From Nitrosomonas sp. Nm33 (GTDB lineage: Bacteria > Pseudomonadota > Gammaproteobacteria > Burkholderiales > Nitrosomonadaceae): a DNA stretch of 64,000 nt. The stretch's first letter is position 1. Each line of letters starts with the position of its first letter. The position numbers and the translations under genes were made by a program. The notes under the pieces were generated by a model. It did not search any database, had not been told where the DNA came from, and saw only the letters and a program-made list of their open reading frames with translations. Location of the stretch: NCBI RefSeq assembly GCF_900107265.1, contig NZ_FNPJ01000002.1, positions 1-64,000 on the forward strand, read 5' to 3'. Shown piece by piece: positions 1 to 64,000 of this stretch.

Positions 1-523
1 CCAGTGCACTTCCAGCCTTATGATACAGCCGGGCATCTGTCGGGTAATTGATCGCTTTTTCCTGCACCGTGCTATCCACGTTTACTGCTGTGAGCGATGT
101 CTTTGATACGGTCTGCGTGGCAATTCCTGCTACCACCGTTAGACTTAACATGAATTCACAGCCTGCTTCGCCTATGCGGTCACGAAATCTCGTCATCTAG
201 CTGGGATCGATTGGTAATTCGTGGCGAAAGTATTCTTCTCCACAGAAGTATTGCCAATAGGGATTCTCCACCCAGCGTTCCACCACCGTTTCATCCGATT
301 CATTGAAAGTGTGCTTCAGGTAGTGCAGCCCTACCATCAAGCGGATCGGAATAGCTGGGCGGCCTTCATCTGAATACAGTCGTTCAAACCGCTCTTCTAC
401 TACAGACCAGTCAATCTTCCCTGCCAGGCGATACAGCTCGTGGCGCTGGTCCAACATCTGCTCCAGTCTCATGCGAAAAAGATCATCACAGGGGGTGGGT
501 TCTTGCTTCTTTGGCTTCATCAA
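1..523 (-). pseudogene. IS5-type transposase, interrupted by an in-frame stop and cut by the window edge
   Basis: The first 108 codons match the N-terminal (DUF772-type) part of IS5-family DDE transposases: the region around RHELYRLAGKIDW, the GRPAIPIRLMVGLHYLKH segment and the WVENPYWQYFCGEEYF segment are typical. A TAG at 197-199 then interrupts it. The same frame stays open beyond the stop to base 1 (MTRFRDRIGEAGCEFML..., then a segment with VDSTVQEKAINYPTDARL), which is the normal continuation of this family. The TAG stands where relatives usually have a serine codon, so one substitution (TCG to TAG) would explain it. The remainder, including the catalytic DDE core, lies outside the window. 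No terminal inverted repeat could be assigned with confidence upstream of base 523. Confidence 0.8.
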
Positions 524-737
524 TTCACCAGAAATTAGGGGTCAATAGTATTAATTCTGGCAAATTCCATACCTTTTCAGTATCCCTCAATGCCAATATT
601 TATGCTAGCTTCTATAGTATTTCAGGGGCGACTAACTAGGTTCCAAAAATAACTAGACGAGAATGATCTAATCTGTGACATAAACAACTAGTTTAGTTTT
701 TCATCATTAGCACTACCTTGTCTTTCTTTGTTGGAGA

Positions 738-1553
738 CTATTTGGTCACTTTATTATCCTTCTTTCCCTCATCCTCGTTTTCATTATCCTTGCTTTCATT
801 ATTTTCGTTAATTTCAAGGCCTTCATCTTCAGGTGGAGGATTACCATCGTAGACTAGATTTCTCCGCCGTTGCAGATAAGCGTCGCGTACAAATTCATAT
901 TTATCTAGCGCTGCTTCTTCAAGAGTTTTATCCGTATCTAACATCTGGGCGCGCGTATCAACAGACCATCCTACCGAAGCTGGGAGACGAACAGTCAGAA
1001 AATCAAAATTAGGATATATCGACCAAATTGGATGGAAAAAAGTACTATCCACTCCAATTCCTACAGCATCACGTATTGTACTAGGACCTAGGAGAGGTAA
1101 GACGAGATAAGGCCCGGGGTCAATACCGTAACGACCGAGCGTCTGACCAAAATCTTCATTACGCTTGCTGATATTAATATCGCTGACTGCACTGATGTCG
1201 CTTGCGAGATCGACGATACCAAGCATACCGAATGTTGTATTAATAACTACCCGAGTTGCGCTTGCTGCTGCAGTATCAAATTTCAATTGCAATAATGCAT
1301 TAGCAGTAATCACCACATCGCCAAAATTAGAAAAAACATTGCCGATGATCATCTCAAGAGGATCGGGAGTAACTGCTCGATAGCCCTTTGCTACAGGTTT
1401 CATTACATAGGCATCAAACTTTTCATTAAATGCAAACACTGCCCGGTTCATTGACTCCAGCGGGTCTCGTTTATTATTCTCGACCGAGGCACAACCAGTC
1501 AGCATATACCCCAATAACATCGGAACCAGCAATTTATAGCGATATAATGTCAT
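738..1553 (-). CDS. mlaA: MlaA/VacJ-family outer-membrane lipoprotein
   Basis: A 271-residue lipoprotein of the MlaA (VacJ) family, the outer-membrane component that removes mislocalised phospholipids from the outer leaflet and passes them to the periplasmic MlaC carrier. I start it at 1553 because this places a short lipoprotein signal with lipobox LTGC (Cys21) at the N-terminus; a longer frame begins at 1625 but would bury the signal. The family core is clear: DPLESMNRAVFAFNEKFD, TTFGMLGIVDLASD and the glycine- and proline-rich PGPYLVLPLLGPSTIRDAVG. The C-terminus ends in a tail of about 30 residues rich in Glu, Asp, Asn and Lys. The mlaFEDCB transport genes are not adjacent, so it is an orphan here. 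Confidence 0.9.
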   Translation of the reverse strand: MTLYRYKLLVPMLLGYMLTGCASVENNKRDPLESMNRAVFAFNEKFDAYVMKPVAKGYRAVTPDPLEMIIGNVFSNFGDVVITANALLQLKFDTAAASATRVVINTTFGMLGIVDLASDISAVSDINISKRNEDFGQTLGRYGIDPGPYLVLPLLGPSTIRDAVGIGVDSTFFHPIWSIYPNFDFLTVRLPASVGWSVDTRAQMLDTDKTLEEAALDKYEFVRDAYLQRRRNLVYDGNPPPEDEGLEINENNESKDNENEDEGKKDNKVTK

Positions 1554-1793
1554 TTTTACATTTGTCAATATTATTTGTGAACAGGGCATCTTGCCATAAT
1601 TATGCGATTGCGACAACTTCCTCATCGGTGGCTTCCACTCGTTCCCTGTTAAAATTTGATCAACTACCCATTAGCACGGTAATTAACGAACGGCTGCTCC
1701 TCTGTCTAGTCTCTACAGTACTCTGCTTTCTCTTGGCTAGGTACATGAGTGTCATGATGTTCATTCAGCTTTGTCGATGTGTTTGACCTACGG

Positions 1794-2405
1794 CTAATAA
1801 AAAGATGGCACTGACACTCCCATCCATATGAGTGTAAGAATTATAAGCGTTATTCCTATACCAATAGTGCCAACTATCATACCTACAATGATAGTTAATC
1901 CATCTTTATTAAGTAAACCTAGGGACATGATGAGAATTCCCCAACCAGGAGGAACGTTTACCAAAGGAATAGGTAGAGCTATGGAAATAGTAAATATAAA
2001 GGCAAAAATACCAATAATTCGTTCCCAGGCGCGTACGCTGATATATGTAAGTCTTGGGTGCAGATAGCTTTCAATTTTACGTAACCACGTGGTTGCTTTT
2101 ACAATCAATTTTTCCAGACTTTTTTTGCTAATTTCCTTTTTACTGATCCATCCAGGCAGCCAAGGAGATTTCATTCCCCACATCATTTGTATTGAGAAAA
2201 TAAAAAGTGGAATAGAAAAAAAAGTGGTATAGCCAGGTGGAGCAGGGATAGGAAGGCAAATGGGTAAAGCTGCAATAGCAAGTAAAATACCAAATCCTCT
2301 CTCACGGAGAGAATTTTTGATTTGACCAACACTCATCTTCTCGCTAGTATTTTGTATCACCACTAACTGGAGCAATTCAGATGTAGTGCGTTCTTTGTTC
2401 TCCAT
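1794..2405 (-). CDS. ExoD-family membrane protein
   Basis: A 203-residue integral membrane protein of the ExoD family, first described for exopolysaccharide synthesis in rhizobia; the biochemical role is not established. Several hydrophobic segments are visible: LLAIAALPICLPIPAPPG, a FFSIPLFIFSIQMMWG stretch, and two C-terminal segments around IIGIFAFIFTISIALPIPL and IIVGMIVGTIGIGITLIIL. The paired PIPxPPG-like motifs and the WLPxWI segment are family features. The start at 2405 is preceded by AAGGAAAT at good spacing; the frame is open back to 2483 but has no better ribosome site. It lies 240 bp upstream of mlaA on the same strand, so co-transcription is possible but unproven. Confidence 0.8.
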   Translation of the reverse strand: MENKERTTSELLQLVVIQNTSEKMSVGQIKNSLRERGFGILLAIAALPICLPIPAPPGYTTFFSIPLFIFSIQMMWGMKSPWLPGWISKKEISKKSLEKLIVKATTWLRKIESYLHPRLTYISVRAWERIIGIFAFIFTISIALPIPLVNVPPGWGILIMSLGLLNKDGLTIIVGMIVGTIGIGITLIILTLIWMGVSVPSFY

Positions 2406-2483
2406 TAATATTTCCTTATGATGAAACCATGGTAATTTTATATAGATAAGCGATATTCCAGAAGGAATTTTAATGTTTCCCAT

Positions 2484-3183
2484 AAAAAAATAAGCTCGAT
2501 GAGTGACGGATTATCTGGTTTGGTTACAATCCGTGTTATAAGCAAATAATGGGCTAAAGAATGGTAATTCCATTTCTAAATAAAACATGATGCGAGGGCG
2601 AGCTGCAGGCAGTATAAGTAATACGACAAGGAGAAATCGACAAAATCAGGTTTGATTTAGAAATGGAACAAATTATTTTCGGATGGTAAGAGTTGATATA
2701 CCCTAAATGAAAAAGTTAGAGGTATGGTTGCATCTAAGCTATACAATTTTTATTCGATATATAACGAAGTGTGGCTGCAAGAAAGAAAAAGCAAGCCGCC
2801 CAGCTTTAAATGCTTTGTATAGCTAAATTCAAAAAAATCATAATTATATTGAACAGGATAGGATAATGATGTTTTTGAATTTCCAGTCAGCGCATTTAAA
2901 ACACTCTATCCGTGGATAAGGCTGTGATAACTGCTCTATATCGGTGAGAGATAATAATTATTTCGGTCGCTTAGAAAAGATGCTAATGCTTTTATTATTT
3001 TGACCAATAAACAAGATTCGAGAATGCGAATTTCATACTCCACCTTAACTGGTGAGTAATTAACATTGTTCCCGAGTTATTTTTTAATCAATTTTTAAAG
3101 CAATCCCATCTGTTTTGACTTATCTGCTCACCTAATTGCAGAATTTCATACAGGCAGATACTGGGCAGCCCGATTATCTTGCT
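2484..3183. other. 700-bp intergenic region with one MITE copy
   Basis: No convincing gene. The first third holds repeat copy A (2568-2668). The rest is AT-rich; the only frames are short, for example about 40 codons on the plus strand near 2707, without a convincing ribosome site or recognisable protein. No tRNA or structured RNA was recognised. Confidence 0.6.
2568..2668 (+). repeat. MITE-like element, copy A
   Basis: A 101-bp non-coding element bounded by near-perfect 18-bp inverted repeats (left end TTCCATTTCTAAATAAAA, right end its complement with one or two changes). It shares its whole length with copies B (16867), C (26249) and D (63531, opposite orientation), including the internal GCAGnCAGTATAA and AAGGAGAA blocks. 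It is flanked by TAA on the left and CAA on the right, a degraded 3-bp target duplication. It is the most diverged of the four and so may be the oldest. Confidence 0.8.
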
Positions 3184-3546
3184 TTACTTGATTGTTTCAA
3201 GGCTAACGTGAGCTCGTCCTTTTTTTATAAAACCTAACGCCACTGCTGCACGTTTGGTCACATCGATAATGTTGCTGTTGTGAGGAGCCAAACGATCGTT
3301 TATTTTGACAACTATACTGCGATTATTTTCAAGATTAGTAACTTTGACGAGCGTACCATAAGGAAAATCATTATGCGCTGCTGTAAACCTACTCTGATTG
3401 AAAACTTCACCATTGGCTGTTTTCTTACCTTGGTACTTATCATTGTAATGGACAGCATAACCTGTTTTGGCTAACGTGATGCCTGAGCCAAGGATGAGAT
3501 AAATAATGAGGGTAGTAAGGAGCATTGAAGTAAGGTGTTTAGTCAT
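3184..3546 (-). CDS. RlpA-like double-psi beta-barrel protein
   Basis: A 120-residue exported protein: an N-terminal signal peptide of about 26 residues (TTLIIYLILGSGITLA) followed by one double-psi beta-barrel domain of the RlpA family, which in some bacteria is a septal lytic transglycosylase acting on peptidoglycan stripped of stem peptides. Family motifs are present in order: GKKTANGEVFN, FTAAHNDFPYGTLVKVTN, IVVKINDR and IIDVTKRAAVALGF. The conserved acidic residues of the DPBB pocket (in NDR and IIDVT) are there. The SPOR domain and lipobox of classical RlpA are missing, so this is a short variant and enzymatic activity is uncertain. It stands alone between the long intergenic region and a coiled-coil membrane protein. 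Confidence 0.85.
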   Translation of the reverse strand: MTKHLTSMLLTTLIIYLILGSGITLAKTGYAVHYNDKYQGKKTANGEVFNQSRFTAAHNDFPYGTLVKVTNLENNRSIVVKINDRLAPHNSNIIDVTKRAAVALGFIKKGRAHVSLETIK

Positions 3547-3656
3547 ATTTAATGTCCTCCAATGTATGATTTATAAAATATTTTTCAGACTACTCATGAA
3601 TCAAATTTTTGGAGCAAGTCGTGTAAATTTACTAAAACACATTGAACTTGAGGAAA

Positions 3657-4895
3657 TCAGTGAAATTTATTGATCAATTCATTCATGCTCGTATACAACT
3701 TCTTTTTGCATTCTTCTGCCTTGCCCACTAAATCAATCCATCCTACACTTCTGATACATTCGTTATATTCGAACTGAACCTCATTTTGCTTTTGAAGCAA
3801 ATCAATTGAAGTCGAGAGTTGTTTGATGTGGGCAATAACTTTGTCCAGATTAATATTTCCAACAGTATTTCCCAACTGATCGATGCTTTTTTGGGTTACA
3901 TCGAGTTTCTGTAATGGTTCATTGTTTGCGTGCTTGATTTGATTAGTAATTTCTTGTTTTGTTTCGTTGGTGTAATCTTTTAGCTTATTTCCTAGCTCTC
4001 CAATACTCTTCTGAGTAAGAGTTACCAAAGTTTTTTCGTGTGCTTCAAGTTCATTCTGAACAAATGAATTGATTCCTTGCTGGAGGGTTTCTAGTGAATG
4101 ATCAATTGCTTGATTGAAAGATTGCATTTTATTTTCAATAAGATGACTGATATTCCCATCAATTTGTTTCAGGATGTCACCAGATATTTTATCGACTGGC
4201 TCTCTTGTATTGATAATCTCTTTTTTTGCGTCGCTGATGATTGATTTAATTTCATCAGAAGCTTGATTGAAGGATTGCATTTTATTTTCAATAAGATGAT
4301 TGATGCCCCCATCAATTTGTTTAAGGATGTCACCAGATATTTTATCGACTGGCTCTCTTGTATTGATAATCTCTTCTTTTGCATCGCTGATGCTTGATTT
4401 GATTTCATTAGAAAAGTGTTTGTGTTTATCTTCAAGAAAGCGCAATGACTGCTTTTCATTTTCAGCAGTTAATAATGAGATGAGTAATACTTCTTTCTTT
4501 TCTTTTTGATCGAGATTGCCAATCATCTCTTCCAATATGCTGGAAGCTACTTCTTTATCGGCTAAATTTTCAATTTGATTAAGATCTGAAGCATTTAGTA
4601 ATGTTTTTAGACTGGCTTGCATTACACCAATATTTGCCTCAGCTTTGGATATAGCAGCAGATTGGCGGAATAATTCGTAAGGTAAAAAAAGCAAAGTGAG
4701 TAAAAGGCAAGTAATATAAATAACAATTTTCCAATTTCTTTTTTGTAGAATGAAACTGAAACCAAATAGGGTGAGGATCAAAATAATCGAGGGTGTCAGA
4801 ATTGAAGCGATTTCGAACCAGCTCCTATCTGTAACTGCACTTAAAGAAAAATTATTTAGCAGGCCAGCTATAAATTTATTTAACTCACTCATCAA
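3657..4895 (-). CDS. Two-helix membrane protein with long repeated coiled-coil domain, function unknown
   Basis: A 412-residue protein that I do not recognise. Residues 31-50 and 56-74 are two transmembrane helices close together; the remainder is hydrophilic, rich in Gln, Glu, Lys, Ile and Leu, and looks like extended coiled coil. Residues 163-213 and 214-264 are a near-perfect tandem duplication of 51 residues (shared core EIINTREPVDKISGDILKQI). A shorter related motif, TQKSIGELGN / TQKSIDQLGN, recurs near 294 and 334. Two cysteines lie near the C-terminus. Two adjacent ATGs (4895, 4892) follow GGAG; either could be used. Without homologues the function cannot be stated; a structural or tethering role at the inner membrane is only a guess from its shape. 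Confidence 0.75.
   Translation of the reverse strand: MMSELNKFIAGLLNNFSLSAVTDRSWFEIASILTPSIILILTLFGFSFILQKRNWKIVIYITCLLLTLLFLPYELFRQSAAISKAEANIGVMQASLKTLLNASDLNQIENLADKEVASSILEEMIGNLDQKEKKEVLLISLLTAENEKQSLRFLEDKHKHFSNEIKSSISDAKEEIINTREPVDKISGDILKQIDGGINHLIENKMQSFNQASDEIKSIISDAKKEIINTREPVDKISGDILKQIDGNISHLIENKMQSFNQAIDHSLETLQQGINSFVQNELEAHEKTLVTLTQKSIGELGNKLKDYTNETKQEITNQIKHANNEPLQKLDVTQKSIDQLGNTVGNINLDKVIAHIKQLSTSIDLLQKQNEVQFEYNECIRSVGWIDLVGKAEECKKKLYTSMNELINKFH
4104..4409 (-). repeat. In-frame 153-bp tandem duplication inside the coiled-coil gene
   Basis: Bases 4257-4409 and 4104-4256 encode the same 51-residue block with only a handful of changes. The period is a multiple of three, so the reading frame is kept. 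The high DNA similarity suggests a recent duplication rather than an ancient protein repeat. Confidence 0.85.
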
Positions 4896-5095
4896 TCACT
4901 CCGCATAAGAACTGGAAAAATTAATAACGAAAAATACCTTTCTATATTTTTCTTATCCGTATGGTATTTGCCAATATCTTATAACTGTAAATAAATTTGA
5001 TTGTATAGGCTATCAAATTTTTAGTCTGATGATTATCAGATCAGCCTGGGATATCTATGAAATCGTATTAAACAGTCATAATTACGTTCGAACAT

Positions 5096-6061
5096 TTATA
5101 GCTTATTTGATTTCTCAGATTGATCTAGCCACGTTTCCAGCCCCATGGCGTTTAGTTCGATATCGACACGTAATAATTCATAAATCTCTGTAGGCGACCA
5201 GGTGCAGCCATGCATTGCGAGCCGTTGGCATAATAAATCTTTTAATGCTTGCACAATAAACTCATGGCTCTCTGCTGTTTTGTTAGCGGCTTGATTGGCG
5301 ATATTGACAAACGCATCAATCAGATCATGCATTTGCGTTGCATGATGCGGCAAATGACCGATACGGCTGTAGTGCGTCAGAAAAGCATATTGTGGTTGAT
5401 AGCTCATAATTCGATTCAATGATGCATGGGCAGCTTCTGGATCAAATTGTACCGGGGTTGTAGTTGGAAAAACGAATTCCAGTCCATCTACATCTAGTTC
5501 CCGATAAGAAACGCCAAAGGTATCCCCTGTGAAAAAGGACTGACTCCTTTCGTCAAAAATACAATAGTGATGACGGGCATGACCAGGAGTATCAAGCAGC
5601 AAAAGAGGACGGCCATTCAAGTCGATACGGGTTTCGTCAGGGGCTTCGAGAACACGATTTTCGTCAATGGGAGAAATTTCGCCATATAAGCGTTTAAATT
5701 CCGCTTTGCCATAAACTGCCATTACACCCGCAATTAGTTTGGCAGGATTAATCATATATTTTGCACCACGTGGATGGACAACCAATTTGGCATTGGGCAG
5801 CAATCGCATGAATTCACTTGCGCCGCCAGCATGGTCGAGATGAATGTGTGTGAGAAACACATAAGCTATTTTCTCAGGAGCAAGTTGCTTATTTTGTAGT
5901 ATCTGTATGACGCCTGGCACAGAAAATTGGGTGCCTGTGTCAATCAAGGCAGCAACACCATTTTCGACAATCAGGTGGATAGCCGCGCGACCGGGGCGAT
6001 GGTATTGGGCATCGATGGCAGTGATTCCAAAGTCGTAGTCGATGATATTGGGTAAATTCAT
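5096..6061 (-). CDS. Metallo-beta-lactamase-fold hydrolase
   Basis: A 321-residue hydrolase of the metallo-beta-lactamase superfamily. The zinc-binding signature HIHLDHAGG is at residues 72-80, with further expected ligands in LLDTPGHARHHY and FFTGDTFG and a late histidine in FLTHYSR. The early DTGTQ strand is also typical. There is no signal peptide, so it should be cytoplasmic. This glyoxalase-II-like branch covers thioester hydrolases, lactonases and others; the substrate cannot be read from sequence. It lies 54 bp downstream of acsA on the same strand and is probably co-transcribed, which hints at a role in acyl or aldehyde metabolism. Confidence 0.8.
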   Translation of the reverse strand: MNLPNIIDYDFGITAIDAQYHRPGRAAIHLIVENGVAALIDTGTQFSVPGVIQILQNKQLAPEKIAYVFLTHIHLDHAGGASEFMRLLPNAKLVVHPRGAKYMINPAKLIAGVMAVYGKAEFKRLYGEISPIDENRVLEAPDETRIDLNGRPLLLLDTPGHARHHYCIFDERSQSFFTGDTFGVSYRELDVDGLEFVFPTTTPVQFDPEAAHASLNRIMSYQPQYAFLTHYSRIGHLPHHATQMHDLIDAFVNIANQAANKTAESHEFIVQALKDLLCQRLAMHGCTWSPTEIYELLRVDIELNAMGLETWLDQSEKSNKL

Positions 6062-6115
6062 ATTTTTCGTTGGAATGTTTGGAGCTAGATTGAGTAATAA
6101 AATGGCTATTTCAAT

Positions 6116-8086
6116 TTAATGAATAGGTTGTTTAAGTTGATCAAGAATGGCAGGATTCTCGAGTGTAGAGGTATCTTGAGTAATTTCTTCTCCTCTGGCA
6201 AGCGAGCGGAGTAATCGCCGCATGATTTTGCCAGAGCGTGTTTTGGGTAGATTGTCGCCAAAACGGATTTCTTCGGGCTTGGCAATGGGGCCGATTTCGT
6301 GTCCAACCCATTCCCTAAGTGAGTTGGCTATTTCAAAAGCTTGCTCGCCATGAGGGCATTTTTGTTTCAAAACGACAAATGCAACTACGACTTCTCCTTT
6401 GATTTCATGTGGTTTTCCTACGACTGCCGCTTCAGCAACCAGCGGATTGGCCACAAGCGCTGACTCAATTTCCATGGTTCCCAGACGATGACCGGATACG
6501 TTTAATACATCGTCAATACGTCCCATGATCCAGAAATAGCCATCGTTATCACGATGTGCAGAGTCACCTGCTAGATAAAAATGACCTCCACCAATATCTT
6601 GAGGAAAGTAAGTTTTTTTGAAACGCTCTGGATCTCCCCATAATGTGCGGATCTGGGAGGGAAATGGCTGCTTGATGACAAGAAATCCACCTTTTCCCTG
6701 TTCAACCTCATGGCCTGCTTCATCGATTACCGCAGCGCTGATTCCAGGTAAAGGAAACGTGCATGATCCAGGTTTGAGGGAGATCGCACCAGGAGCCGGT
6801 GCTATCATGTGGCAACCTGTTTCAGTTTGCCACCAAGTATCTACGATTGGGCAGCGGGATTGGCCCACTACGGTGTAATACCACATCCAGGCTTCGGGAT
6901 TAATCGGTTCACCTACAGAGCCGAGCAGGCGCAGTGAGGACAAATCATATTGAGCAGGTAAATCTGCTCCCAATTTAATCAATGAGCGAATTGCAGTAGG
7001 CGCAGTATAGAAAGTAGTTACTTTGTGATTTTGTATAATTTTCCAAAGGCGTCCAGCATCCGGATAAGTCGGTACACCTTCGAAGATAACTTGAGTTGCC
7101 CCCATGGCCAATGGACCATACGTTACATAGCTATGACCGGTAATCCAGCCAACATCGGCGGTACACCAAAAAATATCGGTCGGTTTGTAATCAAAGATCC
7201 ATTGCATACTTGCCATTACACCCAGCAGATAACCTGCTGACGAGTGCTGGACGCCTTTGGGTTTGCCCGTGGAACCAGAGGTGTAGAGGGTAAATAAGGG
7301 ATGCTCGGCATGGATCCATTCAGGCTCGCAGTCAGTTTGCTTGTTCTGGGTGAGCTCATGCCACCAGATATCGCGACCGGCATGCCATGGTGCGTCAATA
7401 CCCATATGTTTATAAACGATAACTGATTTAACTGAGTCTGTTCCGCCCATGCTGAGGGCTTCATCGACAGTTGCTTTCAACGGGTGATTTTTACCACCAC
7501 GCGTTTGCTCATCTGCAGTAATAACAGCTACTGCACCGGCGTCAACGATGCGTTCGTGTAGACTTTTAGCAGAAAATCCAGCGAATACGACCGAGTGAAT
7601 AGCACCAATGCGCGCACACGCTTGCATGGCGACAACAGCTTCAATACGCATTGGCAAGTAAATAATGATGCGATCGCCTTTTTTGATGTTAAGTGCTTTC
7701 AAGCCATTGGCAAACTGACAAACAAGCTGGTAGAGCTCGCGGTAAGTGCAACGGCTTACCTTGCCATCATCAGCTTCAAAAATAATAGCTAATTTATCCG
7801 GTTGACTGGTAAGGTGCCGATCAAGGCAATTATATGAAATATTTAGTTCACCATCCTCAAACCATTTGAAAAAAGGAGGGTCTGAATCATTCAGGACACG
7901 TGTAAAAGGTTTATGCCACAGAATATATTTTTGTGCCAACTTGCTCCAGAAACCGGGGTAATCCTTCTCAGCTTCAGCACACAACGCTTGATATGCTTCC
8001 ATACCAGCCAGATTAGCCTGTTCAACAAATTCGGGAAAAGGGGGAAAGACACGTGCTTCATGCAGTACGGATACGATGGTAGACAT
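6116..8086 (-). CDS. acsA: Acetyl-CoA synthetase
   Basis: AMP-forming acetate-CoA ligase, 656 residues, near the usual length of about 650. It activates acetate with ATP to acetyl-AMP and then forms acetyl-CoA. Visible motifs: [10 protein letters not shown] (269-278, nucleotide loop), DTWWQTETG (416-424, with the tryptophan that restricts the acyl pocket to acetate), [10 protein letters not shown] (532-541, hinge region), and [11 protein letters not shown] (614-624), whose Lys620 is the residue acetylated in homologues to switch the enzyme off. The ribosome site AAAGGA lies 7 bases before the ATG. It is transcribed divergently from leuC and is followed by the MBL-fold hydrolase. Confidence 0.95.
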
Positions 8087-8269
8087 AGGACAATCCTTTA
8101 TTTCATTATTTTGTGGCGAAGAATGATGAACAGGAAAATTGTACCATTCATGGGGCCGGAAGGAAGTTGCTCTTCACCATATAGCTAAATATATTGACGC
8201 TTGAATGACAACCTACTGCTTAATACTGCTTTATGGGATAATAATCTTATTATTTTGGAATATCGTAAA

Positions 8270-9682
8270 ATGAAGACGTTATACGACAAACTTTGGGAAA
8301 GCCATGTGGTGCATGCAGAATCAGACAGCCCCGACAGCATGGTCATTCTTTACATTGATCGTCACCTGGTGCACGAAGTAACCAGTCCTCAGGCGTTCGA
8401 GGGATTGAAATTGGCTAGACGCAAACCCTGGCGAGTCAATTCGATTCTAGCGGTAGCAGATCATAATGTACCTACAACCGATCGGAGCAGTGGTATTAGC
8501 GACCCAATATCGCGCTTGCAAGTAGATACTCTGGATCAGAATTGCGAGGAGCTGGGCATAACCGAGTTCCGAATGAACGATCAGCGACAAGGGATCGTGC
8601 ACGTCATTGGGCCGGAGCAGGGTGCGACGTTACCAGGGATGACAGTAGTCTGTGGAGACTCACATACCAGTACCCATGGTGCTTTTGGCTGTCTTGCCTT
8701 TGGCATTGGTACATCCGAGGTAGAGCATGTACTGGCGACCCAGTGTTTGTTGACCAAAAAATCCAAGTCGATGCAGATATTGGTCGAAGGCAAACTAGGA
8801 TATGGGGTAACGGCTAAAGATATTGCGCTGGCGATTATTGGTGAGATCGGTACAGCAGGCGGTACGGGTTATGCGATTGAGTTTGCAGGGAGCGCTATAC
8901 GGGCACTTTCCATGGAAGGTCGCATGACGCTTTGCAATATGGCAATTGAGGCAGGTGCGCGTGCAGGGATGATCGCGGTGGATGAAACCACGATCGAATA
9001 CATTAAGGGGCGGCCTTTTGCGCCGAAAGGTGCGATATGGGAGCAAGCAGCTTCCTATTGGCGTACCTTAAAAAGCGATGAAGGAGCAGTATTTGATCGG
9101 GTAGTAAAACTTAAGGCAGAACAAATCAAACCTCAGGTAACTTGGGGAACCTCTCCGGAGATGGTGACTTCAATTGACGGCAAGGTACCGGACCCGACTT
9201 TGATAGCTGACCCAATCAAGCGCCACGATGCAGAGAATGCTCTGAAATACATGGGACTTTCACCTAATACTCCAATCGATGAGATTTTTCTTGACAAGAT
9301 TTTTATTGGTTCATGCACCAATTCGCGAATAGAAGATCTGCGAGAAGCTGCTTCAGTATTGAAAGGCAGGCATATTGCTCCTAATATCAAGCAAGCTCTC
9401 GTGGTTCCAGGTTCAGGCTTGGTAAAATCTCAAGCTGAGCAGGAGGGGATCGATAGAATTTTTCAGGAAGCGGGATTCGAGTGGCGAGAACCTGGTTGTT
9501 CAATGTGCCTCGCGATGAACGAAGACAGACTTATGCCAGGCGAGCGTTGTGCTTCGACATCAAATCGTAATTTTGAAGGACGGCAGGGGCCGGGAGGCAG
9601 AACACACTTGGTCAGTCCTGCCATGGCAGCAGCAGCAGCAGTAGCCGGTCATTTCGTTGATGTTCGTGCGATGAATGAATAG
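8270..9682 (+). CDS. leuC: 3-isopropylmalate dehydratase large subunit
   Basis: LeuC, 470 residues, the [4Fe-4S] subunit of isopropylmalate isomerase that converts 2- to 3-isopropylmalate in leucine synthesis. The cluster cysteines are Cys349 ([10 protein letters not shown]) and Cys410/Cys413 ([11 protein letters not shown]); [12 protein letters not shown] is also present. The frame is open back to 8201, but the family N-terminus [14 protein letters not shown] fixes the start at 8270. Its last 18 or so codons were copied downstream as part of a tandem duplication (see 9622-10133). It leads the cluster leuC-ecn-leuD-leuB-asd; the partner subunit gene leuD lies about 430 bp downstream instead of directly adjacent. 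Confidence 0.96.
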
Positions 9683-9874
9683 CCTAACACTCTATTTTTG
9701 TTTAAGGAAATACAAATGAAAATGATATCTGTATCGATTGGATTGTTGTGGATTGCTCTGCAGTTGACCGGCTGTCATACCATGCAGGGACTTGGTAAGG
9801 ATATCGAGAGTGGCGGTAAAGCAATCGAGAAATCTGCTCAATAAGCAAAGATATGAAAAAATTTGAGTATTGTA
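9622..9874 (+). repeat. Tandem duplication, unit 1 (leuC end, ecn, leuD start)
   Basis: About 253 bp. It contains the true 3' end of leuC, the first entericidin-like gene and a 22-bp copy of the leuD start (9853-9874). It is followed after four bases by unit 2 (9879-10133), which repeats the same order. The units differ by scattered substitutions and a 6-bp loss in the AGC run of the second leuC tail. Confidence 0.9.
9716..9844 (+). CDS. Entericidin A/B-family small lipoprotein, copy 1
   Basis: A 42-residue protein with a lipoprotein signal ending in LTGC (Cys20), followed by the short family tail [22 protein letters not shown]. The GxGxDIxxGGxAIE pattern is the entericidin A/B signature; in Escherichia coli entericidins are small envelope lipoproteins of an antidote/toxin pair. 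AAGGAAA lies at good distance before the ATG. Related lipoprotein genes are commonly found between leuC and leuD in betaproteobacteria. Any toxic or antidote role is unproven here. Confidence 0.85.
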   Translation: MKMISVSIGLLWIALQLTGCHTMQGLGKDIESGGKAIEKSAQ

Positions 9875-9966
9875 TTGTCATGGCAGCAGCAGTAACGGGT
9901 CATTTTGTTGATGTTTGTACGATGAATGAATGGCCTAAGACTCTATTTTTGCTTAAGGAAATATAA
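9853..9966 (+). pseudogene. Chimeric leuD'-leuC' mini-ORF at the duplication junction
   Basis: A 37-codon frame created by the duplication: it begins with a copy of the leuD start (MKKFEYC, compare MKKFDYC in leuD) and continues in frame into a copy of the leuC end (AAAVTGHFVDVCTMNE, compare [16 protein letters not shown]). The leuC stop TAG has become TGG, so the frame runs on to a TAA at 9964-9966, directly abutting the ATG of the second lipoprotein gene. Probably a relic without function, though it could be translated from the copied leuD ribosome site. Confidence 0.75.
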
Positions 9967-10133
9967 ATGAAAATAATATCTGTATCGATTGGATTATTGT
10001 GGGTTGCTCTGCAGTTGGCTGGCTGTCATACCATGCAGGGGCTTGGTAAGGATATTCAGAGTGGCGGTGAGGCAATCGAGAAAGCTGCTCAGTAAAATAG
10101 AGAATAGAGATATGAAAAAGTTTGACTATTGTA
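9879..10133 (+). repeat. Tandem duplication, unit 2 (leuC end copy, ecn, true leuD start)
   Basis: Second unit of the duplication, about 255 bp, starting in the copied leuC tail and ending in the genuine leuD start codons. The two ATGs of the lipoprotein genes are 251 bp apart. See unit 1. Confidence 0.9.
9967..10095 (+). CDS. Entericidin A/B-family small lipoprotein, copy 2
   Basis: A 42-residue paralogue of the gene at 9716, with lipobox LAGC (Cys20) and tail [22 protein letters not shown]. It differs from copy 1 at seven positions (Met3/Ile, Ile13/Val, Thr18/Ala, Glu31/Gln, Lys35/Glu, Ser40/Ala and synonymous changes), and both frames are intact, which suggests that both copies are kept under selection or that the duplication is young. 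AAGGAAATATAA precedes the ATG. It ends 16 bp before leuD. Confidence 0.85.
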
Positions 10134-10750
10134 AAGGATTGGTGGTCCCGCTGGATCGCGCGAACGTGGATACGGATGCTATTATCCCTAAACAATTCCT
10201 GAAGTCGATCAAGCGTTCAGGTTTTGGTCAGTACTTATTTGATGAATGGCGCTATCTTGATCACGGTGAGCCGGGAATGGATGTATCGCAGCGTAAAATA
10301 AACCCTGATTTTGTGCTTAATCAACCTCGCTATCAGGGAGCAGAAATATTGATTGCACGTGATAATTTTGGTTGTGGTTCAAGTCGCGAGCATGCACCCT
10401 GGGCACTTCAGGATTACGGTTTTCAGGTAATTATTGCACCGAGTTTCGCCGATATTTTTTTTAACAACTGCTTCAAAATAGGATTATTACCTATTGTGCT
10501 CGATTCAAATGTGGTGAATAGGCTTATTAATGAAGTGATAGCTATCAGTGGTTATTGTTTAGCCGTGAATCTTTCTGCCCAGACAGTGACGACACCGACT
10601 AATGAAGCCTATGGCTTTGATATTGATCCATTTAGAAAACATTGTTTAATTAATGGCTTGGATGAAATCGGCTTAACTTTACAGCATGCTGATAAAATCA
10701 AGCAGTTTGAGGCAAAGCGACGGAAAGAGCAGCCTTGGTTATTCGCTTGA
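10112..10750 (+). CDS. leuD: 3-isopropylmalate dehydratase small subunit
   Basis: LeuD, 212 residues, the swivelling-domain subunit that completes the active site of isopropylmalate isomerase with LeuC. The family signature [13 protein letters not shown] is at residues 87-99 and the N-terminal [19 protein letters not shown] segment is canonical. The frame is open far upstream (to 9989, through the lipoprotein gene in another frame), but homology sets the start at MKKFDYCKG, 10112. It lies 30 bp upstream of leuB and should be one transcript with it. Confidence 0.95.
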
Positions 10751-10780
10751 AATAAATTTTCCGTGTCAGGAAAGAATAAT

Positions 10781-11842
10781 ATGAAAATTGCAGTTCTAGC
10801 AGGTGATGGGATCGGCCCAGAAATTACTGGGCAGGCTGAAAGAATTTTATTGGCACTTAGAAGTGATGGACTAAAACTCGAGCTGGAGCCTGGTTTATTG
10901 GGCGGGTGTGCAGTGGATGCCAGCGGCGAGCCTTTCCCGGAGATAACTCGTAAACTCGTTAAAGAAGCAGATGCTGTGCTGCTGGGGGCAGTGGGTGGTC
11001 CAAAATATGACGGTTTACCTCGGGAGAAACGTCCTGAGCAAGGATTGCTTGCTATTCGTAAAGAACTTAATTTATTTGCTAATCTACGGCCAGCTATTCT
11101 ATATCCTGAATTAGCGAGTGTTTCGACCTTGAAACCCGAAATTGTCTCAGGTCTGGATATCTTGATTGTACGTGAGTTGACAGGCGATATTTATTTTGGT
11201 CGGCCACGAGGTATTGAGCGACGAGATGGTCAGCGCGTGGGTTTTAATACTATGATCTATACCGAAGCGGAAATAAGCCGAATTGCTCATGTCGCTTTTC
11301 AAGCCGCACGCAAACGAAAGGGTGGGCTATGTTCCGTGGATAAAATGAATGTGCTGGAGTGTACCCAATTATGGCGTGATGTGGTTACTGAAACAGCTAA
11401 GGAATATCCAGATGTAAACCTTTCTCATATGCTGGTAGATAATGCGGCAATGCAATTGGTGCGTAATCCCAGGCAGTTTGATGTGATCGTGACAGGCAAT
11501 ATGTTTGGCGATATTTTATCTGATGAAGCTTCTATGCTGACCGGCTCAATAGGTATGCTCCCTTCTGCATCGCTAGATGATCAAAACAAGGGATTGTATG
11601 AGCCCATTCATGGATCCGCACCGGATATCGCAGGAAAAGATATGGCTAACCCTTTAGCAACAATATTATCAGTAGCCATGATGCTGCGTTATTCTTTTGC
11701 TCAGGAAGAGGCTGCCTTGCGTATTGAGCATGCAGTTAGAAAGGTTTTGGCACAAGGTTTTCGTACCAATGACATTTACGAACCCGGTATGAAAAAAGTT
11801 GGTACGATAGAAATGGGTAATGCCGTGTTAGCAAATTTATAA
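10781..11842 (+). CDS. leuB: 3-isopropylmalate dehydrogenase
   Basis: LeuB, 353 residues, oxidatively decarboxylates 3-isopropylmalate with NAD to 2-oxoisocaproate. Motifs: [15 protein letters not shown] at the N-terminus, [15 protein letters not shown] in the substrate region, [14 protein letters not shown] and the [12 protein letters not shown] metal-binding stretch, and [14 protein letters not shown] near the nucleotide site. A GTG at 10763 is in frame, but AGGAAAG placed before the ATG at 10781 and the family N-terminus favour the latter. It is the last leucine gene; a terminator follows. Confidence 0.95.
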
Positions 11843-11871
11843 ACATGTTGTATGCAGGTGGATAGGTCAAC

Positions 11872-11902
11872 GGCAGCGATCTCAAGCTTATCTGCCTTTT
11901 TT
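11872..11902 (+). terminator. Rho-independent terminator after leuB
   Basis: GGCAG (11872-11876) pairs with CTGCC (11892-11896), with a further GAT/ATC pairing inside across a small bulge, followed by six T residues. It lies 30 bp after leuB and separates the leucine genes from asd. Confidence 0.65.
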
Positions 11903-12016
11903 AATTTAGGTTTAGATTTATAGCTTGTAATTCGTCTCATTGATCACGAATTAATGGTCAAGAATTACCTCTAAGATTTCAAGATTATTCACAGCATAAA
12001 GGTTATAGAAAACTAA

Positions 12017-13129
12017 ATGAAACAAGTAGGCTTTGTAGGCTGGCGTGGTATGGTAGGTTCTGTTCTTATGCAGCGCATGCGTGAAGAAGATGATTTTTCA
12101 TTGGTAGAACCAGTATTTTTCACAACTTCTCAGAAAGGCGGGAAGGGACCGGATATCGGTAAAGATATACCACCCCTTAAGGATGCCAGGGATGTGGCAG
12201 AACTTAAGAAGATGGATATCATCATCTCCTGCCAGGGAGGCGATTATACCAATGAAATTTTTGGTAAGTTACGTGAATCAGGTTGGAAAGGTTATTGGAT
12301 CGATGCAGCATCAGCTCTTAGAATGAAAGATGATGCTGTTATCATTCTTGATCCTGTCAACATGCCTGTTATCAAGCAAGCCTTGCATGATGGCGTAAAG
12401 AATTATATCGGTGGTAACTGTACCGTTAGTTTGATGCTGATGGCAGTAGGTGGTTTGTTTGAAAAAAACATGGTCGAGTGGATGAGCGCTATGACCTATC
12501 AAGCTGCTTCGGGTGCAGGTGCTCAAAACATGAGAGAGCTACTTCTGCAAATGGGTGAAACCCACCGTGTGGCTGAGGATCTATTGAATGATCCAGCCTC
12601 AAGTATCTTGGATATCGATCGTGAAGTTGCAGAGAAGCTACGTGACAAAGAATTTCCTGTTGAGAATTTTGGTGTGCCTTTGGCAGGAAGCTTGATTCCT
12701 TGGATTGACAAGGAAGTTGCTCATGGGCAGAGTCGTGAAGAATGGAAAGGTCAGGCCGAAACGAATAAAATCCTAGGTCATACAGATAAGCCTGTGCCCG
12801 TTGATGGTATTTGTGTTCGTGTTGGTGCAATGCGTTGCCATAGTCAAGCATTGACGATCAAACTTAAGCAAGACATTCCATTGGATGAAATCGAGGGCGT
12901 TATTGCTCAGTCAAACAATTGGGTGCGAGTAATTCCTAACGAACGAGAAAGGTCAACAAAAGAACTTACGCCAGTTGCTGTTACCGGTAAACTGGACGTC
13001 CATGTTGGGCGGTTGCGTAAGCTTAATATGGGTGGAGAGTATCTTTCTGCGTTTACTGTAGGTGATCAACTACTATGGGGAGCAGCAGAACCATTACGTA
13101 GAATGTTGCGGATACTGATTGAAAATTAA
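12017..13129 (+). CDS. asd: Aspartate-semialdehyde dehydrogenase
   Basis: Asd, 370 residues, reduces aspartyl phosphate with NADPH to aspartate semialdehyde, the branch point for lysine/diaminopimelate, threonine and methionine. The catalytic cysteine is Cys135 in [10 protein letters not shown]; the N-terminal [18 protein letters not shown] is the NADP-binding loop and [16 protein letters not shown] is typical of the long Gram-negative form. An upstream gap of 174 bp with a terminator suggests its own promoter. The order leuB-asd-fimV-truA is common in betaproteobacteria and gammaproteobacteria. Confidence 0.95.
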
Positions 13130-13298
13130 ATAATTATCTCTCAAGAAATTAAGGGAACATGTCGTTTCTTTAATCTGCTCTGATCATTTAGAGTGATAGA
13201 ATTGGCCTGCGATACAAGAGGTAGTTCTATGGCCTTTATTTTTGTTAGTAAAGTGGTGGCAGCATATCTTCTATTCCAGGAAATGAGAGGATATTTCT

Positions 13299-15692
13299 GT
13301 GAATAAGATTTATTTTAGGGCATGTTGGTTGATGGTTTTGTTAATGTTTCCTTGGTTGGCTTATACGGCTGGTCTAGGAAAATTAACTCACAGTTCATTT
13401 CTGGGGCAACCATTTAAAGCGGAGATAGAACTTGTTTCTGTAACAAAAGATGAGATACCAGCCTTAACCGCACGTGTGGCCTCACCAGAAGCTTTTCGTC
13501 AAGCGGGTGTAATTTATGCATCTTATCATTCATCCTTGAGTATTTCAGTAGAGAAACGCGTCAATGGCCAACCTTATATTCAAATTACTTCACCGCAAGC
13601 AGTGGATGAGCCATTCGTGAGTTTACTGATAGAACTCAACGGATCATCAGGGCGTTTATTGCGTGAATATACTGTTTTACTTGATCCGGTCGATACACAA
13701 GTAGCCGAACCAGTTAATCCGATAATCCGGCATACATCTGATCAGCCCAAAACTGCCATAACAACTGCTGAAGTGATTCCGCCAAAAATTAAGATTGATC
13801 AGAGATCAAAAGCTCGTGGAGCGGCCTCATATAAGCCGGGAATGGGCAGCACTTACGGTCCTGTTGCGCGAGGAGAAACGTTAATCGGAATTGCCAGGCA
13901 AGTTACGCCTGAGGGAGTTGATCTTAATCAAATGCTGGTTGCTCTTTATCAAGCAAATCAAAATGGATTTTTCAGAAAAAATATAAATTTGCTGAAAGCG
14001 GGGGTAATACTGCGTATTCCTGATCAAAATGAAATTTCGGCTATTAGTCAAGTAAAAGCAAGTCGTGAAATTGGAGCGCAAACCACCAACTGGCATGCTT
14101 ACCGCCAAAAAGTAGCTGATGCAGCCATGGGTTCTTCATCAAAGCCAAAGGCAGAATTGAAACAATCTGCAACGGGAAGAATATCCGCGACTATTCAAGA
14201 AGAAAGCTCCGTAGTCAAGAAGGCGTCGCCTGAAGAAGTATTGACACTTTCAAAAGGTGAGCAACTTGCAAACCACCAGAATATTGAAAATCTTAACGAG
14301 AAAAAAAGCAGCGAAGCCCAAGATTATGTACGAATGATGGAAGAGGATGCCATCGCTAAAGATCGTGCTCTGAAAGAGGTCAATGAACGAGTCGCTTTAT
14401 TGGAGCAGAATATTGAAAGACTACAGCGTCTGCTCGAGATTAAAAGCGCAGGCATGACCGATACTCAAGCCCAGGCAGAGCAATCTCTTGCCCAGGTGGC
14501 GCCAGCGTCAACGCCACCTGGTCGAAGCGAAACTGAAACAATGCTTAGTGATTCAATAGATTTAGCACCAACACAAGAAATAAATCAGTCAGAACACTCT
14601 GAAAAGATCGTGTCTGCACAATCTATTATTCCAGAACAGCCTATAAGCCAAGTTCCATTGCCTGATTCTTCTGAATCGATAGAGACTGCTTTATCAGATC
14701 AAATTATGGGCTTTGTTACAGATGATTTGGAATTAGCGGGGGGGGCGATTGCAGTTTTGCTCACGGGTTGGTTGGGTATATCCATGCTTCGCCGAAGAAG
14801 GAAAGGAAGTAATAACATGGATGATGATGTTTTCGACTATCCCGGAGAAACTACGAAAAATAACATCAAGGCATCGCCCATGGCAGAATTAGCGTCAGCG
14901 GAAATGATGATATTGGATAAGGTGCAGGCCGCCAGAAAGAAGGATGTGATTTCTGAGTTTTCTCAAGATTCTAAATATTTAGAATCAGAAGAATCGAAAG
15001 GTAATTTATCCGAATCTGTGTCTGAGTTCTTTTTTGGCAAAAACTTAAGTGGAAGCTTTGTCAATGATCGGAATGCTGCTCCGAATCATGAGTGTGCTCA
15101 AATTGAGCTTGATCCGTCAGAAGGTATATCAGCTGAACAAGATCCTGAAACCAAATTTGATTTGGAAAATATTGACAAGAACTTTTCGATCGTTTCAGTA
15201 GATCGCGCCCAAGATACGAACGAGGCGGATATGTTGGTTACAAAAGAGCAGTCTATTTCCAGTCATGAGTTTGCTATGAATCTTGAAGCTGAGCAAACGG
15301 ATAAGAAGGATTCTTCTTATGAAGAAAAGGGTATACCGTTCAGTATCGATTTTCCTCATGATTTAAAATCTTCCAACTCAATGACACTGTTAGATAAAGG
15401 AGAATCTTTATCAACACAGGACAATGCTCAATCAACTAAACTCAATCTGGCTTTGGCTGATATCAAACTCGATTTGGATGATGAGCCTGAAAAGATGACT
15501 GGGAATGGAGTAGCTCATGATAAAGATGAAAGTACACCGTGGAATGAAGCTGCTGTGAAAATTGATTTGGCTCAGGCTTATCTGGAAATGGAGGATAAGG
15601 AAGGTGCCAGGAAGATCCTGGAGGAAGTCATGCGTGAAGGTAATGAGGAGCAGCAAGCTGTAGCAAGATCAATGGTAGAGGATTTAAAGTAG
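13299..15692 (+). CDS. fimV: FimV-family polar hub protein
   Basis: A 797-residue protein with the layout of FimV/TspA: signal peptide (about 1-24), the N-terminal FimV domain (GLGKLTHSSFLGQPFKAEIEL), a LysM peptidoglycan-binding domain (about 187-240, GETLIGIARQVTP), a coiled coil (about 348-385), one transmembrane helix (about 478-495, followed by RRRRKG), a long acidic cytoplasmic region, and the C-terminal FimV cap with a TPR-like helix pair (KIDLAQAYLEMEDKEGARKI). In Pseudomonas FimV organises the cell pole for type IV pilus assembly and cAMP signalling. No pilus genes are adjacent, so the local role is inferred from the family. Confidence 0.9.
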   Translation: MNKIYFRACWLMVLLMFPWLAYTAGLGKLTHSSFLGQPFKAEIELVSVTKDEIPALTARVASPEAFRQAGVIYASYHSSLSISVEKRVNGQPYIQITSPQAVDEPFVSLLIELNGSSGRLLREYTVLLDPVDTQVAEPVNPIIRHTSDQPKTAITTAEVIPPKIKIDQRSKARGAASYKPGMGSTYGPVARGETLIGIARQVTPEGVDLNQMLVALYQANQNGFFRKNINLLKAGVILRIPDQNEISAISQVKASREIGAQTTNWHAYRQKVADAAMGSSSKPKAELKQSATGRISATIQEESSVVKKASPEEVLTLSKGEQLANHQNIENLNEKKSSEAQDYVRMMEEDAIAKDRALKEVNERVALLEQNIERLQRLLEIKSAGMTDTQAQAEQSLAQVAPASTPPGRSETETMLSDSIDLAPTQEINQSEHSEKIVSAQSIIPEQPISQVPLPDSSESIETALSDQIMGFVTDDLELAGGAIAVLLTGWLGISMLRRRRKGSNNMDDDVFDYPGETTKNNIKASPMAELASAEMMILDKVQAARKKDVISEFSQDSKYLESEESKGNLSESVSEFFFGKNLSGSFVNDRNAAPNHECAQIELDPSEGISAEQDPETKFDLENIDKNFSIVSVDRAQDTNEADMLVTKEQSISSHEFAMNLEAEQTDKKDSSYEEKGIPFSIDFPHDLKSSNSMTLLDKGESLSTQDNAQSTKLNLALADIKLDLDDEPEKMTGNGVAHDKDESTPWNEAAVKIDLAQAYLEMEDKEGARKILEEVMREGNEEQQAVARSMVEDLK

Positions 15693-16006
15693 TTATTCAT
15701 TAAACCTGGATTTCTCAGCTAATCGCTCGCGCTGGTGTTAACATTATGAATATAATAACCTTTCCTGTAAATTTCATTCTCATCTTCTGGATATTCCTGC
15801 TTCGGTGTGGATTGCGCTATTTTGCAAGCACATGGCTAGGTTGCAATTCCTTTGAATGGAACGATTTTTTCGCATCGTTGCGCCTTGCCTGCACTCGCAA
15901 AATCACATACTCCATTCCGTTCAACTGAAGAATCTAGGTTAAAATTTCAAAGTAATGTGATTGTGATTCCTGAAAAACAGATTAGTATTGCGATTGTTAT
16001 ATTCTT
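15693..16006. other. 314-bp intergenic region between fimV and truA
   Basis: No gene recognised. It contains a possible small inverted-repeat element at 15852-15924 and presumably a promoter for truA. The 60-codon open frame starting at 15746 has no homology that I recognise and includes that element. Confidence 0.5.
15852..15924. repeat. Possible small element with 12-bp imperfect inverted repeats
   Basis: TTGAATGGAACG (15852-15863) and CATTCCGTTCAA (15913-15924) are inverted repeats matching at 10 of 12 positions, enclosing a GC-richer core (AAGGCGCAAC and GTGCAGGCA on the complement) in AT-rich surroundings. The layout resembles the MITE of this window but the sequence is different. Only one copy is seen here. 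Confidence 0.35.
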
Positions 16007-16822
16007 GTGAGAATAGCTTTAGTTCTAGAATATAGTGGGGAGCGGTATCATGGTTGGCAAAACCAGCCTGCTTGCATCTCAATTCAAAGTGAGCTGGAGA
16101 CTGCATTATCTAAAATTGCTAATTGTAAAGTTGGAGTCGTTGCAGCAGGTCGAACAGACGCGGGTGTTCATGCACTATACCAAGTGATTCATTTTGAAAC
16201 ACCCACACGAAGACCTATGAATGCATGGGTGAGAGGGGTTAATGCACTATTACCTGATGATATTGCCGTATTGTGGGCCTCAGAAGTGGGTGAAGCGTTT
16301 CATGCACGTTATTGTGCTATCGAACGGCGTTATCTTTATTGCTTGCTGAATCATCCTGTTCGGCCTGGGGTATCTCAAAGGAAAGTAGGATGGTTTCATA
16401 AGCCGCTAGAGCTTGAAAAAATGCAACAGGCGGCGGCCATGTTGTTGGGTGAGCATGATTTTAGCGCTTTTCGTACTGCTGAGTGTCAGGCGAAAAATCC
16501 GGTACGAAACTTAACCATGTTAGAGATCACGCAATATGGCCATTTTTTTATCTTCGAGTTCCGTGCTAATGGCTTTTTACATCATATGGTGCGTAATATT
16601 GTCGGTAGCTTAGTATATATCGGTCATGGTAAATATCTTCCTGGATGGATGCAGCTGTTGTTACAAAATCGTGATCGAACCCTTGCTGCGCCAACATTTT
16701 CTCCTCATGGGTTATACTTGGCTGGGATTAGCTATGATGCTAAATGGAATTTGCCTCCTTTCAATCAATCTCCTCTTGCAACTATTATGCTGAGTCCAAA
16801 TAGGTCTCTGGTAGAAGTATAG
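16007..16822 (+). CDS. truA: tRNA pseudouridine(38-40) synthase
   Basis: TruA, 271 residues, isomerises uridines 38-40 in the anticodon arm of many tRNAs. The catalytic aspartate is Asp51 in AAGRTDAGVHAL; the N-terminal RIALVLEYSGERYHGWQNQ and C-terminal FLHHMVRNIVGSLVYIG are canonical. It starts with GTG at 16007, chosen because the family begins right at this RIAL strand; no good ribosome site is visible before it, so expression may be low. It lies between fimV and trpF, the usual betaproteobacterial order. Confidence 0.93.
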   Translation: MRIALVLEYSGERYHGWQNQPACISIQSELETALSKIANCKVGVVAAGRTDAGVHALYQVIHFETPTRRPMNAWVRGVNALLPDDIAVLWASEVGEAFHARYCAIERRYLYCLLNHPVRPGVSQRKVGWFHKPLELEKMQQAAAMLLGEHDFSAFRTAECQAKNPVRNLTMLEITQYGHFFIFEFRANGFLHHMVRNIVGSLVYIGHGKYLPGWMQLLLQNRDRTLAAPTFSPHGLYLAGISYDAKWNLPPFNQSPLATIMLSPNRSLVEV

Positions 16823-16866
16823 AATCTGGTTGAAATCAAGGTTGATCAAATCATATAGAGAGGTGA

Positions 16867-16970
16867 TTTCATTTCCAAATCAAACATGACGCGAAGGCGA
16901 GCCGCAGACAGTATAAAAAATAATACGGCAAGGAGAAGCCGACAAAGTCAAGTTTGATTTAGAAATGGAA
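16867..16970 (+). repeat. MITE-like element, copy B
   Basis: A 104-bp copy of the family (see copy A), ending in TTTGATTTAGAAATGGAA. It is flanked by TGA and TAA, consistent with a TNA-type 3-bp target duplication that has since changed. An internal CGGC/GCCG pair around AAGGAGAA could form a small hairpin. It lies between truA and trpF, ending 44 bp before the trpF start, and may affect read-through into the trp genes. Confidence 0.85.
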
Positions 16971-17014
16971 TAAGAAGTGGATTATTTATATGTTTAAAAT
17001 GGAGTGAGTATTTT

Positions 17015-17641
17015 GTGCCGATCCGTGTAAAGATTTGTGGTATAACACGCGTTGAAGATGCGCTGGTAGCGGCACAGCAGGGTGCAGACGCTATTGGATT
17101 TGTTTTCTGGCGTCAAAGTGCGCGTTTTATTTCTCCTACTCAGGCACGTGAAATCGTATTGCGCTTGCCGCCTTTTGTGAATGTAGTGGGTGTTTATGTT
17201 GATCCTTCTCCAGAATGGGTGGAAGAGACTTCCATCACAGCTGGGCTGAATTTGCTCCAGTTTCATGGGGAGGAGACGCCCGAATTTTGTGGTCAATTTA
17301 TCTTGCCTTATATTAAAGCTTTGCGTGTCAGGAAAGAGATGGATTTGTTACAATACGGAAAGCTTTACGAAAATGCCAAAGGATTGTTATTGGATACCTA
17401 TACAGCAGGGATGCCAGGTGGTACTGGGCAAGTATTTGACTGGAATTTGATTCCAACAGATTTTCCTTTACCACTCGTACTTTCAGGCGGCCTTGGTCCT
17501 GATAATGTGGTGAATGCGATTAGACAAGTTCGGCCATGGGCCGTAGATGTATCCAGTGGGGTAGAAGTCGCAAAGGGTATTAAGGACGTGAACAAAATTT
17601 CTGCTTTTATGCAAGGAGTCAAGAATTGTGAAGATTTATGA
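17015..17641 (+). CDS. trpF: Phosphoribosylanthranilate isomerase
   Basis: TrpF, 208 residues, a TIM barrel that isomerises N-(5-phosphoribosyl)anthranilate in tryptophan synthesis. The catalytic Cys8 sits in [33 protein letters not shown] and the phosphate-binding [10 protein letters not shown] segment follow. The start is GTG at 17015, with GGAG about ten bases upstream. It overlaps trpB by 14 bp, so the two are translationally linked. Confidence 0.95.
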
Positions 17642-18827
17642 TCTTCCAGACAAGCATGGGCATTTTGGCCCATATGGTGGTACATTTGTAGCAGAAACAC
17701 TTATCGCAGCACTGGATGAATTACTTGCTCAGTATCAGCATTTCCGGGATGACGCCGATTTTCAAGCGGAGTTCGCTCATGAACTCAAGTATTACGTTGG
17801 GCGTCCAAGCCCGATTTACCATGCCAAGCGTTGGTCAGCTCATCTTGGTGGCGCCCAGATCTTGCTCAAGCGGGAAGATCTGAATCACACAGGTGCTCAT
17901 AAGATAAACAATACTGTGGGGCAAGCATTACTAGCAAAGCGCATGGGCAAAACCCGAGTGATTGCTGAAACAGGTGCAGGTCAGCACGGTGTCGCAAGTG
18001 CGACAGTTGCTGCGCGTTATGGCATGGAATGCGTCGTTTATATGGGCTCGGAGGATGTGAAGCGTCAGGCAACCAATGTTTATCGAATGAAATTGCTTGG
18101 TGCTACAGTTATACCGGTTGAGTCTGGTTCTCGTACGCTTAAGGATGCGTTAAATGAAGCGATGCGAGATTGGGTTACCAATGTTGAAAATACTTATTAC
18201 ATTATTGGCACGGTTGCAGGCCCACATCCCTATCCAATGATGGTACGGGATTTTCAAGCTGTCATTGGACGAGAAGCCAGAGTGCAAATGGAAGAGGAAT
18301 ATGGGCGCCAACCCGATGCATTGATTGCCTGTGTAGGAGGTGGATCAAATGCTATTGGTTTATTTTATCCTTATATAGAGGATAACAATGTTCGCATGAT
18401 AGGTGTAGAGGCTGCAGGTAAGGGAATTAATACCCACCAGCACGCTGCCACCTTGGTGACAGGCAGGCCAGGAGTCTTGCATGGTAACCGTACTTACTTG
18501 ATCCAGGATGATAATGGTCAGATTATCGAAACCCACTCTATTTCTGCAGGGCTGGACTATCCAGGTGTGGGTCCTGAGCATGCATGGCTCAAAGACTGTG
18601 GTCGAGCGGAATATGTGGCAGTAACGGATGATGAGGCTCTATCAGCGTTTCATGCCTTGTGCCGATTTGAAGGGATTATTCCGGCACTGGAATCGAGCCA
18701 TGCCTTGGCTTACGCGGCTAAACTTGCTCCTACCCTTGGGAAAGACCAATTGCTGTTGGTCAATCTGTCAGGACGGGGTGATAAGGATATGACTACTGTT
18801 GCGCAACAATCCGGAATAGTATTTTGA
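17628..18827 (+). CDS. trpB: Tryptophan synthase beta subunit
   Basis: TrpB, 399 residues, joins indole and serine to tryptophan. The PLP lysine is Lys92 in [25 protein letters not shown] binds the cofactor phosphate. It starts with GTG inside the end of trpF, with AGGAG upstream. A small hairpin (ATCTTC/GAAGAT, 18833-18849) without a T-run lies just after it, before trpA. Confidence 0.96.
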
Positions 18828-18923
18828 ATAAAATCTTCCTAGTGAAGATTCATCAAATAACAATTATGCCTGAATCCAAAAGCAATGCTTGCTTTGCGTT
18901 GACTGACTGATATTTATTTAAAG

Positions 18924-19754
18924 ATGAATCGTATTACATCGACTTTTTCTGTACTCAAAGCACAAAATAAAAAAGCGCTGATTCCATTTATTACTGCAGG
19001 TGATCCGGAACCGGAAATGACGGTTACGTTGATGCATTTGCTGGTGCAAGCAGGGGCTGATATTATTGAATTAGGGGTGCCATTCTCTGATCCGATGGCA
19101 GATGGCCCGACTATTCAGCGTTCTTCTGAAAGAGCACTGCATCATCACACCGGTTTAAAAGATGTGTTAACCATGGTGACCGAATTTAGAAAAACAAATA
19201 CGGTTACTCCCGTGGTGTTAATGGGTTATGCCAATCCAATCGAGGCGAGGGGGTATGGCAATTTTGCGATGGCGGCAAAGGAAGCTGGGGTGGATGGTGT
19301 CTTAATTGTTGATTATCCGCCGGAGGAATGTGAGGAATGGGTGCAACAACTAGAAGATCAGAAGATCGATCCTATTTTTTTATTGTCACCTACTACACCT
19401 AAAAGACGGATGGAGAAAGTAGCAAAACTGGCAAAAGGTTATGTCTACTATGTGTCATTAAAAGGTGTCACAGGGGCTTCACATCTTGATTTAGTGGATG
19501 TGCGCAATAAGCTGGCAGAGGTGCGTTCGCTCATCTCTATTCCTATTGGAGTTGGTTTTGGGATACGAGATAGCGTAGCAGCAAGGGCAGTTGCAGAGCT
19601 GGCCGATGCCGTGGTGGTCGGTAGTCGTATTATCGAAGAAATTGAAAATTCCACTCGTTCTGCTTTGCTGGATAATGTTAATAACTTAGTGAAATCCTTA
19701 CGTACAGCGCTTGATGAAATCAACGGCACAATTACCTCAGATTCTGAGTGCTAG
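18924..19754 (+). CDS. trpA: Tryptophan synthase alpha subunit
   Basis: TrpA, 276 residues, cleaves indole-3-glycerol phosphate to indole, which is channelled to TrpB. Catalytic Glu49 (IIELGVPFSDP) and Asp60 (MADGPTIQ) are both present, and the loop containing PTTPKRR and the GVGFGI phosphate site are intact. It follows trpB after 96 bp and precedes accD by only 6 bp, so accD depends on this transcript. Confidence 0.95.
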   Translation: MNRITSTFSVLKAQNKKALIPFITAGDPEPEMTVTLMHLLVQAGADIIELGVPFSDPMADGPTIQRSSERALHHHTGLKDVLTMVTEFRKTNTVTPVVLMGYANPIEARGYGNFAMAAKEAGVDGVLIVDYPPEECEEWVQQLEDQKIDPIFLLSPTTPKRRMEKVAKLAKGYVYYVSLKGVTGASHLDLVDVRNKLAEVRSLISIPIGVGFGIRDSVAARAVAELADAVVVGSRIIEEIENSTRSALLDNVNNLVKSLRTALDEINGTITSDSEC

Positions 19755-19760
19755 AAAGCT

Positions 19761-20633
19761 ATGAGTTGGTTCGAACGCATTATCCCGCCCAAAATCAAGC
19801 GTAAAGCAAATGGTGAAAAGAAGGCGGTACCGGAAGGATTGTGGAGTAAGTGCGCTTCTTGTGAGGCGGTATTGTATTACACCGATTTGGTTAAAAATCT
19901 AAACGTTTGCCCTAAGTGCAGTTATCACAATCGTATTTCTGCCAGAAAACGAATTGATATGTTATTGGACCCAGGAGGGCGTAATGAAATCGGAGCAGAA
20001 ATAGCGCCACAGGATCCCCTCAAATTTAAAGATAGTAAGCGTTATATTGATCGATTGACCCAAGCTAATGAGAGTACAAATGAAGATGATGCTCTTGTAG
20101 TTATGCAGGGAAGCATCAAAGCCGTGCCAGTGGTTGTGGCTGCTTTCGAGTTTGGTTTCATGGGAGGTTCCATGGGTTCTGTCGTTGGTGAACGCTTTGT
20201 CCGTGCTATACAAGTTTGTATCGAGCAACATTTGCCTTTTGTATGTTTTACAGCGAGTGGGGGTGCACGCATGCAGGAAGGATTGTTCTCGTTGATGCAG
20301 ATGGCAAAGACATCGGCGGCACTTACGCGACTGAGTAAGGAGAAACTGCCTTTTATTTCAGTCTTGACTGACCCAACCATGGGCGGTGTTTCAGCGAGTT
20401 TTGCTTTTATTGGAGATATTGTTATTGCTGAACCGGGGGCGTTGATTGGTTTTGCAGGGCCACGAGTGATTGAACAAACAGTACGTCAGACGCTTCCCGA
20501 TGGATTTCAGCGAGCAGAATTTTTGCTGGAGCATGGTGCAATAGACCTCATTGTCGATCGTAGGGAGATGCGTGATAAACTGGTTAATTTATGCGCGTTA
20601 TTAATGCGTGTACCCGTTCCTGTATCCAGCTAA
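19761..20633 (+). CDS. accD: Acetyl-CoA carboxylase carboxyltransferase subunit beta
   Basis: AccD, 290 residues, with AccA forms the carboxyltransferase that makes malonyl-CoA for fatty acid synthesis. The N-terminal zinc ribbon is complete (Cys31, Cys34, Cys50, Cys53), followed by the crotonase-fold core with [10 protein letters not shown] and [12 protein letters not shown]. The order trpA-accD-folC is widespread in proteobacteria and links amino acid, lipid and folate metabolism only by position. Confidence 0.95.
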
Positions 20634-20755
20634 CTGGAATTTCCTCTCATGATTAGAGAAAAGTTTGATAAGCAATTATATTAATATCCGATCTGATTAA
20701 TTGATAACCTAATCCTACTGCTATTCAAAAATTTCTGGTTTGTTGGAATATCTCG

Positions 20756-22048
20756 ATGGCGGAAAAAACCGCAAAACCTACCTCGCTGACTGATTGGCTG
20801 TTGTACCTTGAACATCTTCATCCCAAAGCTATCGATATGGGATTGGCTCGAGTAAGGCAAGTGAAAGATACTGCGGGTCTTATTCCCACGTTTCCGGTTA
20901 TTGCAGTCGGAGGCACTAATGGGAAAGGTTCAACTTGTACCATGCTCGAGTCAATTCTAAGTTGTGCTGGATATCGCGTTGGATGTTATACCTCCCCGCA
21001 TCTGCTGAAATATAATGAGCGCATTCGTATTGAGCAAAAAGCAGTTTCAGACGAGGAGCTTTGCTGCGCCTTTGATGTCATAGAATCAGCCAGATTGGGT
21101 TGCAATATCTCTCTGACTTATTTTGAGTTTGGGACACTGGCGGCAATGTATTTGTTTGCTCAATCAAAAGTGGATGTCGCGATCCTGGAAGTAGGATTAG
21201 GTGGGCGTTTGGATGCTGTCAATGTGTTTGATGCAGACTGTGCCATACTGACTAATATTGATTTAGATCATATGGATTATCTTGGTACTACACGTGAAGA
21301 AATCGGAATTGAAAAGGTAGGGATTTTTAGGAAGGATAAAATTGCTATCTGTGGTGAGACAAATCTTCCGGAAGTTGTACGTAAACAGATAAATACCATA
21401 GGTGCAAAATTTATTTGTATGGGTGAAGATTTTGATTATAAGGCCGACAATATTCAGTGGAATTACAAGGGGCCAGTAGGTAGCTGTTCTTCCTTACCTT
21501 ATCCAGCCTTACGTGGAAGATATCAACTAAAAAATGCCAGCGTCTGTCTAACTGCATTGAATATGCTCAGAGACAAACTACCGGTTACTGCAAATGATGT
21601 GCGGCGAGGTCTGGTAGAAATATCTTTGCCTGGTAGATTTCAGGTTTTACCAGGGAGACCGACGACAATTCTAGATGTGGCGCATAATCCTGCGGCTACG
21701 CGAGTACTAGCGGATAATCTTGGCGCTTTAGGCTTTCATCAGTATACTTATGGAGTTATTGGCATGTTAAAGGATAAGGATATCGTTTCCGTCGTGCTGG
21801 CTTTGAAAAAGTGCGTGGACACGTGGTTGGTAGCAAGTACGCATACTGCCCGTGGTGCTTCAGCGGATGAAATCATTCAGGCGCTAAAAGAAATAGGAAT
21901 AACAGATGAAGATAAGATTCGTGTTTTTCCAGATGCGTCAGCAGCCTATGTTTTTGCTCGTGAGCATGCAACTGAGAATGATAGAATATGCGTATTTGGC
22001 TCGTTTTATACAGTGAGTGCTGTATTAGGGGTATTACAGAAGAACTAA
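20756..22048 (+). CDS. folC: Bifunctional dihydrofolate synthase / folylpolyglutamate synthase
   Basis: FolC, 430 residues, a Mur-ligase-like enzyme that adds glutamate to dihydropteroate and extends the folate polyglutamate chain. The P-loop is VGGTNGKGSTC (about 52-62); YTSPHLLKYNERI, EVGLGGRLDAVN and the C-terminal-domain LDVAHNPAATRVL are family hallmarks. The ATG at 20756 has only a weak GGAA upstream. The SPOR protein follows after 28 bp. Confidence 0.95.
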   Translation: MAEKTAKPTSLTDWLLYLEHLHPKAIDMGLARVRQVKDTAGLIPTFPVIAVGGTNGKGSTCTMLESILSCAGYRVGCYTSPHLLKYNERIRIEQKAVSDEELCCAFDVIESARLGCNISLTYFEFGTLAAMYLFAQSKVDVAILEVGLGGRLDAVNVFDADCAILTNIDLDHMDYLGTTREEIGIEKVGIFRKDKIAICGETNLPEVVRKQINTIGAKFICMGEDFDYKADNIQWNYKGPVGSCSSLPYPALRGRYQLKNASVCLTALNMLRDKLPVTANDVRRGLVEISLPGRFQVLPGRPTTILDVAHNPAATRVLADNLGALGFHQYTYGVIGMLKDKDIVSVVLALKKCVDTWLVASTHTARGASADEIIQALKEIGITDEDKIRVFPDASAAYVFAREHATENDRICVFGSFYTVSAVLGVLQKN

Positions 22049-22076
22049 GTTATAAATGATCCAAAGGTAACTTCAA

Positions 22077-22778
22077 ATGGTCAGAAATATTAGTGAAGAA
22101 GAAGCATTACTGAGAAAACGTGCGCGAAGACGTTTAGTAGGAGCGGTTACATTGGTGATTCTATCAGTAGTATTTTTACCAATGATTCTTGACAATGAGC
22201 CGAAACAAGAGCAGCAAGAAGTTGATATTCTTATTCCGTCGGAAGATTTGTTAAGTGAATCATCTCCTTGGATGATGCCAGGCGAGTCAGCTGATCACGA
22301 TAGCAATGCAAGTACAAAATCGGGAGAACCCTTACCATTCAGTGTGCCAGAATTTACACAAACAGATAATGAATCGACGGAATTATATAGTACTTCACGT
22401 ATTCCGATACCTTCTTCTAAACCTCGATTAAATAAACCTGCAATTCAAACTAATAAGCCCACAATTCAGGCCGCAAGACCAGAATCTATTCAACAAGCCA
22501 CAAGGCCAGAAACTACTCAAGCTGCGAAACCAGAACCCCCCAAAGCTGAGGGCACATTTGTAATACAGTTGGGGGCATTTGCTGATCCGACCAAGGCGAA
22601 GCAGCAGCAACAGAATCTTGCGGCTAGTGGTGTTGACGCTTATATTGAAACGATAAAAGTAGGTAGTAATGAAATGGTTCGTGTGCGTGTCGGTCCTTTC
22701 CCAACACGGAAGGCAGCAGAAGAGGGGTATGAGAAGCTAAAGAAAATGGGATTGAGTGGTGTTGTGACAAGTAGATAG
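22077..22778 (+). CDS. SPOR-domain protein (DedD-like)
   Basis: A 233-residue single-pass inner-membrane protein: a basic N-terminus (RKRARRR), one transmembrane helix (about 22-39), a low-complexity periplasmic linker rich in Pro, Lys, Thr and Gln with repeated ARPE/TRPE/AKPE motifs, and a C-terminal SPOR domain (about 156-233: TFVIQLGAFADPTKAKQQQQ, VRVGPFPTRKAAEEGYEKL). SPOR domains bind denuded septal peptidoglycan. The position folC-dedD-cvpA-purF matches E. coli, which supports the DedD assignment. Confidence 0.85.
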   Translation: MVRNISEEEALLRKRARRRLVGAVTLVILSVVFLPMILDNEPKQEQQEVDILIPSEDLLSESSPWMMPGESADHDSNASTKSGEPLPFSVPEFTQTDNESTELYSTSRIPIPSSKPRLNKPAIQTNKPTIQAARPESIQQATRPETTQAAKPEPPKAEGTFVIQLGAFADPTKAKQQQQNLAASGVDAYIETIKVGSNEMVRVRVGPFPTRKAAEEGYEKLKKMGLSGVVTSR

Positions 22779-22815
22779 TTTGAACTTACTCATTTTGCCT
22801 TTAAAGTAATAGTAA

Positions 22816-23310
22816 ATGACTATTTTTGATTATATTGTTTTGGGCATAGTTTCCATTTCTGTCCTTCTTAGTATTACCCGGGGTGTGGTGCGTGAAGTGG
22901 TGTCATTGCTTGGCTGGATCATTGCTTTCTTTGTGGCAAGCCATTATGCGGCAAATTTTGAACCACTCTTACCGCAGACCGTTGAAGATGGTTCCTTGCG
23001 TATGTTGATTGTGTTTGTGATGACTTTCTTTGTGGCTTTAGTAGTAGTAATGGTGTGCTCATTGCTATTGTCCAAATTGGTCAATAGCGTTGGTCTTGGC
23101 TTTATCGATAGAATTCTGGGTGCAGTATTTGGTTTTGCGCGTGGGTTGTTAATTGTCTTATTTATAGTATTAGCTGCAGGTTTTACCACTTTGCCCCAAC
23201 AATCTTTCTGGCAACAGGCATTATTGAGGGTGCCATTAGAAATGATAGCGACGCAAGCAATTCCGTGGTTGCCACAAGATTTCAAAGAGCATATAAGTTT
23301 TAATAAATGA
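22816..23310 (+). CDS. cvpA: CvpA family membrane protein
   Basis: A 164-residue inner-membrane protein with four hydrophobic segments, N-terminal IFDYIVLGIVSISVLLSITRGVVREVVSLLGW being characteristic of CvpA (first linked to colicin V production; more recently to envelope homeostasis). The RGxxREVxSLLGW motif and the GxxDRxLGAxFGxxRG motif (LGFIDRILGAVFGFARG) are both present. It precedes purF, as in many proteobacteria. Confidence 0.9.
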   Translation: MTIFDYIVLGIVSISVLLSITRGVVREVVSLLGWIIAFFVASHYAANFEPLLPQTVEDGSLRMLIVFVMTFFVALVVVMVCSLLLSKLVNSVGLGFIDRILGAVFGFARGLLIVLFIVLAAGFTTLPQQSFWQQALLRVPLEMIATQAIPWLPQDFKEHISFNK

Positions 23311-23442
23311 TCGATACAGATTACTGGGATGAAATAAATAAGCCTATTGATCATAGAAATACATCCATTTGGAGTCTTTCAGATTCATTATGAAGAGCTT
23401 ACTTTCTTTTTTCTGTAATCCAGGTTTATTCCGAGGTTAAAT

Positions 23443-24969
23443 ATGTGTGGGATTCTCGGTGTAGTTGCTCAATCGCCAGTCAACCAAGTGCTTTATGATG
23501 GTTTGTTAATGTTACAGCACCGTGGGCAGGATGCGGCTGGTATTGTGACAGCGCAGGAAAATACTTTCCATATGCATAAGGGATTAGGCATGGTCAGGGA
23601 TGTTTTCCGTACTCGTAACATGCGTGCTCTGCCGGGTAATATAGGGATAGGTCATGTACGCTATCCTACCGCTGGCTCTGCCGAATCGCCAGCTGAGGCC
23701 CAGCCATTCTATGTTAATTCGCCCTTTGGGATTGTATTGGGACATAATGGCAATTTAACTAATGCAGCTGAGCTTGATAAGCAATTGTTTCAGTCTGATC
23801 GACGTCATGTCAATACACATTCTGATTCAGAGGTGCTGCTGAATGTGTTGGCACATGAATTACAAGAGTGTGCAACGAGCTATCAGTTAGATCCTGCTAC
23901 AATTTTTGCTGCAGTTTCTGGAGTACATCGCCGCTGCCAAGGAGCTTACGCAGTGATAGCAATGATTGCTGGCTATGGTTTACTTGCTTTTCGTGATCCT
24001 TATGGCATTCGTCCTTTAGTTTTTGGTGCAGCAGAAACAGATCATGGAACAGAGTATATGGTGGCATCGGAAAGTGTGGCCCTTGATACGCTTGGATTTA
24101 AATTGATTCGTGATGTTGCCCCAGGCGAAGCAATTTTTATCGATGATAAAGGTTGTTTTTATAGCAAGCAGTGCGCAATTGATCCTACTCTTAATCCATG
24201 TATTTTTGAGTATGTTTATCTGGCACGCCCAGATTCAATCATGGATGGTATTTCCATATATGAAAGTCGGCTTAATATGGGAAGCAGTCTTGCGGATAAA
24301 ATAAATAAAACGATGCGGCATCTTGATATCGATGTCGTGATTCCCATCCCAGAATCAAGCCGCCCAAGCGCCTTACAACTTGCTAATCATCTCGGTATCA
24401 ATTTCCGAGAAGGATTTGTTAAGAACCGTTATATTGGTAGGACCTTCATCATGCCGGGTCAGCAGCATCGACGTAAGTCAGTGCGCCAGAAACTTAATGC
24501 AATCAGCATTGAGTTTCGCGGTAAGAATGTATTGTTGGTAGATGATTCAATCGTCAGAGGAACGACTAGTCGAGAAATTGTGCAAATGGCACAAGAAGCA
24601 GGCGCACGTAAGATATATTTCGCATCAGCAGCACCTCCCGTTCGTTTCCCGAATGTTTATGGGATTGATATGCCTACCCGGCAAGAATTGATTGCAACTG
24701 ATCGTGATGATGATGAGATTTGTCGGGAGATCGGGGCTGATGGTCTTGTCTATCAGGATCTGGAATCTCTCAAAAATGCGATATCATCAGTAAATTCACT
24801 CGTAAAGAATTTTGAGAGTTCTTGTTTTGATGGGAATTATATAACCAAGGATGTTACCCAAGAGTATTTAGCCGGAATTGAATTGCAACGTAATTCAGGT
24901 ACGAAAATATCTCAATCTAATAGGCATAGTACTCAGCTTGATCTGGGGCTGGAATTGACAGATTCATAG
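23443..24969 (+). CDS. purF: Amidophosphoribosyltransferase
   Basis: PurF, 508 residues, catalyses the first committed step of purine synthesis, transferring glutamine amide nitrogen to PRPP. The nucleophile is Cys2 (MCGILGVV), exposed after methionine removal; RGQDAAGIV and [11 protein letters not shown] belong to the glutaminase domain, and [18 protein letters not shown] is the PRPP-binding loop. The propeptide and Fe-S cysteines of the Bacillus type are absent, as expected for the E. coli type. Confidence 0.96.
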
Positions 24970-25055
24970 AGAAAATAGACTGATTCTCGCAAGATCGATA
25001 GAATCATTGGTTCGGGGTAACAAGCAAGCAGACTTAATTTGGGAAAAAAGCCGAT

Positions 25056-26234
25056 ATGTCAGATGATTTAGAGCCAGAAACGTTAGCACTCCATACGGGT
25101 ATTCATCGCAGCCAATTCAATGAGCATTCTGAGGCAATGTATCTGACCTCAAGCTTTGTTTTTGAAAGTGCTGCTCAGGCAGCTGCACGTTTTTCAGGGG
25201 AGGAGCCAGGAAATATTTATTCCCGCTTTACAAATCCTACGGTCACGGCCATGCAAGAACGACTCGCTGCATTGGAAGGCGCTGAAGCATGCGTAGCCAC
25301 TTCTTCCGGCATGTCAGCTATACTCGCGTGTGTGATGGGACTGCTTTCAGCCGGAGATCATATTATTGCCTCACGTAGCTTATTTGGTGCAACGGTCAGC
25401 CTCTTTACGAATATTCTCAATCGCTTCAATATTCAAACGACTTTTGTATCTGCTACTGATATAGATGAATGGCGCGCGGCAGTCAAGGTGAATACAAAGC
25501 TGTTATTTCTGGAGACACCTTCCAATCCATTGACTGAGATCTCCGATATTTCAGCGCTGTCAGCAGTTGCCAAGCAAGCGAATGCATGGCTGGTGGTAGA
25601 TAATTGTTTTTGTACGCCTATCTTGCAGAAACCTTTGGAGTTGGGCGCTGATCTAGTGATTCATTCTGCAACCAAGTATCTGGACGGACAGGGCAGGGTG
25701 CTTGGTGGAGCAGTGCTGGGTAAACGTGATTTACTGATGGACGGCGGTATTTTTGGTTTTCTACGTACAGCTGGGCCTACATTGAGTGCATTTAATGCAT
25801 GGGTTATTCTGAAAGGAATGGAAACCCTTAAAATCAGGATGGACACGCATTGTGCTCATGCCATTGAAATTGCGCGCTGGTTAGAAGCACAGAAGAGTGT
25901 TTCACGTGTTTTTTATCCAGGACTATCATCCCATCCACAGTATGAGCTGGCCAAGTGTCAGCAAACAGCCGGAGGAGGCATTGTTACCTTCGAAGTGAAA
26001 GGTGGAAAAGAAGCGGCATGGCGAGTAATAGATAATACGAAATTAATTTCGATCACGGCTAATCTTGGTGATGCCAAGAGCACATTGACCCATCCGGCTA
26101 CAACTACGCATGGTCGGATCAGTCAAGAAGCGCGTGATGCGGCAGGAATTACTGATGGGTTACTGCGTGTTGCAGTAGGCCTTGAATCCCCCCAGGATCT
26201 TAAAGCAGATCTGGCCCGGGGGTTATTATCCTGA
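25056..26234 (+). CDS. metZ: O-succinylhomoserine sulfhydrylase
   Basis: A 392-residue PLP enzyme of the Cys/Met metabolism family. The PLP lysine is Lys207 in IHSATKYLDGQGRVLGG; YSRFTNPTV and the SSGMSAI loop are standard. The DGQGRxLGG sequence and the purF-metZ order point to MetZ, which makes homocysteine directly from O-succinylhomoserine and sulfide, rather than to cystathionine gamma-synthase. A 100-bp repeat (copy C) separates it from the convergent ppiB. Confidence 0.9.
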   Translation: MSDDLEPETLALHTGIHRSQFNEHSEAMYLTSSFVFESAAQAAARFSGEEPGNIYSRFTNPTVTAMQERLAALEGAEACVATSSGMSAILACVMGLLSAGDHIIASRSLFGATVSLFTNILNRFNIQTTFVSATDIDEWRAAVKVNTKLLFLETPSNPLTEISDISALSAVAKQANAWLVVDNCFCTPILQKPLELGADLVIHSATKYLDGQGRVLGGAVLGKRDLLMDGGIFGFLRTAGPTLSAFNAWVILKGMETLKIRMDTHCAHAIEIARWLEAQKSVSRVFYPGLSSHPQYELAKCQQTAGGGIVTFEVKGGKEAAWRVIDNTKLISITANLGDAKSTLTHPATTTHGRISQEARDAAGITDGLLRVAVGLESPQDLKADLARGLLS

Positions 26235-26248
26235 TTTAAAAAATATTA

Positions 26249-26349
26249 TCCCGTTTCCAAATCAAAGATGACGCGAAGGCGGGCCGCAGACAGTATAAAT
26301 AATACGGCAAGGAGAAGTCGACAAAGTCAGGTTTGATTTAGAAATGGAA
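26249..26349 (+). repeat. MITE-like element, copy C
   Basis: A 101-bp copy, left end TCCCGTTTCCAAATCAAA, right end TTTGATTTAGAAATGGAA. It is flanked by TTA on both sides (26246-26248 and 26350-26352), a perfect 3-bp target duplication. The right-hand TTA is the complement of the TAA stop codon of ppiB. It fills almost the whole space between the convergent metZ and ppiB genes and may serve as their transcript boundary. Confidence 0.9.
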
Positions 26350-26841
26350 TTAGCAGTTTTCAACTTTTATAATCACTACATCTTCTAATGGCACATTCTG
26401 GTGTCCAGCAGAATTGCCTGTTTTTACTTTCTTAATTTTATCAACGACGTCCTTTCCTTCTACTACTTTACCAAAGACACAATAACCAAAACCCTGAGCA
26501 GTAGGCGCAGTATAGTTGAGGAAATTATTATCGTTAACGTTAATAAAAAACTGAGATGTGGCTGAATGCACATCGGATGTCCTTGCCATGGCAATGGTAT
26601 AGGTATCATTTTTAAGACCATTGGCAGCTTCATTCTTGATGGGAGCAAGTGTCTTTTTTTGTTTCATGCCCGGTTCGTAGCCACCACCTTGGATCATAAA
26701 TCCGTCTATGACGCGATGAAATAATGTATTGTCATAATGCCCATTATTAACATAATCCAGGAAATTTTGGGTGGTAATAGGTGCTTTGTCACTATCGAGC
26801 TCTATGCCGATGACGCCATAATTAGTATGTAGTTTTATCAT
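26350..26841 (-). CDS. ppiB: Peptidyl-prolyl cis-trans isomerase, cytoplasmic cyclophilin
   Basis: A 163-residue cyclophilin without signal peptide, catalysing proline isomerisation during folding. Active-site motifs are [15 protein letters not shown] (including the catalytic arginine), a [17 protein letters not shown] block and the [11 protein letters not shown] region. It is close in size and sequence to E. coli PpiB. It lies 13 bp downstream of a second, exported cyclophilin on the same strand, evidently an old tandem duplication with division of labour by compartment. Confidence 0.92.
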
Positions 26842-26854
26842 GTTTATTCCTAAG

Positions 26855-27439
26855 TTAATGATCGGAGTGATCAGAGGAACCTGCGAGAAGCTCGATAGAT
26901 TCGATTACTATAGTGTTTCTCGGAACATCGCTCGCAAAAATTCCGTTTGGTCCTGTGGGTGTCGCCGCTATTTTATTGACGACTTCCATACCTTTAGTCA
27001 CTTTACCGAATACCGTATACCCATATCCTTGTGTGGTTGGGGCAGTATGATTGAGAAATGAATTATTCGCAACATTGATAAAGAATTGAGCAGTTGCTGA
27101 GTGCGGATTACTGGTTCTTGCCATAGCTATTGTGCCGATCTCATTTTTTAACCCATTAGCAGCTTCATTTTCAACAGGTTGCTTCGTTGGCTTCTGGATG
27201 AGCGATTGATCGAATCCTCCTCCTTGAATCATAAAGTTTGCAATCACACGATGAAATATTGTGCCATTATAAAAACCTTCATTTACGTAATTTAAAAAAT
27301 TCTCTACTGTTTTAGGCGCTTTCTCAGGATAGAGTTCCACGGTGATTGGGCCAAGATTAGTATTTATTCTGATTTCTGGTTGAGCAGCAAAAAGTGTCGT
27401 ACTGATCATCAGTAACAAGACAGAGAGAAAACGAGTCAT
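26855..27439 (-). CDS. ppiA: Periplasmic peptidyl-prolyl cis-trans isomerase
   Basis: A 194-residue exported cyclophilin. Start at 27439 gives a clear signal peptide ([20 protein letters not shown]) and is preceded by AGGAATT; the frame is open to 27478 but that would add 13 residues before the signal. Motifs [32 protein letters not shown] and [11 protein letters not shown] are intact. The C-terminus ends in an unusual SSDHSDH stretch. By analogy with PpiA it should assist folding of periplasmic and outer-membrane proteins. Confidence 0.88.
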
Positions 27440-27632
27440 AGTGTAATTCCTATTCAATGAGTACATGCGCCGGATCAAAAAGTAACTCCTTCCTTATGTT
27501 ACAATTCCCCGGTTTTTGCTATGAGAAAAGATGAAATTTTATCTTTTGTATTAAGGATAAAATTCTATAATTCTCGGATTTTACCAAGAAGATCGTTTCT
27601 CCCACAATCATTCATTCGCTGATTCACTTGCA

Positions 27633-29009
27633 ATGCTTAAAATTTATAACACCCTGACTCGTAAAAAAGAGAATTTCATTCCTATAAATCCCGGGGAAGT
27701 CAAAATGTATGTGTGCGGGATGACCGTTTATGATTATTGTCATCTGGGCCATGCTCGTGTTCTGGTAGTCTTCGATACTGTTGTGCGCTGGCTAGAAGTA
27801 GCTGGTTTCAAGGTAACGTATGTGCGTAATATCACTGATATTGATGATAAAATCATTAGACGTGCGCAGGAAAATGGTGAATCCATCGATACCTTGACCA
27901 AACGTTTCATCGATGCCATGCATGAAGATGCAGCGATACTGGGCGTTGCGCAACCCACGCACGAACCCCGTGCTACCCAATGCATCCAAGACATGATTGT
28001 CATGATAGGTACTCTCGTTCAGAAAGGTCTTGCGTACGTTGCAGATAATGGAGATATATTTTATTCAGTTCATCAATTTCCTCATTATGGAAAACTTTCT
28101 GGTAAATCACTCGAAGATCTGCGTGCGGGTGAGCGTGTAGAAATTGATCTTAATAAAAAAGATCCATTGGATTTTGTGCTATGGAAAGCCGCTAAAGCCG
28201 GCGAACCTTGCTGGGATTCCCCCTGGGGGAAAGGGCGGCCAGGTTGGCATATTGAATGTTCAGCGATGAGTGAGCATTATCTGGGCGAGCACTTTGATAT
28301 TCATGGTGGCGGTCAGGATCTACAATTTCCACATCATGAGAATGAAATAGCGCAAAGCGAAGGAGCGCACGATCATCCTTATGTTAATTATTGGATACAT
28401 AATGGCTTTGTGCGTGTTGATAACGAAAAGATGTCCAAATCATTGGGTAATTTTTTTACAGTACGGGAAGTTCTCACGCGCTATCAACCGGAAGTCGTGC
28501 GTTTTTTTATTTTACGTGCGCATTACCGTAGCCCCCTCAATTATTCAGATGAGCATCTAAATGATGCTAAGAGTGCGCTCGATCGGTTTTATATCGCTTT
28601 GAAAGAATATGACTTGCCAGCGACTGGAATAAGCTGGGATGAGCCGTATGCTGAACGGTTCAAGGCAGCGATGAATGACGATTTCAATACGGCTGAAGCT
28701 ATCGCTGTTCTGTTTGATCTTGCGGGAGAGATCAATAGAACGAGTAGTTCCCGGCTCGCAACCTTGCTTAAAGCATTGGGTGGTACACTGGGTTTGTTAC
28801 AACAAGATCCGCAAGCTTACCTGCAGCATACCCTCTCACCAGAAAAATGCTTGTTTTCGCAGGAAGATATTGAACAAATGATTCAGCAGCGTTTGGAAGC
28901 GCGGAAGAAGCGGGATTTTGTTCAGGCTGACAATATACGTAAACAGCTTGCAGCAGCAGGCATTATTCTGGAAGATGGTGCCCAGGGGACAACCTGGCGT
29001 CGTCAGTAA
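27633..29009 (+). CDS. cysS: Cysteinyl-tRNA synthetase
   Basis: CysS, 458 residues, a class I synthetase charging tRNA-Cys. Zinc ligand Cys28 (YVCGMTVYD), the HIGH-type motif HLGH (37-40), the second zinc-site region HIECSAMS and [11 protein letters not shown], and the KMSKS loop (about 266-270) are all present. It is divergent from ppiA and convergent with nnr. Confidence 0.96.
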
Positions 29010-29039
29010 TGCTTTTTAAGTAGTACGGAAAATGAATGA

Positions 29040-30587
29040 TCAATAAATGCTATGCGCATGGGAATATCTGAAGCGAGCATCATGATCATACACCCACTGA
29101 TTCAGGAGACGACGGGCTGAATCAATGATTTCCGATGCAGTCATTCCTATCGGGCCATTCAGGATTTCAAGTAAGGCATCCGCTGCTGCGCCATGCAGAT
29201 AAACAGCCAGTAGCAGTGCGTTCTCTGATGATAGCCCCTGGGCGAGTAGCGCGCCTATCATGCCGGATAGCACATCGCCTGTTCCCGCGCTGCTTAAGCC
29301 AGGGTTTCCACTGGCATTGAAATAACAGTGACCGTTTGGAAGTGCACAAATGCTTCCTGCCCCTTTCAGCACAAGCGAGCAATTGAAATTCTTGGCTAAA
29401 TTCTCTGCTGCTTTCAAGCGATTGCTCTGAACAGTGGCGATATCGGTATTGAGCAGCCGAGCTGCTTCAGCAGCATGAGGCGTGAGAAGGGATGGTGCAC
29501 GGCGTGTACGTAACGCGCTAGCGAGTTCAGAATGGTACGCAATCAGATTGAGGGCGTCTGCGTCCAAAACCAGGGGTAAGGAAGTCTGCAAAGTCTTTTC
29601 CAGGCAAAGACAGGCGGCGATTTCTTTTCCCAGCCCAGGACCCACGATCAGACAAGTTAGGTGATCAAGCTCAAATAGATCGTCTACCGGACGCAGCATG
29701 AGTTCTGGCTGAGTTGGATCGACGGTGGGGAAGTGATTGGCGAGCAGACCAAGGTATACTCGGCCGGTTCCTAATTTAAGTGCGGCTGAACCTGCTAATA
29801 GCGCTGCTCCGATCATGCCTGACGATCCACCCAGGATCCCCACGCTACCAAAGATGCCTTTATGGCTATTAGCTGGGCGAGGTGGAGGCAATAATGTTTT
29901 TATCATGGTTTGATCAAGTAGCCATGATTGCGGACTTTTCATGGAGATTGCATCGAGATCCAGATTGCATAGAATGATTTCTCCGGCGTATTCGCAGCCA
30001 TCATGCGTCAGAAGGCCCGGTTTCAGGCCAATGAAAGTAGCCGTGATCGTTGCTTTGATGGCAGTACCGAGTGCGATCCCGTTATCTGCGCTGAGACCAC
30101 TGGGAATATCGAGCGCAAGTACTGGTAAATTCATATTGTTAACGACTTCGATCAGACGTCGATATTTTTCATCCAATTGATATTTGGCAGGGTTTAGGCC
30201 AATGCCGAATAAGCCGTCGATGACCACATGCCATAAGCCGGAAGAGGGTATGTCGTTATGTAGTTCACCGCCCATACTCAGCCAGTTTTGAAAGGCCTGC
30301 TTAGCATCTTGCGATAATTTGGAAGCTTCACCAGTGAAAACTGTGGTGACCTGAAAGCCCCATGCGCGTAGATAACGTGCTGTGACAAAGGCATCTCCTC
30401 CATTATTGCCCGGTCCAGCTAGCACCAGCACTTTGTTTTTATCGTTGCTAAGCAGCCTATCTTTGGTGATATGAGCAGCAGCTAATCCAGCTTTTTCCAT
30501 GAGATCTGGAGGATTGGGCAGGGCAGCAGCGAGCTGTTCAATTTCACGAATGTCAGCGGTGTAATAGACAGGGATCGGGTTATTCAT
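29040..30587 (-). CDS. nnr: Bifunctional NAD(P)H-hydrate epimerase / ADP-dependent dehydratase
   Basis: A 515-residue fusion that repairs hydrated NAD(P)H. The N-terminal YjeF_N epimerase domain (about 1-215) shows GPGNNGGDAFVTARYL and LDIPSGLSADNG; the C-terminal ribokinase-like dehydratase domain shows GPGLGKE, LDADALNL and the anion-hole motif SSAGTGDVLSGMIGALLAQG. The order on the chromosome (between cysS and purL) is not diagnostic. It is transcribed towards cysS with 30 bp between the stops. Confidence 0.94.
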   Translation of the reverse strand: MNNPIPVYYTADIREIEQLAAALPNPPDLMEKAGLAAAHITKDRLLSNDKNKVLVLAGPGNNGGDAFVTARYLRAWGFQVTTVFTGEASKLSQDAKQAFQNWLSMGGELHNDIPSSGLWHVVIDGLFGIGLNPAKYQLDEKYRRLIEVVNNMNLPVLALDIPSGLSADNGIALGTAIKATITATFIGLKPGLLTHDGCEYAGEIILCNLDLDAISMKSPQSWLLDQTMIKTLLPPPRPANSHKGIFGSVGILGGSSGMIGAALLAGSAALKLGTGRVYLGLLANHFPTVDPTQPELMLRPVDDLFELDHLTCLIVGPGLGKEIAACLCLEKTLQTSLPLVLDADALNLIAYHSELASALRTRRAPSLLTPHAAEAARLLNTDIATVQSNRLKAAENLAKNFNCSLVLKGAGSICALPNGHCYFNASGNPGLSSAGTGDVLSGMIGALLAQGLSSENALLLAVYLHGAAADALLEILNGPIGMTASEIIDSARRLLNQWVYDHDARFRYSHAHSIY

Positions 30588-30646
30588 CTGATTGTGTGTC
30601 TTCTCGTGTAAAATGATGATTCTCAGTTTAACTCACTATTATTTCG

Positions 30647-33600
30647 ATGCTCCAATTTCGAGGCCATAAAGCGCTATCTCACTTTCGATTACAAAAATTA
30701 TCTGATCTGATTAAATCCATCGTACCGCAATTTTCGGCTATTGACGCTGAATACTGGTATTTTTGTGAAACCAAACGTGATTTGAATCAGGATGAACTGA
30801 ATATTCTGCAGAAGTTGCTTAACATTGATCCAGCTCATCAATCTCCTGTAGCGAAAGGTGTATTTTTGTTGGTTTTACCGCGTCCAGGTACCATTTCACC
30901 CTGGTCATCCAAGGCAACGGACATTGCTCATCATTGTGGGCTCGATGTGATTGAAAGGGTAGAGCGAGGTGTTGCATTTTATATTCAGCATGAAACAGCG
31001 CTTTCTGATGAGAACAGGCGTGCAATCGAGGCAATCATATATGATCGCATGACTGAAGCGGTTTTTCATTCTTTGTCTGAAGCTGTGGTTTTATTTCATC
31101 ATATCGAACCAGCATCGCTTAAAGAAATCAATCTTCTGGAAGAAGGTAGAATGGCTCTGGTTAAGGCTAATCAAGCAATGGGGTTAGCCTTGTCTCCTGA
31201 TGAAATTGACTATCTGCTGGATTATTTTCTTGATATTAGGCGTAATCCTACTGATGTCGAGTTGATGATGTTTGCCCAAGCAAATTCAGAACATTGTCGA
31301 CATAAAATTTTTAACGCAGACTGGATTATTGATGGCGAGCAAAAAAATCAATCGCTGTTTTCAATGATACGTCATACTCATCAACAGCATCCACAGGGTA
31401 CGATTGTGGCTTATGCGGATAATGCAGCCATTATCGAAGGGGCGGAGATTAATCGCTTCTGTCCTGGGAAGGATAACGCTTATGGCTACGCACTGGAGCC
31501 TACCCATCTGCTCATGAAGGTGGAAACCCATAATCATCCGACGGCAATTTCTCCTTTTCCAGGAGCCGCAACAGGAGTAGGAGGAGAAATACGGGATGAG
31601 GGAGCGACCGGGCGGGGCGCAAAACCCAAAGCTGGATTAACCGGCTTTTCTGTTTCCAATTTGCGTATTCCAGATTTCATTCAGCCTTGGGAAACATTGC
31701 ATGGGCAAAATGGCTATGGTAAGCCAGCCCGTATTGCCTCAGCCCTGGAAATCATGTTGACTGGGCCTATCGGTGGTGCTGCGTTCAATAATGAATTTGG
31801 CCGACCTAATCTTGCAGGTTATTTTCGAACATTCGAAGCGCAAGTTGCTGGGGAGATGCGCGGCTATCACAAGCCTATTATGCTGGCTGGAGGAATTGGA
31901 CAGATTTCTGAGCGACATACTGCGAAGCAAGATTTCTCAGAAGATGCCCTCCTGATTCAACTGGGTGGGCCGGGCATGTTGATTGGATTAGGGGGGAGCG
32001 CAGCTTCCAGTATGGATACCGGTACTAATACGGAAGACCTGGATTTTGATTCGGTACAACGTGGTAATGCAGAGATGCAACGTCGTGCCCAGGAAGTAAT
32101 CGATCGGTGTTGGCAGCTGGAACGCAGTGGGCAACCTAATCCTGTTCTTTCGATTCATGATGTCGGCGCTGGTGGGCTGTCCAATGCGTTGCCAGAACTC
32201 GTTCATGGAGCTGGCTGCGGGGGGCATTTTGATTTACGGGCGATTCCTTCGGAGGAATCGAGCATGTCGCCAATGCAGATTTGGTGTAATGAAGCGCAGG
32301 AGCGGTATGTACTCGCGATCAGACGTGAATCGTTGACTTTATTCCAGGCAATTTGTGAACGAGAGCGATGCCCTTATGCCGTAGTCGGTGAAGCGATTGT
32401 TCAGCAGCAACTTATTGTGACTGATGAGAAATCTATCAATTTACCGATAAATATGCCGCTTTCGGTGTTATTGGGTAAACCGCCCAAAATGACGCGTGTT
32501 GTATCGCATATTACCAGGGTGTTTCCTCCATTTGATCTGACAGGAATACATTTACAAGAAGCTGCTTATCGGGTTCTAAGATTGCCTGCTGTCGCAGATA
32601 AAACATTTTTGATTACCATTGGCGACCGTAGTGTGGGTGGAATGACCGCGCGTGATCAGATGGTGGGGCCTTGGCAAATACCGGTGGCAGATGTCGCAGT
32701 GACGGCCATGGGTTATCAGACCTATCTTGGTGAGGCATTTGCGCTCGGTGAGCGCGCGCCTCTGGCACTGATCGATCCTGCGGCTTCTGCGCGCATGGCA
32801 GTAGGAGAAGCCATTACCAATATTGCTGCTGCTGCGATAAACGATCTTAGTGAGATCAAGCTCTCTGCTAACTGGATGGCTGCTGCCGGGCATCCGGGAG
32901 AGGATGCTGCACTCTATGACGCCGTTCATGCTGTTGCAATGGAATTATGCTCACAGCTAGGGATGAGTATCCCGGTTGGCAAGGATTCCATGTCCATGAA
33001 AACTGCCTGGCAAGAATCAAATGAAAATAAAGGCGATAAACAAAAAGAGGTTATTGCGCCCCTCTCACTTATTATCTCTGCTTTTGCAAGAGTGGGTGAT
33101 ATTCGCAAAACACTCACCCCACAATTACGCACTGATTGTGGTGAAACCGAGCTTATTCTGATTGATCCAGGGAGAGGGAGAAACCGCCTGGGTGGTTCGG
33201 CATTGGCGCAAGTTTATGGGCAATTGGGGGATGCTGCTCCAGATATATCGAGTATCGCTGAAATAGAAAAGCTTAAACGTTTGTTTTCGGTCATACAGGA
33301 GTTGAAGCGCGCGGATCGGATCCTTGCTTATCATGACCGTTCAGATGGTGGATTGTTTGTGACTTTGTGCGAGATGGCTTTCGCTGGTCATGTAGGTATG
33401 ACGATCAGTCTAGACCAGTTGTGTTTTGATCCATTGGCTAAAGATATCGGTTATGAGATCAAGCCGGAGGTGCTGCATGAAAGTTCCCTGGAACGCTTGA
33501 TGGCGATTTTATTCAGTGAAGAATTGGGGGTAGTGATTCAGATCAAGGTACAACATCATGCAGCAGTGCTACAAATGTTGTCAGAAGCTGATCTAAGTGA

Positions 33601-34633
33601 AGATAGTTTTGTTCTGGGAAATCTCAACGAACAGGATGAGATCTGTTTTTTATGCAACAATAAAGTCATTTTTCAGGAGAAACGGGTTAACTTGCAGCGT
33701 GCCTGGTCAGAAACGACTTACCAGATGCAGAAACTACGTGACAACCCTGCATGCGCACAACAAGAATTTGATCGTATTCTCGATACTTCTGACCCTGGCT
33801 TGAGTGCTGAACTGACTTTTGATATCGAAGAGGATATTGCGGCACCTTTTATCCAAGTGGGTATCCGACCGAAGATAGCCATTCTGCGTGAGCAAGGCGT
33901 GAATGGTCATGTTGAAATGGCGGCTGCCTTTGATCGCGCCGGATTCGAAGCTATTGATGTGCATATGAGCGATATCATGACTGGGCGCGTTTCATTAGGC
34001 GACTATAAAGGATTTGTCGCATGTGGTGGATTTTCTTATGGAGATGTGCTTGGGGCTGGCGAAGGGTGGGCCAAATCTATCTTGTTTAATGCGCGCACGC
34101 GCTATGAATTTGAATCTTTTTTTGAGCGTAGCGATACTTTCGCGCTGGGTGTATGCAATGGTTGCCAGATGATGAGCAATTTGCATGAAATTATTCCAGG
34201 CACCGATCATTGGCCGCACTTCGAGCGTAATGTATCCGAGCAGTTTGAAGCGCGTTTTGTCATGGTTGAGATACCAAAGAGTCCCTCACTCTTCTTTGAT
34301 GGCATGGTAGGAAGTCGTCTGCCTATCCAGGTGGCACATGGAGAAGGCTATGCAGCCTTCAGTAGTGATCTACAATTGGAATCGGCATCATCCTATGTCG
34401 CATTACGCTTTGTTGATCACTACGGTACGCCGACCGAGCGATATCCATTTAATCCTAATGGTTCACCGCAAGGGATAGCTGGGGTGACCTCGATCGATGG
34501 TCGATTTACCATTCTGATGCCTCATCCTGAACGGGTTTTTCGTACCGTTCAGCATTCATGGCATGTGGACACCTGGCCAGAAGACTCTCCCTGGATAAGG
34601 ATGTTCAGAAATGCGCGTAAATGGGTTGGGTAG
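30647..34633 (+). CDS. purL: Phosphoribosylformylglycinamidine synthase
   Basis: Long-form PurL, 1328 residues, converts FGAR to FGAM in purine synthesis. It comprises the N-terminal PurS-like domain, the two-lobed synthetase core ([23 protein letters not shown]), and a C-terminal glutaminase with nucleophile near residue 1169 (GVCNGCQMM) and its His-Glu pair in PHPERVFR (about 1292). The full domain set shows that no separate purS or purQ is needed. It starts 59 bp from the divergent nnr. Confidence 0.96.
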
Positions 34634-34727
34634 GTGTTCGAAGTTAATCATGAGCTGCCCTTAGTTTTCCGATGGTATTATTACGTGACTCTCTAGATCA
34701 TTAATATTTTTAAGAATAATTAATAAA

Positions 34728-35978
34728 ATGACCAAGTGGAAAGTTAGCATCCGAAGCGGATTAGTAAGCATAATGTTGTTAGTATGGGTAGGGCATTCCG
34801 AAAATTTGCCAGCACAAATTATTCCTGCTCCTAAGCCTGAATCTGCCATTAGTGATTCTGCGCGAGAATGTGTGTCGGTAGCGCATTGGATTATTCCGGG
34901 CAAGGGCAAGACCGTCTTGTCCGATATTATTGCACATGCAGCAAATCAATCGGTAGTTTTACTAGGTGAAACACATGTCAATCGGGAGCACCATCTATGG
35001 CAATTACAAATGCTGGCGGCGTTGTATGCTGCTCGTCCCGATATGGTGATTGGTTTCGAAATGTTCCCACGTCGGGTCCAGAAAGTACTCGATCAATGGG
35101 TGGCGGGTGAACTGTCTGAAGCTGCTTTCCTGAAAGCTTCAGAGTGGGATACGGTATGGAGAACAGATGCCAGTCTTTATCTGCCATTATTTCATTTCGC
35201 ACGCATGAATCGTATCCCGATGCGGGCACTTAATATCGATACCCAACTAAGAAAGCAGGTAGCTGAGAAAGGTTTTGACAGTGTGCCCAAGAATGAACGT
35301 GAAGGGGTAACGCATCCAGCACCTCCCAGTTCTGGGTATCTCGATTTTTTGTTACCCATATACGAAGCGCATGACCGCAAGGGTAAGAAAGAGGGAGGAA
35401 ATAATCGTTATGATCCTGATTTCTTACGATTTGTTATTGGTCAGCAATTATGGGACCGGGCAATGGCTCAAGAAATTCATGCGGTATTCAGCATGCAGAC
35501 TCAAGGAAAAAGCCCACTGGTTGTTGGCATTATGGGATCAGGCCACATTATGTATGGCTATGGTGTTCCCCATCAATTGAAAGATCTTGGTGTAACAAAA
35601 ATTACTTCGTTGTTACCATGGGATACAAGCAAATCATGTCAACATCTGGTTGCAGGTTATGCTGATGCCATTTTTGGCGTTTCCCCCTTCATTGCGGAAA
35701 CAACACCTTTGCGCCAGCGACTGGGTATTCGCTATGAGATTGCTTTGCAGCATGGCGGGGCGCGTGTTCTGCAGGTTGAAAAAGGGAGTATTGCCGAGGC
35801 GGCCAATATGCTGGAAGACGATCTCATCACTGAGATCGCAGGATTATCAGTGATGGAAGTGGGTGATATCGTTGCTGTGGTGAAGCGTCAGGCGCCGGGC
35901 ACGTGGTTACCGCTGAAAGTCAAGCGAGGGAATGACGAGATTGAAATTGTTGCCAAGTTTCCTCCATTAGAGAAATGA
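34728..35978 (+). CDS. ChaN/Tiki-superfamily protein fused to a C-terminal PDZ domain
   Basis: A 416-residue exported protein. A hydrophobic N-terminal signal (about 10-28) is followed by a ChaN-type domain (Cofac_haem_bdg; about 55-300) with VVLLGETHVNREHH, IGFEMFPRRVQ and the late GSGHIMYGYGVPHQL motif; the conserved Glu and His residues are those that bind metal or haem in relatives. The last 85 residues form a PDZ domain (ARVLQVEKGSIAEAANMLEDD, ending in LPLKVKRGNDEIEI). No iron uptake genes are near. Function is inferred: haem or metal handling, or proteolysis by the TIKI-like fold, in the periplasm. Confidence 0.8.
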   Translation: MTKWKVSIRSGLVSIMLLVWVGHSENLPAQIIPAPKPESAISDSARECVSVAHWIIPGKGKTVLSDIIAHAANQSVVLLGETHVNREHHLWQLQMLAALYAARPDMVIGFEMFPRRVQKVLDQWVAGELSEAAFLKASEWDTVWRTDASLYLPLFHFARMNRIPMRALNIDTQLRKQVAEKGFDSVPKNEREGVTHPAPPSSGYLDFLLPIYEAHDRKGKKEGGNNRYDPDFLRFVIGQQLWDRAMAQEIHAVFSMQTQGKSPLVVGIMGSGHIMYGYGVPHQLKDLGVTKITSLLPWDTSKSCQHLVAGYADAIFGVSPFIAETTPLRQRLGIRYEIALQHGGARVLQVEKGSIAEAANMLEDDLITEIAGLSVMEVGDIVAVVKRQAPGTWLPLKVKRGNDEIEIVAKFPPLEK

Positions 35979-36331
35979 AGAAGCCATCAGACTGGCTCGT
36001 AGCTCCTGTAAAATGTCTGGGTAAGATGATTTTGCAGTATTGCGTTGAGAATCAGCTCTCTTGTGGTAATGGCAGCGAATCGCTTTGGCTGGATTATGGT
36101 ATCACCATGATTCCGCCAAACAATCCCGCCCCAAGCGCTTTTTGTGGCATTGTCACCCGCATAGGATGCACTGGTATTAACATTTATCCGCCACTTATAC
36201 ACATGGGTTATCGAAAATTATGGGCGCTATGCTATAGGTTATAGGCAGCCATGATTTTTTTATGCCAACGTGATTGACCATGACACAGCTCCTTTGCTAA
36301 TTTGATTTTGTGATATCTTTTCAGAGAACAC
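35979..36331. other. 353-bp region between the ChaN-PDZ gene and the convergent glrR
   Basis: An 89-codon plus-strand frame begins in an ATGA overlap with the preceding stop, and a 71-codon minus-strand frame covers the same bases. Neither gives a protein that I recognise and neither has clear coding character, so I call no gene. No obvious terminator was found for either flanking gene. Confidence 0.4.
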
Positions 36332-37711
36332 TTAACAAAGCCCTTTGCTTTTTTCTTTTTGTTTATAAAGAGTAAAGTCAAGTTGATGTCTTTGAAGAAG
36401 TTTGTAAAATTCTGTCCGATTGCGTTTGGCCAATTTGGCTGCTTGCGTCACATTGCCTTCAGTAATTTTTAGTAAACGTACCAGATAATCTCTTTCAAAC
36501 TGTTTGCGCGCTTCTTCAAATGATACGAGCTGCGCTTCTTCCTTATGCATCGCATCATAGACCAGCTGGTGTGAAATGAGAGGGTTCGCACTCAGGACAA
36601 CGCTTTGTTCTATTATATTCATTAATTGTCGAACGTTACCTGGCCAGGATGCACTGAGCAAAAGATTGGTTGCTTCTGGCGAGAACCCATTAATTTCTTT
36701 TTCGTATTTTTCAGCAAAGGTACGAAGAAAATGATTGGCCAGCAAGGGAATATCTTCACGGCGCTGAGTTAGCGAAGGAATCGTTAAACCGACCACATAG
36801 AGTCGATAATACAGATCTTCACGAAAATTCCCTGCCGTGATCTCAGCTTTGAGATCACGGTGGGTTGCAGAAATAATCCGGACATCAATCGGGATTTGCT
36901 GCGTAGACCCGACGGGTCTGATTACCCTTTCTTGCAATGCATGCAGTAACTTTACTTGTAGCAGCAGTGGCATGTCACCAATTTCATCAAGGAATAATGT
37001 GCCACCTTCGGCTAATTGAAATAAGCCTTTATGGTCACGGATAGCGCCTGTAAAAGCCCCTTTGGCATGTCCAAATAGCTCTGATTCCAGTAATTGCTCA
37101 GGAATGGCTGCGCAATTGATGGTCACAAAGGGTTGGCTACAGCGCTTGGATGCATGATGAATAGCGCGTGCAAATAATTCTTTGCCAACACCACTTTCTC
37201 CAAGAAGTAATACACTCGCATTCCCTTCCGCAACGCGTTCCACTTTGGTCAGAATATCTTCCATTTCAGCATTTTGGGTAATGATATTTTTACGCCATTC
37301 AGCTTGGGATGCTTCATAGGGTTCGCTATTTACGTTGTTGCACGTAAGTCTAAGTGCCTGATCAATTTGATCGAGCAAGGTTTTTGGATCATAAGGCTTG
37401 GTGAGGTAACCAAAAATACCACGCTGAACTGCGGTGACGGCATCTGGAATCGTGCCATAGGCTGTCAGAATAATGACCGGTAGCGTTGGATTGGCGTGAT
37501 GAATATGTTCAAACAATGCCATACCGTCCATCCCACTCATTTGCATGTCACTGATGACGAGATGGGGGCGTGAGATGTCCAGGCAGTTTAATGCTGCTTC
37601 TGCGCTGGTAGCTACAATGGTTTCAAATCCTGCAGCCGTCAAACGTATCGAGAGTAATTCAAGAAGGTCTGAGTCGTCATCGACAAGTAAGATTTTTTTA
37701 GGCTGTACCAT
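36332..37711 (-). CDS. glrR: Sigma-54-dependent response regulator (GlrR/QseF type)
   Basis: A 459-residue regulator: a receiver domain with phosphoacceptor Asp55 (LVISDMQMSGMDG), a sigma-54 activator AAA+ domain with Walker A GESGVGKELFARAIH (about 170) and the sigma-54-contacting GAFTGA loop (about 220), and a C-terminal helix-turn-helix (NVTQAAKLAKRNRTEFYKLL). The gene order kinase-lipoprotein-regulator is that of glrK-qseG-glrR of enterobacteria, where it controls the sRNA glmY and envelope responses. Target genes cannot be read from this window. Confidence 0.88.
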   Translation of the reverse strand: MVQPKKILLVDDDSDLLELLSIRLTAAGFETIVATSAEAALNCLDISRPHLVISDMQMSGMDGMALFEHIHHANPTLPVIILTAYGTIPDAVTAVQRGIFGYLTKPYDPKTLLDQIDQALRLTCNNVNSEPYEASQAEWRKNIITQNAEMEDILTKVERVAEGNASVLLLGESGVGKELFARAIHHASKRCSQPFVTINCAAIPEQLLESELFGHAKGAFTGAIRDHKGLFQLAEGGTLFLDEIGDMPLLLQVKLLHALQERVIRPVGSTQQIPIDVRIISATHRDLKAEITAGNFREDLYYRLYVVGLTIPSLTQRREDIPLLANHFLRTFAEKYEKEINGFSPEATNLLLSASWPGNVRQLMNIIEQSVVLSANPLISHQLVYDAMHKEEAQLVSFEEARKQFERDYLVRLLKITEGNVTQAAKLAKRNRTEFYKLLQRHQLDFTLYKQKEKSKGLC

Positions 37712-37721
37712 AATATTTTAT

Positions 37722-38288
37722 TCAAGGTGTTATTCTACGGATTGGTTGCTTTTCCATATTTTTTATAGCGTCTATCCTATTTTTCAAGGTCTGAGCGTAT
37801 TCTTCCAATGCTTGCGCTTGCTCATCCGATGCTTTTAATTTTTGCGATAAATTTCTCGCATCGGTTCTTGCAATTTGCTGCTCTCTAAGTAGAGATATTA
37901 ATAATTTCCTGAAATTAGCTAAGTTAGTCGACATTGTAATATCTTGTGGCCAATTATTTAGTAAATTGAGCGCAGTCTGGATATTTGTAAAAGATGTTTT
38001 AGGTAAACTGATGAGTAAGATGTATTTAAGACGACTTTCAGCATCAGGGTTATTTTTAAAGTGTTTCTTGGTATGGTTGTATTCTGAAGCCAATTGAGTA
38101 GCATTCTTTTTCTGCAGCTGGTCATAATACAACATCAATTCATCTAAACTGTGGTATTGATCCAATTCATCTTGTTGAGGAATTTGTGTATTTAAAGAGT
38201 CTGATGATTGATGGGTAGGCGTTATTGTACATCCAATTAATACAACAGAAAATATTAGAAGTAATAACGACTTGGAAACAATACTCAT
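37722..38288 (-). CDS. QseG/YfhG-like lipoprotein
   Basis: A 188-residue lipoprotein with lipobox LIGC (Cys20) and an alpha-helical body with a C-terminal coiled coil (LKASDEQAQALEEYAQTLKNRIDAIKNM). It is wedged between glrK (4-bp ATGA overlap) and glrR (10-bp gap), the position held by QseG in enterobacteria, which activates the kinase from the outer membrane. Sequence similarity is weak at the level that I can judge, so the assignment is mainly from position, size and lipobox. Confidence 0.7.
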   Translation of the reverse strand: MSIVSKSLLLLIFSVVLIGCTITPTHQSSDSLNTQIPQQDELDQYHSLDELMLYYDQLQKKNATQLASEYNHTKKHFKNNPDAESRLKYILLISLPKTSFTNIQTALNLLNNWPQDITMSTNLANFRKLLISLLREQQIARTDARNLSQKLKASDEQAQALEEYAQTLKNRIDAIKNMEKQPIRRITP

Positions 38289-39796
38289 GACTGGACCTCA
38301 GGATCTTGAATAGGCAAAGTTAGGCGGAAATGCGCTCCCTGACCGCCATGTTTAACAAGTTCAATATTCCCACCGTGGGCAAGTGCATATTCCCTGGCAA
38401 TCGACAATCCAAGCCCGGTTCCTCTGATATGGCTATTAGGTTTGCTACGTCCCCGATAAAAGGGCTCAAATATTTTATCCACATCAGTGATATCAATACC
38501 GCTACCATTGTCAATGATATCGAGTTGGATAGCTTGATCTATTTGTATCGCAGAGATCTTAATGCAACTTTCTTGTGGAGAGAATTTTATGGCGTTTGAT
38601 AAAAGATTATCAATAATAATGCCAACTCTCTGTTTGTCACATTCGAGTATGAGATCTGGACATGTCAAATCGATTTTTATTTTTCTGCTCATGATAGACA
38701 GATTCTGATCTTTCAAAACAGTGTTGATGATATGAGCTAGATTTGTACGCTGTTTGATAAGTGCCGCTTTATCTGCCTGAAGAGCGCTAAAACTTAATAA
38801 ATCTTCGATACGTTTCTGCAATTGGATACTGCTTGTGTGAAGTATATCGGCAATTTGTTGCTGTTTTATATTAAGATCGCCAGTTACTCCTTCTGCAAGG
38901 AGGTTAGCACCCTCACGAATAGCGGTGAGGGGTGTTTTAAGTTCATGGGAAACATGTCGTAAAAACTGAATTTTCTGTTCTTCCAATTTAAGCAAGCGGC
39001 GACGCATCCAGTCCAGCCGAGAACCTAAGTATTTCAAATTTTCTGGACCAGTAATTCGTACTGCTTTAGATAATTCACCTTGTCCCATACTATAAATTGC
39101 TTCGTCAAGCTGACGAAGTGGACGTACTATGAATACTGAGAAAACAAGTGCTAACAAAATAACAAATGGAATCAGAATGAGTAATTCCCACTTTACCAAA
39201 GTGCGAGTACGTAAAGCCATCTCGCTTATTTCATTTACTTTCTGTCCAATTAGCCGATAATTTTCTGTAGAAAAATTCTGTGCAAGGATAAGCAGATCAG
39301 CAAATTGGTCGAGTAAATCTCGAAGATTCTGAGGAGTATTATATAAAGTTAATATTTCACGAAAAATCGTTGTCTCTAATAATTGTAGTTTCTCCAATAA
39401 AAGCTGTTGTTCAAGGTAGGGAGAAACTTCAGTAAGCTTTATCACCGTTTTTTCAAAATTGGTGTGCGCTTGGAAGTAACCCTCCAGTAAGGATATATCT
39501 TCCAGGATGTGTGCGTGTTGTACGCTTCGCTCCATCACGATAATTTCATCAATCAGGATACTGCTGCCATGATTAATTTGCGTTGCCTGATAGATAGTTT
39601 TACGGCTTTGGTCGGCAAGCTGATCGATACGTATGGCGCTGTAGATTAGCGCAGCGATTAATGGTAACCCTACTATCGAAAAGCCAAGCAAGATCAATTT
39701 AAGAAATGACTTGGGGTTGTGACGTAGTTCTGTTTGAGGGGTAACATCCAATTTATCATCCGTTTCTGCCATAACAGAATCCATCGTACTTCTCAC
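38285..39796 (-). CDS. glrK: Sensor histidine kinase (GlrK/QseE type)
   Basis: A 503-residue membrane kinase: a first transmembrane helix (about 31-53), a helical periplasmic sensor region, a second helix (about 202-224), HAMP (LRQLDEAIYSMGQGELSKAV), a HisKA domain with the phosphoaccepting histidine near 284 (HVSHELKTPLTAIREGANLL), and an HATPase domain (LLSNAIKFSP, DNGSGI, RGTGLGLSIARE). It heads the three-gene unit with the lipoprotein and glrR. Its start at 39796 gives a long 30-residue cytoplasmic lead; a later start at Met8 is possible. Confidence 0.88.
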   Translation of the reverse strand: MRSTMDSVMAETDDKLDVTPQTELRHNPKSFLKLILLGFSIVGLPLIAALIYSAIRIDQLADQSRKTIYQATQINHGSSILIDEIIVMERSVQHAHILEDISLLEGYFQAHTNFEKTVIKLTEVSPYLEQQLLLEKLQLLETTIFREILTLYNTPQNLRDLLDQFADLLILAQNFSTENYRLIGQKVNEISEMALRTRTLVKWELLILIPFVILLALVFSVFIVRPLRQLDEAIYSMGQGELSKAVRITGPENLKYLGSRLDWMRRRLLKLEEQKIQFLRHVSHELKTPLTAIREGANLLAEGVTGDLNIKQQQIADILHTSSIQLQKRIEDLLSFSALQADKAALIKQRTNLAHIINTVLKDQNLSIMSRKIKIDLTCPDLILECDKQRVGIIIDNLLSNAIKFSPQESCIKISAIQIDQAIQLDIIDNGSGIDITDVDKIFEPFYRGRSKPNSHIRGTGLGLSIAREYALAHGGNIELVKHGGQGAHFRLTLPIQDPEVQS

Positions 39797-39997
39797 TACA
39801 TCTATCCTTTTTATTATCTTATCTACAGTCTGACTGTGTTTATTTTATAAAAATAAAGATGTGGGGATCTTTGGACTACAACTCATTATACCGGCTATAC
39901 CGGCAAGGGAAAAAACTTTCTGATGAACGTATTAGAAATAAACGACAGACTCTGGGTTTGTTGTGTCTATATTGGTGCCGAATTTTTTGAAGCCAAT

Positions 39998-41599
39998 TCA
40001 AATTCTTTCTTTTCGTCTCAAGATAGTATTCTGGGCTTGCGGTAACATGGCTGGATAATTAAGACTGTAGTGCAAGCCACGGCTTTCATGGCGTAACATG
40101 GCGCTTTGCACAATCAAATCAGCGGTTGTAACCAGGTTACGTAGTTCTAACAAATCACCTGTCACACGAAAATTAGTATAGTACTCATTGATTTCCTCCC
40201 GTAGCAGGTTTATGCGGTTTTGAGCACGTTGCAAGCGCTTGTTGGTTCGTACGATTCCCACGTAACTCCACATGAAGCGGCGTAATTCGTCCCAGTTATG
40301 CGAAATGACGATTTCCTCATCTGCATCTGTTACCCGACTTTCATCCCATTTTGGGAGGGAGATGGGGGGCAGGGGTGGTTGACTGAGAATATCCTCGGCT
40401 GCGGCCTGGCCGAATACTAAGCACTCTAGTAAAGAATTACTGGCTAACCGGTTGGCGCCATGTAAACCAGTATGAGCGGTCTCACCTATGGCATATAAGT
40501 TGTCCAGATCAGTTTTGCCTTTCCGGTCAATAACGATACCGCCACATGTGTAATGTGCAGCGGGAACGACTGGTATGGGTTGTCGAGTGATATCAATCCC
40601 TAATTCGTGGCATCGAGCATAAATAGTAGGAAAATGCTGCTTGAGAAAATCTGGTGATTTATGAGAAATATCCAGATATACGCAGTCAAGGCCTCTTTTT
40701 TTCATTTCAAAATCAATAGCACGTGCCACAATATCGCGTGGTGCAAGTTCCGCGCGTTCATCATGCCGAGGCATAAAGCGTTCGCCATTAGGAAGCTTTA
40801 ATAATCCGCCTTCACCTCTAACGGCTTCACTAATTAGAAAAGATTTAGCATGTGGGTGATAAAGGCAGGTAGGGTGGAATTGGATGAATTCCATATTGGC
40901 TATCCTGCAACCTGCACGCCATCCCATGGCAATACCGTCACCCGTGGCAGTATCGGGATTGGTTGTATAGAGATAGACTTTACCGGCTCCTCCTGTTGCT
41001 AATACCGTGTTGTGGGCAGAAATGGTGTGTATCTTATCTGCTTTGATATCCAATACATAAGCGCCATAGCATCGGGCATTCTGCTTATCAGAATAATGGG
41101 GTAATTTAGAACTTGTGATCAGATCAACTGCAATATGATGCTCGAGTATGACGATATTAGGATGTGTGCAAATTTTTTTGCTGAGCGTAGATTGTACTGC
41201 TTTACCGGTGGCATCATTGGTGTGGATAACTCGACGCACACTATGCCCACCTTCTTGTGTAAGGTGATAACCGGTTTCGTTATTGTTATCGCGTGTAAAG
41301 TTGACTCCTTGAGAAATGAGCCATCTGATAGCTTGCGGTCCATTTTCGACTACATAGCGTGTGATTTCCTCATCACATAAGCCGGCGCCGGCAACTAATG
41401 TGTCGCGGATATGAGCGTCAGAGGAGTCTTCCATTGAAAGTACTGCAGCAATCCCGCCTTGAGCCCAAGTACTGGAGCTATCATGTAATGATCGTTTAGT
41501 GACAATAGCTACTTTCTGATTTTGTGCTAGATTGAGGGCGAGCGTAAGCCCAGCTAAGCCACTACCGATAATCAGTGTATCAAAATGATATTGTTGCAT
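39998..41599 (-). CDS. nadB: L-aspartate oxidase
   Basis: NadB, 533 residues, FAD-dependent oxidation of aspartate to iminoaspartate, the first step of NAD synthesis. FAD-binding GSGLAGLTLALNLA is at the N-terminus; the SSTWAQGGIAAV, HTNDATGKAV and HYTCGGIVID motifs and the C-terminal GRxLHYSL-like end (GLHYSLNYP) mark this enzyme rather than succinate dehydrogenase. It is divergent from rpoE; the same pairing occurs in other proteobacteria. Confidence 0.95.
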   Translation of the reverse strand: MQQYHFDTLIIGSGLAGLTLALNLAQNQKVAIVTKRSLHDSSSTWAQGGIAAVLSMEDSSDAHIRDTLVAGAGLCDEEITRYVVENGPQAIRWLISQGVNFTRDNNNETGYHLTQEGGHSVRRVIHTNDATGKAVQSTLSKKICTHPNIVILEHHIAVDLITSSKLPHYSDKQNARCYGAYVLDIKADKIHTISAHNTVLATGGAGKVYLYTTNPDTATGDGIAMGWRAGCRIANMEFIQFHPTCLYHPHAKSFLISEAVRGEGGLLKLPNGERFMPRHDERAELAPRDIVARAIDFEMKKRGLDCVYLDISHKSPDFLKQHFPTIYARCHELGIDITRQPIPVVPAAHYTCGGIVIDRKGKTDLDNLYAIGETAHTGLHGANRLASNSLLECLVFGQAAAEDILSQPPLPPISLPKWDESRVTDADEEIVISHNWDELRRFMWSYVGIVRTNKRLQRAQNRINLLREEINEYYTNFRVTGDLLELRNLVTTADLIVQSAMLRHESRGLHYSLNYPAMLPQAQNTILRRKERI

Positions 41600-41842
41600 T
41601 GATTAGTTTTAATTTATTTGTAAACTGAAGCTATTTTATTAATCATAACTCAATAACTAAAGTTTCGTTGAAACTCTTATTGAATAAAAGCAGTGAACTA
41701 ATCTGGATACTTTATTGTCTTTAATCCGACTTCGGATAGTTCACGGCAGATCCCCGAACAGGTATACTTTGTTGGGTGCTCAATTTAAAATTTAAGTGGC
41801 TGCATCAAAAGTTATCTATTTTTAATTTCGGGGAAAGGACGC

Positions 41843-42445
41843 ATGGGTGATCGTGAAATCGATCAACAATTGGTTGAACGCGTGCAACATGGTGATAAGC
41901 ATGCTTTTGATTTACTGGTGATCAAATATCAGAGAAAGCTGGCACGTTTATTATCACAGTTTATTCGTGATGCTGCTGAGGTTGAAGATATTGCCCAAGA
42001 AACTTTTATTAAGGCATATCGTGCTTTACCATCATTTCGTGGTGAAAGTGCCTTTTATACTTGGCTATATCGCATCGGTATCAATACAGCCAAAAATTTT
42101 CTTGTATCCCAAGGAAGAAAGGTACCCACGACTGTTAGTGAGTTTGATAATGAAGAGGCAGAGAATTTTGAAGAAGCAGGTAAATTACGAGAAATAAGTA
42201 CTCCTGAAAGTGAACTGATGAGTAAACAAATTGCTCAAACGGTTAATGAATCATTAGACGCATTACCTGAGGAATTAAGGACTGCGATTGTTCTGAGGGA
42301 AATTGAAGGTTTAAGTTATGAAGAAATTGCGAGTATTATGAATTGCCCCATCGGAACAGTTCGTTCTCGTATATTTCGTGCACGTGAGGCCATAGCTGAA
42401 AAACTGCGGCCTTTATTAGGAACAGGTAAAGACAAGAGGTGGTAA
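41843..42445 (+). CDS. rpoE: RNA polymerase sigma factor RpoE
   Basis: An ECF sigma factor of 200 residues with region 2 (DLLVIKYQRKLARLLSQFIRD, DIAQETFIKAYRALPSFRG, FYTWLYRIGINTAKN) and region 4 (LPEELRTAIVLREIEGLSYEEIA, PIGTVRSRIFRAREAIAEKL). It should direct the envelope-stress regulon. GGGGAAAGGA precedes the ATG. It is followed by rseA and mucD, the classical stress-response group. No unambiguous autoregulatory sigma-E promoter could be picked out by eye in the 243 bp upstream. Confidence 0.93.
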   Translation: MGDREIDQQLVERVQHGDKHAFDLLVIKYQRKLARLLSQFIRDAAEVEDIAQETFIKAYRALPSFRGESAFYTWLYRIGINTAKNFLVSQGRKVPTTVSEFDNEEAENFEEAGKLREISTPESELMSKQIAQTVNESLDALPEELRTAIVLREIEGLSYEEIASIMNCPIGTVRSRIFRAREAIAEKLRPLLGTGKDKRW

Positions 42446-42460
42446 TGAAGGGGTGGTTTT

Positions 42461-43003
42461 ATGAAAAATAAAATATCAGAACTGCTAGATGGTGAATTGG
42501 ATTCGGTGGATGCCGATGAAGTAATCACAGAGTTAAAGAAAAATAATGATTTATTGAATGATTGGGAAGCATATCATGTGATCAGTGAAACCCTACGACA
42601 ACCTACAGCATCATTCCTCATTAATGTGTCGAGTCGAGTGAGTGAACGCTTAGTAAGCGAACCGACCTTATTTATGCCGCGTGCATCACAGGTACACAAA
42701 CGGAAATTCATTACTCTTTCAGCTGCTGCATCCTGTGCCGCCTTGGTAAGTGGATGGTTAGTGATGCAAATAGAAGATGTTCCGCAGGGAACACGTGTTG
42801 CGGAAAAAGTGAATAATAAGGCTGTTGTTCAAGTTGACCATCCTGTTACTTTCCAACCTTCCCCAGCCTTTACGCTTCCATTTATGCCTTACCAACCCGG
42901 TGATTATTTATTGATTCATAGAGAATTTTCACCTCATATGAAGATACAGGCGCCAGTAACGAGCGTACATCAGGTTGAAGGCAGGGAAGAAAAATCCAGG
43001 TGA
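42461..43003 (+). CDS. rseA: Anti-sigma factor RseA-like
   Basis: A 180-residue single-pass membrane protein: the cytoplasmic anti-sigma domain (ISELLDGELDSVDADEVITELKKN..., with DWEAYHVISETLR), one transmembrane helix (about 86-103), and a short periplasmic tail of about 75 residues without recognisable domains. In relatives DegS and RseP cleave it under stress, freeing RpoE. The gene usually following it, rseB, is absent; mucD comes next after 180 bp that hold a long inverted repeat. Confidence 0.85.
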   Translation: MKNKISELLDGELDSVDADEVITELKKNNDLLNDWEAYHVISETLRQPTASFLINVSSRVSERLVSEPTLFMPRASQVHKRKFITLSAAASCAALVSGWLVMQIEDVPQGTRVAEKVNNKAVVQVDHPVTFQPSPAFTLPFMPYQPGDYLLIHREFSPHMKIQAPVTSVHQVEGREEKSR

Positions 43004-43049
43004 GGTATGTGATAAATCTCCAGGATTGAAATTTTATAGATATCAGTAG

Positions 43050-43098
43050 GCTATTTGCTTGATGGAAATCAATAAGAACTTTCGATCAAGCAAATAGC
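43050..43098 (+). repeat. 14-bp perfect inverted repeat between rseA and mucD
   Basis: GCTATTTGCTTGAT (43050-43063) is exactly complementary to ATCAAGCAAATAGC (43085-43098), with a 21-base loop. No T-run follows, so a simple intrinsic terminator is unlikely; an mRNA-processing or stability hairpin, or an operator, is possible. Confidence 0.8.
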
Positions 43099-43186
43099 TG
43101 CTATCGTTATTTGTAAGATTTAATTGCGTTTCTATTTGATTATTATGTTTCCGGTATTTTACCCATTCTTTTTATCAAGAAAAAAT

Positions 43187-44581
43187 ATGCAAAAAATTGT
43201 TTTACTGTGCTGCCTGATAATTTCCTCGATCGGTTTCGTGCATTCAAAGGAGTTACCTGATTTTACAGGTCTAGTTGAGCAATATGGAGAAGCAGTTGTA
43301 AATATTAGTACAGTACAAACACAACAGATTCCAGGAAGTCAGATGCTTCCAGAAATTCCTAATATTCCTGAAGACTCTCCTTTCTTCGAGTTCTTTCGCA
43401 GGTATATGCATCCATTCTCAGGTCCTCGGAAGTATGAATCCAAATCGCTAGGCTCTGGTTTCATTATTAGTAAGGATGGCTATATCCTGACAAATTCGCA
43501 TGTCGTCGAAGCTGCCAATCAGATTACTGTAAGACTAAATGATAAAAGAGAATTTAATGCACAGGTTATTGGCACGGATCGTAAAACTGACGTAGCGCTT
43601 ATCAAGATCGACGCGAAAGACTTGCCTGTGGTAACTCAGGGTGATCCGGATAAACTCAAGGTAGGGGAATGGGTCATTGCAATTGGCTCTCCTTTTGGTT
43701 TCGAGAATAGCGTAACTGCAGGTATAGTAAGTGCGAAAGGTCGCTCGCTTGCGCAGGAAAGCTATGTCCCCTTCATCCAGACCGATGTGGCGATCAATCC
43801 CGGTAATTCTGGCGGCCCTCTTTTTAATATGAGAGGGGAGGTGGTCGGTATCAACTCGCAGATTTATAGCCGAACAGGTGGGTTTATGGGATTGTCTTTC
43901 GCTATTCCGATCAATGTGGCAACAGAGATAGCTAATCAACTTAAGGCACATGGGAAAGTTTCACGCGGGAGAATAGGCGTTATGATTCAGGAGATGACTG
44001 AAGAACTGGCTGAATCCTTTGGCTTGTCTCAAGCAGGTGGAGCACTGATTGTTTCTGTAGAAAAAGATGGTCCAGCAGACAAAGCAGGCATTGAGGTTAG
44101 AGATGTCATTTTAAAGTTTGACGGCAAAGATATTGCTGTTTCCAGTGATCTGCCGCGTATTGTCGGAAATACTAAACCTAAATCTAAAGTAGCGGTGGAG
44201 GTCTGGCGGGACGGCGCCACCAAGAATTTCACTATTTTGGTTGGGGAGATGCCATCAGATGAAAGTGATCGCGGCCACAAGCAAAGCAAAGCCCCTGATA
44301 CTTCCAACCGCCTTGGATTGGCTCTGAATGAACTCTCTGACAAACAAAAGAAACAACTGGGTGTAGAGAGTGGCTTATTGGTCGAAGAGGTACAAGCTGG
44401 CATTGCAAATCGGGCTGGTATACGCCAAGGCGACATTATTCTCGGATTGAATAACCAGGACGTCAGAACGATTAAACAGTTTAATCAGTTGCTTAACAAG
44501 GTGGAGAAAGGACGGAATATTGCACTGTTGATAAAAAGAGGGGATATGACTACTTTCATAACGATGAAGCTCGATAATTAA
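43187..44581 (+). CDS. mucD: Periplasmic serine protease of the DegP/MucD family
   Basis: A 464-residue exported protease-chaperone. A signal peptide (about 1-20) precedes a trypsin-like domain with catalytic His105 (LTNSHVVEA), Asp135 (TDVALIKID) and Ser208 (NPGNSGGPL), then two PDZ domains. The long frame opens at 43124, but MQKIVLLCCLIISSIGF at 43187 is the natural signal start; Met at 43145 is an alternative. Linked to rpoE-rseA as in Pseudomonas and Bordetella, it degrades misfolded envelope proteins. Confidence 0.92.
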   Translation: MQKIVLLCCLIISSIGFVHSKELPDFTGLVEQYGEAVVNISTVQTQQIPGSQMLPEIPNIPEDSPFFEFFRRYMHPFSGPRKYESKSLGSGFIISKDGYILTNSHVVEAANQITVRLNDKREFNAQVIGTDRKTDVALIKIDAKDLPVVTQGDPDKLKVGEWVIAIGSPFGFENSVTAGIVSAKGRSLAQESYVPFIQTDVAINPGNSGGPLFNMRGEVVGINSQIYSRTGGFMGLSFAIPINVATEIANQLKAHGKVSRGRIGVMIQEMTEELAESFGLSQAGGALIVSVEKDGPADKAGIEVRDVILKFDGKDIAVSSDLPRIVGNTKPKSKVAVEVWRDGATKNFTILVGEMPSDESDRGHKQSKAPDTSNRLGLALNELSDKQKKQLGVESGLLVEEVQAGIANRAGIRQGDIILGLNNQDVRTIKQFNQLLNKVEKGRNIALLIKRGDMTTFITMKLDN

Positions 44582-44592
44582 AAATTCACATA

Positions 44593-44862
44593 ATGTTTGA
44601 TTCTATGGATAGGAAGAAGCTGATTGTATATGGTCGAAGGGATTGCCATCTTTGCCAGGAAATGATTGCATCATTGCAAAAATTACAGAAGCATATCGAG
44701 TTTAAATTTGAAATGATTGATATCGATAGCGATCCTCAACTGGTTAGTCAGTATAATGAGCGAATTCCAGTATTGGTGTCGGCAACCGGGAAACAAGACG
44801 AAATCTGCCATTATTTCCTTGATGAAGCTGCATTAGATGCGTATTTTGCTAAAATTCGATAG
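44593..44862 (+). CDS. Glutaredoxin-like (DUF836) protein
   Basis: An 89-residue thioredoxin-fold protein with a redox motif CHLC (18-21) following the KLIVYGRRD strand, and the cis-proline region ERIPVLV. It belongs to the short glutaredoxin-like DUF836 group. A substrate cannot be assigned. It lies 11 bp after mucD and is followed by a strong terminator, so it is the last gene of the stress unit; oxidative damage control at that point would make sense but is inference. An alternative ATG lies at 44605. Confidence 0.8.
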   Translation: MFDSMDRKKLIVYGRRDCHLCQEMIASLQKLQKHIEFKFEMIDIDSDPQLVSQYNERIPVLVSATGKQDEICHYFLDEAALDAYFAKIR

Positions 44863-44868
44863 AATGCT

Positions 44869-44894
44869 GTCGGTTAAGCATAACCGACCTTTTT
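44869..44894 (+). terminator. Rho-independent terminator after the glutaredoxin-like gene
   Basis: A perfect 8-bp stem, GTCGGTTA (44869-44876) with TAACCGAC (44881-44888), a four-base AGCA loop, then CTTTTT. It ends the rpoE-rseA-mucD transcript and separates it from lepA. Confidence 0.9.
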
Positions 44895-44966
44895 ATTCGA
44901 AAATAAAGCAGATCTTCATCAAGCACTAGCAAAAAATTCCTGACTGACATTTAAAATTCCAATCGA

Positions 44967-46757
44967 ATGCAACACATTCGCAATTTTTCTATTATCGCCC
45001 ATATAGATCACGGTAAATCCACGTTAGCTGATCGCATCATACAGTTTTGTGGTGGCTTATCTGATCGAGAGATGGAAGAGCAAGTGCTCGACTCTATGGA
45101 GTTGGAGCGTGAACGTGGCATTACGATCAAGGCGCAAACAGTTGCTTTGAAATATCGAGCACGTAATGGTCAGACTTTTCTGCTGAATTTGATTGATACA
45201 CCTGGTCATGTCGATTTCTCCTATGAAGTGTCCCGCTCCTTAGCTGCCTGTGAAGGTGCTTTATTGGTAGTAGATGCTTCCCAGGGAGTAGAAGCTCAGA
45301 CAGTAGCAAATTGCTATACTGCGATCGAGCAAGGGGTCGAGGTGATACCGGTATTGAACAAGATTGATTTGCCTGCTGCTGATCCGGATCGAGTGATTGC
45401 AGAAATCGAAGATATCATCGGGATAGAGGCAAAAGATGCCTTGCATGTTAGCGCTAAGACAGGTCAAGGCATACAGGATATGCTTGAAGCAGTTGTCAGC
45501 CGTATTCCTGCACCCAAAGGAAACCCGAACGCACCGTTGAAAGCACTCATTATTGATTCGTGGTTTGATAATTATGTGGGTGTAGTCATATTGGTGCGGG
45601 TAGTCGACGGTATCTTGAAACCTAGCAATAAAATCATGCTCATGGCTAGCCACGCTACTTATCTATGTGAGCAAGTAGGTGTATTTTTACCTAAAGCAGA
45701 AAATCGCGATTCGCTGAGCGCAGGGGAAGTGGGTTTCGTTATCTCTGGTATCAAGGAATTGAAGTCAGCCAAGGTAGGCGATACTGTCACATTGGCCGAT
45801 AATCCTGCCGCCGAACCTTTGGTTGGATTCAAAGAGATCAAACCACAGGTATTTGCCGGGCTTTATCCGGTTGAATCCAATCAATATGATGCTTTACGCT
45901 CTGCATTAGAAAAGCTGCAGCTGAATGATTCATCGTTACAGTTTGAACCAGAAACATCTCAAGCACTCGGTTTTGGTTTCCGTTGTGGTTTTCTAGGTTT
46001 ACTTCATTTAGATATTGTTCAGGAGAGGTTGGAGCGGGAATATGATATGGATCTTATTACCACCGCGCCAACAGTTGTTTATCAGGTTGCGCTGCGTGAT
46101 GGGAAAGTGATTGAAATTGAGAATCCATCAAAAATGCCCGACATTTCTAAAATTGAAGAGATTCGAGAACCCATCATTACTACAACGATATTAGTTCCAG
46201 AAGAATATGTAGGTACCGTTATGTCTCTGTGCACCGGCAAGCGCGGTATTCAGAAAAATATGCAATATATGGGCAGGCAAGTCATGCTTGTTTATGACAT
46301 GCCACTAAATGAAGTTGTCATGGATTTTTTTGATAAACTAAAATCGGTTAGTCGTGGGTATGCTTCGCTGGACTATGAATTTAAAGAATTCCGCGCCTCA
46401 GATCTGGTTAAGCTCGATATACTGATTAATAATGAAAAAGTGGATGCGTTGTCGTTAATCGTGCATCGTGCAAGTAGCCAACAAAGGGGACGTGAATTAG
46501 CACAAAAAATGCGTGAACTTATTCCACGGCAAATGTTTGATATCGCAGTGCAAGCAGCTATTGGTGCTCATGTCGTGGCCAGAGAAAATGTTAAAGCGTT
46601 GCGTAAGAATGTTTTGGCCAAGTGTTATGGTGGAGATATCACGCGCAAACGTAAGCTGCTTGAGAAGCAGAAAGCAGGGAAAAAGCGTATGAAACGAGTC
46701 GGTAATGTAGAGATTCCCCAGGCAGCATTTTTAGCTATTCTGCAGGTTGGTAAATAA
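44967..46757 (+). CDS. lepA: Elongation factor 4 (LepA)
   Basis: LepA, 596 residues, a ribosome-associated GTPase related to EF-G. G1 is [10 protein letters not shown]3 DTPGHVDF, G4 NKIDLP, and the LepA-specific C-terminal domain is present ([52 protein letters not shown] in outline). It starts at [16 protein letters not shown]. It heads the conserved run lepA-lepB-DUF4845-rnc-era. Confidence 0.96.
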
Positions 46758-46859
46758 TGGGCTATGGGCTGCTGAAAAATTAAATTAATTGAGTGATAAC
46801 CATGAATATTTATCCTTTCCATTATGTTATGTGCTTAGTATCTCACTAGGGAAAATGAA

Positions 46860-47663
46860 ATGAATTTTCCTTTAGTATTATTCATCTTATTGATCGTGAC
46901 TGGCAGTATCTGGTTGCTCGATTTTCTCTTTTTGAAACGCAAGCGCGGAGAGGGTATCGAAGAGCCGTGGTGGGTGGAATATCCCAAAAGTTTTTTTCCT
47001 ATCATTCTGATCGTTTTCTGTCTTCGTTCTTTTCTGGTTGAACCTTTCAAAATACCTTCGGGCTCGATGATACCCACCTTACTGGTAGGAGATTTTATTC
47101 TGGTAAACAAGTTTACTTATGGGATCAGGTTGCCCGTTATCAATCAAAAGGTCATTGAAATGAATCACCCCAAACGCGGAGAGGTCATGGTATTTCGTTA
47201 TCCGGAAGACCCTTCGATAGATTATATTAAGCGAGTGATTGGTTTGCCTGGAGACATTGTTACTTATCGTAATAAGAAACTCAGCATTAATGGTGTGCCA
47301 GTGGAAAGGGAATTGGATGGAGATTATAAATATATTGAATCAGGACTGGCTTATGTATACACCCAGCGTTTCAAGGAATTGATAGGCGATAAAAGCTATA
47401 ACATACTGATCAATCAAGAAATGCCCAATATGCTGTTATCCAGCATACATTATTTTCCCTTCAGAGAGAATTGTGCTTTCGATAAAACGGGATTTACTTG
47501 TAAGGTGCCGGAAGGAAATTATTTTACGTTAGGTGATAATCGTGATGGTAGTAGCGATAGTCGCTATTGGGGATTTGTTCCAGAGAAAAATATTGTAGGA
47601 AAAGCATTTATGGTTTGGTGGAATTTTAGTGACTTAAGTCGAATCGGCTTGTCAATAAAATAG
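46860..47663 (+). CDS. lepB: Signal peptidase I
   Basis: LepB, 267 residues, removes signal peptides from Sec-exported proteins. Two N-terminal transmembrane segments (about 4-24 and 45-60), catalytic Ser69 in PSGSMIPTLL and Lys124 in DYIKRVIGLPGD; the GDNRDGSSDSRYWGFVP box is also present. It follows lepA after 102 bp, as usual. Confidence 0.95.
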   Translation: MNFPLVLFILLIVTGSIWLLDFLFLKRKRGEGIEEPWWVEYPKSFFPIILIVFCLRSFLVEPFKIPSGSMIPTLLVGDFILVNKFTYGIRLPVINQKVIEMNHPKRGEVMVFRYPEDPSIDYIKRVIGLPGDIVTYRNKKLSINGVPVERELDGDYKYIESGLAYVYTQRFKELIGDKSYNILINQEMPNMLLSSIHYFPFRENCAFDKTGFTCKVPEGNYFTLGDNRDGSSDSRYWGFVPEKNIVGKAFMVWWNFSDLSRIGLSIK

Positions 47664-47693
47664 TGAATGCAGAATGGAATTTGGAGTGGGAAG

Positions 47694-48065
47694 ATGCGTC
47701 ATATGATGAGAAGAAAACAGCAAGGTATCAGTCTTTCTGGATTGTTAATCTGGTCAGCGGTGATCGTTATGTCTGCTCTTCTAGGAATGAAATTGATTCC
47801 ATCCTACATAGAATATGCTGCAATTAAGCGGGCATTAGTTGCCATAGCCAGTGACCCAAGCTTGCAGGATACTCATCCAGGGGAAATACGCCAATTGTTC
47901 AGTAAGCGTGCAGTTATCGATCAAATTACCGCTGTGAATAGTCGCGACATTCAAATTAGTAAAGTAGGCGGACAAACAGTTTTGAGCGTAAGCTATCCTG
48001 TTAAAATACCTTTATTTGCTAATATTTCTTTATATATTGATTTTACTGCCGCAAGCAATCGATGA
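47694..48065 (+). CDS. DUF4845 membrane protein
   Basis: A 123-residue protein with a basic N-terminus and a type-IV-pilin-like hydrophobic helix (GISLSGLLIWSAVIVMSALLGMKLIPSYIEY); it matches the DUF4845 proteins regularly found between lepB and rnc in betaproteobacteria. GGAGTGGG before the ATG at 47694 fixes the start, although the frame opens at 47667. It overlaps rnc by 4 bp (ATGA). Function unknown. Confidence 0.8.
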   Translation: MRHMMRRKQQGISLSGLLIWSAVIVMSALLGMKLIPSYIEYAAIKRALVAIASDPSLQDTHPGEIRQLFSKRAVIDQITAVNSRDIQISKVGGQTVLSVSYPVKIPLFANISLYIDFTAASNR

Positions 48066-48781
48066 ACCCATATAGCTTAAATACTCCCCGACTACAAAAC
48101 TTTCCATTAAAAAATCAAAGCGATTTCTTTCTCAAAATTGGCTATGTTTTTAAGCAACCGGAATTATTACAAGAAGCATTAACACATCGCAGCTTTGGTT
48201 ACCCGCATAATGAGCGCCTTGAGTTCCTTGGAGATAGCGCATTGAATTGTGCGGTATCTGCCTTACTGTTCAGACAGTTTCCACTGTTACCAGAAGGAAA
48301 TTTATCAAGGCTACGCGCTAATCTTGTCAATCAACATGCGTTATTTGAGCTTGCATCGGTACTTAGATTAGGTGATTTAATCAGGCTAGGTGAAGGAGAA
48401 CGAAAAAGTGGGGGACATTACCGCCCATCTATTCTTGCTAACACGCTGGAAGCGGTGATAGGCGCCATTTACCTGGAAGGGGGATTCCTTGAAGTCGAAA
48501 ATTTTGTTAACAATCTTTACAAGCCATTATTACAAAATTTAGATCTTGAAACCTTGGGTAAGGATCCCAAGACGATGCTGCAGGAATATCTGCAGAGTCG
48601 CAAGGCCGCCCTGCCGGAATATACTGTCATCGCTACGAGCGGAGAAGCACATCGGCAGAAATTTAAAGTGGAATGTGTCATTCCAAAGCTTAATATGCGA
48701 ACTATAGGCGAAGGAACAAGCCGCCGCAGGGCTGAGCAGGATGCTGCAAAACAGGCATATGAATTGATCATTCATAGCTAA
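48062..48781 (+). CDS. rnc: Ribonuclease III
   Basis: Rnc, 239 residues, cleaves double-stranded RNA in rRNA and mRNA processing. The signature NERLEFLGDSALN carries the metal-binding residues, matched by the second acidic site in LEAVIGAIYLEGG; the C-terminal double-stranded RNA-binding domain spans about 165-238 (DPKTMLQEYLQSR, RRRAEQDAAKQAYELI). Its start overlaps the DUF4845 stop, implying coupled translation. Confidence 0.95.
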   Translation: MNPYSLNTPRLQNFPLKNQSDFFLKIGYVFKQPELLQEALTHRSFGYPHNERLEFLGDSALNCAVSALLFRQFPLLPEGNLSRLRANLVNQHALFELASVLRLGDLIRLGEGERKSGGHYRPSILANTLEAVIGAIYLEGGFLEVENFVNNLYKPLLQNLDLETLGKDPKTMLQEYLQSRKAALPEYTVIATSGEAHRQKFKVECVIPKLNMRTIGEGTSRRRAEQDAAKQAYELIIHS

Positions 48782-48988
48782 TGGATCCAAATGCTTCGAT
48801 TACTGAGAGCGTCTATAACTTTACTTTTTTAAAGTCTTCTTGAGTTTGAGTCATTTTATTCGTACTTATCCCCTCAAATTACCCTTTATTTATAAACTTA
48901 ATTTTAGGGGATAAATCATGTACGACTTCAAGATATATCAAGATAGCATTAAATAAGAGCAGAAAATATTCCATTAAATCTCCTATTT

Positions 48989-49879
48989 ATGGCTTCCCCT
49001 CATTTCAGAACTGGTTATGTTGCCATTGTTGGACGTCCTAATGTCGGTAAATCTACTTTACTTAACCATTTGATCCAACAAAAAATTAGCATTACTTCTA
49101 GAAAGGCACAGACTACACGCCATCGGATCAATGGTATTTTGACCGATGAACAATCTCAATTTATTTTCGTAGATACACCTGGTTTCCAGACGCGCCATAG
49201 CAGTCAACTCAATCAGATGATGAATCGAGCGGTTATTCAAAGCATACGCGAAGTCGATATCGTCCTGTTCGTGATTGAAGCAATTCGATTTGATGAGCGT
49301 GACGAAGGGGTGCTAAAACTGCTGCCTGCCGATCGACCAGTCATCCTCGTGATCAATAAGATAGATCAATTGGCACAGAAAACCCAATTACTTCCATTCA
49401 TAGAAAGTATGACTAAGAAATTTAGTTTTGCTGGCATTATTCCAGTCAGCGCGGCGAGCGGAATACAGCTACCTGAACTAATTGATATGGTCCGGCCTTA
49501 TTTGCCTGAAAGCCCACCTTTGTTTGGTGAAGACGAAATTAGTGATCGCAGTGAGCGCTTTCTTGCAGCTGAGATGATACGTGAGAAATTATTTCGTTTG
49601 ATGGGCGAGGAGATTCCTTACTCGACTACTGTACGCATAGATCAATTTACTGTAGAAGGAAATCTGCGCAGAATTTTTGCCTGTATTCTAGTGGAGAAAT
49701 CCAATCAGAAAGCCATCGTGATTGGCAAGAATGGCGAAAAACTTAAAATGATTGCTACCCAGGCGCGGCAAGATATGGAAAAATTGTTTGGCGGCAAGGT
49801 ATATCTCGAAGTATGGGTCAAAGTAAAAAGTGGCTGGGCTGATGATATCAATGCATTGAAGAGTTTGGGATATGAATGA
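48989..49879 (+). CDS. era: GTPase Era
   Basis: Era, 296 residues, a GTPase binding 16S rRNA near its 3' end during 30S maturation. G1 [15 protein letters not shown]3 DTPGFQ, G4 NKIDQL, and a C-terminal KH domain ([23 protein letters not shown]). A 207-bp gap separates it from rnc, longer than usual. The next gene is pdxJ; the recO gene that normally lies in between is absent. Confidence 0.95.
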
Positions 49880-49979
49880 GATTGAAGAATCTAAATGATT
49901 AATAAAACAGCACATTCACGAATTTGGTTAGAAGCGATTGGTGAGCTTCTCAATTTTTGTTTATAGGTACTTAACAATC

Positions 49980-50705
49980 ATGATTGCTTTGGGTGTTAAC
50001 ATTGATCATATCGCGACATTACGCCAGGCGCGAGGGACGGTTTATCCAAGTCCAGTGGAAGCAGCGTTGGTTGCTGAATCTGCGGGGGCAGATGCTATTA
50101 CGCTCCACTTGCGTGAAGATCGAAGACATATCCAGGATCGGGATGTGGAAATTTTGCGTGAGCGGCTTCAAATCCGAATGAATCTGGAAAGCGCAGTGAC
50201 TGAAGAGATGATTGCCTTTGCATGCCGCATCAAACCACAAGATGTGTGTCTAGTTCCAGAACGACGTGAGGAACTGACTACGGAAGGAGGGTTAGATGTG
50301 GTACGGCATTTCGAACAGGTGAAACAGGCTTGTAGTAAGTTAGCGGATGCCGGTATTCGCGTATCGTTATTCATTGATGCAGAGCGTGAGCAGATAGATG
50401 CCGCAGCCAGAGTGGGTGCTCCGGTAATCGAAATTCATACAGGTCATTATGCCGATGCCAAAAATAACGATGCGCAACAATGCGAGCTGGAAAAAATTTG
50501 CACAGCTGTTGCCTATGGTCTCAGTCGAGGATTAAAAGTCAATGCTGGTCATGGACTGCATTACCAAAATACCCGACCTATTGCAGCGATACAAGGTCTT
50601 TCAGAACTAAACATCGGACATGCAATTGTGTCACATGCATTATTCGTTGGGCTAGCACAAGCGGTCAGGGAAATGAAGCAACTCATCCAGGAAGCAAGTC
50701 AATGA
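49980..50705 (+). CDS. pdxJ: Pyridoxine 5'-phosphate synthase
   Basis: PdxJ, 241 residues, condenses 1-deoxyxylulose 5-phosphate with 3-amino-2-oxopropyl phosphate to pyridoxine 5'-phosphate. [19 protein letters not shown] is the family N-terminus and sets the start at 49980 (frame open from 49938). [34 protein letters not shown] and the late [12 protein letters not shown] segment are canonical. It overlaps acpS by 4 bp. Confidence 0.95.
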
Positions 50706-51082
50706 TCTATGGAATCGGCACAGATATCGTTGTGCCTTCCCGTATTGCTCAATCGCTTGAAAAATATGGTGAACGCTTTGCGCGAAGATTGTTAGCTGAG
50801 CATGAATGGCCTGATTATATCCAGGATGCCAAGCCCGTGATGTTTTTAGCAAGACGCTTTGCAGCCAAGGAAGCTCTTTCCAAGGCAATGGGTACTGGCT
50901 TGCGACATCCTGTAACATTAAGCAATATTACGATTGCCCATACCCCCCTTGGTAAGCCCTATTTTCTCTTTCATCCCGAATTAGCTGAATTGATCAAGCG
51001 TGAGGGAATCATTGGTCACCACCTTTCCCTTAGTGATGAATTGAATCTAGCCAGTGCCTTTGTGATCCTGGAGAAGGCGTGA
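50702..51082 (+). CDS. acpS: Holo-[acyl-carrier-protein] synthase
   Basis: AcpS, 126 residues, transfers 4'-phosphopantetheine from CoA to acyl carrier protein. [14 protein letters not shown] carries the metal-binding Asp8 and [19 protein letters not shown] the second acidic site. The ATG overlaps the pdxJ stop (ATGA). The frame extends far upstream through pdxJ, but that part is not AcpS. nagZ follows, overlapping or abutting the stop. Confidence 0.94.
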
Positions 51083-52131
51083 TGTCGCTGGGTCCTGTGA
51101 TGCTCGATATCGCGAGCACTCAGCTATCAGTTGAAGATAAAGCAAGATTACTTCATCCTCTTACGGGTGGCGTCATCTTGTTTACCCGCAATTATGAGTC
51201 CGTTGAACAGTTGGCAGCATTGACTGCCGAGATTCATGCACTCAGGACCCCACCGTTACTCATCGCTGTGGATCATGAAGGCGGCAGAGTACAACGTTTT
51301 CGTAAAGATTTTACCCGGTTACCCGCGATGCATGAGTTGGGAAAGATCTGGGACAGTCATCCCCGCCAGGCACGTCATCTGGCACAGCAAACCGGTTATG
51401 TGCTGGCAGCTGAATTATCTGCAGGCGGTGTTGATTTGAGTTTTACCCCAGTACTTGATGTCGATTATGGGCAAAGTAGTGTGATTGGTGACCGCGCTTT
51501 CCATCGCATCCCTCAAGCCATTGCTGAGCTGGCGCATAGTTTAATGCTGGGGTTGAAATCAGGAGGAATGAGTGCAATCGGTAAGCATTTTCCCGGGCAT
51601 GGGCATAGTCGGGCAGATACGCATTTTGAGATCGCTGTAGATGATCGTACCTTTGCCGATATCGAGATGGATGATCTGATTCCATTTCGTCAGATGATTG
51701 ATTTTGGCATGGCAGGTATCATGGCAGCCCATGTGATCTACCCGGAAATGGATAAGCGTCCCGCTGGGTTCTCCAGCTTCTGGCTAAAAAATATTTTACG
51801 CGATGACTTGAGGTTTGATGGTTGTATCTTTAGTGATGATTTGAGCATGCGGGGTACTGCAGGTTATGGCAGCATTACTGAGCGTGCCGAGGCAGCATTA
51901 CATGCAGGTTGCGATATGGTACTGGTATGCAATGATTTCCAGGCTACTGACCAATTGCTGGAAACATTGCAATGGGAAATTTCTGCTGCAAGTCTGGCAC
52001 GGTTAGCACGTATGCGTGGACGGCACCATACGCAATCAATGATAACGCTACATGAAGATGCAAATTTCGTGCTGGCTGTCAGGGAAATCAGTGAAATTGG
52101 CATAGACAATCAGCAGCAATTGTCATTCTAA
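51082..52131 (+). CDS. nagZ: Beta-N-acetylhexosaminidase NagZ
   Basis: NagZ, 349 residues, a GH3 cytoplasmic enzyme removing GlcNAc from anhydro-muropeptides in wall recycling. The [11 protein letters not shown] motif, the mobile-loop [16 protein letters not shown] with its catalytic His-Asp pair, and the nucleophile aspartate in FSDDLSMRG are present. The ATG at 51082 has GGAG eight bases upstream; a GTG at 51079 is also in frame. Confidence 0.94.
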
Positions 52132-52252
52132 TTGAATCAACCTCAAATGCTTTTTTGACAGATTGCCGGTTTGGAGGCGCTGTCGCTGAAAAGGTAGTTT
52201 CTAATGACGAGTTTTCCTTTGTTTGTAACCAATCATTTTTATAAGGTGATTC

Positions 52253-53713
52253 ATGACTAAATCTTTCGATGTAGCTGTAATTGGCGCAGGTCCGGGCGGT
52301 TATGTGGCGGCTATCCGCTGTGCCCAGTTGGGCCTTAATACCGTTTGTATTGATGAATGGAAAAATGAGCAAGGCGTAGCGAGTCTGGGAGGCACTTGTC
52401 TCAATGTGGGTTGTATTCCATCCAAGGCGCTACTGGAATCTTCCGAGAATTATGCCCGTGCTGCGCATAAATTTATCGATCATGGCATCAATCTAGAAGG
52501 TTTGTCCATGGATGTACCCGTGATGATTACGCGCAAAAATAAAATTGTGAAGGCCTTTACCGGTGGTATTGCCATGCTGTTCAAGAAGAATAAGGTTACT
52601 TCTTTGCATGGTAGTGGAACTTTGCTTAAGCAGGAGCAAGAGAGTGGTCTCTGGAAAATTCAGGTAAAGAATGGCACTGAGATCGAAGAAATTCAGGCTG
52701 AATACGTCATCATTGCAACCGGCTCAACACCCCGCCAATTGCCGTTCATCAAGGTAGATAATGATCGAATACTGGATAATAGCGGCGCACTGGCGCTAAC
52801 GGAGATACCAAAACGTCTGGGTGTAATTGGCGCAGGAGTCATTGGCCTGGAGATGGGGAGCGTATGGCGCCGACTGGGCTCGGAAGTGACCGTGCTGGAA
52901 GCGCAGCCAAATTTTCTCATGGCCGCGGATGAACAGATTGCAAAGGAAGCACAAAAAACCTTTACGCGTGAGCTCGGTTTAGTGATTCAGACTGGGGTCA
53001 AGATCAAGTCGATCCAAGTCGAAGAGCAGCAGATAGTAGTTGATTATGCTGACGCCAAAGTTGATTCGCAAAAATTGGAGATCGATAAACTGATCGTTGC
53101 GGTTGGCAGAAGTCCCAATACAGCAGGCCTCGGTGCTGACGAGATTGGTTTAAAAACGAATGAACGAGGTTATATTGAGGTCGATGAATACTGCCGCTCC
53201 AATTTGCCAAAAGTATATGCCGTCGGTGATGTGGTCAGAGGCCCCATGCTGGCACATAAAGCTTCAGAAGAAGGCGTGGCTGTGGCAGAAATGATTGCTT
53301 CCGCTAAGCAAGGCCATGCTAATGAGTCTGCCAAAGTTAATCTGGATATCATTCCATGGGTGATTTATACCTCACCGGAAATCGCTTGGGTAGGAAAAAC
53401 CGAGCAGGAACTTAAATCAGCCGGTATTGCTTATCGCGCCGGGCAATTTCCATTTATGGCCAATGGGCGCGCACGTGCCCTGGGAGAAACCAGTGGCTTT
53501 GTGAAGGTGCTTGCTGATGCCGACACAGACCGCATCCTGGGCATACATATGATTGGCCCCTATGTTTCTGAAATGATCGCAGAAGCCGTGGTTGCTATGG
53601 AATTTGCTGCCAGTAGCGAAGATGTTGCCCGTATCATTCATGCCCATCCTTCGTTATCTGAGGTATTACATGAAGCAGCTTTAGCAGTAGATAAGCGCGC
53701 GATACATATCTGA
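52253..53713 (+). CDS. lpdA: Dihydrolipoyl dehydrogenase
   Basis: A 486-residue flavoprotein reoxidising the lipoyl groups of 2-oxoacid dehydrogenases or the glycine cleavage system. FAD motif VIGAGPGGYVAAI, redox-active Cys49/Cys54 in GGTCLNVGCIPSK, NAD motif VIGAGVIGLEMGSVW, and C-terminal HAHPSLSE with the catalytic histidine. Neither E1 nor E2 genes are adjacent, so the partner complex is encoded elsewhere. AAGGTGATTC precedes the ATG. Confidence 0.95.
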   Translation: MTKSFDVAVIGAGPGGYVAAIRCAQLGLNTVCIDEWKNEQGVASLGGTCLNVGCIPSKALLESSENYARAAHKFIDHGINLEGLSMDVPVMITRKNKIVKAFTGGIAMLFKKNKVTSLHGSGTLLKQEQESGLWKIQVKNGTEIEEIQAEYVIIATGSTPRQLPFIKVDNDRILDNSGALALTEIPKRLGVIGAGVIGLEMGSVWRRLGSEVTVLEAQPNFLMAADEQIAKEAQKTFTRELGLVIQTGVKIKSIQVEEQQIVVDYADAKVDSQKLEIDKLIVAVGRSPNTAGLGADEIGLKTNERGYIEVDEYCRSNLPKVYAVGDVVRGPMLAHKASEEGVAVAEMIASAKQGHANESAKVNLDIIPWVIYTSPEIAWVGKTEQELKSAGIAYRAGQFPFMANGRARALGETSGFVKVLADADTDRILGIHMIGPYVSEMIAEAVVAMEFAASSEDVARIIHAHPSLSEVLHEAALAVDKRAIHI

Positions 53714-53767
53714 TAATCGGCTAAGCTAGTCAATTAGCCAGCCAATTATCCTGCTGGACGATAGTTA

Positions 53768-53798
53768 CCCCACATATGTTAGAAATAACAATGTGGGG
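53768..53798. terminator. Strong hairpin between convergent genes
   Basis: CCCCACAT pairs with ATGTGGGG, and inside it TGTTA pairs with TAACA around a GAAA tetraloop, with a single bulged A. It lies between the ends of lpdA (plus) and the secreted hypothetical (minus). No T-run follows on either strand, so it may act bidirectionally or as an mRNA 3'-end stabiliser. Confidence 0.65.
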
Positions 53799-53809
53799 AA
53801 TGTCTAGTA

Positions 53810-54295
53810 TCAATATTTCACACACTGAGTTTTATCAGGGTTGACATCGCAAGACCAGGTTGTTTGGCGGATACCGCCTGCTTTATTGAATAGGAACTCA
53901 GCTTTCTGAACTTTAAGTTGCTCAGGTGTGGGAGACACTTTTTCCGGTACGAAGCGTTCCTGAGTCCAGAATCTTATCCGGCAGAAATCGGTTGCTTTGC
54001 CACAAATTTGAGTAATTGCAGCGCTATAGACCGTTTTATCCATTTCTCTGTCCAGATCTACCAATACCATATTCACAAATTTACCTGACTTTCCTATCTC
54101 TATGACGCGAACAACTCGCCACCCCAAGCCGCTTGGCAACGATTCGGTTGCTTGCGGTGTAGAAGCTTCTTCGGTTGCTTGCGGTGTAGAAGCTTCTTGA
54201 GGGGGTTCTGCTGAGTCTGCTTCCTCAGATAGCGCCTGAGTAGACCATAACAACGTCATTGCAAGAAACATACTACCGATTAATTTTTGATTCAT
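53810..54295 (-). CDS. Secreted protein of unknown function
   Basis: A 161-residue protein with a signal peptide (about 1-22, MFLAMTLLWSTQALS), a short low-complexity segment containing two exact copies of EASTPQATE, and a compact C-terminal domain of about 110 residues (GWRVVRVIEIGKSGKFVNMVLVD...) with four cysteines (CGKATDFC, then CDVNPDKTQC) that could form two disulfides. I do not recognise the family. It is convergent with lpdA and divergent from addB. Confidence 0.7.
   Translation of the reverse strand: MNQKLIGSMFLAMTLLWSTQALSEEADSAEPPQEASTPQATEEASTPQATESLPSGLGWRVVRVIEIGKSGKFVNMVLVDLDREMDKTVYSAAITQICGKATDFCRIRFWTQERFVPEKVSPTPEQLKVQKAEFLFNKAGGIRQTTWSCDVNPDKTQCVKY
54144..54197 (-). repeat. 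Perfect 27-bp tandem repeat, two copies
   Basis: Bases 54144-54170 are repeated exactly at 54171-54197, encoding two copies of the nine-residue EASTPQATE in the linker of the secreted protein. A repeat in a coding sequence in multiples of three can change linker length by slippage. Confidence 0.9.
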
Positions 54296-54433
54296 TCGTC
54301 CTCCTGATATTCTTCTCTTTTAAATAAAAGTATTTCTGGTTCACAATTCTACCTATTTCAACCTGATATGAACAGTCAACCCATGAAGGTAAATTTTTGC
54401 CTGAAAGAGTACTAGAGGAGTAATCTGGAGCGC

Positions 54434-57157
54434 ATGAAAGTATGTCGACTTGATCTACAGCTGGTGGATAGCGAGGACATTCTCGTTAAATTAAATCAGG
54501 GCATTACCTTGATTACCGGAAATCAGCGCTTGACCCATGTGTTTCGTCAGCATTTTGATCAGGCAGCGATCCGTAAGGGGGCAAAAGTGTGGTCGACACC
54601 GGATATTCTGCCGTGGCATAGCTGGTTACAGCGTCTCTGGGAGGAGGCATTGATCTCAGGAGAGATTTCTGAAGCCAGACAACTGCTCGCGCCGCAGCAG
54701 GAACGCGCCCTTTGGCAAGAGCTGCTTAGTGCAGATTTGCCATTCCAGCCGATGGGTAAAGCTGCCTTGCAGGTGCAAAAAGCCTGGCAATTACTGTGGG
54801 AATGGCATTTGCCGCAGAACGAGTCGATTTTCCAGTATAACGATGACAGCAGATTATTCTGGAAATGGCAGTTGCTATTTCAACGTACCTGCCAGCAAAA
54901 GGGTTGGTTATCTCCTGGCTGCCTGCCAGACAAGCTCCGGCATTACTTTGAACAGGGAACATTACTACCGCCAGATGAATTAGTACTCATCGGTTTTGAT
55001 GAGCTGAATCCTCAGCAATTGGCTTTGCTGGAAACATTGAATCGATCAGGCTGCCACGTGCAGTGGTTACAACTCAAACCGAAAGTCAGCCAGATTGGCC
55101 AGCTAGCCTGTACCGATCGTCGGCAGGAAGCAAAGCTCATGGCGCGCTGGGTTCGGCAGAGGTTGGAAGACAATCCCGCGGCACAAATAGGAATAGTCGT
55201 GCCAAATCTGTCTGCCCTGCGGGAGATCATCGTGCAAGCATTGGATGAAATCCTGATGCCATCGGTCTTCCATCCAGGACATCAGCAGCAGGAACGCCCC
55301 TACAATATGTCACTCGGGAAGCCATTGACTACATTCCCACTGGTTACGACGGCATTGAAGCTACTTGATCTGTTGAAGCACACGATCAGTTTGTCAGACA
55401 TAAGCCAATTACTTCATTCTCCTTTTATTGGCGGGTGGGAGCAGGAGTCGAGTGCACGCGCCTTGCTGGATGTGCAATTGCGTGAAATTGGGGAGCCCAG
55501 CGTATCGATTGACACATTGTCTTATCATGCTTCACAAACAAATCGCAGCTATGCCTGTGTGGTGCTGGCGAAAAAGTTAGGCATGCTGAAAGTATGGCTG
55601 CAAACCTGCTCACGTAAGGAGCATCCCGAGCAATGGGTGCAGCATTTCGATCACTTGCTCAAGACGATTGGCTGGCTGGAGGGTTATCCCTTATCGAGTG
55701 AAGAATATCAGACAGTTGAAGCATGGCATGCATTGTTAGCAGAATTGGCCACGCTGGATTGGGTAACGGGAGAGATTTCATTGTCTGATGTGTTGAGTCA
55801 GCTCTGGCAGATGGCGAGAGAGCGCATTTTCCAACCTCAGACAGGTGTTGCCCCGGTTCAGGTACTCGGACCCCTTGAAGCCCATGGTATCCAGTTTGAT
55901 TATTTATGGATGATAGGATTACATGACGGCATCTGGCCAGGATCGCCACAGCCTAATCCTTTTATACCTTTGCCGTTACAGCGCAACCATGAATTGCCGC
56001 ATTCGAGCGAGCAGCGTGAGTTATCGGTGACACGGCTGCTCATGCAACGCATTGTAACGAGTGCTGATCAGGTTATCCTGAGTTATCCGCAGCGTAATGG
56101 TGACGAGGAGCTACGCGCCAGTCCTTTGATCAAGGGTTACACCTCTTTAGCAGTAGATGCGCTGTTAGAGAGTAACATGCCTTCCTGGCGTGAGATCGTT
56201 CATGACAACTCTCAGTTGAGTGAATTGTTACACGATCCTGCTCCGATTTTGGAGCAGACGGCGGTCAAAGGTGGCAGTCACATTTTTAAGCTGCAGGCAG
56301 CATGCCCTTTTCGCGCGTTTGCAGAATTGCGGTTAGGTGCCCGGCCGCTTGGGCAGATCCAGATCGGCTTGAATGCCATGGCTCGAGGCAATCTTTTGCA
56401 CCGAATCATGGAGAAAGTGTGGGATAAACTTGATTCATATGAACAGCTGTTAGCATTACCGGATACTGAGTTGAGTGAGCTGGTATTGGATCAGGTCCAA
56501 GAAGTCATTAACACTATGGCTTCCCATTATCCGCAAACATTTAACCAACATTTTCGCGATATGGAAATCAAGCGCTTGCATCGACAGGTAGCGACGTGGC
56601 TAGAGCTAGAAAAAAAGCGCTTACCTTTTCGCGTCATTGCCAGAGAAAAAAAATATGAATTGACGGTGGGAGCGCTCAGTATTCAGCTTAAAATCGATCG
56701 CATCGATGAGATTGCCGCTAGCCGTCAACTGATCATAGATTACAAAACGGGCCAGGCTAAAGCCAGTCAATGGTTTGGCGATCGTCCCGATGAGCCGCAA
56801 CTGCCGCTATACAGCTTGATTTTTCCTGATGATCTCGCAGGAATAGCTTTTGCCCAGCTACGAACGGGGCAGATGGCATTCAGCGGGGTTACGATTGAGG
56901 AGGGGATCCTGCCTGAGGTCAAATCATACGAAAAACTTAGCCAGAGCCGTGAGATTGGTAACTGGTCCCAACTGCTGACTCATTGGCAAGTGACTCTGGA
57001 AAGGCTGAGCGACAGTTTTTGTCGTGGTGAAGCTGCAGTTGATCCCAAGCGATATCCTGCCACTTGCGCCTATTGCACATTACAGTCGTTATGCCGTATC
57101 ACTGAATTGACTCTCTTAGGTGAGGTGGATATCGAGGAAGGGGAGGGTGAGGGATGA
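54434..57157 (+). CDS. AddB-type PD-(D/E)XK nuclease/helicase-like subunit
   Basis: A 907-residue protein of the proteobacterial AddB group (probable DNA repair protein with a C-terminal PD-(D/E)XK nuclease). The inactivated helicase-like N-terminal part shows GITLITGNQRLTHVFRQHF and DYLWMIGLHDGIWPG. The nuclease motif is LIIDYKTGQ; an early Cys (AACPFRAFAEL) together with CAYCTLQSLC near the C-terminus would bind the [4Fe-4S] cluster of AddB enzymes. The start has GGAGCGC before it. The stop overlaps the start of the AddA-like gene by 4 bp, so the subunits are made together. Confidence 0.85.
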   Translation: MKVCRLDLQLVDSEDILVKLNQGITLITGNQRLTHVFRQHFDQAAIRKGAKVWSTPDILPWHSWLQRLWEEALISGEISEARQLLAPQQERALWQELLSADLPFQPMGKAALQVQKAWQLLWEWHLPQNESIFQYNDDSRLFWKWQLLFQRTCQQKGWLSPGCLPDKLRHYFEQGTLLPPDELVLIGFDELNPQQLALLETLNRSGCHVQWLQLKPKVSQIGQLACTDRRQEAKLMARWVRQRLEDNPAAQIGIVVPNLSALREIIVQALDEILMPSVFHPGHQQQERPYNMSLGKPLTTFPLVTTALKLLDLLKHTISLSDISQLLHSPFIGGWEQESSARALLDVQLREIGEPSVSIDTLSYHASQTNRSYACVVLAKKLGMLKVWLQTCSRKEHPEQWVQHFDHLLKTIGWLEGYPLSSEEYQTVEAWHALLAELATLDWVTGEISLSDVLSQLWQMARERIFQPQTGVAPVQVLGPLEAHGIQFDYLWMIGLHDGIWPGSPQPNPFIPLPLQRNHELPHSSEQRELSVTRLLMQRIVTSADQVILSYPQRNGDEELRASPLIKGYTSLAVDALLESNMPSWREIVHDNSQLSELLHDPAPILEQTAVKGGSHIFKLQAACPFRAFAELRLGARPLGQIQIGLNAMARGNLLHRIMEKVWDKLDSYEQLLALPDTELSELVLDQVQEVINTMASHYPQTFNQHFRDMEIKRLHRQVATWLELEKKRLPFRVIAREKKYELTVGALSIQLKIDRIDEIAASRQLIIDYKTGQAKASQWFGDRPDEPQLPLYSLIFPDDLAGIAFAQLRTGQMAFSGVTIEEGILPEVKSYEKLSQSREIGNWSQLLTHWQVTLERLSDSFCRGEAAVDPKRYPATCAYCTLQSLCRITELTLLGEVDIEEGEGEG

Positions 57158-60100
57158 CGGCGCTGCAAAGTGTCGCTGATCAGGCTGAGCGGCTGCGGGC
57201 GCTTGATCCACAACATTCCTTTATTGTCCAGGCACCCGCTGGCTCAGGCAAAACCGGCCTATTGACCCAGCGATTCCTGGTGCTGCTGGCAAGAGTCGAT
57301 TCGCCAGAAGAAATCGTGGCGATTACCTTTACCCGCAAGGCAGCGAGTGAAATGCGCCAACGGATTTTGCAGGCATTGCTGGATGCCCAAAATTTACCAG
57401 CGCCGCAAGAGCACTATGCACGTCAAACCTGGCAACTGGCTCAGCGTGTGCTGCTGCATGATCGGGCCAAGGATTGGCAGCTACTGGATAATCCTGCACG
57501 TTTGCGCATTCAGACGATCGATTCTTTGTGTGCCAGACTGGTTAGTCAAATGCCTATTCTTTCAAAATTAGGTGCTTTGCCATCGATTGCTGAGAATGCA
57601 ACAGAACTCTACCAGCAGGCGGCCAGGCAAACGATCGAGGCAGTGGAAGCGGGAGATGAATGGTCGCATGCCATTGCTCATCTGATTGAACATCTGGACA
57701 ACCAACTGGACAAACTGCAGCAGTTGCTTGCCAGCATGCTCGCGCGCCGCGATCAGTGGTTACCTTATCTTGCCGACCCCAATCATGCAGGACTCATGCG
57801 TGACCAACTAGAAGGTGCGCTGGCTGAGCTCGTGATCGATGCCTTGCGGGAGTTGACCAATCATGCTCCGGCAATGTGTAAGGAAGAAATGGTCACATTG
57901 GCAAGATTTGCTGCCAGTCAGCTTGAAGGTGCAGAGAGCAATTCTCCCATCACTCATTGCCAGAACATGCAAGCGTTGCCAGGCCCGCAAATTGCTGATC
58001 TTGTGCAATGGGAAGGACTGGCCACCTTGCTGCTGACGAAAGAAGGCAGTTTGCGCAAGACGGTTACCAAAAATATAGGCTTTCCCTCGCCTACTCAGAC
58101 AAAAAACCGGGAAGAGCAGGCATGCTATCGAGCAATGAAGCAACGCATGGAGGCTTTGCTGGAAACACTGGCGGCTGAAAGTGAATTTATTCAGCAATTA
58201 GCTCAGCTCCCGGCATTGCCTGCACATCAATACAGAGAGGAAGAATGGGAAACGCTGCAGGCATTATTCAAATTGCTTAGATTGGCAGCAGGATATCTGG
58301 AAATCACTTTCCGGCAAACGGGACGGGTCGATTTTCCAGCGCTGACCCGGGCTGCAATTCAAGCGCTGGGAGAATCTGAGGCACCGACCGATTTAGCCCT
58401 GGCACTGGACTATCGTATCCAGCATTTGCTGGTAGATGAATTTCAGGATACCTCATTCAATCAGGCTGAATTATTGACACGATTGACCGCCGGCTGGCAA
58501 GCAAGCGATGGGCGCACATTATTTCTGGTGGGTGATCCGATGCAATCCATTTACCGATTCCGACAAGCCGAGGTCGGGTTATTTCTCGAAATTCGCGATC
58601 ATGGATCATTTGGTCAGATTCCACTGGAATTCCTGCGCTTATCGGTCAACTTCCGCTCTCAGCAAGGCATCGTGGACTGGATCAATCAGCATTTCCCTCT
58701 TATTTTGCCAGAGAAGGATGATATGACTTTGGGTGCCGTTTCCTATGCGCCGTCAGTCGCCTTTCATGCAAACTCAAACAGAGAGGCAGTGATTTTTTAT
58801 CCCTCGCTGCAGCGCGATGATCTTGCTGAAGCGCAACAGATTGTGTCCATAGTGCAGCGGGCCAAAGACGCGCTTCCGAATGGGACTACCGCCATTCTAG
58901 TGCGTAACCGTGCTCATCTTATGCAGATCATTGTGCAACTGAAGCAGGCAGGATTATCCTTTCAAGCGGTCGAAATCGAACAACTCACCCATCGTCCCGT
59001 GATTCAGGACTTACTCGCGTTAACCCGTGCCTTGCTGCACCATGGCGATCGCATAGCCTGGCTGGCAGTATTGCGCGCACCTTGGTGTGGACTGACTCTG
59101 CAGGATTTATATGTCTTGGCGGGTGAGGATTGGCAAAAAACCATCATTGACTTGCTGCGCCATCCACCTCAGCTTGCGCAGTTCAGTGAAGATGGTCAGC
59201 AGCGACTTAGCCGTGTGTTGCCTATTCTTGAGAGCGCGATCTTTCAGCAGGTCAAACGCTCGTTGCGCAGAAATGTGGAAGGGACCTGGCTTGCGCTAGG
59301 CGGGCCTGCCTGCGTGACGGATGAAACAGATCTAGATGATGCGGAAGTTTATTTTCAGTTGCTGGAAAAGCTGGAGGAAGCAGGTCAACCGCCGGATGTT
59401 CAAACCCTCAGTGAGCATGTGGGGCAACTCTATGCTTTGCCGGATGTAACGGCTGATGGTTCGTTACAACTGATGACCATTCATAAGGCAAAAGGGCTGG
59501 AGTTTGACACGGTGATCCTACCGGGCCTTGGTCATAAGGGTAAAAATGATGAAGCCAGATTATTGTACTGGATGAAACATCAATTTAAATCAGGTCAGCC
59601 AGCATTGCTGCTCGCACCGATCAATGCGGTGGGCGATGAGGCCAATCCGATTACTACCTATCTACGGCAACTGGATCAAATAAAAGGCTATCGGGAAGAT
59701 GGTCGTTTGCTGTACGTTGCAGCCACGCGTGCCAAACATCAACTGCATCTCTTCGGGCATGTGAATCAGTCGGTGCTATCTGACAGCAGGGAAATCAAGG
59801 ATCCACCGGCAAATACCTTGCTGGCGCGGTTATGGCCGGTTGCCGCAGCACATTTCCAGGCTCTGCTGCATGCTAACACCCTGGCTAAAGAATCAGCAGA
59901 AAATGCTGCGCAAGAAGTGGTCACGCAATCGTCATTTCGCTCGAGCAAGCGATTCCGGCTGGCGACCGACTGGAAGCTGCCTGCGCCACCTGAGACGGTC
60001 AAGGTGGCTATTGCTGCGGCTTGTTCCATCCCGGAAGAATCGATTGAATTTGATTGGGCGGGCGAAACCGCCCGGCAGGTTGGCACAGTGATCCATCGAT

Positions 60101-60600
60101 TGCTGCAGCATGTCGGCAGTATCGGTATCGAACATTTTGCACCGCAGGATTTGTCCCGCTTTGAACGTGCTGGTCAGTCATTACTGCTGCAAATAGGTGT
60201 CACGCAGAGCCATTTTGAGCAGGCGCGAACACAACTGTCTGCTGCACTTAAGAGGTTATGGCAGGATGAAAGAGCCCGTTGGATTCTGAGCAGGCAACAT
60301 GCCGAGGCGCGTTGTGAATGGGCATTAAGCGGTATGCGCAAAGAAGGACTCGATCATATTGTCATGGACAGAACCTTTGTCGATGCAACGGGAACACGCT
60401 GGATCATCGATTATAAAACAGGTACTCACATGGGGAGAGACATCGAAGCCTTTCTCGATAGTGAGCAACAGCGCTATCGCCCGCAACTGGAACGCTATGC
60501 CATTTTGCTGCAACAAATGGAACAACGACCTATTCGTCTGGGGCTGTATTTTCCAATGCTTGGGAAATGGCGGGAGTGGACGTTTGCGGTAAATGAATAA
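57154..60600 (+). CDS. addA: AddA-type UvrD/Rep helicase-nuclease subunit
   Basis: A 1148-residue ATP-dependent exonuclease subunit. The helicase shows Walker A APAGSGKTGLLTQRFL, motif Ia EEIVAITFTRKAASEMRQR, Walker B LLVDEFQDTS, motif III LVGDPMQSIYRFRQAE, and motif V/VI MTIHKAKGLEFDTVILPG and LLYVAATRAKHQLHLFG. The C-terminal PD-(D/E)XK nuclease shows WIIDYKTG near residue 1090. With AddB it processes double-strand breaks for RecA loading. The short Walker A spacing and QDTS box are canonical. Confidence 0.93.
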   Translation: MTALQSVADQAERLRALDPQHSFIVQAPAGSGKTGLLTQRFLVLLARVDSPEEIVAITFTRKAASEMRQRILQALLDAQNLPAPQEHYARQTWQLAQRVLLHDRAKDWQLLDNPARLRIQTIDSLCARLVSQMPILSKLGALPSIAENATELYQQAARQTIEAVEAGDEWSHAIAHLIEHLDNQLDKLQQLLASMLARRDQWLPYLADPNHAGLMRDQLEGALAELVIDALRELTNHAPAMCKEEMVTLARFAASQLEGAESNSPITHCQNMQALPGPQIADLVQWEGLATLLLTKEGSLRKTVTKNIGFPSPTQTKNREEQACYRAMKQRMEALLETLAAESEFIQQLAQLPALPAHQYREEEWETLQALFKLLRLAAGYLEITFRQTGRVDFPALTRAAIQALGESEAPTDLALALDYRIQHLLVDEFQDTSFNQAELLTRLTAGWQASDGRTLFLVGDPMQSIYRFRQAEVGLFLEIRDHGSFGQIPLEFLRLSVNFRSQQGIVDWINQHFPLILPEKDDMTLGAVSYAPSVAFHANSNREAVIFYPSLQRDDLAEAQQIVSIVQRAKDALPNGTTAILVRNRAHLMQIIVQLKQAGLSFQAVEIEQLTHRPVIQDLLALTRALLHHGDRIAWLAVLRAPWCGLTLQDLYVLAGEDWQKTIIDLLRHPPQLAQFSEDGQQRLSRVLPILESAIFQQVKRSLRRNVEGTWLALGGPACVTDETDLDDAEVYFQLLEKLEEAGQPPDVQTLSEHVGQLYALPDVTADGSLQLMTIHKAKGLEFDTVILPGLGHKGKNDEARLLYWMKHQFKSGQPALLLAPINAVGDEANPITTYLRQLDQIKGYREDGRLLYVAATRAKHQLHLFGHVNQSVLSDSREIKDPPANTLLARLWPVAAAHFQALLHANTLAKESAENAAQEVVTQSSFRSSKRFRLATDWKLPAPPETVKVAIAAACSIPEESIEFDWAGETARQVGTVIHRLLQHVGSIGIEHFAPQDLSRFERAGQSLLLQIGVTQSHFEQARTQLSAALKRLWQDERARWILSRQHAEARCEWALSGMRKEGLDHIVMDRTFVDATGTRWIIDYKTGTHMGRDIEAFLDSEQQRYRPQLERYAILLQQMEQRPIRLGLYFPMLGKWREWTFAVNE

Positions 60601-60692
60601 GTAAAATGGAAGAATCTCCCTCTCAGGACGAATGTAAACGACAGCGGTATTCGGTATCCTGGCAGCGCTAATGGAAAGGATAAGGTAATTTA

Positions 60693-61028
60693 ATGGGCTT
60701 CTGGATTTATATACTGCGCTGTGCCGATGGCTGTTATTACACTGGTCACACTGATAACTTAGAGAATCGTCTCGATCAGCATACGATAGGAGCTATTCCT
60801 AGCTGCTACACATTCAAGCGCAGGCCTGTCGAATTAGTGTTCACACAAGAATTTTTCTCCCGCGAAGAAGCGCTCGCTGCTGAACAGCAAATCAAAGGCT
60901 GGAGTCGTAAAAAGAAAGAAGCAATGATGCGAGGGGATTGGACAGAAGTATCACGCCTTGCTTGCTCCCGTACCGTTCACCCTTCGACAGGCTCAGGGCG
61001 AACGGGTTTGGGTAAGGAGAATGAGTAG
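60693..61028 (+). CDS. GIY-YIG domain protein (YhbQ/UPF0213 type)
   Basis: A 111-residue protein. Residues 1-90 are a single GIY-YIG domain: FWIYILRCADGCYYTGHTDNLENRLDQH, the catalytic-type arginine and the later AAEQQIKGWSRKKKEAMM. Free-standing members of this family have unknown or weak nuclease activity. The last 20 or so residues (TVHPSTGSGRTGL) are not part of the domain: they are translated from a REP-like repeat (60973-61005), so the gene end has been altered by that element. Confidence 0.85.
   Translation: MGFWIYILRCADGCYYTGHTDNLENRLDQHTIGAIPSCYTFKRRPVELVFTQEFFSREEALAAEQQIKGWSRKKKEAMMRGDWTEVSRLACSRTVHPSTGSGRTGLGKENE
60973..61005 (+). repeat. REP-like hairpin, inside the GIY-YIG gene end
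   Basis: CCGTTC, a mismatch and CCCT on the left pair with AGGG and GAACGG on the right around an 11-base loop containing the GACAGGCTC core. This 33-bp unit recurs inverted at 61128-61160 with only one difference. Confidence 0.85.
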
Positions 61029-61127
61029 CGGTAAAAAATAGTGAATCAAGAGCTAGAGCAGGTAAAAAAAGGAAACGATGATGCTTGGTGATTGACCTGA
61101 GGTATCATGACTTTGCTTGTTCTCATG

Positions 61128-61160
61128 CCGTTCGCCCTGAGCCTGTCGAAGGGTGAAAGG
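61128..61160 (-). repeat. REP-like hairpin, inverted partner
   Basis: The reverse complement of 60973-61005 with one base changed, 122 bp away. Each unit is itself a hairpin, and together they form a long inverted pair. Confidence 0.85.
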
Positions 61161-61324
61161 GAAGCAAATCTGCTCACCTTCGACTGTTCAATAAACCTGC
61201 TACTATGACAAGCGGATTCTGTCCAAAGAGCATTTACAAATTTTGTATCAATCTGGGCTGCAAAAGTTTTAGCATCTTTTTGCAGCATCTGAAATAAATA
61301 TTACCTTTCCATGACATAAAGTAA

Positions 61325-61359
61325 TTACCCACAACCTTATCCACGGAAATTGTGGATAA
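61325..61359. promoter_or_regulatory. Cluster of three DnaA-box-like sequences
   Basis: TTACCCACA (61325-61333), TTATCCACG (61337-61345) and, on the minus strand, a perfect TTATCCACA (61351-61359) lie within 35 bp. The second and third face each other across five bases. Known consensus is TTATNCACA. A role in DnaA binding is inferred; the inverted pair could also form a simple 8-bp hairpin. Confidence 0.45.
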
Positions 61360-61611
61360 TAAAATCTAGCATGCGGATTAGAGGACCATTTTTTTCGATG
61401 CTCCTAGAACTCATGGATAACAATTGTATGCAGATGCATTATTGCCTGCCTATTTGTTATCTTTTAGCATCATCATGTAACAAAGCTGAATTGGTTTGAC
61501 CGTTGCTTCTAATCCGCTTCGAATGTTGTACAGAATAATCTCAATTATTTGAGAAACCTAATCTTTCTCTAGCGTTAAAGCCCATAAATCTTTATCAGGG
61601 GATAAGGAAAA

Positions 61612-62508
61612 ATGATGAGAATTGCGACATTCAACTGCGAAAATCTCTTTGCCCGCTATAGATTCCGAAATAACTTTAACCCGAGGGAGGACGATGGGTT
61701 TACCATCAATAATCTCGCATTTGAGAACTATGACGAAACTGCAAAGCAGATTACTGCCCAAGCGATTCGAGAAGTCAATGCTGACGTCATCGCATTACAG
61801 GAAGTGGAAAGCCTGCCAGTTTTAGATCGTTTTAACTTAAGATATCTGGGTGGATTGCGCTATAAACATCGCGTCGTGATCGATAGCCATGATCCAAGGG
61901 GAATTGATGTTGCGTTGCTAAGCAGATATCCATTAACATCGATTAGGTCATACCGGCACGAGAGAAATGCAGCTAACACCGCATCACTTTTCTCACGTGA
62001 CTGCCTGGAAGTTCATATTGATATTGATGGCAAAGAGCTGACCCTTTTTGTGAATCATTTCAAATCTATGGTAGGTGGGCGCGATGCAACCAGAGTAAAA
62101 AGGGTAGAGCAAGCTCAACGGGTAGCAGAAGTAATATCCGAGCAATGGCATGAAACAGGTTATGAAGGTAACTATATTGTCCTTGGTGATCTTAACGATT
62201 ACCCAAGTCATGACACCTCGCTTCACGTCCTGCTTGCCCATGAGGGTCTGGTAAATGTGATAGATCGACTTCCCAAAGATGAACAATGGACGCATTTCTA
62301 TGCGGGCGGTAACGAGTATCGCCAGCTGGATTATCTTCTGTTGTCTTCATCGCTGGCCAACCATAACCCCTCTTCCCCGCAAGTTATGAGAATGGGGTTG
62401 CCTTATCGGGCAGAGCGCTATTCTGGCCAAAGATTTCCCCATGTTGGTGAAGACAACCCCAAAGCATCTGATCACGCACCCTTGTTTATGGATATTCAGC
62501 TTGATTGA
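61612..62508 (+). CDS. Endonuclease/exonuclease/phosphatase family protein
   Basis: A 298-residue protein of the EEP (DNase I-like) superfamily. Motifs: RIATFNCENLFARY (metal-binding Asn), ADVIALQEVE (metal Glu), LFVNHFKSM (His), YIVLGDLNDYP (Asp-Asn pair), QLDYLLLS and the terminal SDHAPLF (catalytic Asp-His). No signal peptide is visible, so it should act in the cytoplasm. The substrate (DNA, RNA, phospholipid or nucleotide) cannot be told from sequence. AAGGAAAA precedes adjacent ATGs at 61612 and 61615. Confidence 0.82.
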   Translation: MMRIATFNCENLFARYRFRNNFNPREDDGFTINNLAFENYDETAKQITAQAIREVNADVIALQEVESLPVLDRFNLRYLGGLRYKHRVVIDSHDPRGIDVALLSRYPLTSIRSYRHERNAANTASLFSRDCLEVHIDIDGKELTLFVNHFKSMVGGRDATRVKRVEQAQRVAEVISEQWHETGYEGNYIVLGDLNDYPSHDTSLHVLLAHEGLVNVIDRLPKDEQWTHFYAGGNEYRQLDYLLLSSSLANHNPSSPQVMRMGLPYRAERYSGQRFPHVGEDNPKASDHAPLFMDIQLD

Positions 62509-62528
62509 CGAGTGATCGAATCACCCAA

Positions 62529-62741
62529 TCAGCGCGATTCGATAACAGTGGTCGGCGTATCAATCATACTGATATAAGACACGATCATCTCCGCCGGAAC
62601 TTCTCCTTGATTAATGCCGCAGTGCAAGGTGTTAACCACCTCGACAAACGGAGGTTTTTTGCTCGCAATAGAGGTTGAACTTTGCTGTCGATCGCGCTGC
62701 CAATGTGTAAGTTTCGGTATGTTGCCGCGAGGAATCCAGGT
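62529..62741 (-). other. 70-codon open continuation after the UDG-like stop
   Basis: After the TGA of the UDG-like gene (62742-62744) the same frame stays open for 70 codons to a second TGA at 62529-62531. The translation is protein-like (TWIPRGNIPKLTHWQRD..., PFVEVVNTLHCGINQGE, EMIVSYISMIDTPTTVIES) but I do not recognise a family. It has no good start codon of its own. It may be a lost C-terminus or a remnant of another gene. Confidence 0.4.
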
Positions 62742-63284
62742 TCAAGTTGCATTTTCGCGCGCAATAGCCTGCAATATAGCCTCGGCCCATAACTTAATAC
62801 GATATTGCCGGCGATCGAACGACGAGGCCGATCTAATCTGGTTGGATATTTTGAATTTGCTATTTAATCCCTTATTGCCAATATGCGGAACTTCGATGAT
62901 TGTTTTGCCAGATTCTCGGATAGCCTGGGAAAGCACTCTTGCCTTGTTACCGCACAAGATGACGAGATTACAACCCTCCAACTCACTCAGTACTCGCTGG
63001 ACATTTTGCGGCTTTTGTATTTCTCTGTTATCTGCCTCTGACTTGCCATGACCGAGTGCAACCGCGATCGGCTCGGCGAAACTATTGGTGATTCGATAGT
63101 CGTAGCGATGCAAGGATGAGAATAGTGTTGGCTGAGCGGAGTGTAGATGAACCAAAGCTGCTTCCAGATTTGCTCCGCTCTCCCCGGCAACAGGCTTCCC
63201 TTTACGTTTTTCTTCTTCCCCGGGAGCGCTGAAGACAAAGGCAATAGGAAGATGACCTTCGCAGAAATGAGAAGAGAATTTCAT
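62742..63284 (-). CDS. Uracil-DNA-glycosylase-superfamily-like protein
   Basis: A 180-residue protein. The N-terminal AFVFSAPGEEEKRKGKPVAGESGANLEAAL matches the motif 1 layout of family 4/5-like uracil-DNA glycosylases (GxxPGxxExxxGxPxxGxxG-L). A later strand LVILCGNKA and VPHIGNKGLN would occupy the place of the active-site loop (HP(S/G) in classical enzymes), here with His-Ile-Gly. The [4Fe-4S] cysteines of family 4 are absent. Activity on uracil is therefore doubtful; related stand-alone proteins are often annotated simply as UDG-like. The reading frame continues after its stop (see 62529). Confidence 0.6.
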   Translation of the reverse strand: MKFSSHFCEGHLPIAFVFSAPGEEEKRKGKPVAGESGANLEAALVHLHSAQPTLFSSLHRYDYRITNSFAEPIAVALGHGKSEADNREIQKPQNVQRVLSELEGCNLVILCGNKARVLSQAIRESGKTIIEVPHIGNKGLNSKFKISNQIRSASSFDRRQYRIKLWAEAILQAIARENAT

Positions 63285-63412
63285 CTGCTGCGGCCTAACA
63301 GCTGAATTCGCTGGCTTGCACGATACTTGGTGCTCGGAGATTCATCAACGACTCCTTGAGAACATTTCAATTAACCTCGTAGATCGTTCCAGTAAACCCT
63401 CTCACGCTCGCG

Positions 63413-63479
63413 GTGAGCAGTGAGTTTGTTGAACTGTCGAATCGTTCGTGGTGAGCCTGTCGAACCATTCGCTGCTCAC
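63413..63479. repeat. Composite REP-like palindrome
   Basis: GTGAGCAG (63413-63420) and CTGCTCAC (63472-63479) bracket an inner hairpin GTTCG...CGAAC (63444-63465) whose loop has the same GAGCCTGT core as the REP units near 61 kb. It is another member of the same repeat group, more diverged. Confidence 0.65.
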
Positions 63480-63530
63480 AGCTCAGTCCGAACGGCGCTT
63501 TGGTAAGCGTTATACAAGAATGATCTATTA

Positions 63531-63626
63531 TTCCATTTCTAAATCAAACCTGACTTTGTCGGCTTTTCCGCCGTATTCATACTGTCTGCGGCTTGCCTTC
63601 GCGTCATATTTGATTTGGAAATGGAA
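63531..63626 (-). repeat. MITE-like element, copy D
   Basis: A 96-bp copy in the opposite orientation to A-C, with near-perfect ends (TTCCATTTCTAAATCAAA and its complement with one change) and perfect TTA target duplications on both sides (63528-63530 and 63627-63629). The middle is slightly shorter than in the other copies. Confidence 0.9.
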
Positions 63627-63873
63627 TTAGGTTCATTATATTTATACTTTTTAGCCCCTTTTTGAAGCACCCCGAGGTAAATAAAATCAGAACCTGCTTC
63701 AGCTTCATAGCAGCGCTATCTCACTCGATCAATCTTTGTTGCTTATTTCTTACCAACGCCAAGTGTCAGGCGTTAAGTATTTATAGGTATTTTATTAATC
63801 AGTGTATCTTGTGATAAGCTATTGAGCATCAAAGATTAACAAATAGAGCATTTATTTTCCTAATTTACAGGTG

Positions 63874-64000
63874 ATGATTGACTGGTGGCGGTTAGTGAAG
63901 CAGAACCAGAAGTCGAGCGACAGAAAGCGAATGTGCTCATTCTCACGGTTGAAGCCGTGCTCACCTGAACAATACTCATTCATGAAGGAGAAAATCAGCA
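63874..64000 (+). CDS. Possible 5' end of an unidentified ORF, cut by the window edge
   Basis: An open frame of at least 42 codons (MIDWWRLVKQNQKSS...) runs off the end. An in-frame GTG lies one codon upstream (63871) and a weak AGGTG region is nearby. An alternative start in the same frame is at 63982. A CACGG/CCGTG hairpin occurs within it near 63945. No family recognised and coding status doubtful. Confidence 0.2.
   Translation, partial: MIDWWRLVKQNQKSSDRKRMCSFSRLKPCSPEQYSFMKEKIS

Follow-up and report, generated by a model that had tools for sequence, protein, structure and literature searches.

A ~101-bp MITE of Nitrosomonas sp. Nm33 and its folding core shared with the Correia elements of Neisseria

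A repeat of ~101 bp with 18-bp inverted ends occurs four times in a 64,000-nt stretch of the Nitrosomonas sp. Nm33 genome (NZ_FNPJ01000002.1:1-64000; hereafter the window, meaning the whole stretch analysed). The repeat is a genuine MITE, since it is multi-copy, has inverted ends, is flanked by 3-bp target duplications, and is matched in relatives by an empty site that is short of exactly the element plus one TTA. We consider it likely that this MITE is moved in trans at TNA targets, that it represents one burst within a superfamily of small elements with a folding core, the Correia elements of Neisseria included, and that the fold itself is probably under selection. A transposase acting in trans would recognise the inverted ends, and insertion at TNA would duplicate these 3 bp. 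A burst would then have brought the repeat to ~120 copies in Nm33, and probably to more in three relatives. The core would belong to a superfamily of small, mostly betaproteobacterial elements, such that the Correia elements and the Nm33 repeat may be seen as two bursts of one superfamily with changeable ends. When transcribed, an element would form a long hairpin that is likely handled by RNase III, by analogy with what is reported for Correia elements. It is probably the folded single strand (RNA or DNA) that is selected, given that arm sequences and targets vary across the superfamily but the core persists and the arms still pair.

Copies, target sites and empty sites in Nm33

A scan of the window with the covariance model R1 (E ≤ 0.01) matched just four copies. 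These had been placed at 2568, 16867, 26249 and 63531 (reverse) in a first-pass annotation of the window, and all were found as stated. The features are as follows (strand in brackets where one applies):

2568..2668 (+): MITE copy A, full length, 101 bp; inverted ends at 2568-2585 and 2651-2668
2565..2567 and 2669-2671: target flanks of copy A, TAA on the left and CAA on the right, degraded
16867..16970 (+): MITE copy B, 104 bp, R1 match
16007-16822 and 17015-17641: neighbours of copy B, a tRNA pseudouridine synthase gene (PF01416) and a phosphoribosylanthranilate isomerase gene (PF00697), respectively
16864..16866 and 16971-16973: target flanks of copy B, TGA on the left and TAA on the right, degraded
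26249..26349 (+): MITE copy C, full length, 101 bp, R1 match
26246..26248 and 26350..26352: target duplication of copy C, TTA on the left and TTA on the right, exact
26350-26841 (-): cyclophilin-type isomerase gene (PF00160); the right-hand TTA of copy C reads as its TAA stop codon
26269..26329 (+): core that folds in copy C, akin to the Correia core; located by reference to the consensus, whose length the copy shares
26293..26305 (+): central hairpin GTAT..ATAC of the core of copy C; the stem in relatives is GTAC/GTAC or GTGC/GCAC
63531..63626 (-): MITE copy D, 96 bp, R1 match
63528..63530 and 63627-63629: target duplication of copy D, TTA and TTA, exact

Allowing up to three mismatches, the end pattern TTCCATTTCTAAATCAAA matches at 10 places in the window, against 0.23 expected, and 8 of the 10 are the ends of the four copies. 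Across the whole Nm33 genome the 18-base end gives 240 matches at the same tolerance versus 6 for the reversed control pattern, from which we estimate ~120 copies of the family. The 18-bp inverted ends proposed earlier are borne out by these matches in window and genome alike, and the expectation of many further copies proved right once the genome search that had been asked for was run. Chance or artefact is rejected as an explanation by the end counts, compared with expectation and with the reversed control, and by the target duplications.

From 76 Nm33 pieces picked for holding matches (663,723 bases with overlaps, ~627,000 distinct) we extracted 93 full-length copies, which have 93 different flanks, as well as 14 fragments. 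The family consensus is TTCCATTTCCAAATCAAAcATGACgCgAagGCGAGCCGCAGACAGTATAAATAATACGGCAAGGaGAAGCCGACAAAGTCAGGTTTGATTTAGAAATGGAA, and the family ends are TTCCATTTCYAAATCAAA. A solitary inverted end with identical flanks is present at two places in Nm33 (L317 and L321; G000:C114:4189-4210 and 10603-10624) that lie 6.4 kb apart, indicating a duplicated stretch. A promoter and terminator scan around copy B returned two promoter-like sites and one terminator-like site, barely above shuffled sequences.

Exact 3-bp direct repeats flank 57 of the 93 full-length copies (TAA 30, TTA 26, TCA 1), and exact 4-bp direct repeats flank none of the 93. T.A is found on both sides in 78 of 93 copies, the commonest unequal flank pairs being TTA/TAA (6) and TCA/TAA (5), and the base before the target is C in 48 of 93. 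The perfect TTA duplications described for copies C and D and the degraded TNA duplications described for A and B are read as claimed. The 3-bp duplication inferred from them holds, but the target is TNA and thus wider than the TTA type that had been named. Judged with a simple ORF caller, 84 of the 93 copies fall between ORFs, 7 are at the ends of pieces and 2 are within an ORF; the ORFs make up 81% of the sample, which gives a binomial p of ~4e-57 for 2 of 86 copies inside. The window copies had been said to sit in intergenic DNA only, and for the genome at large this is mostly so. Some insertions fall at stop codons, for example the one marked by the right TTA of copy C.

Empty sites were searched at five Nm33 sites (of 9 prepared), whose flanks were joined with one target copy and compared with 34 of the 84 genus relatives. 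At site L094:4425 a base-level alignment shows three relatives (L284, L285, L288) without the element plus one TTA, with 1-2 substitutions beside the junction. The same site is occupied in another relative (G002), as seen from two matches that overlap by 3 query bases and are separated by 101 bases on the genome. The first-pass annotation had staked its reading on empty sites that differ by exactly the element plus one TTA, and at this one site, read base by base, they do. Copy C is absent from L286 and L287, in which the adjoining intergenic bases differ and the exact junction is unreadable. The spread within the genus is patchy: 22 of 85 genomes matched, Nm33 included, and 63 are without a match. 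Three relatives hold 354 to 415 first-look candidates each, which are not counted as copies. In sum, the classification as a MITE is supported by copy number, inverted ends, the 3-bp duplication and the empty sites in relatives.

Ends, targets and the search for a transposase

The search for a parent transposase covered a single family, PF01609, and part of its matches were read. The 24 PF01609 matches in Nm33 (24 loci, several cut by contig ends) include none that is flanked by family ends on both sides; one locus (L148) has a single family end with 2 mismatches. In the MITE-rich relatives G002 and G003, with 101 and 78 PF01609 matches, respectively, 30 loci were checked and none is flanked by family ends. 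Ends that are not followed by the MITE core occur at 38 places in 12 genomes, and among the 30 that were read no end pair encloses a transposase. The altered-base places among those 30 are mostly MITEs or MITE remnants, plus the locus L320 and the solitary end at L317/L321. In viral contigs an inward pair of ends was found in 8 of 47 loci (L541, L543, L544, L552, L553, L569, L574, L575); at L574, whose ends are the same as those of L553, five ORFs were judged by eye and none is transposase-like. That no autonomous element with the family ends was found in the loci checked counts against the reading outlined above.

Two of these loci hold a second MITE with the same ends. At L320 (1501-1598; G003:C71) it has 98 bp, a TAA duplication and an unrelated AT-rich core; at L544 (3589-3686; viral contig) a MITE like that at L320, also with an unrelated core, has TTA on both sides. 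The family ends, and not the core, therefore appear sufficient for mobility, since both elements share the ends and a TNA target and carry an unrelated core. For the same reason the core seems unneeded for mobility and could have been exchanged.

Targets in other genera were assessed with a strict rule, which requires identical 3-mers beside arms whose 5 outermost bases match exactly and whose identity over 14 is 70% or more. For the named genomes the count comprises 107 of 114 matches after removal of near-duplicates. A 3-bp duplication is present in 33 of the 107, and all 33 are TNA (TCA 17, TTA 9, TAA 4, TGA 3), with the ends TTCCA (17), TACGG (10), TGCGG (3), TTCCG (2) and TACGA (1); 74 of the 107 are without one. 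The same rule with 4 bases returns 4 named matches, and with 2 bases 50 of 107, of which 42 are AT, self-complementary and indistinguishable from the arm. The Nm33 sample under the strict rule yields 9 TNA of 21. The targets of other branches differ, which also counts against the preferred reading: TNA is found in 1 of 19 matches of genome G181 (a copy with a TTCC-like arm) and in 0 of 17 of genome G428, and the part of PMC2649163 available to us gives TA or CA for Correia elements.

At two G181 sites (L279, L274) two sister genomes are without the whole hairpin, the arms too; gain or loss thus involved arms and core jointly. The sister alignments at L275, L277 and L281 are too poor to read; this second site comparison took 7 of 10 prepared sites. 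Insertion of the core into the loop of pre-existing terminators is unsupported at L279 and L274, as the sisters are without arms there.

A folding core shared across genera

A distant-homology search of 72,556 plasmid records with the repeat matched 7 records. Two N. gonorrhoeae records (~2.17 Mb) each contain 40 or more matching places (90.2% identity over 41 nt, query 30-70, E 3e-6); a P. aeruginosa plasmid (76.6%, query 4-78) and Cupriavidus metallidurans are among the rest. The gonococcal match that was fetched is a Correia element, each end being about one base off the ends printed in the accessible part of PMC5039591. Its local alignment with the Nm33 repeat scores 76, compared to a maximum of 35 in 1000 shuffles, and is colinear over query 5-92, reaching the inner arms. 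The first reading of the family as a MITE is thus right as far as it goes, but it missed that the core is the Correia core and that of folding repeats found throughout the order.

With a 67-nt core query, 73 of 399 genomes of the order matched (E ≤ 0.001), corresponding to 39 of 158 genera, Nm33's genus included. Across 369 genomes of the class, the model R1 had matches in 5 (E ≤ 1e-4), of which two, Nm33 among them, belong to the order; the class-wide scan used stricter filters and a different genome draw than the order-wide core query. In a pattern scan of named genomes at least 118 stretches matched. Among the 80 listed of these, nearly all belong to betaproteobacteria or to unassigned Burkholderiales/Proteobacteria bins, the odd ones being a Desulfobulbus bin and a Pantoea record. 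The listed genera include Acidovorax, Polaromonas, Azonexus, Sulfuritalea, Uliginosibacterium, Pseudoduganella and Roseateles, all of which we take to be betaproteobacteria, and the core is also present in Rhodoferax. Eight genomes for the sampling of copies were picked for many candidates or good matches, and their copy numbers are not typical. The repeat is unmatched in the phage collection; Rfam has no family in the window at the gathering threshold, and not one of the 6 Rfam matches obtained from 14 loci (E ≤ 1) extends over the core.

Several individual loci deserve mention. Rows of matches at ~110 to 117-bp spacing (G287:C11:56550-57057 and G838:C41:121861-122170) suggest tandem arrays. 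On the P. aeruginosa IncP plasmid NZ_CP017294.1 the element (L163, 2997-3100) lies between a metallophosphoesterase and a NAD kinase gene and has the central stem GCGCTG/CAGCGC. At L180 the element (1478-1581) has its left arm overlapped by a Mn riboswitch match (1348-1527, E 1.3e-11), and at L192 the element is located between two TPP riboswitches on opposite strands, one of the TPP matches touching its edge.

Core and ends may also have separate histories, an IS-derived MITE with TTCC ends having gained a Correia-type core by recombination. The MITEs at L320 and L544, with the same ends around an unrelated core, would fit such an exchange, as would the many genomes that carry the same core with unrelated ends. 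We nevertheless regard it as unlikely: the gonococcal Correia alignment is colinear over query 5-92 and extends into the inner arms, and TTCC ends and core are found together in other genera, so the combination is not confined to Nm33's genus. Common descent of the Nm33 repeat with the Correia elements is the reading we favour.

The conservation of the fold was evaluated on sets of aligned elements. Alignment A1 consists of 28 of 39 extracted diverse elements, after near-duplicates, four Neisseria-type copies, and L164, L184, L185 and L191 (weak or no arms) were dropped. The arms are largely unrelated between genomes, yet in every element the left one is complementary to the right; farther in, paired changes are also seen in the stem adjoining the loops and in the central hairpin. 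The covariation score is 0.562 versus 0.200 for shuffled and at most 0.175 for slid alignments, and 184 cells have two-sided changes versus 58.7 after shuffling. The number of pairs with two-sided changes (25 of 32 versus a shuffled mean of 20.6) was reached by 5 of 500 shuffles and is a weak measure; it is the scores and cell counts, and not the bare pair count, that carry the case for covariation.

The further alignments A2, A3 and A4 were built by fitting to the model, a procedure that favours the pairs it contains. In A2, from the single genome G428, most arms resemble one another, and the covariation is 0.419 versus 0.147 shuffled. In A3 (G181; 20 matches, one of just 32 nt) 97.9% of the cells are paired, the covariation is 0.742 versus 0.174, and 26 of 32 pairs have two-sided changes versus 19.7 shuffled; the identity between copies has a median of 40 to 45% in the arms (range 15 to 85%) and is 84% in the central core. 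For A4 (83 distinct rows from named genomes) the corresponding values are 94.3% of the cells, a score of 0.630 versus 0.146, and 27 of 32 pairs versus 23.3. The inner stems constitute the cleaner evidence for a fold, because arms sharing a transposase must match anyway; of the 11 pairs in helices 3 to 5, two-sided changes affect 5 in A1 and 6 in A3. A model-free comparison of duplex energies for 114 pattern matches gives a median of -36.0 for own arms versus -15.2 for swapped arms, and 43 of the 114 lie beyond the 1% point of the swapped-arm energies, a set that includes related arms; the arm analysis drew on 80 of the at least 118 loci. Within the Nm33 burst 93.9% of the cells are paired (shuffled mean 93.3%, maximum 93.8%) and 28 double changes are kept (mean 14.6, maximum 25 in 300 shuffles). 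Compensation within this burst is weak, as expected of young copies.

A conserved fold might also mean that the elements are mainly 3'-end structures, either a terminator or an RNase III site, kept for the host, with mobility being secondary. The covariation inside one genome (G181) is in line with this, as are the arms of that genome, which have an A-tract and a T-tract around a GC stem. Moreover, at 39 sites of G428 and G181 (L244-L281) the 3' end of a gene is found within 20 bp of the right arm in 19 cases and of the left arm in 4. The preference is not seen in Nm33, where gene 3' ends within 40 bp show the opposite lean (left arm 23, right arm 12, p 0.09). Gaps with the Nm33 repeat do favour convergent over divergent gene pairs (22:11 versus 46:64 in gaps without it; Fisher p 0.017), but the ORF caller is crude and the background gaps are unmatched for length. 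Given also that sites are patchy and empty in relatives, a primarily host-serving RNA appears quite unlikely. Transposition of a single-strand hairpin, REP/RAYT or attC-like and with the fold as its substrate, would account for the near-perfect pairing of arms whose sequences vary from copy to copy within a genome, but it is highly improbable and is disfavoured for the TNA branch, as exact TNA duplications in 57 of 93 Nm33 copies and in 33 named-genome copies point to a staggered double-strand cut and, to our knowledge, REP/RAYT and attC events leave no such 3-bp duplication. It may hold for the G181 branch, in which 18 of 19 matches are without a 3-bp duplication.

Returning to a mobile element whose folded strand is probably selected, we tentatively suggest that the Correia elements, the Nm33 repeat and the short repeats of dozens of genera may make up a single ancient superfamily, whose conserved part is the folded single strand (RNA or DNA hairpin) and whose ends change, or are rewritten, to use different transposases; this would be a bacterial parallel to SINEs. 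The folding core shared across the order, together with clear TNA duplications outside Neisseria, provides comparative material for finding the transposase and for testing the fold. The covariance model R1 finds these repeats even where the arm sequences are unrelated.

Comparison with known repeat families

A 3-bp TNA target duplication is typical of an IS5-family (TNA) group. The MITEs of this group resemble the Nm33 repeat in that duplication and differ in that no transposase bearing the ends of the Nm33 repeat was found in the loci checked. The IS5-type target given in the first-pass annotation hence stands as far as the TNA duplication is concerned, whereas the full-length IS with the same ends, which it had proposed to look for, was not found at the PF01609 loci checked; the IS5 link, drawn from the target duplication, is an unproven lead. 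REP/RAYT and REPIN elements are palindromic, intergenic and present in many copies. The Nm33 repeat is like them in all three respects and unlike them in its TNA duplication and fixed ends.

The Beta-proteobacterial repeat element (BRE; Hot et al. 2011) is described as ~90 bp long, usually intergenic and present in many copies, and the accessible portion of the text lists it for Bordetella, Polaromonas, Acidovorax, Rhodoferax and others, with tandem arrays in Bordetella (PMC3110155). Size, intergenic habit, many copies and an overlap in taxa (Polaromonas, Acidovorax, Rhodoferax) are shared with the repeats considered here. In contrast, that portion of the description has no inverted ends, target duplication or covariation, and it cites NEMIS merely as a known small repeat (PMC3110155). 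BRE may be part of the same group; the two are likened by description, as the same portion of the text prints no sequence (PMC3110155).

The Correia elements (CREE, NEMIS) are treated as a feature of Neisseria in the excerpts at hand (PMC2649163, PMC5039591). Among the open-licence papers surveyed, we came across nothing that connects Correia elements to repeats found beyond Neisseria; searches of such papers by the letters of the core returned none on a repeat, and those on Nitrosomonas and small repeats none about such a repeat, as judged by title and abstract. The mechanism that mobilises Correia elements is given as undetermined in the excerpt of PMC2649163, which also reports effects of these elements (promoters, IHF, RNase III binding); for the Nm33 repeat these effects are leads to a possible function and not results. 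Both are small non-coding elements with inverted ends, one Correia length class being 104-108 bp according to the same excerpt (PMC2649163), and they have the core in common (query 30-70 at 90.2%, within a colinear alignment). The ends are tatagtggattaa... for Correia elements, as printed in the accessible part of PMC5039591, and TTCCATTTC... for the Nm33 repeat, which does not have the 26-bp Correia ends TATAGTGGATTAA... The Correia insertion site is TA or CA in the excerpted text (PMC2649163), as opposed to TNA for the Nm33 repeat. Because ends and target differ, the Nm33 repeat is not a Correia element, although it shares the Correia core.
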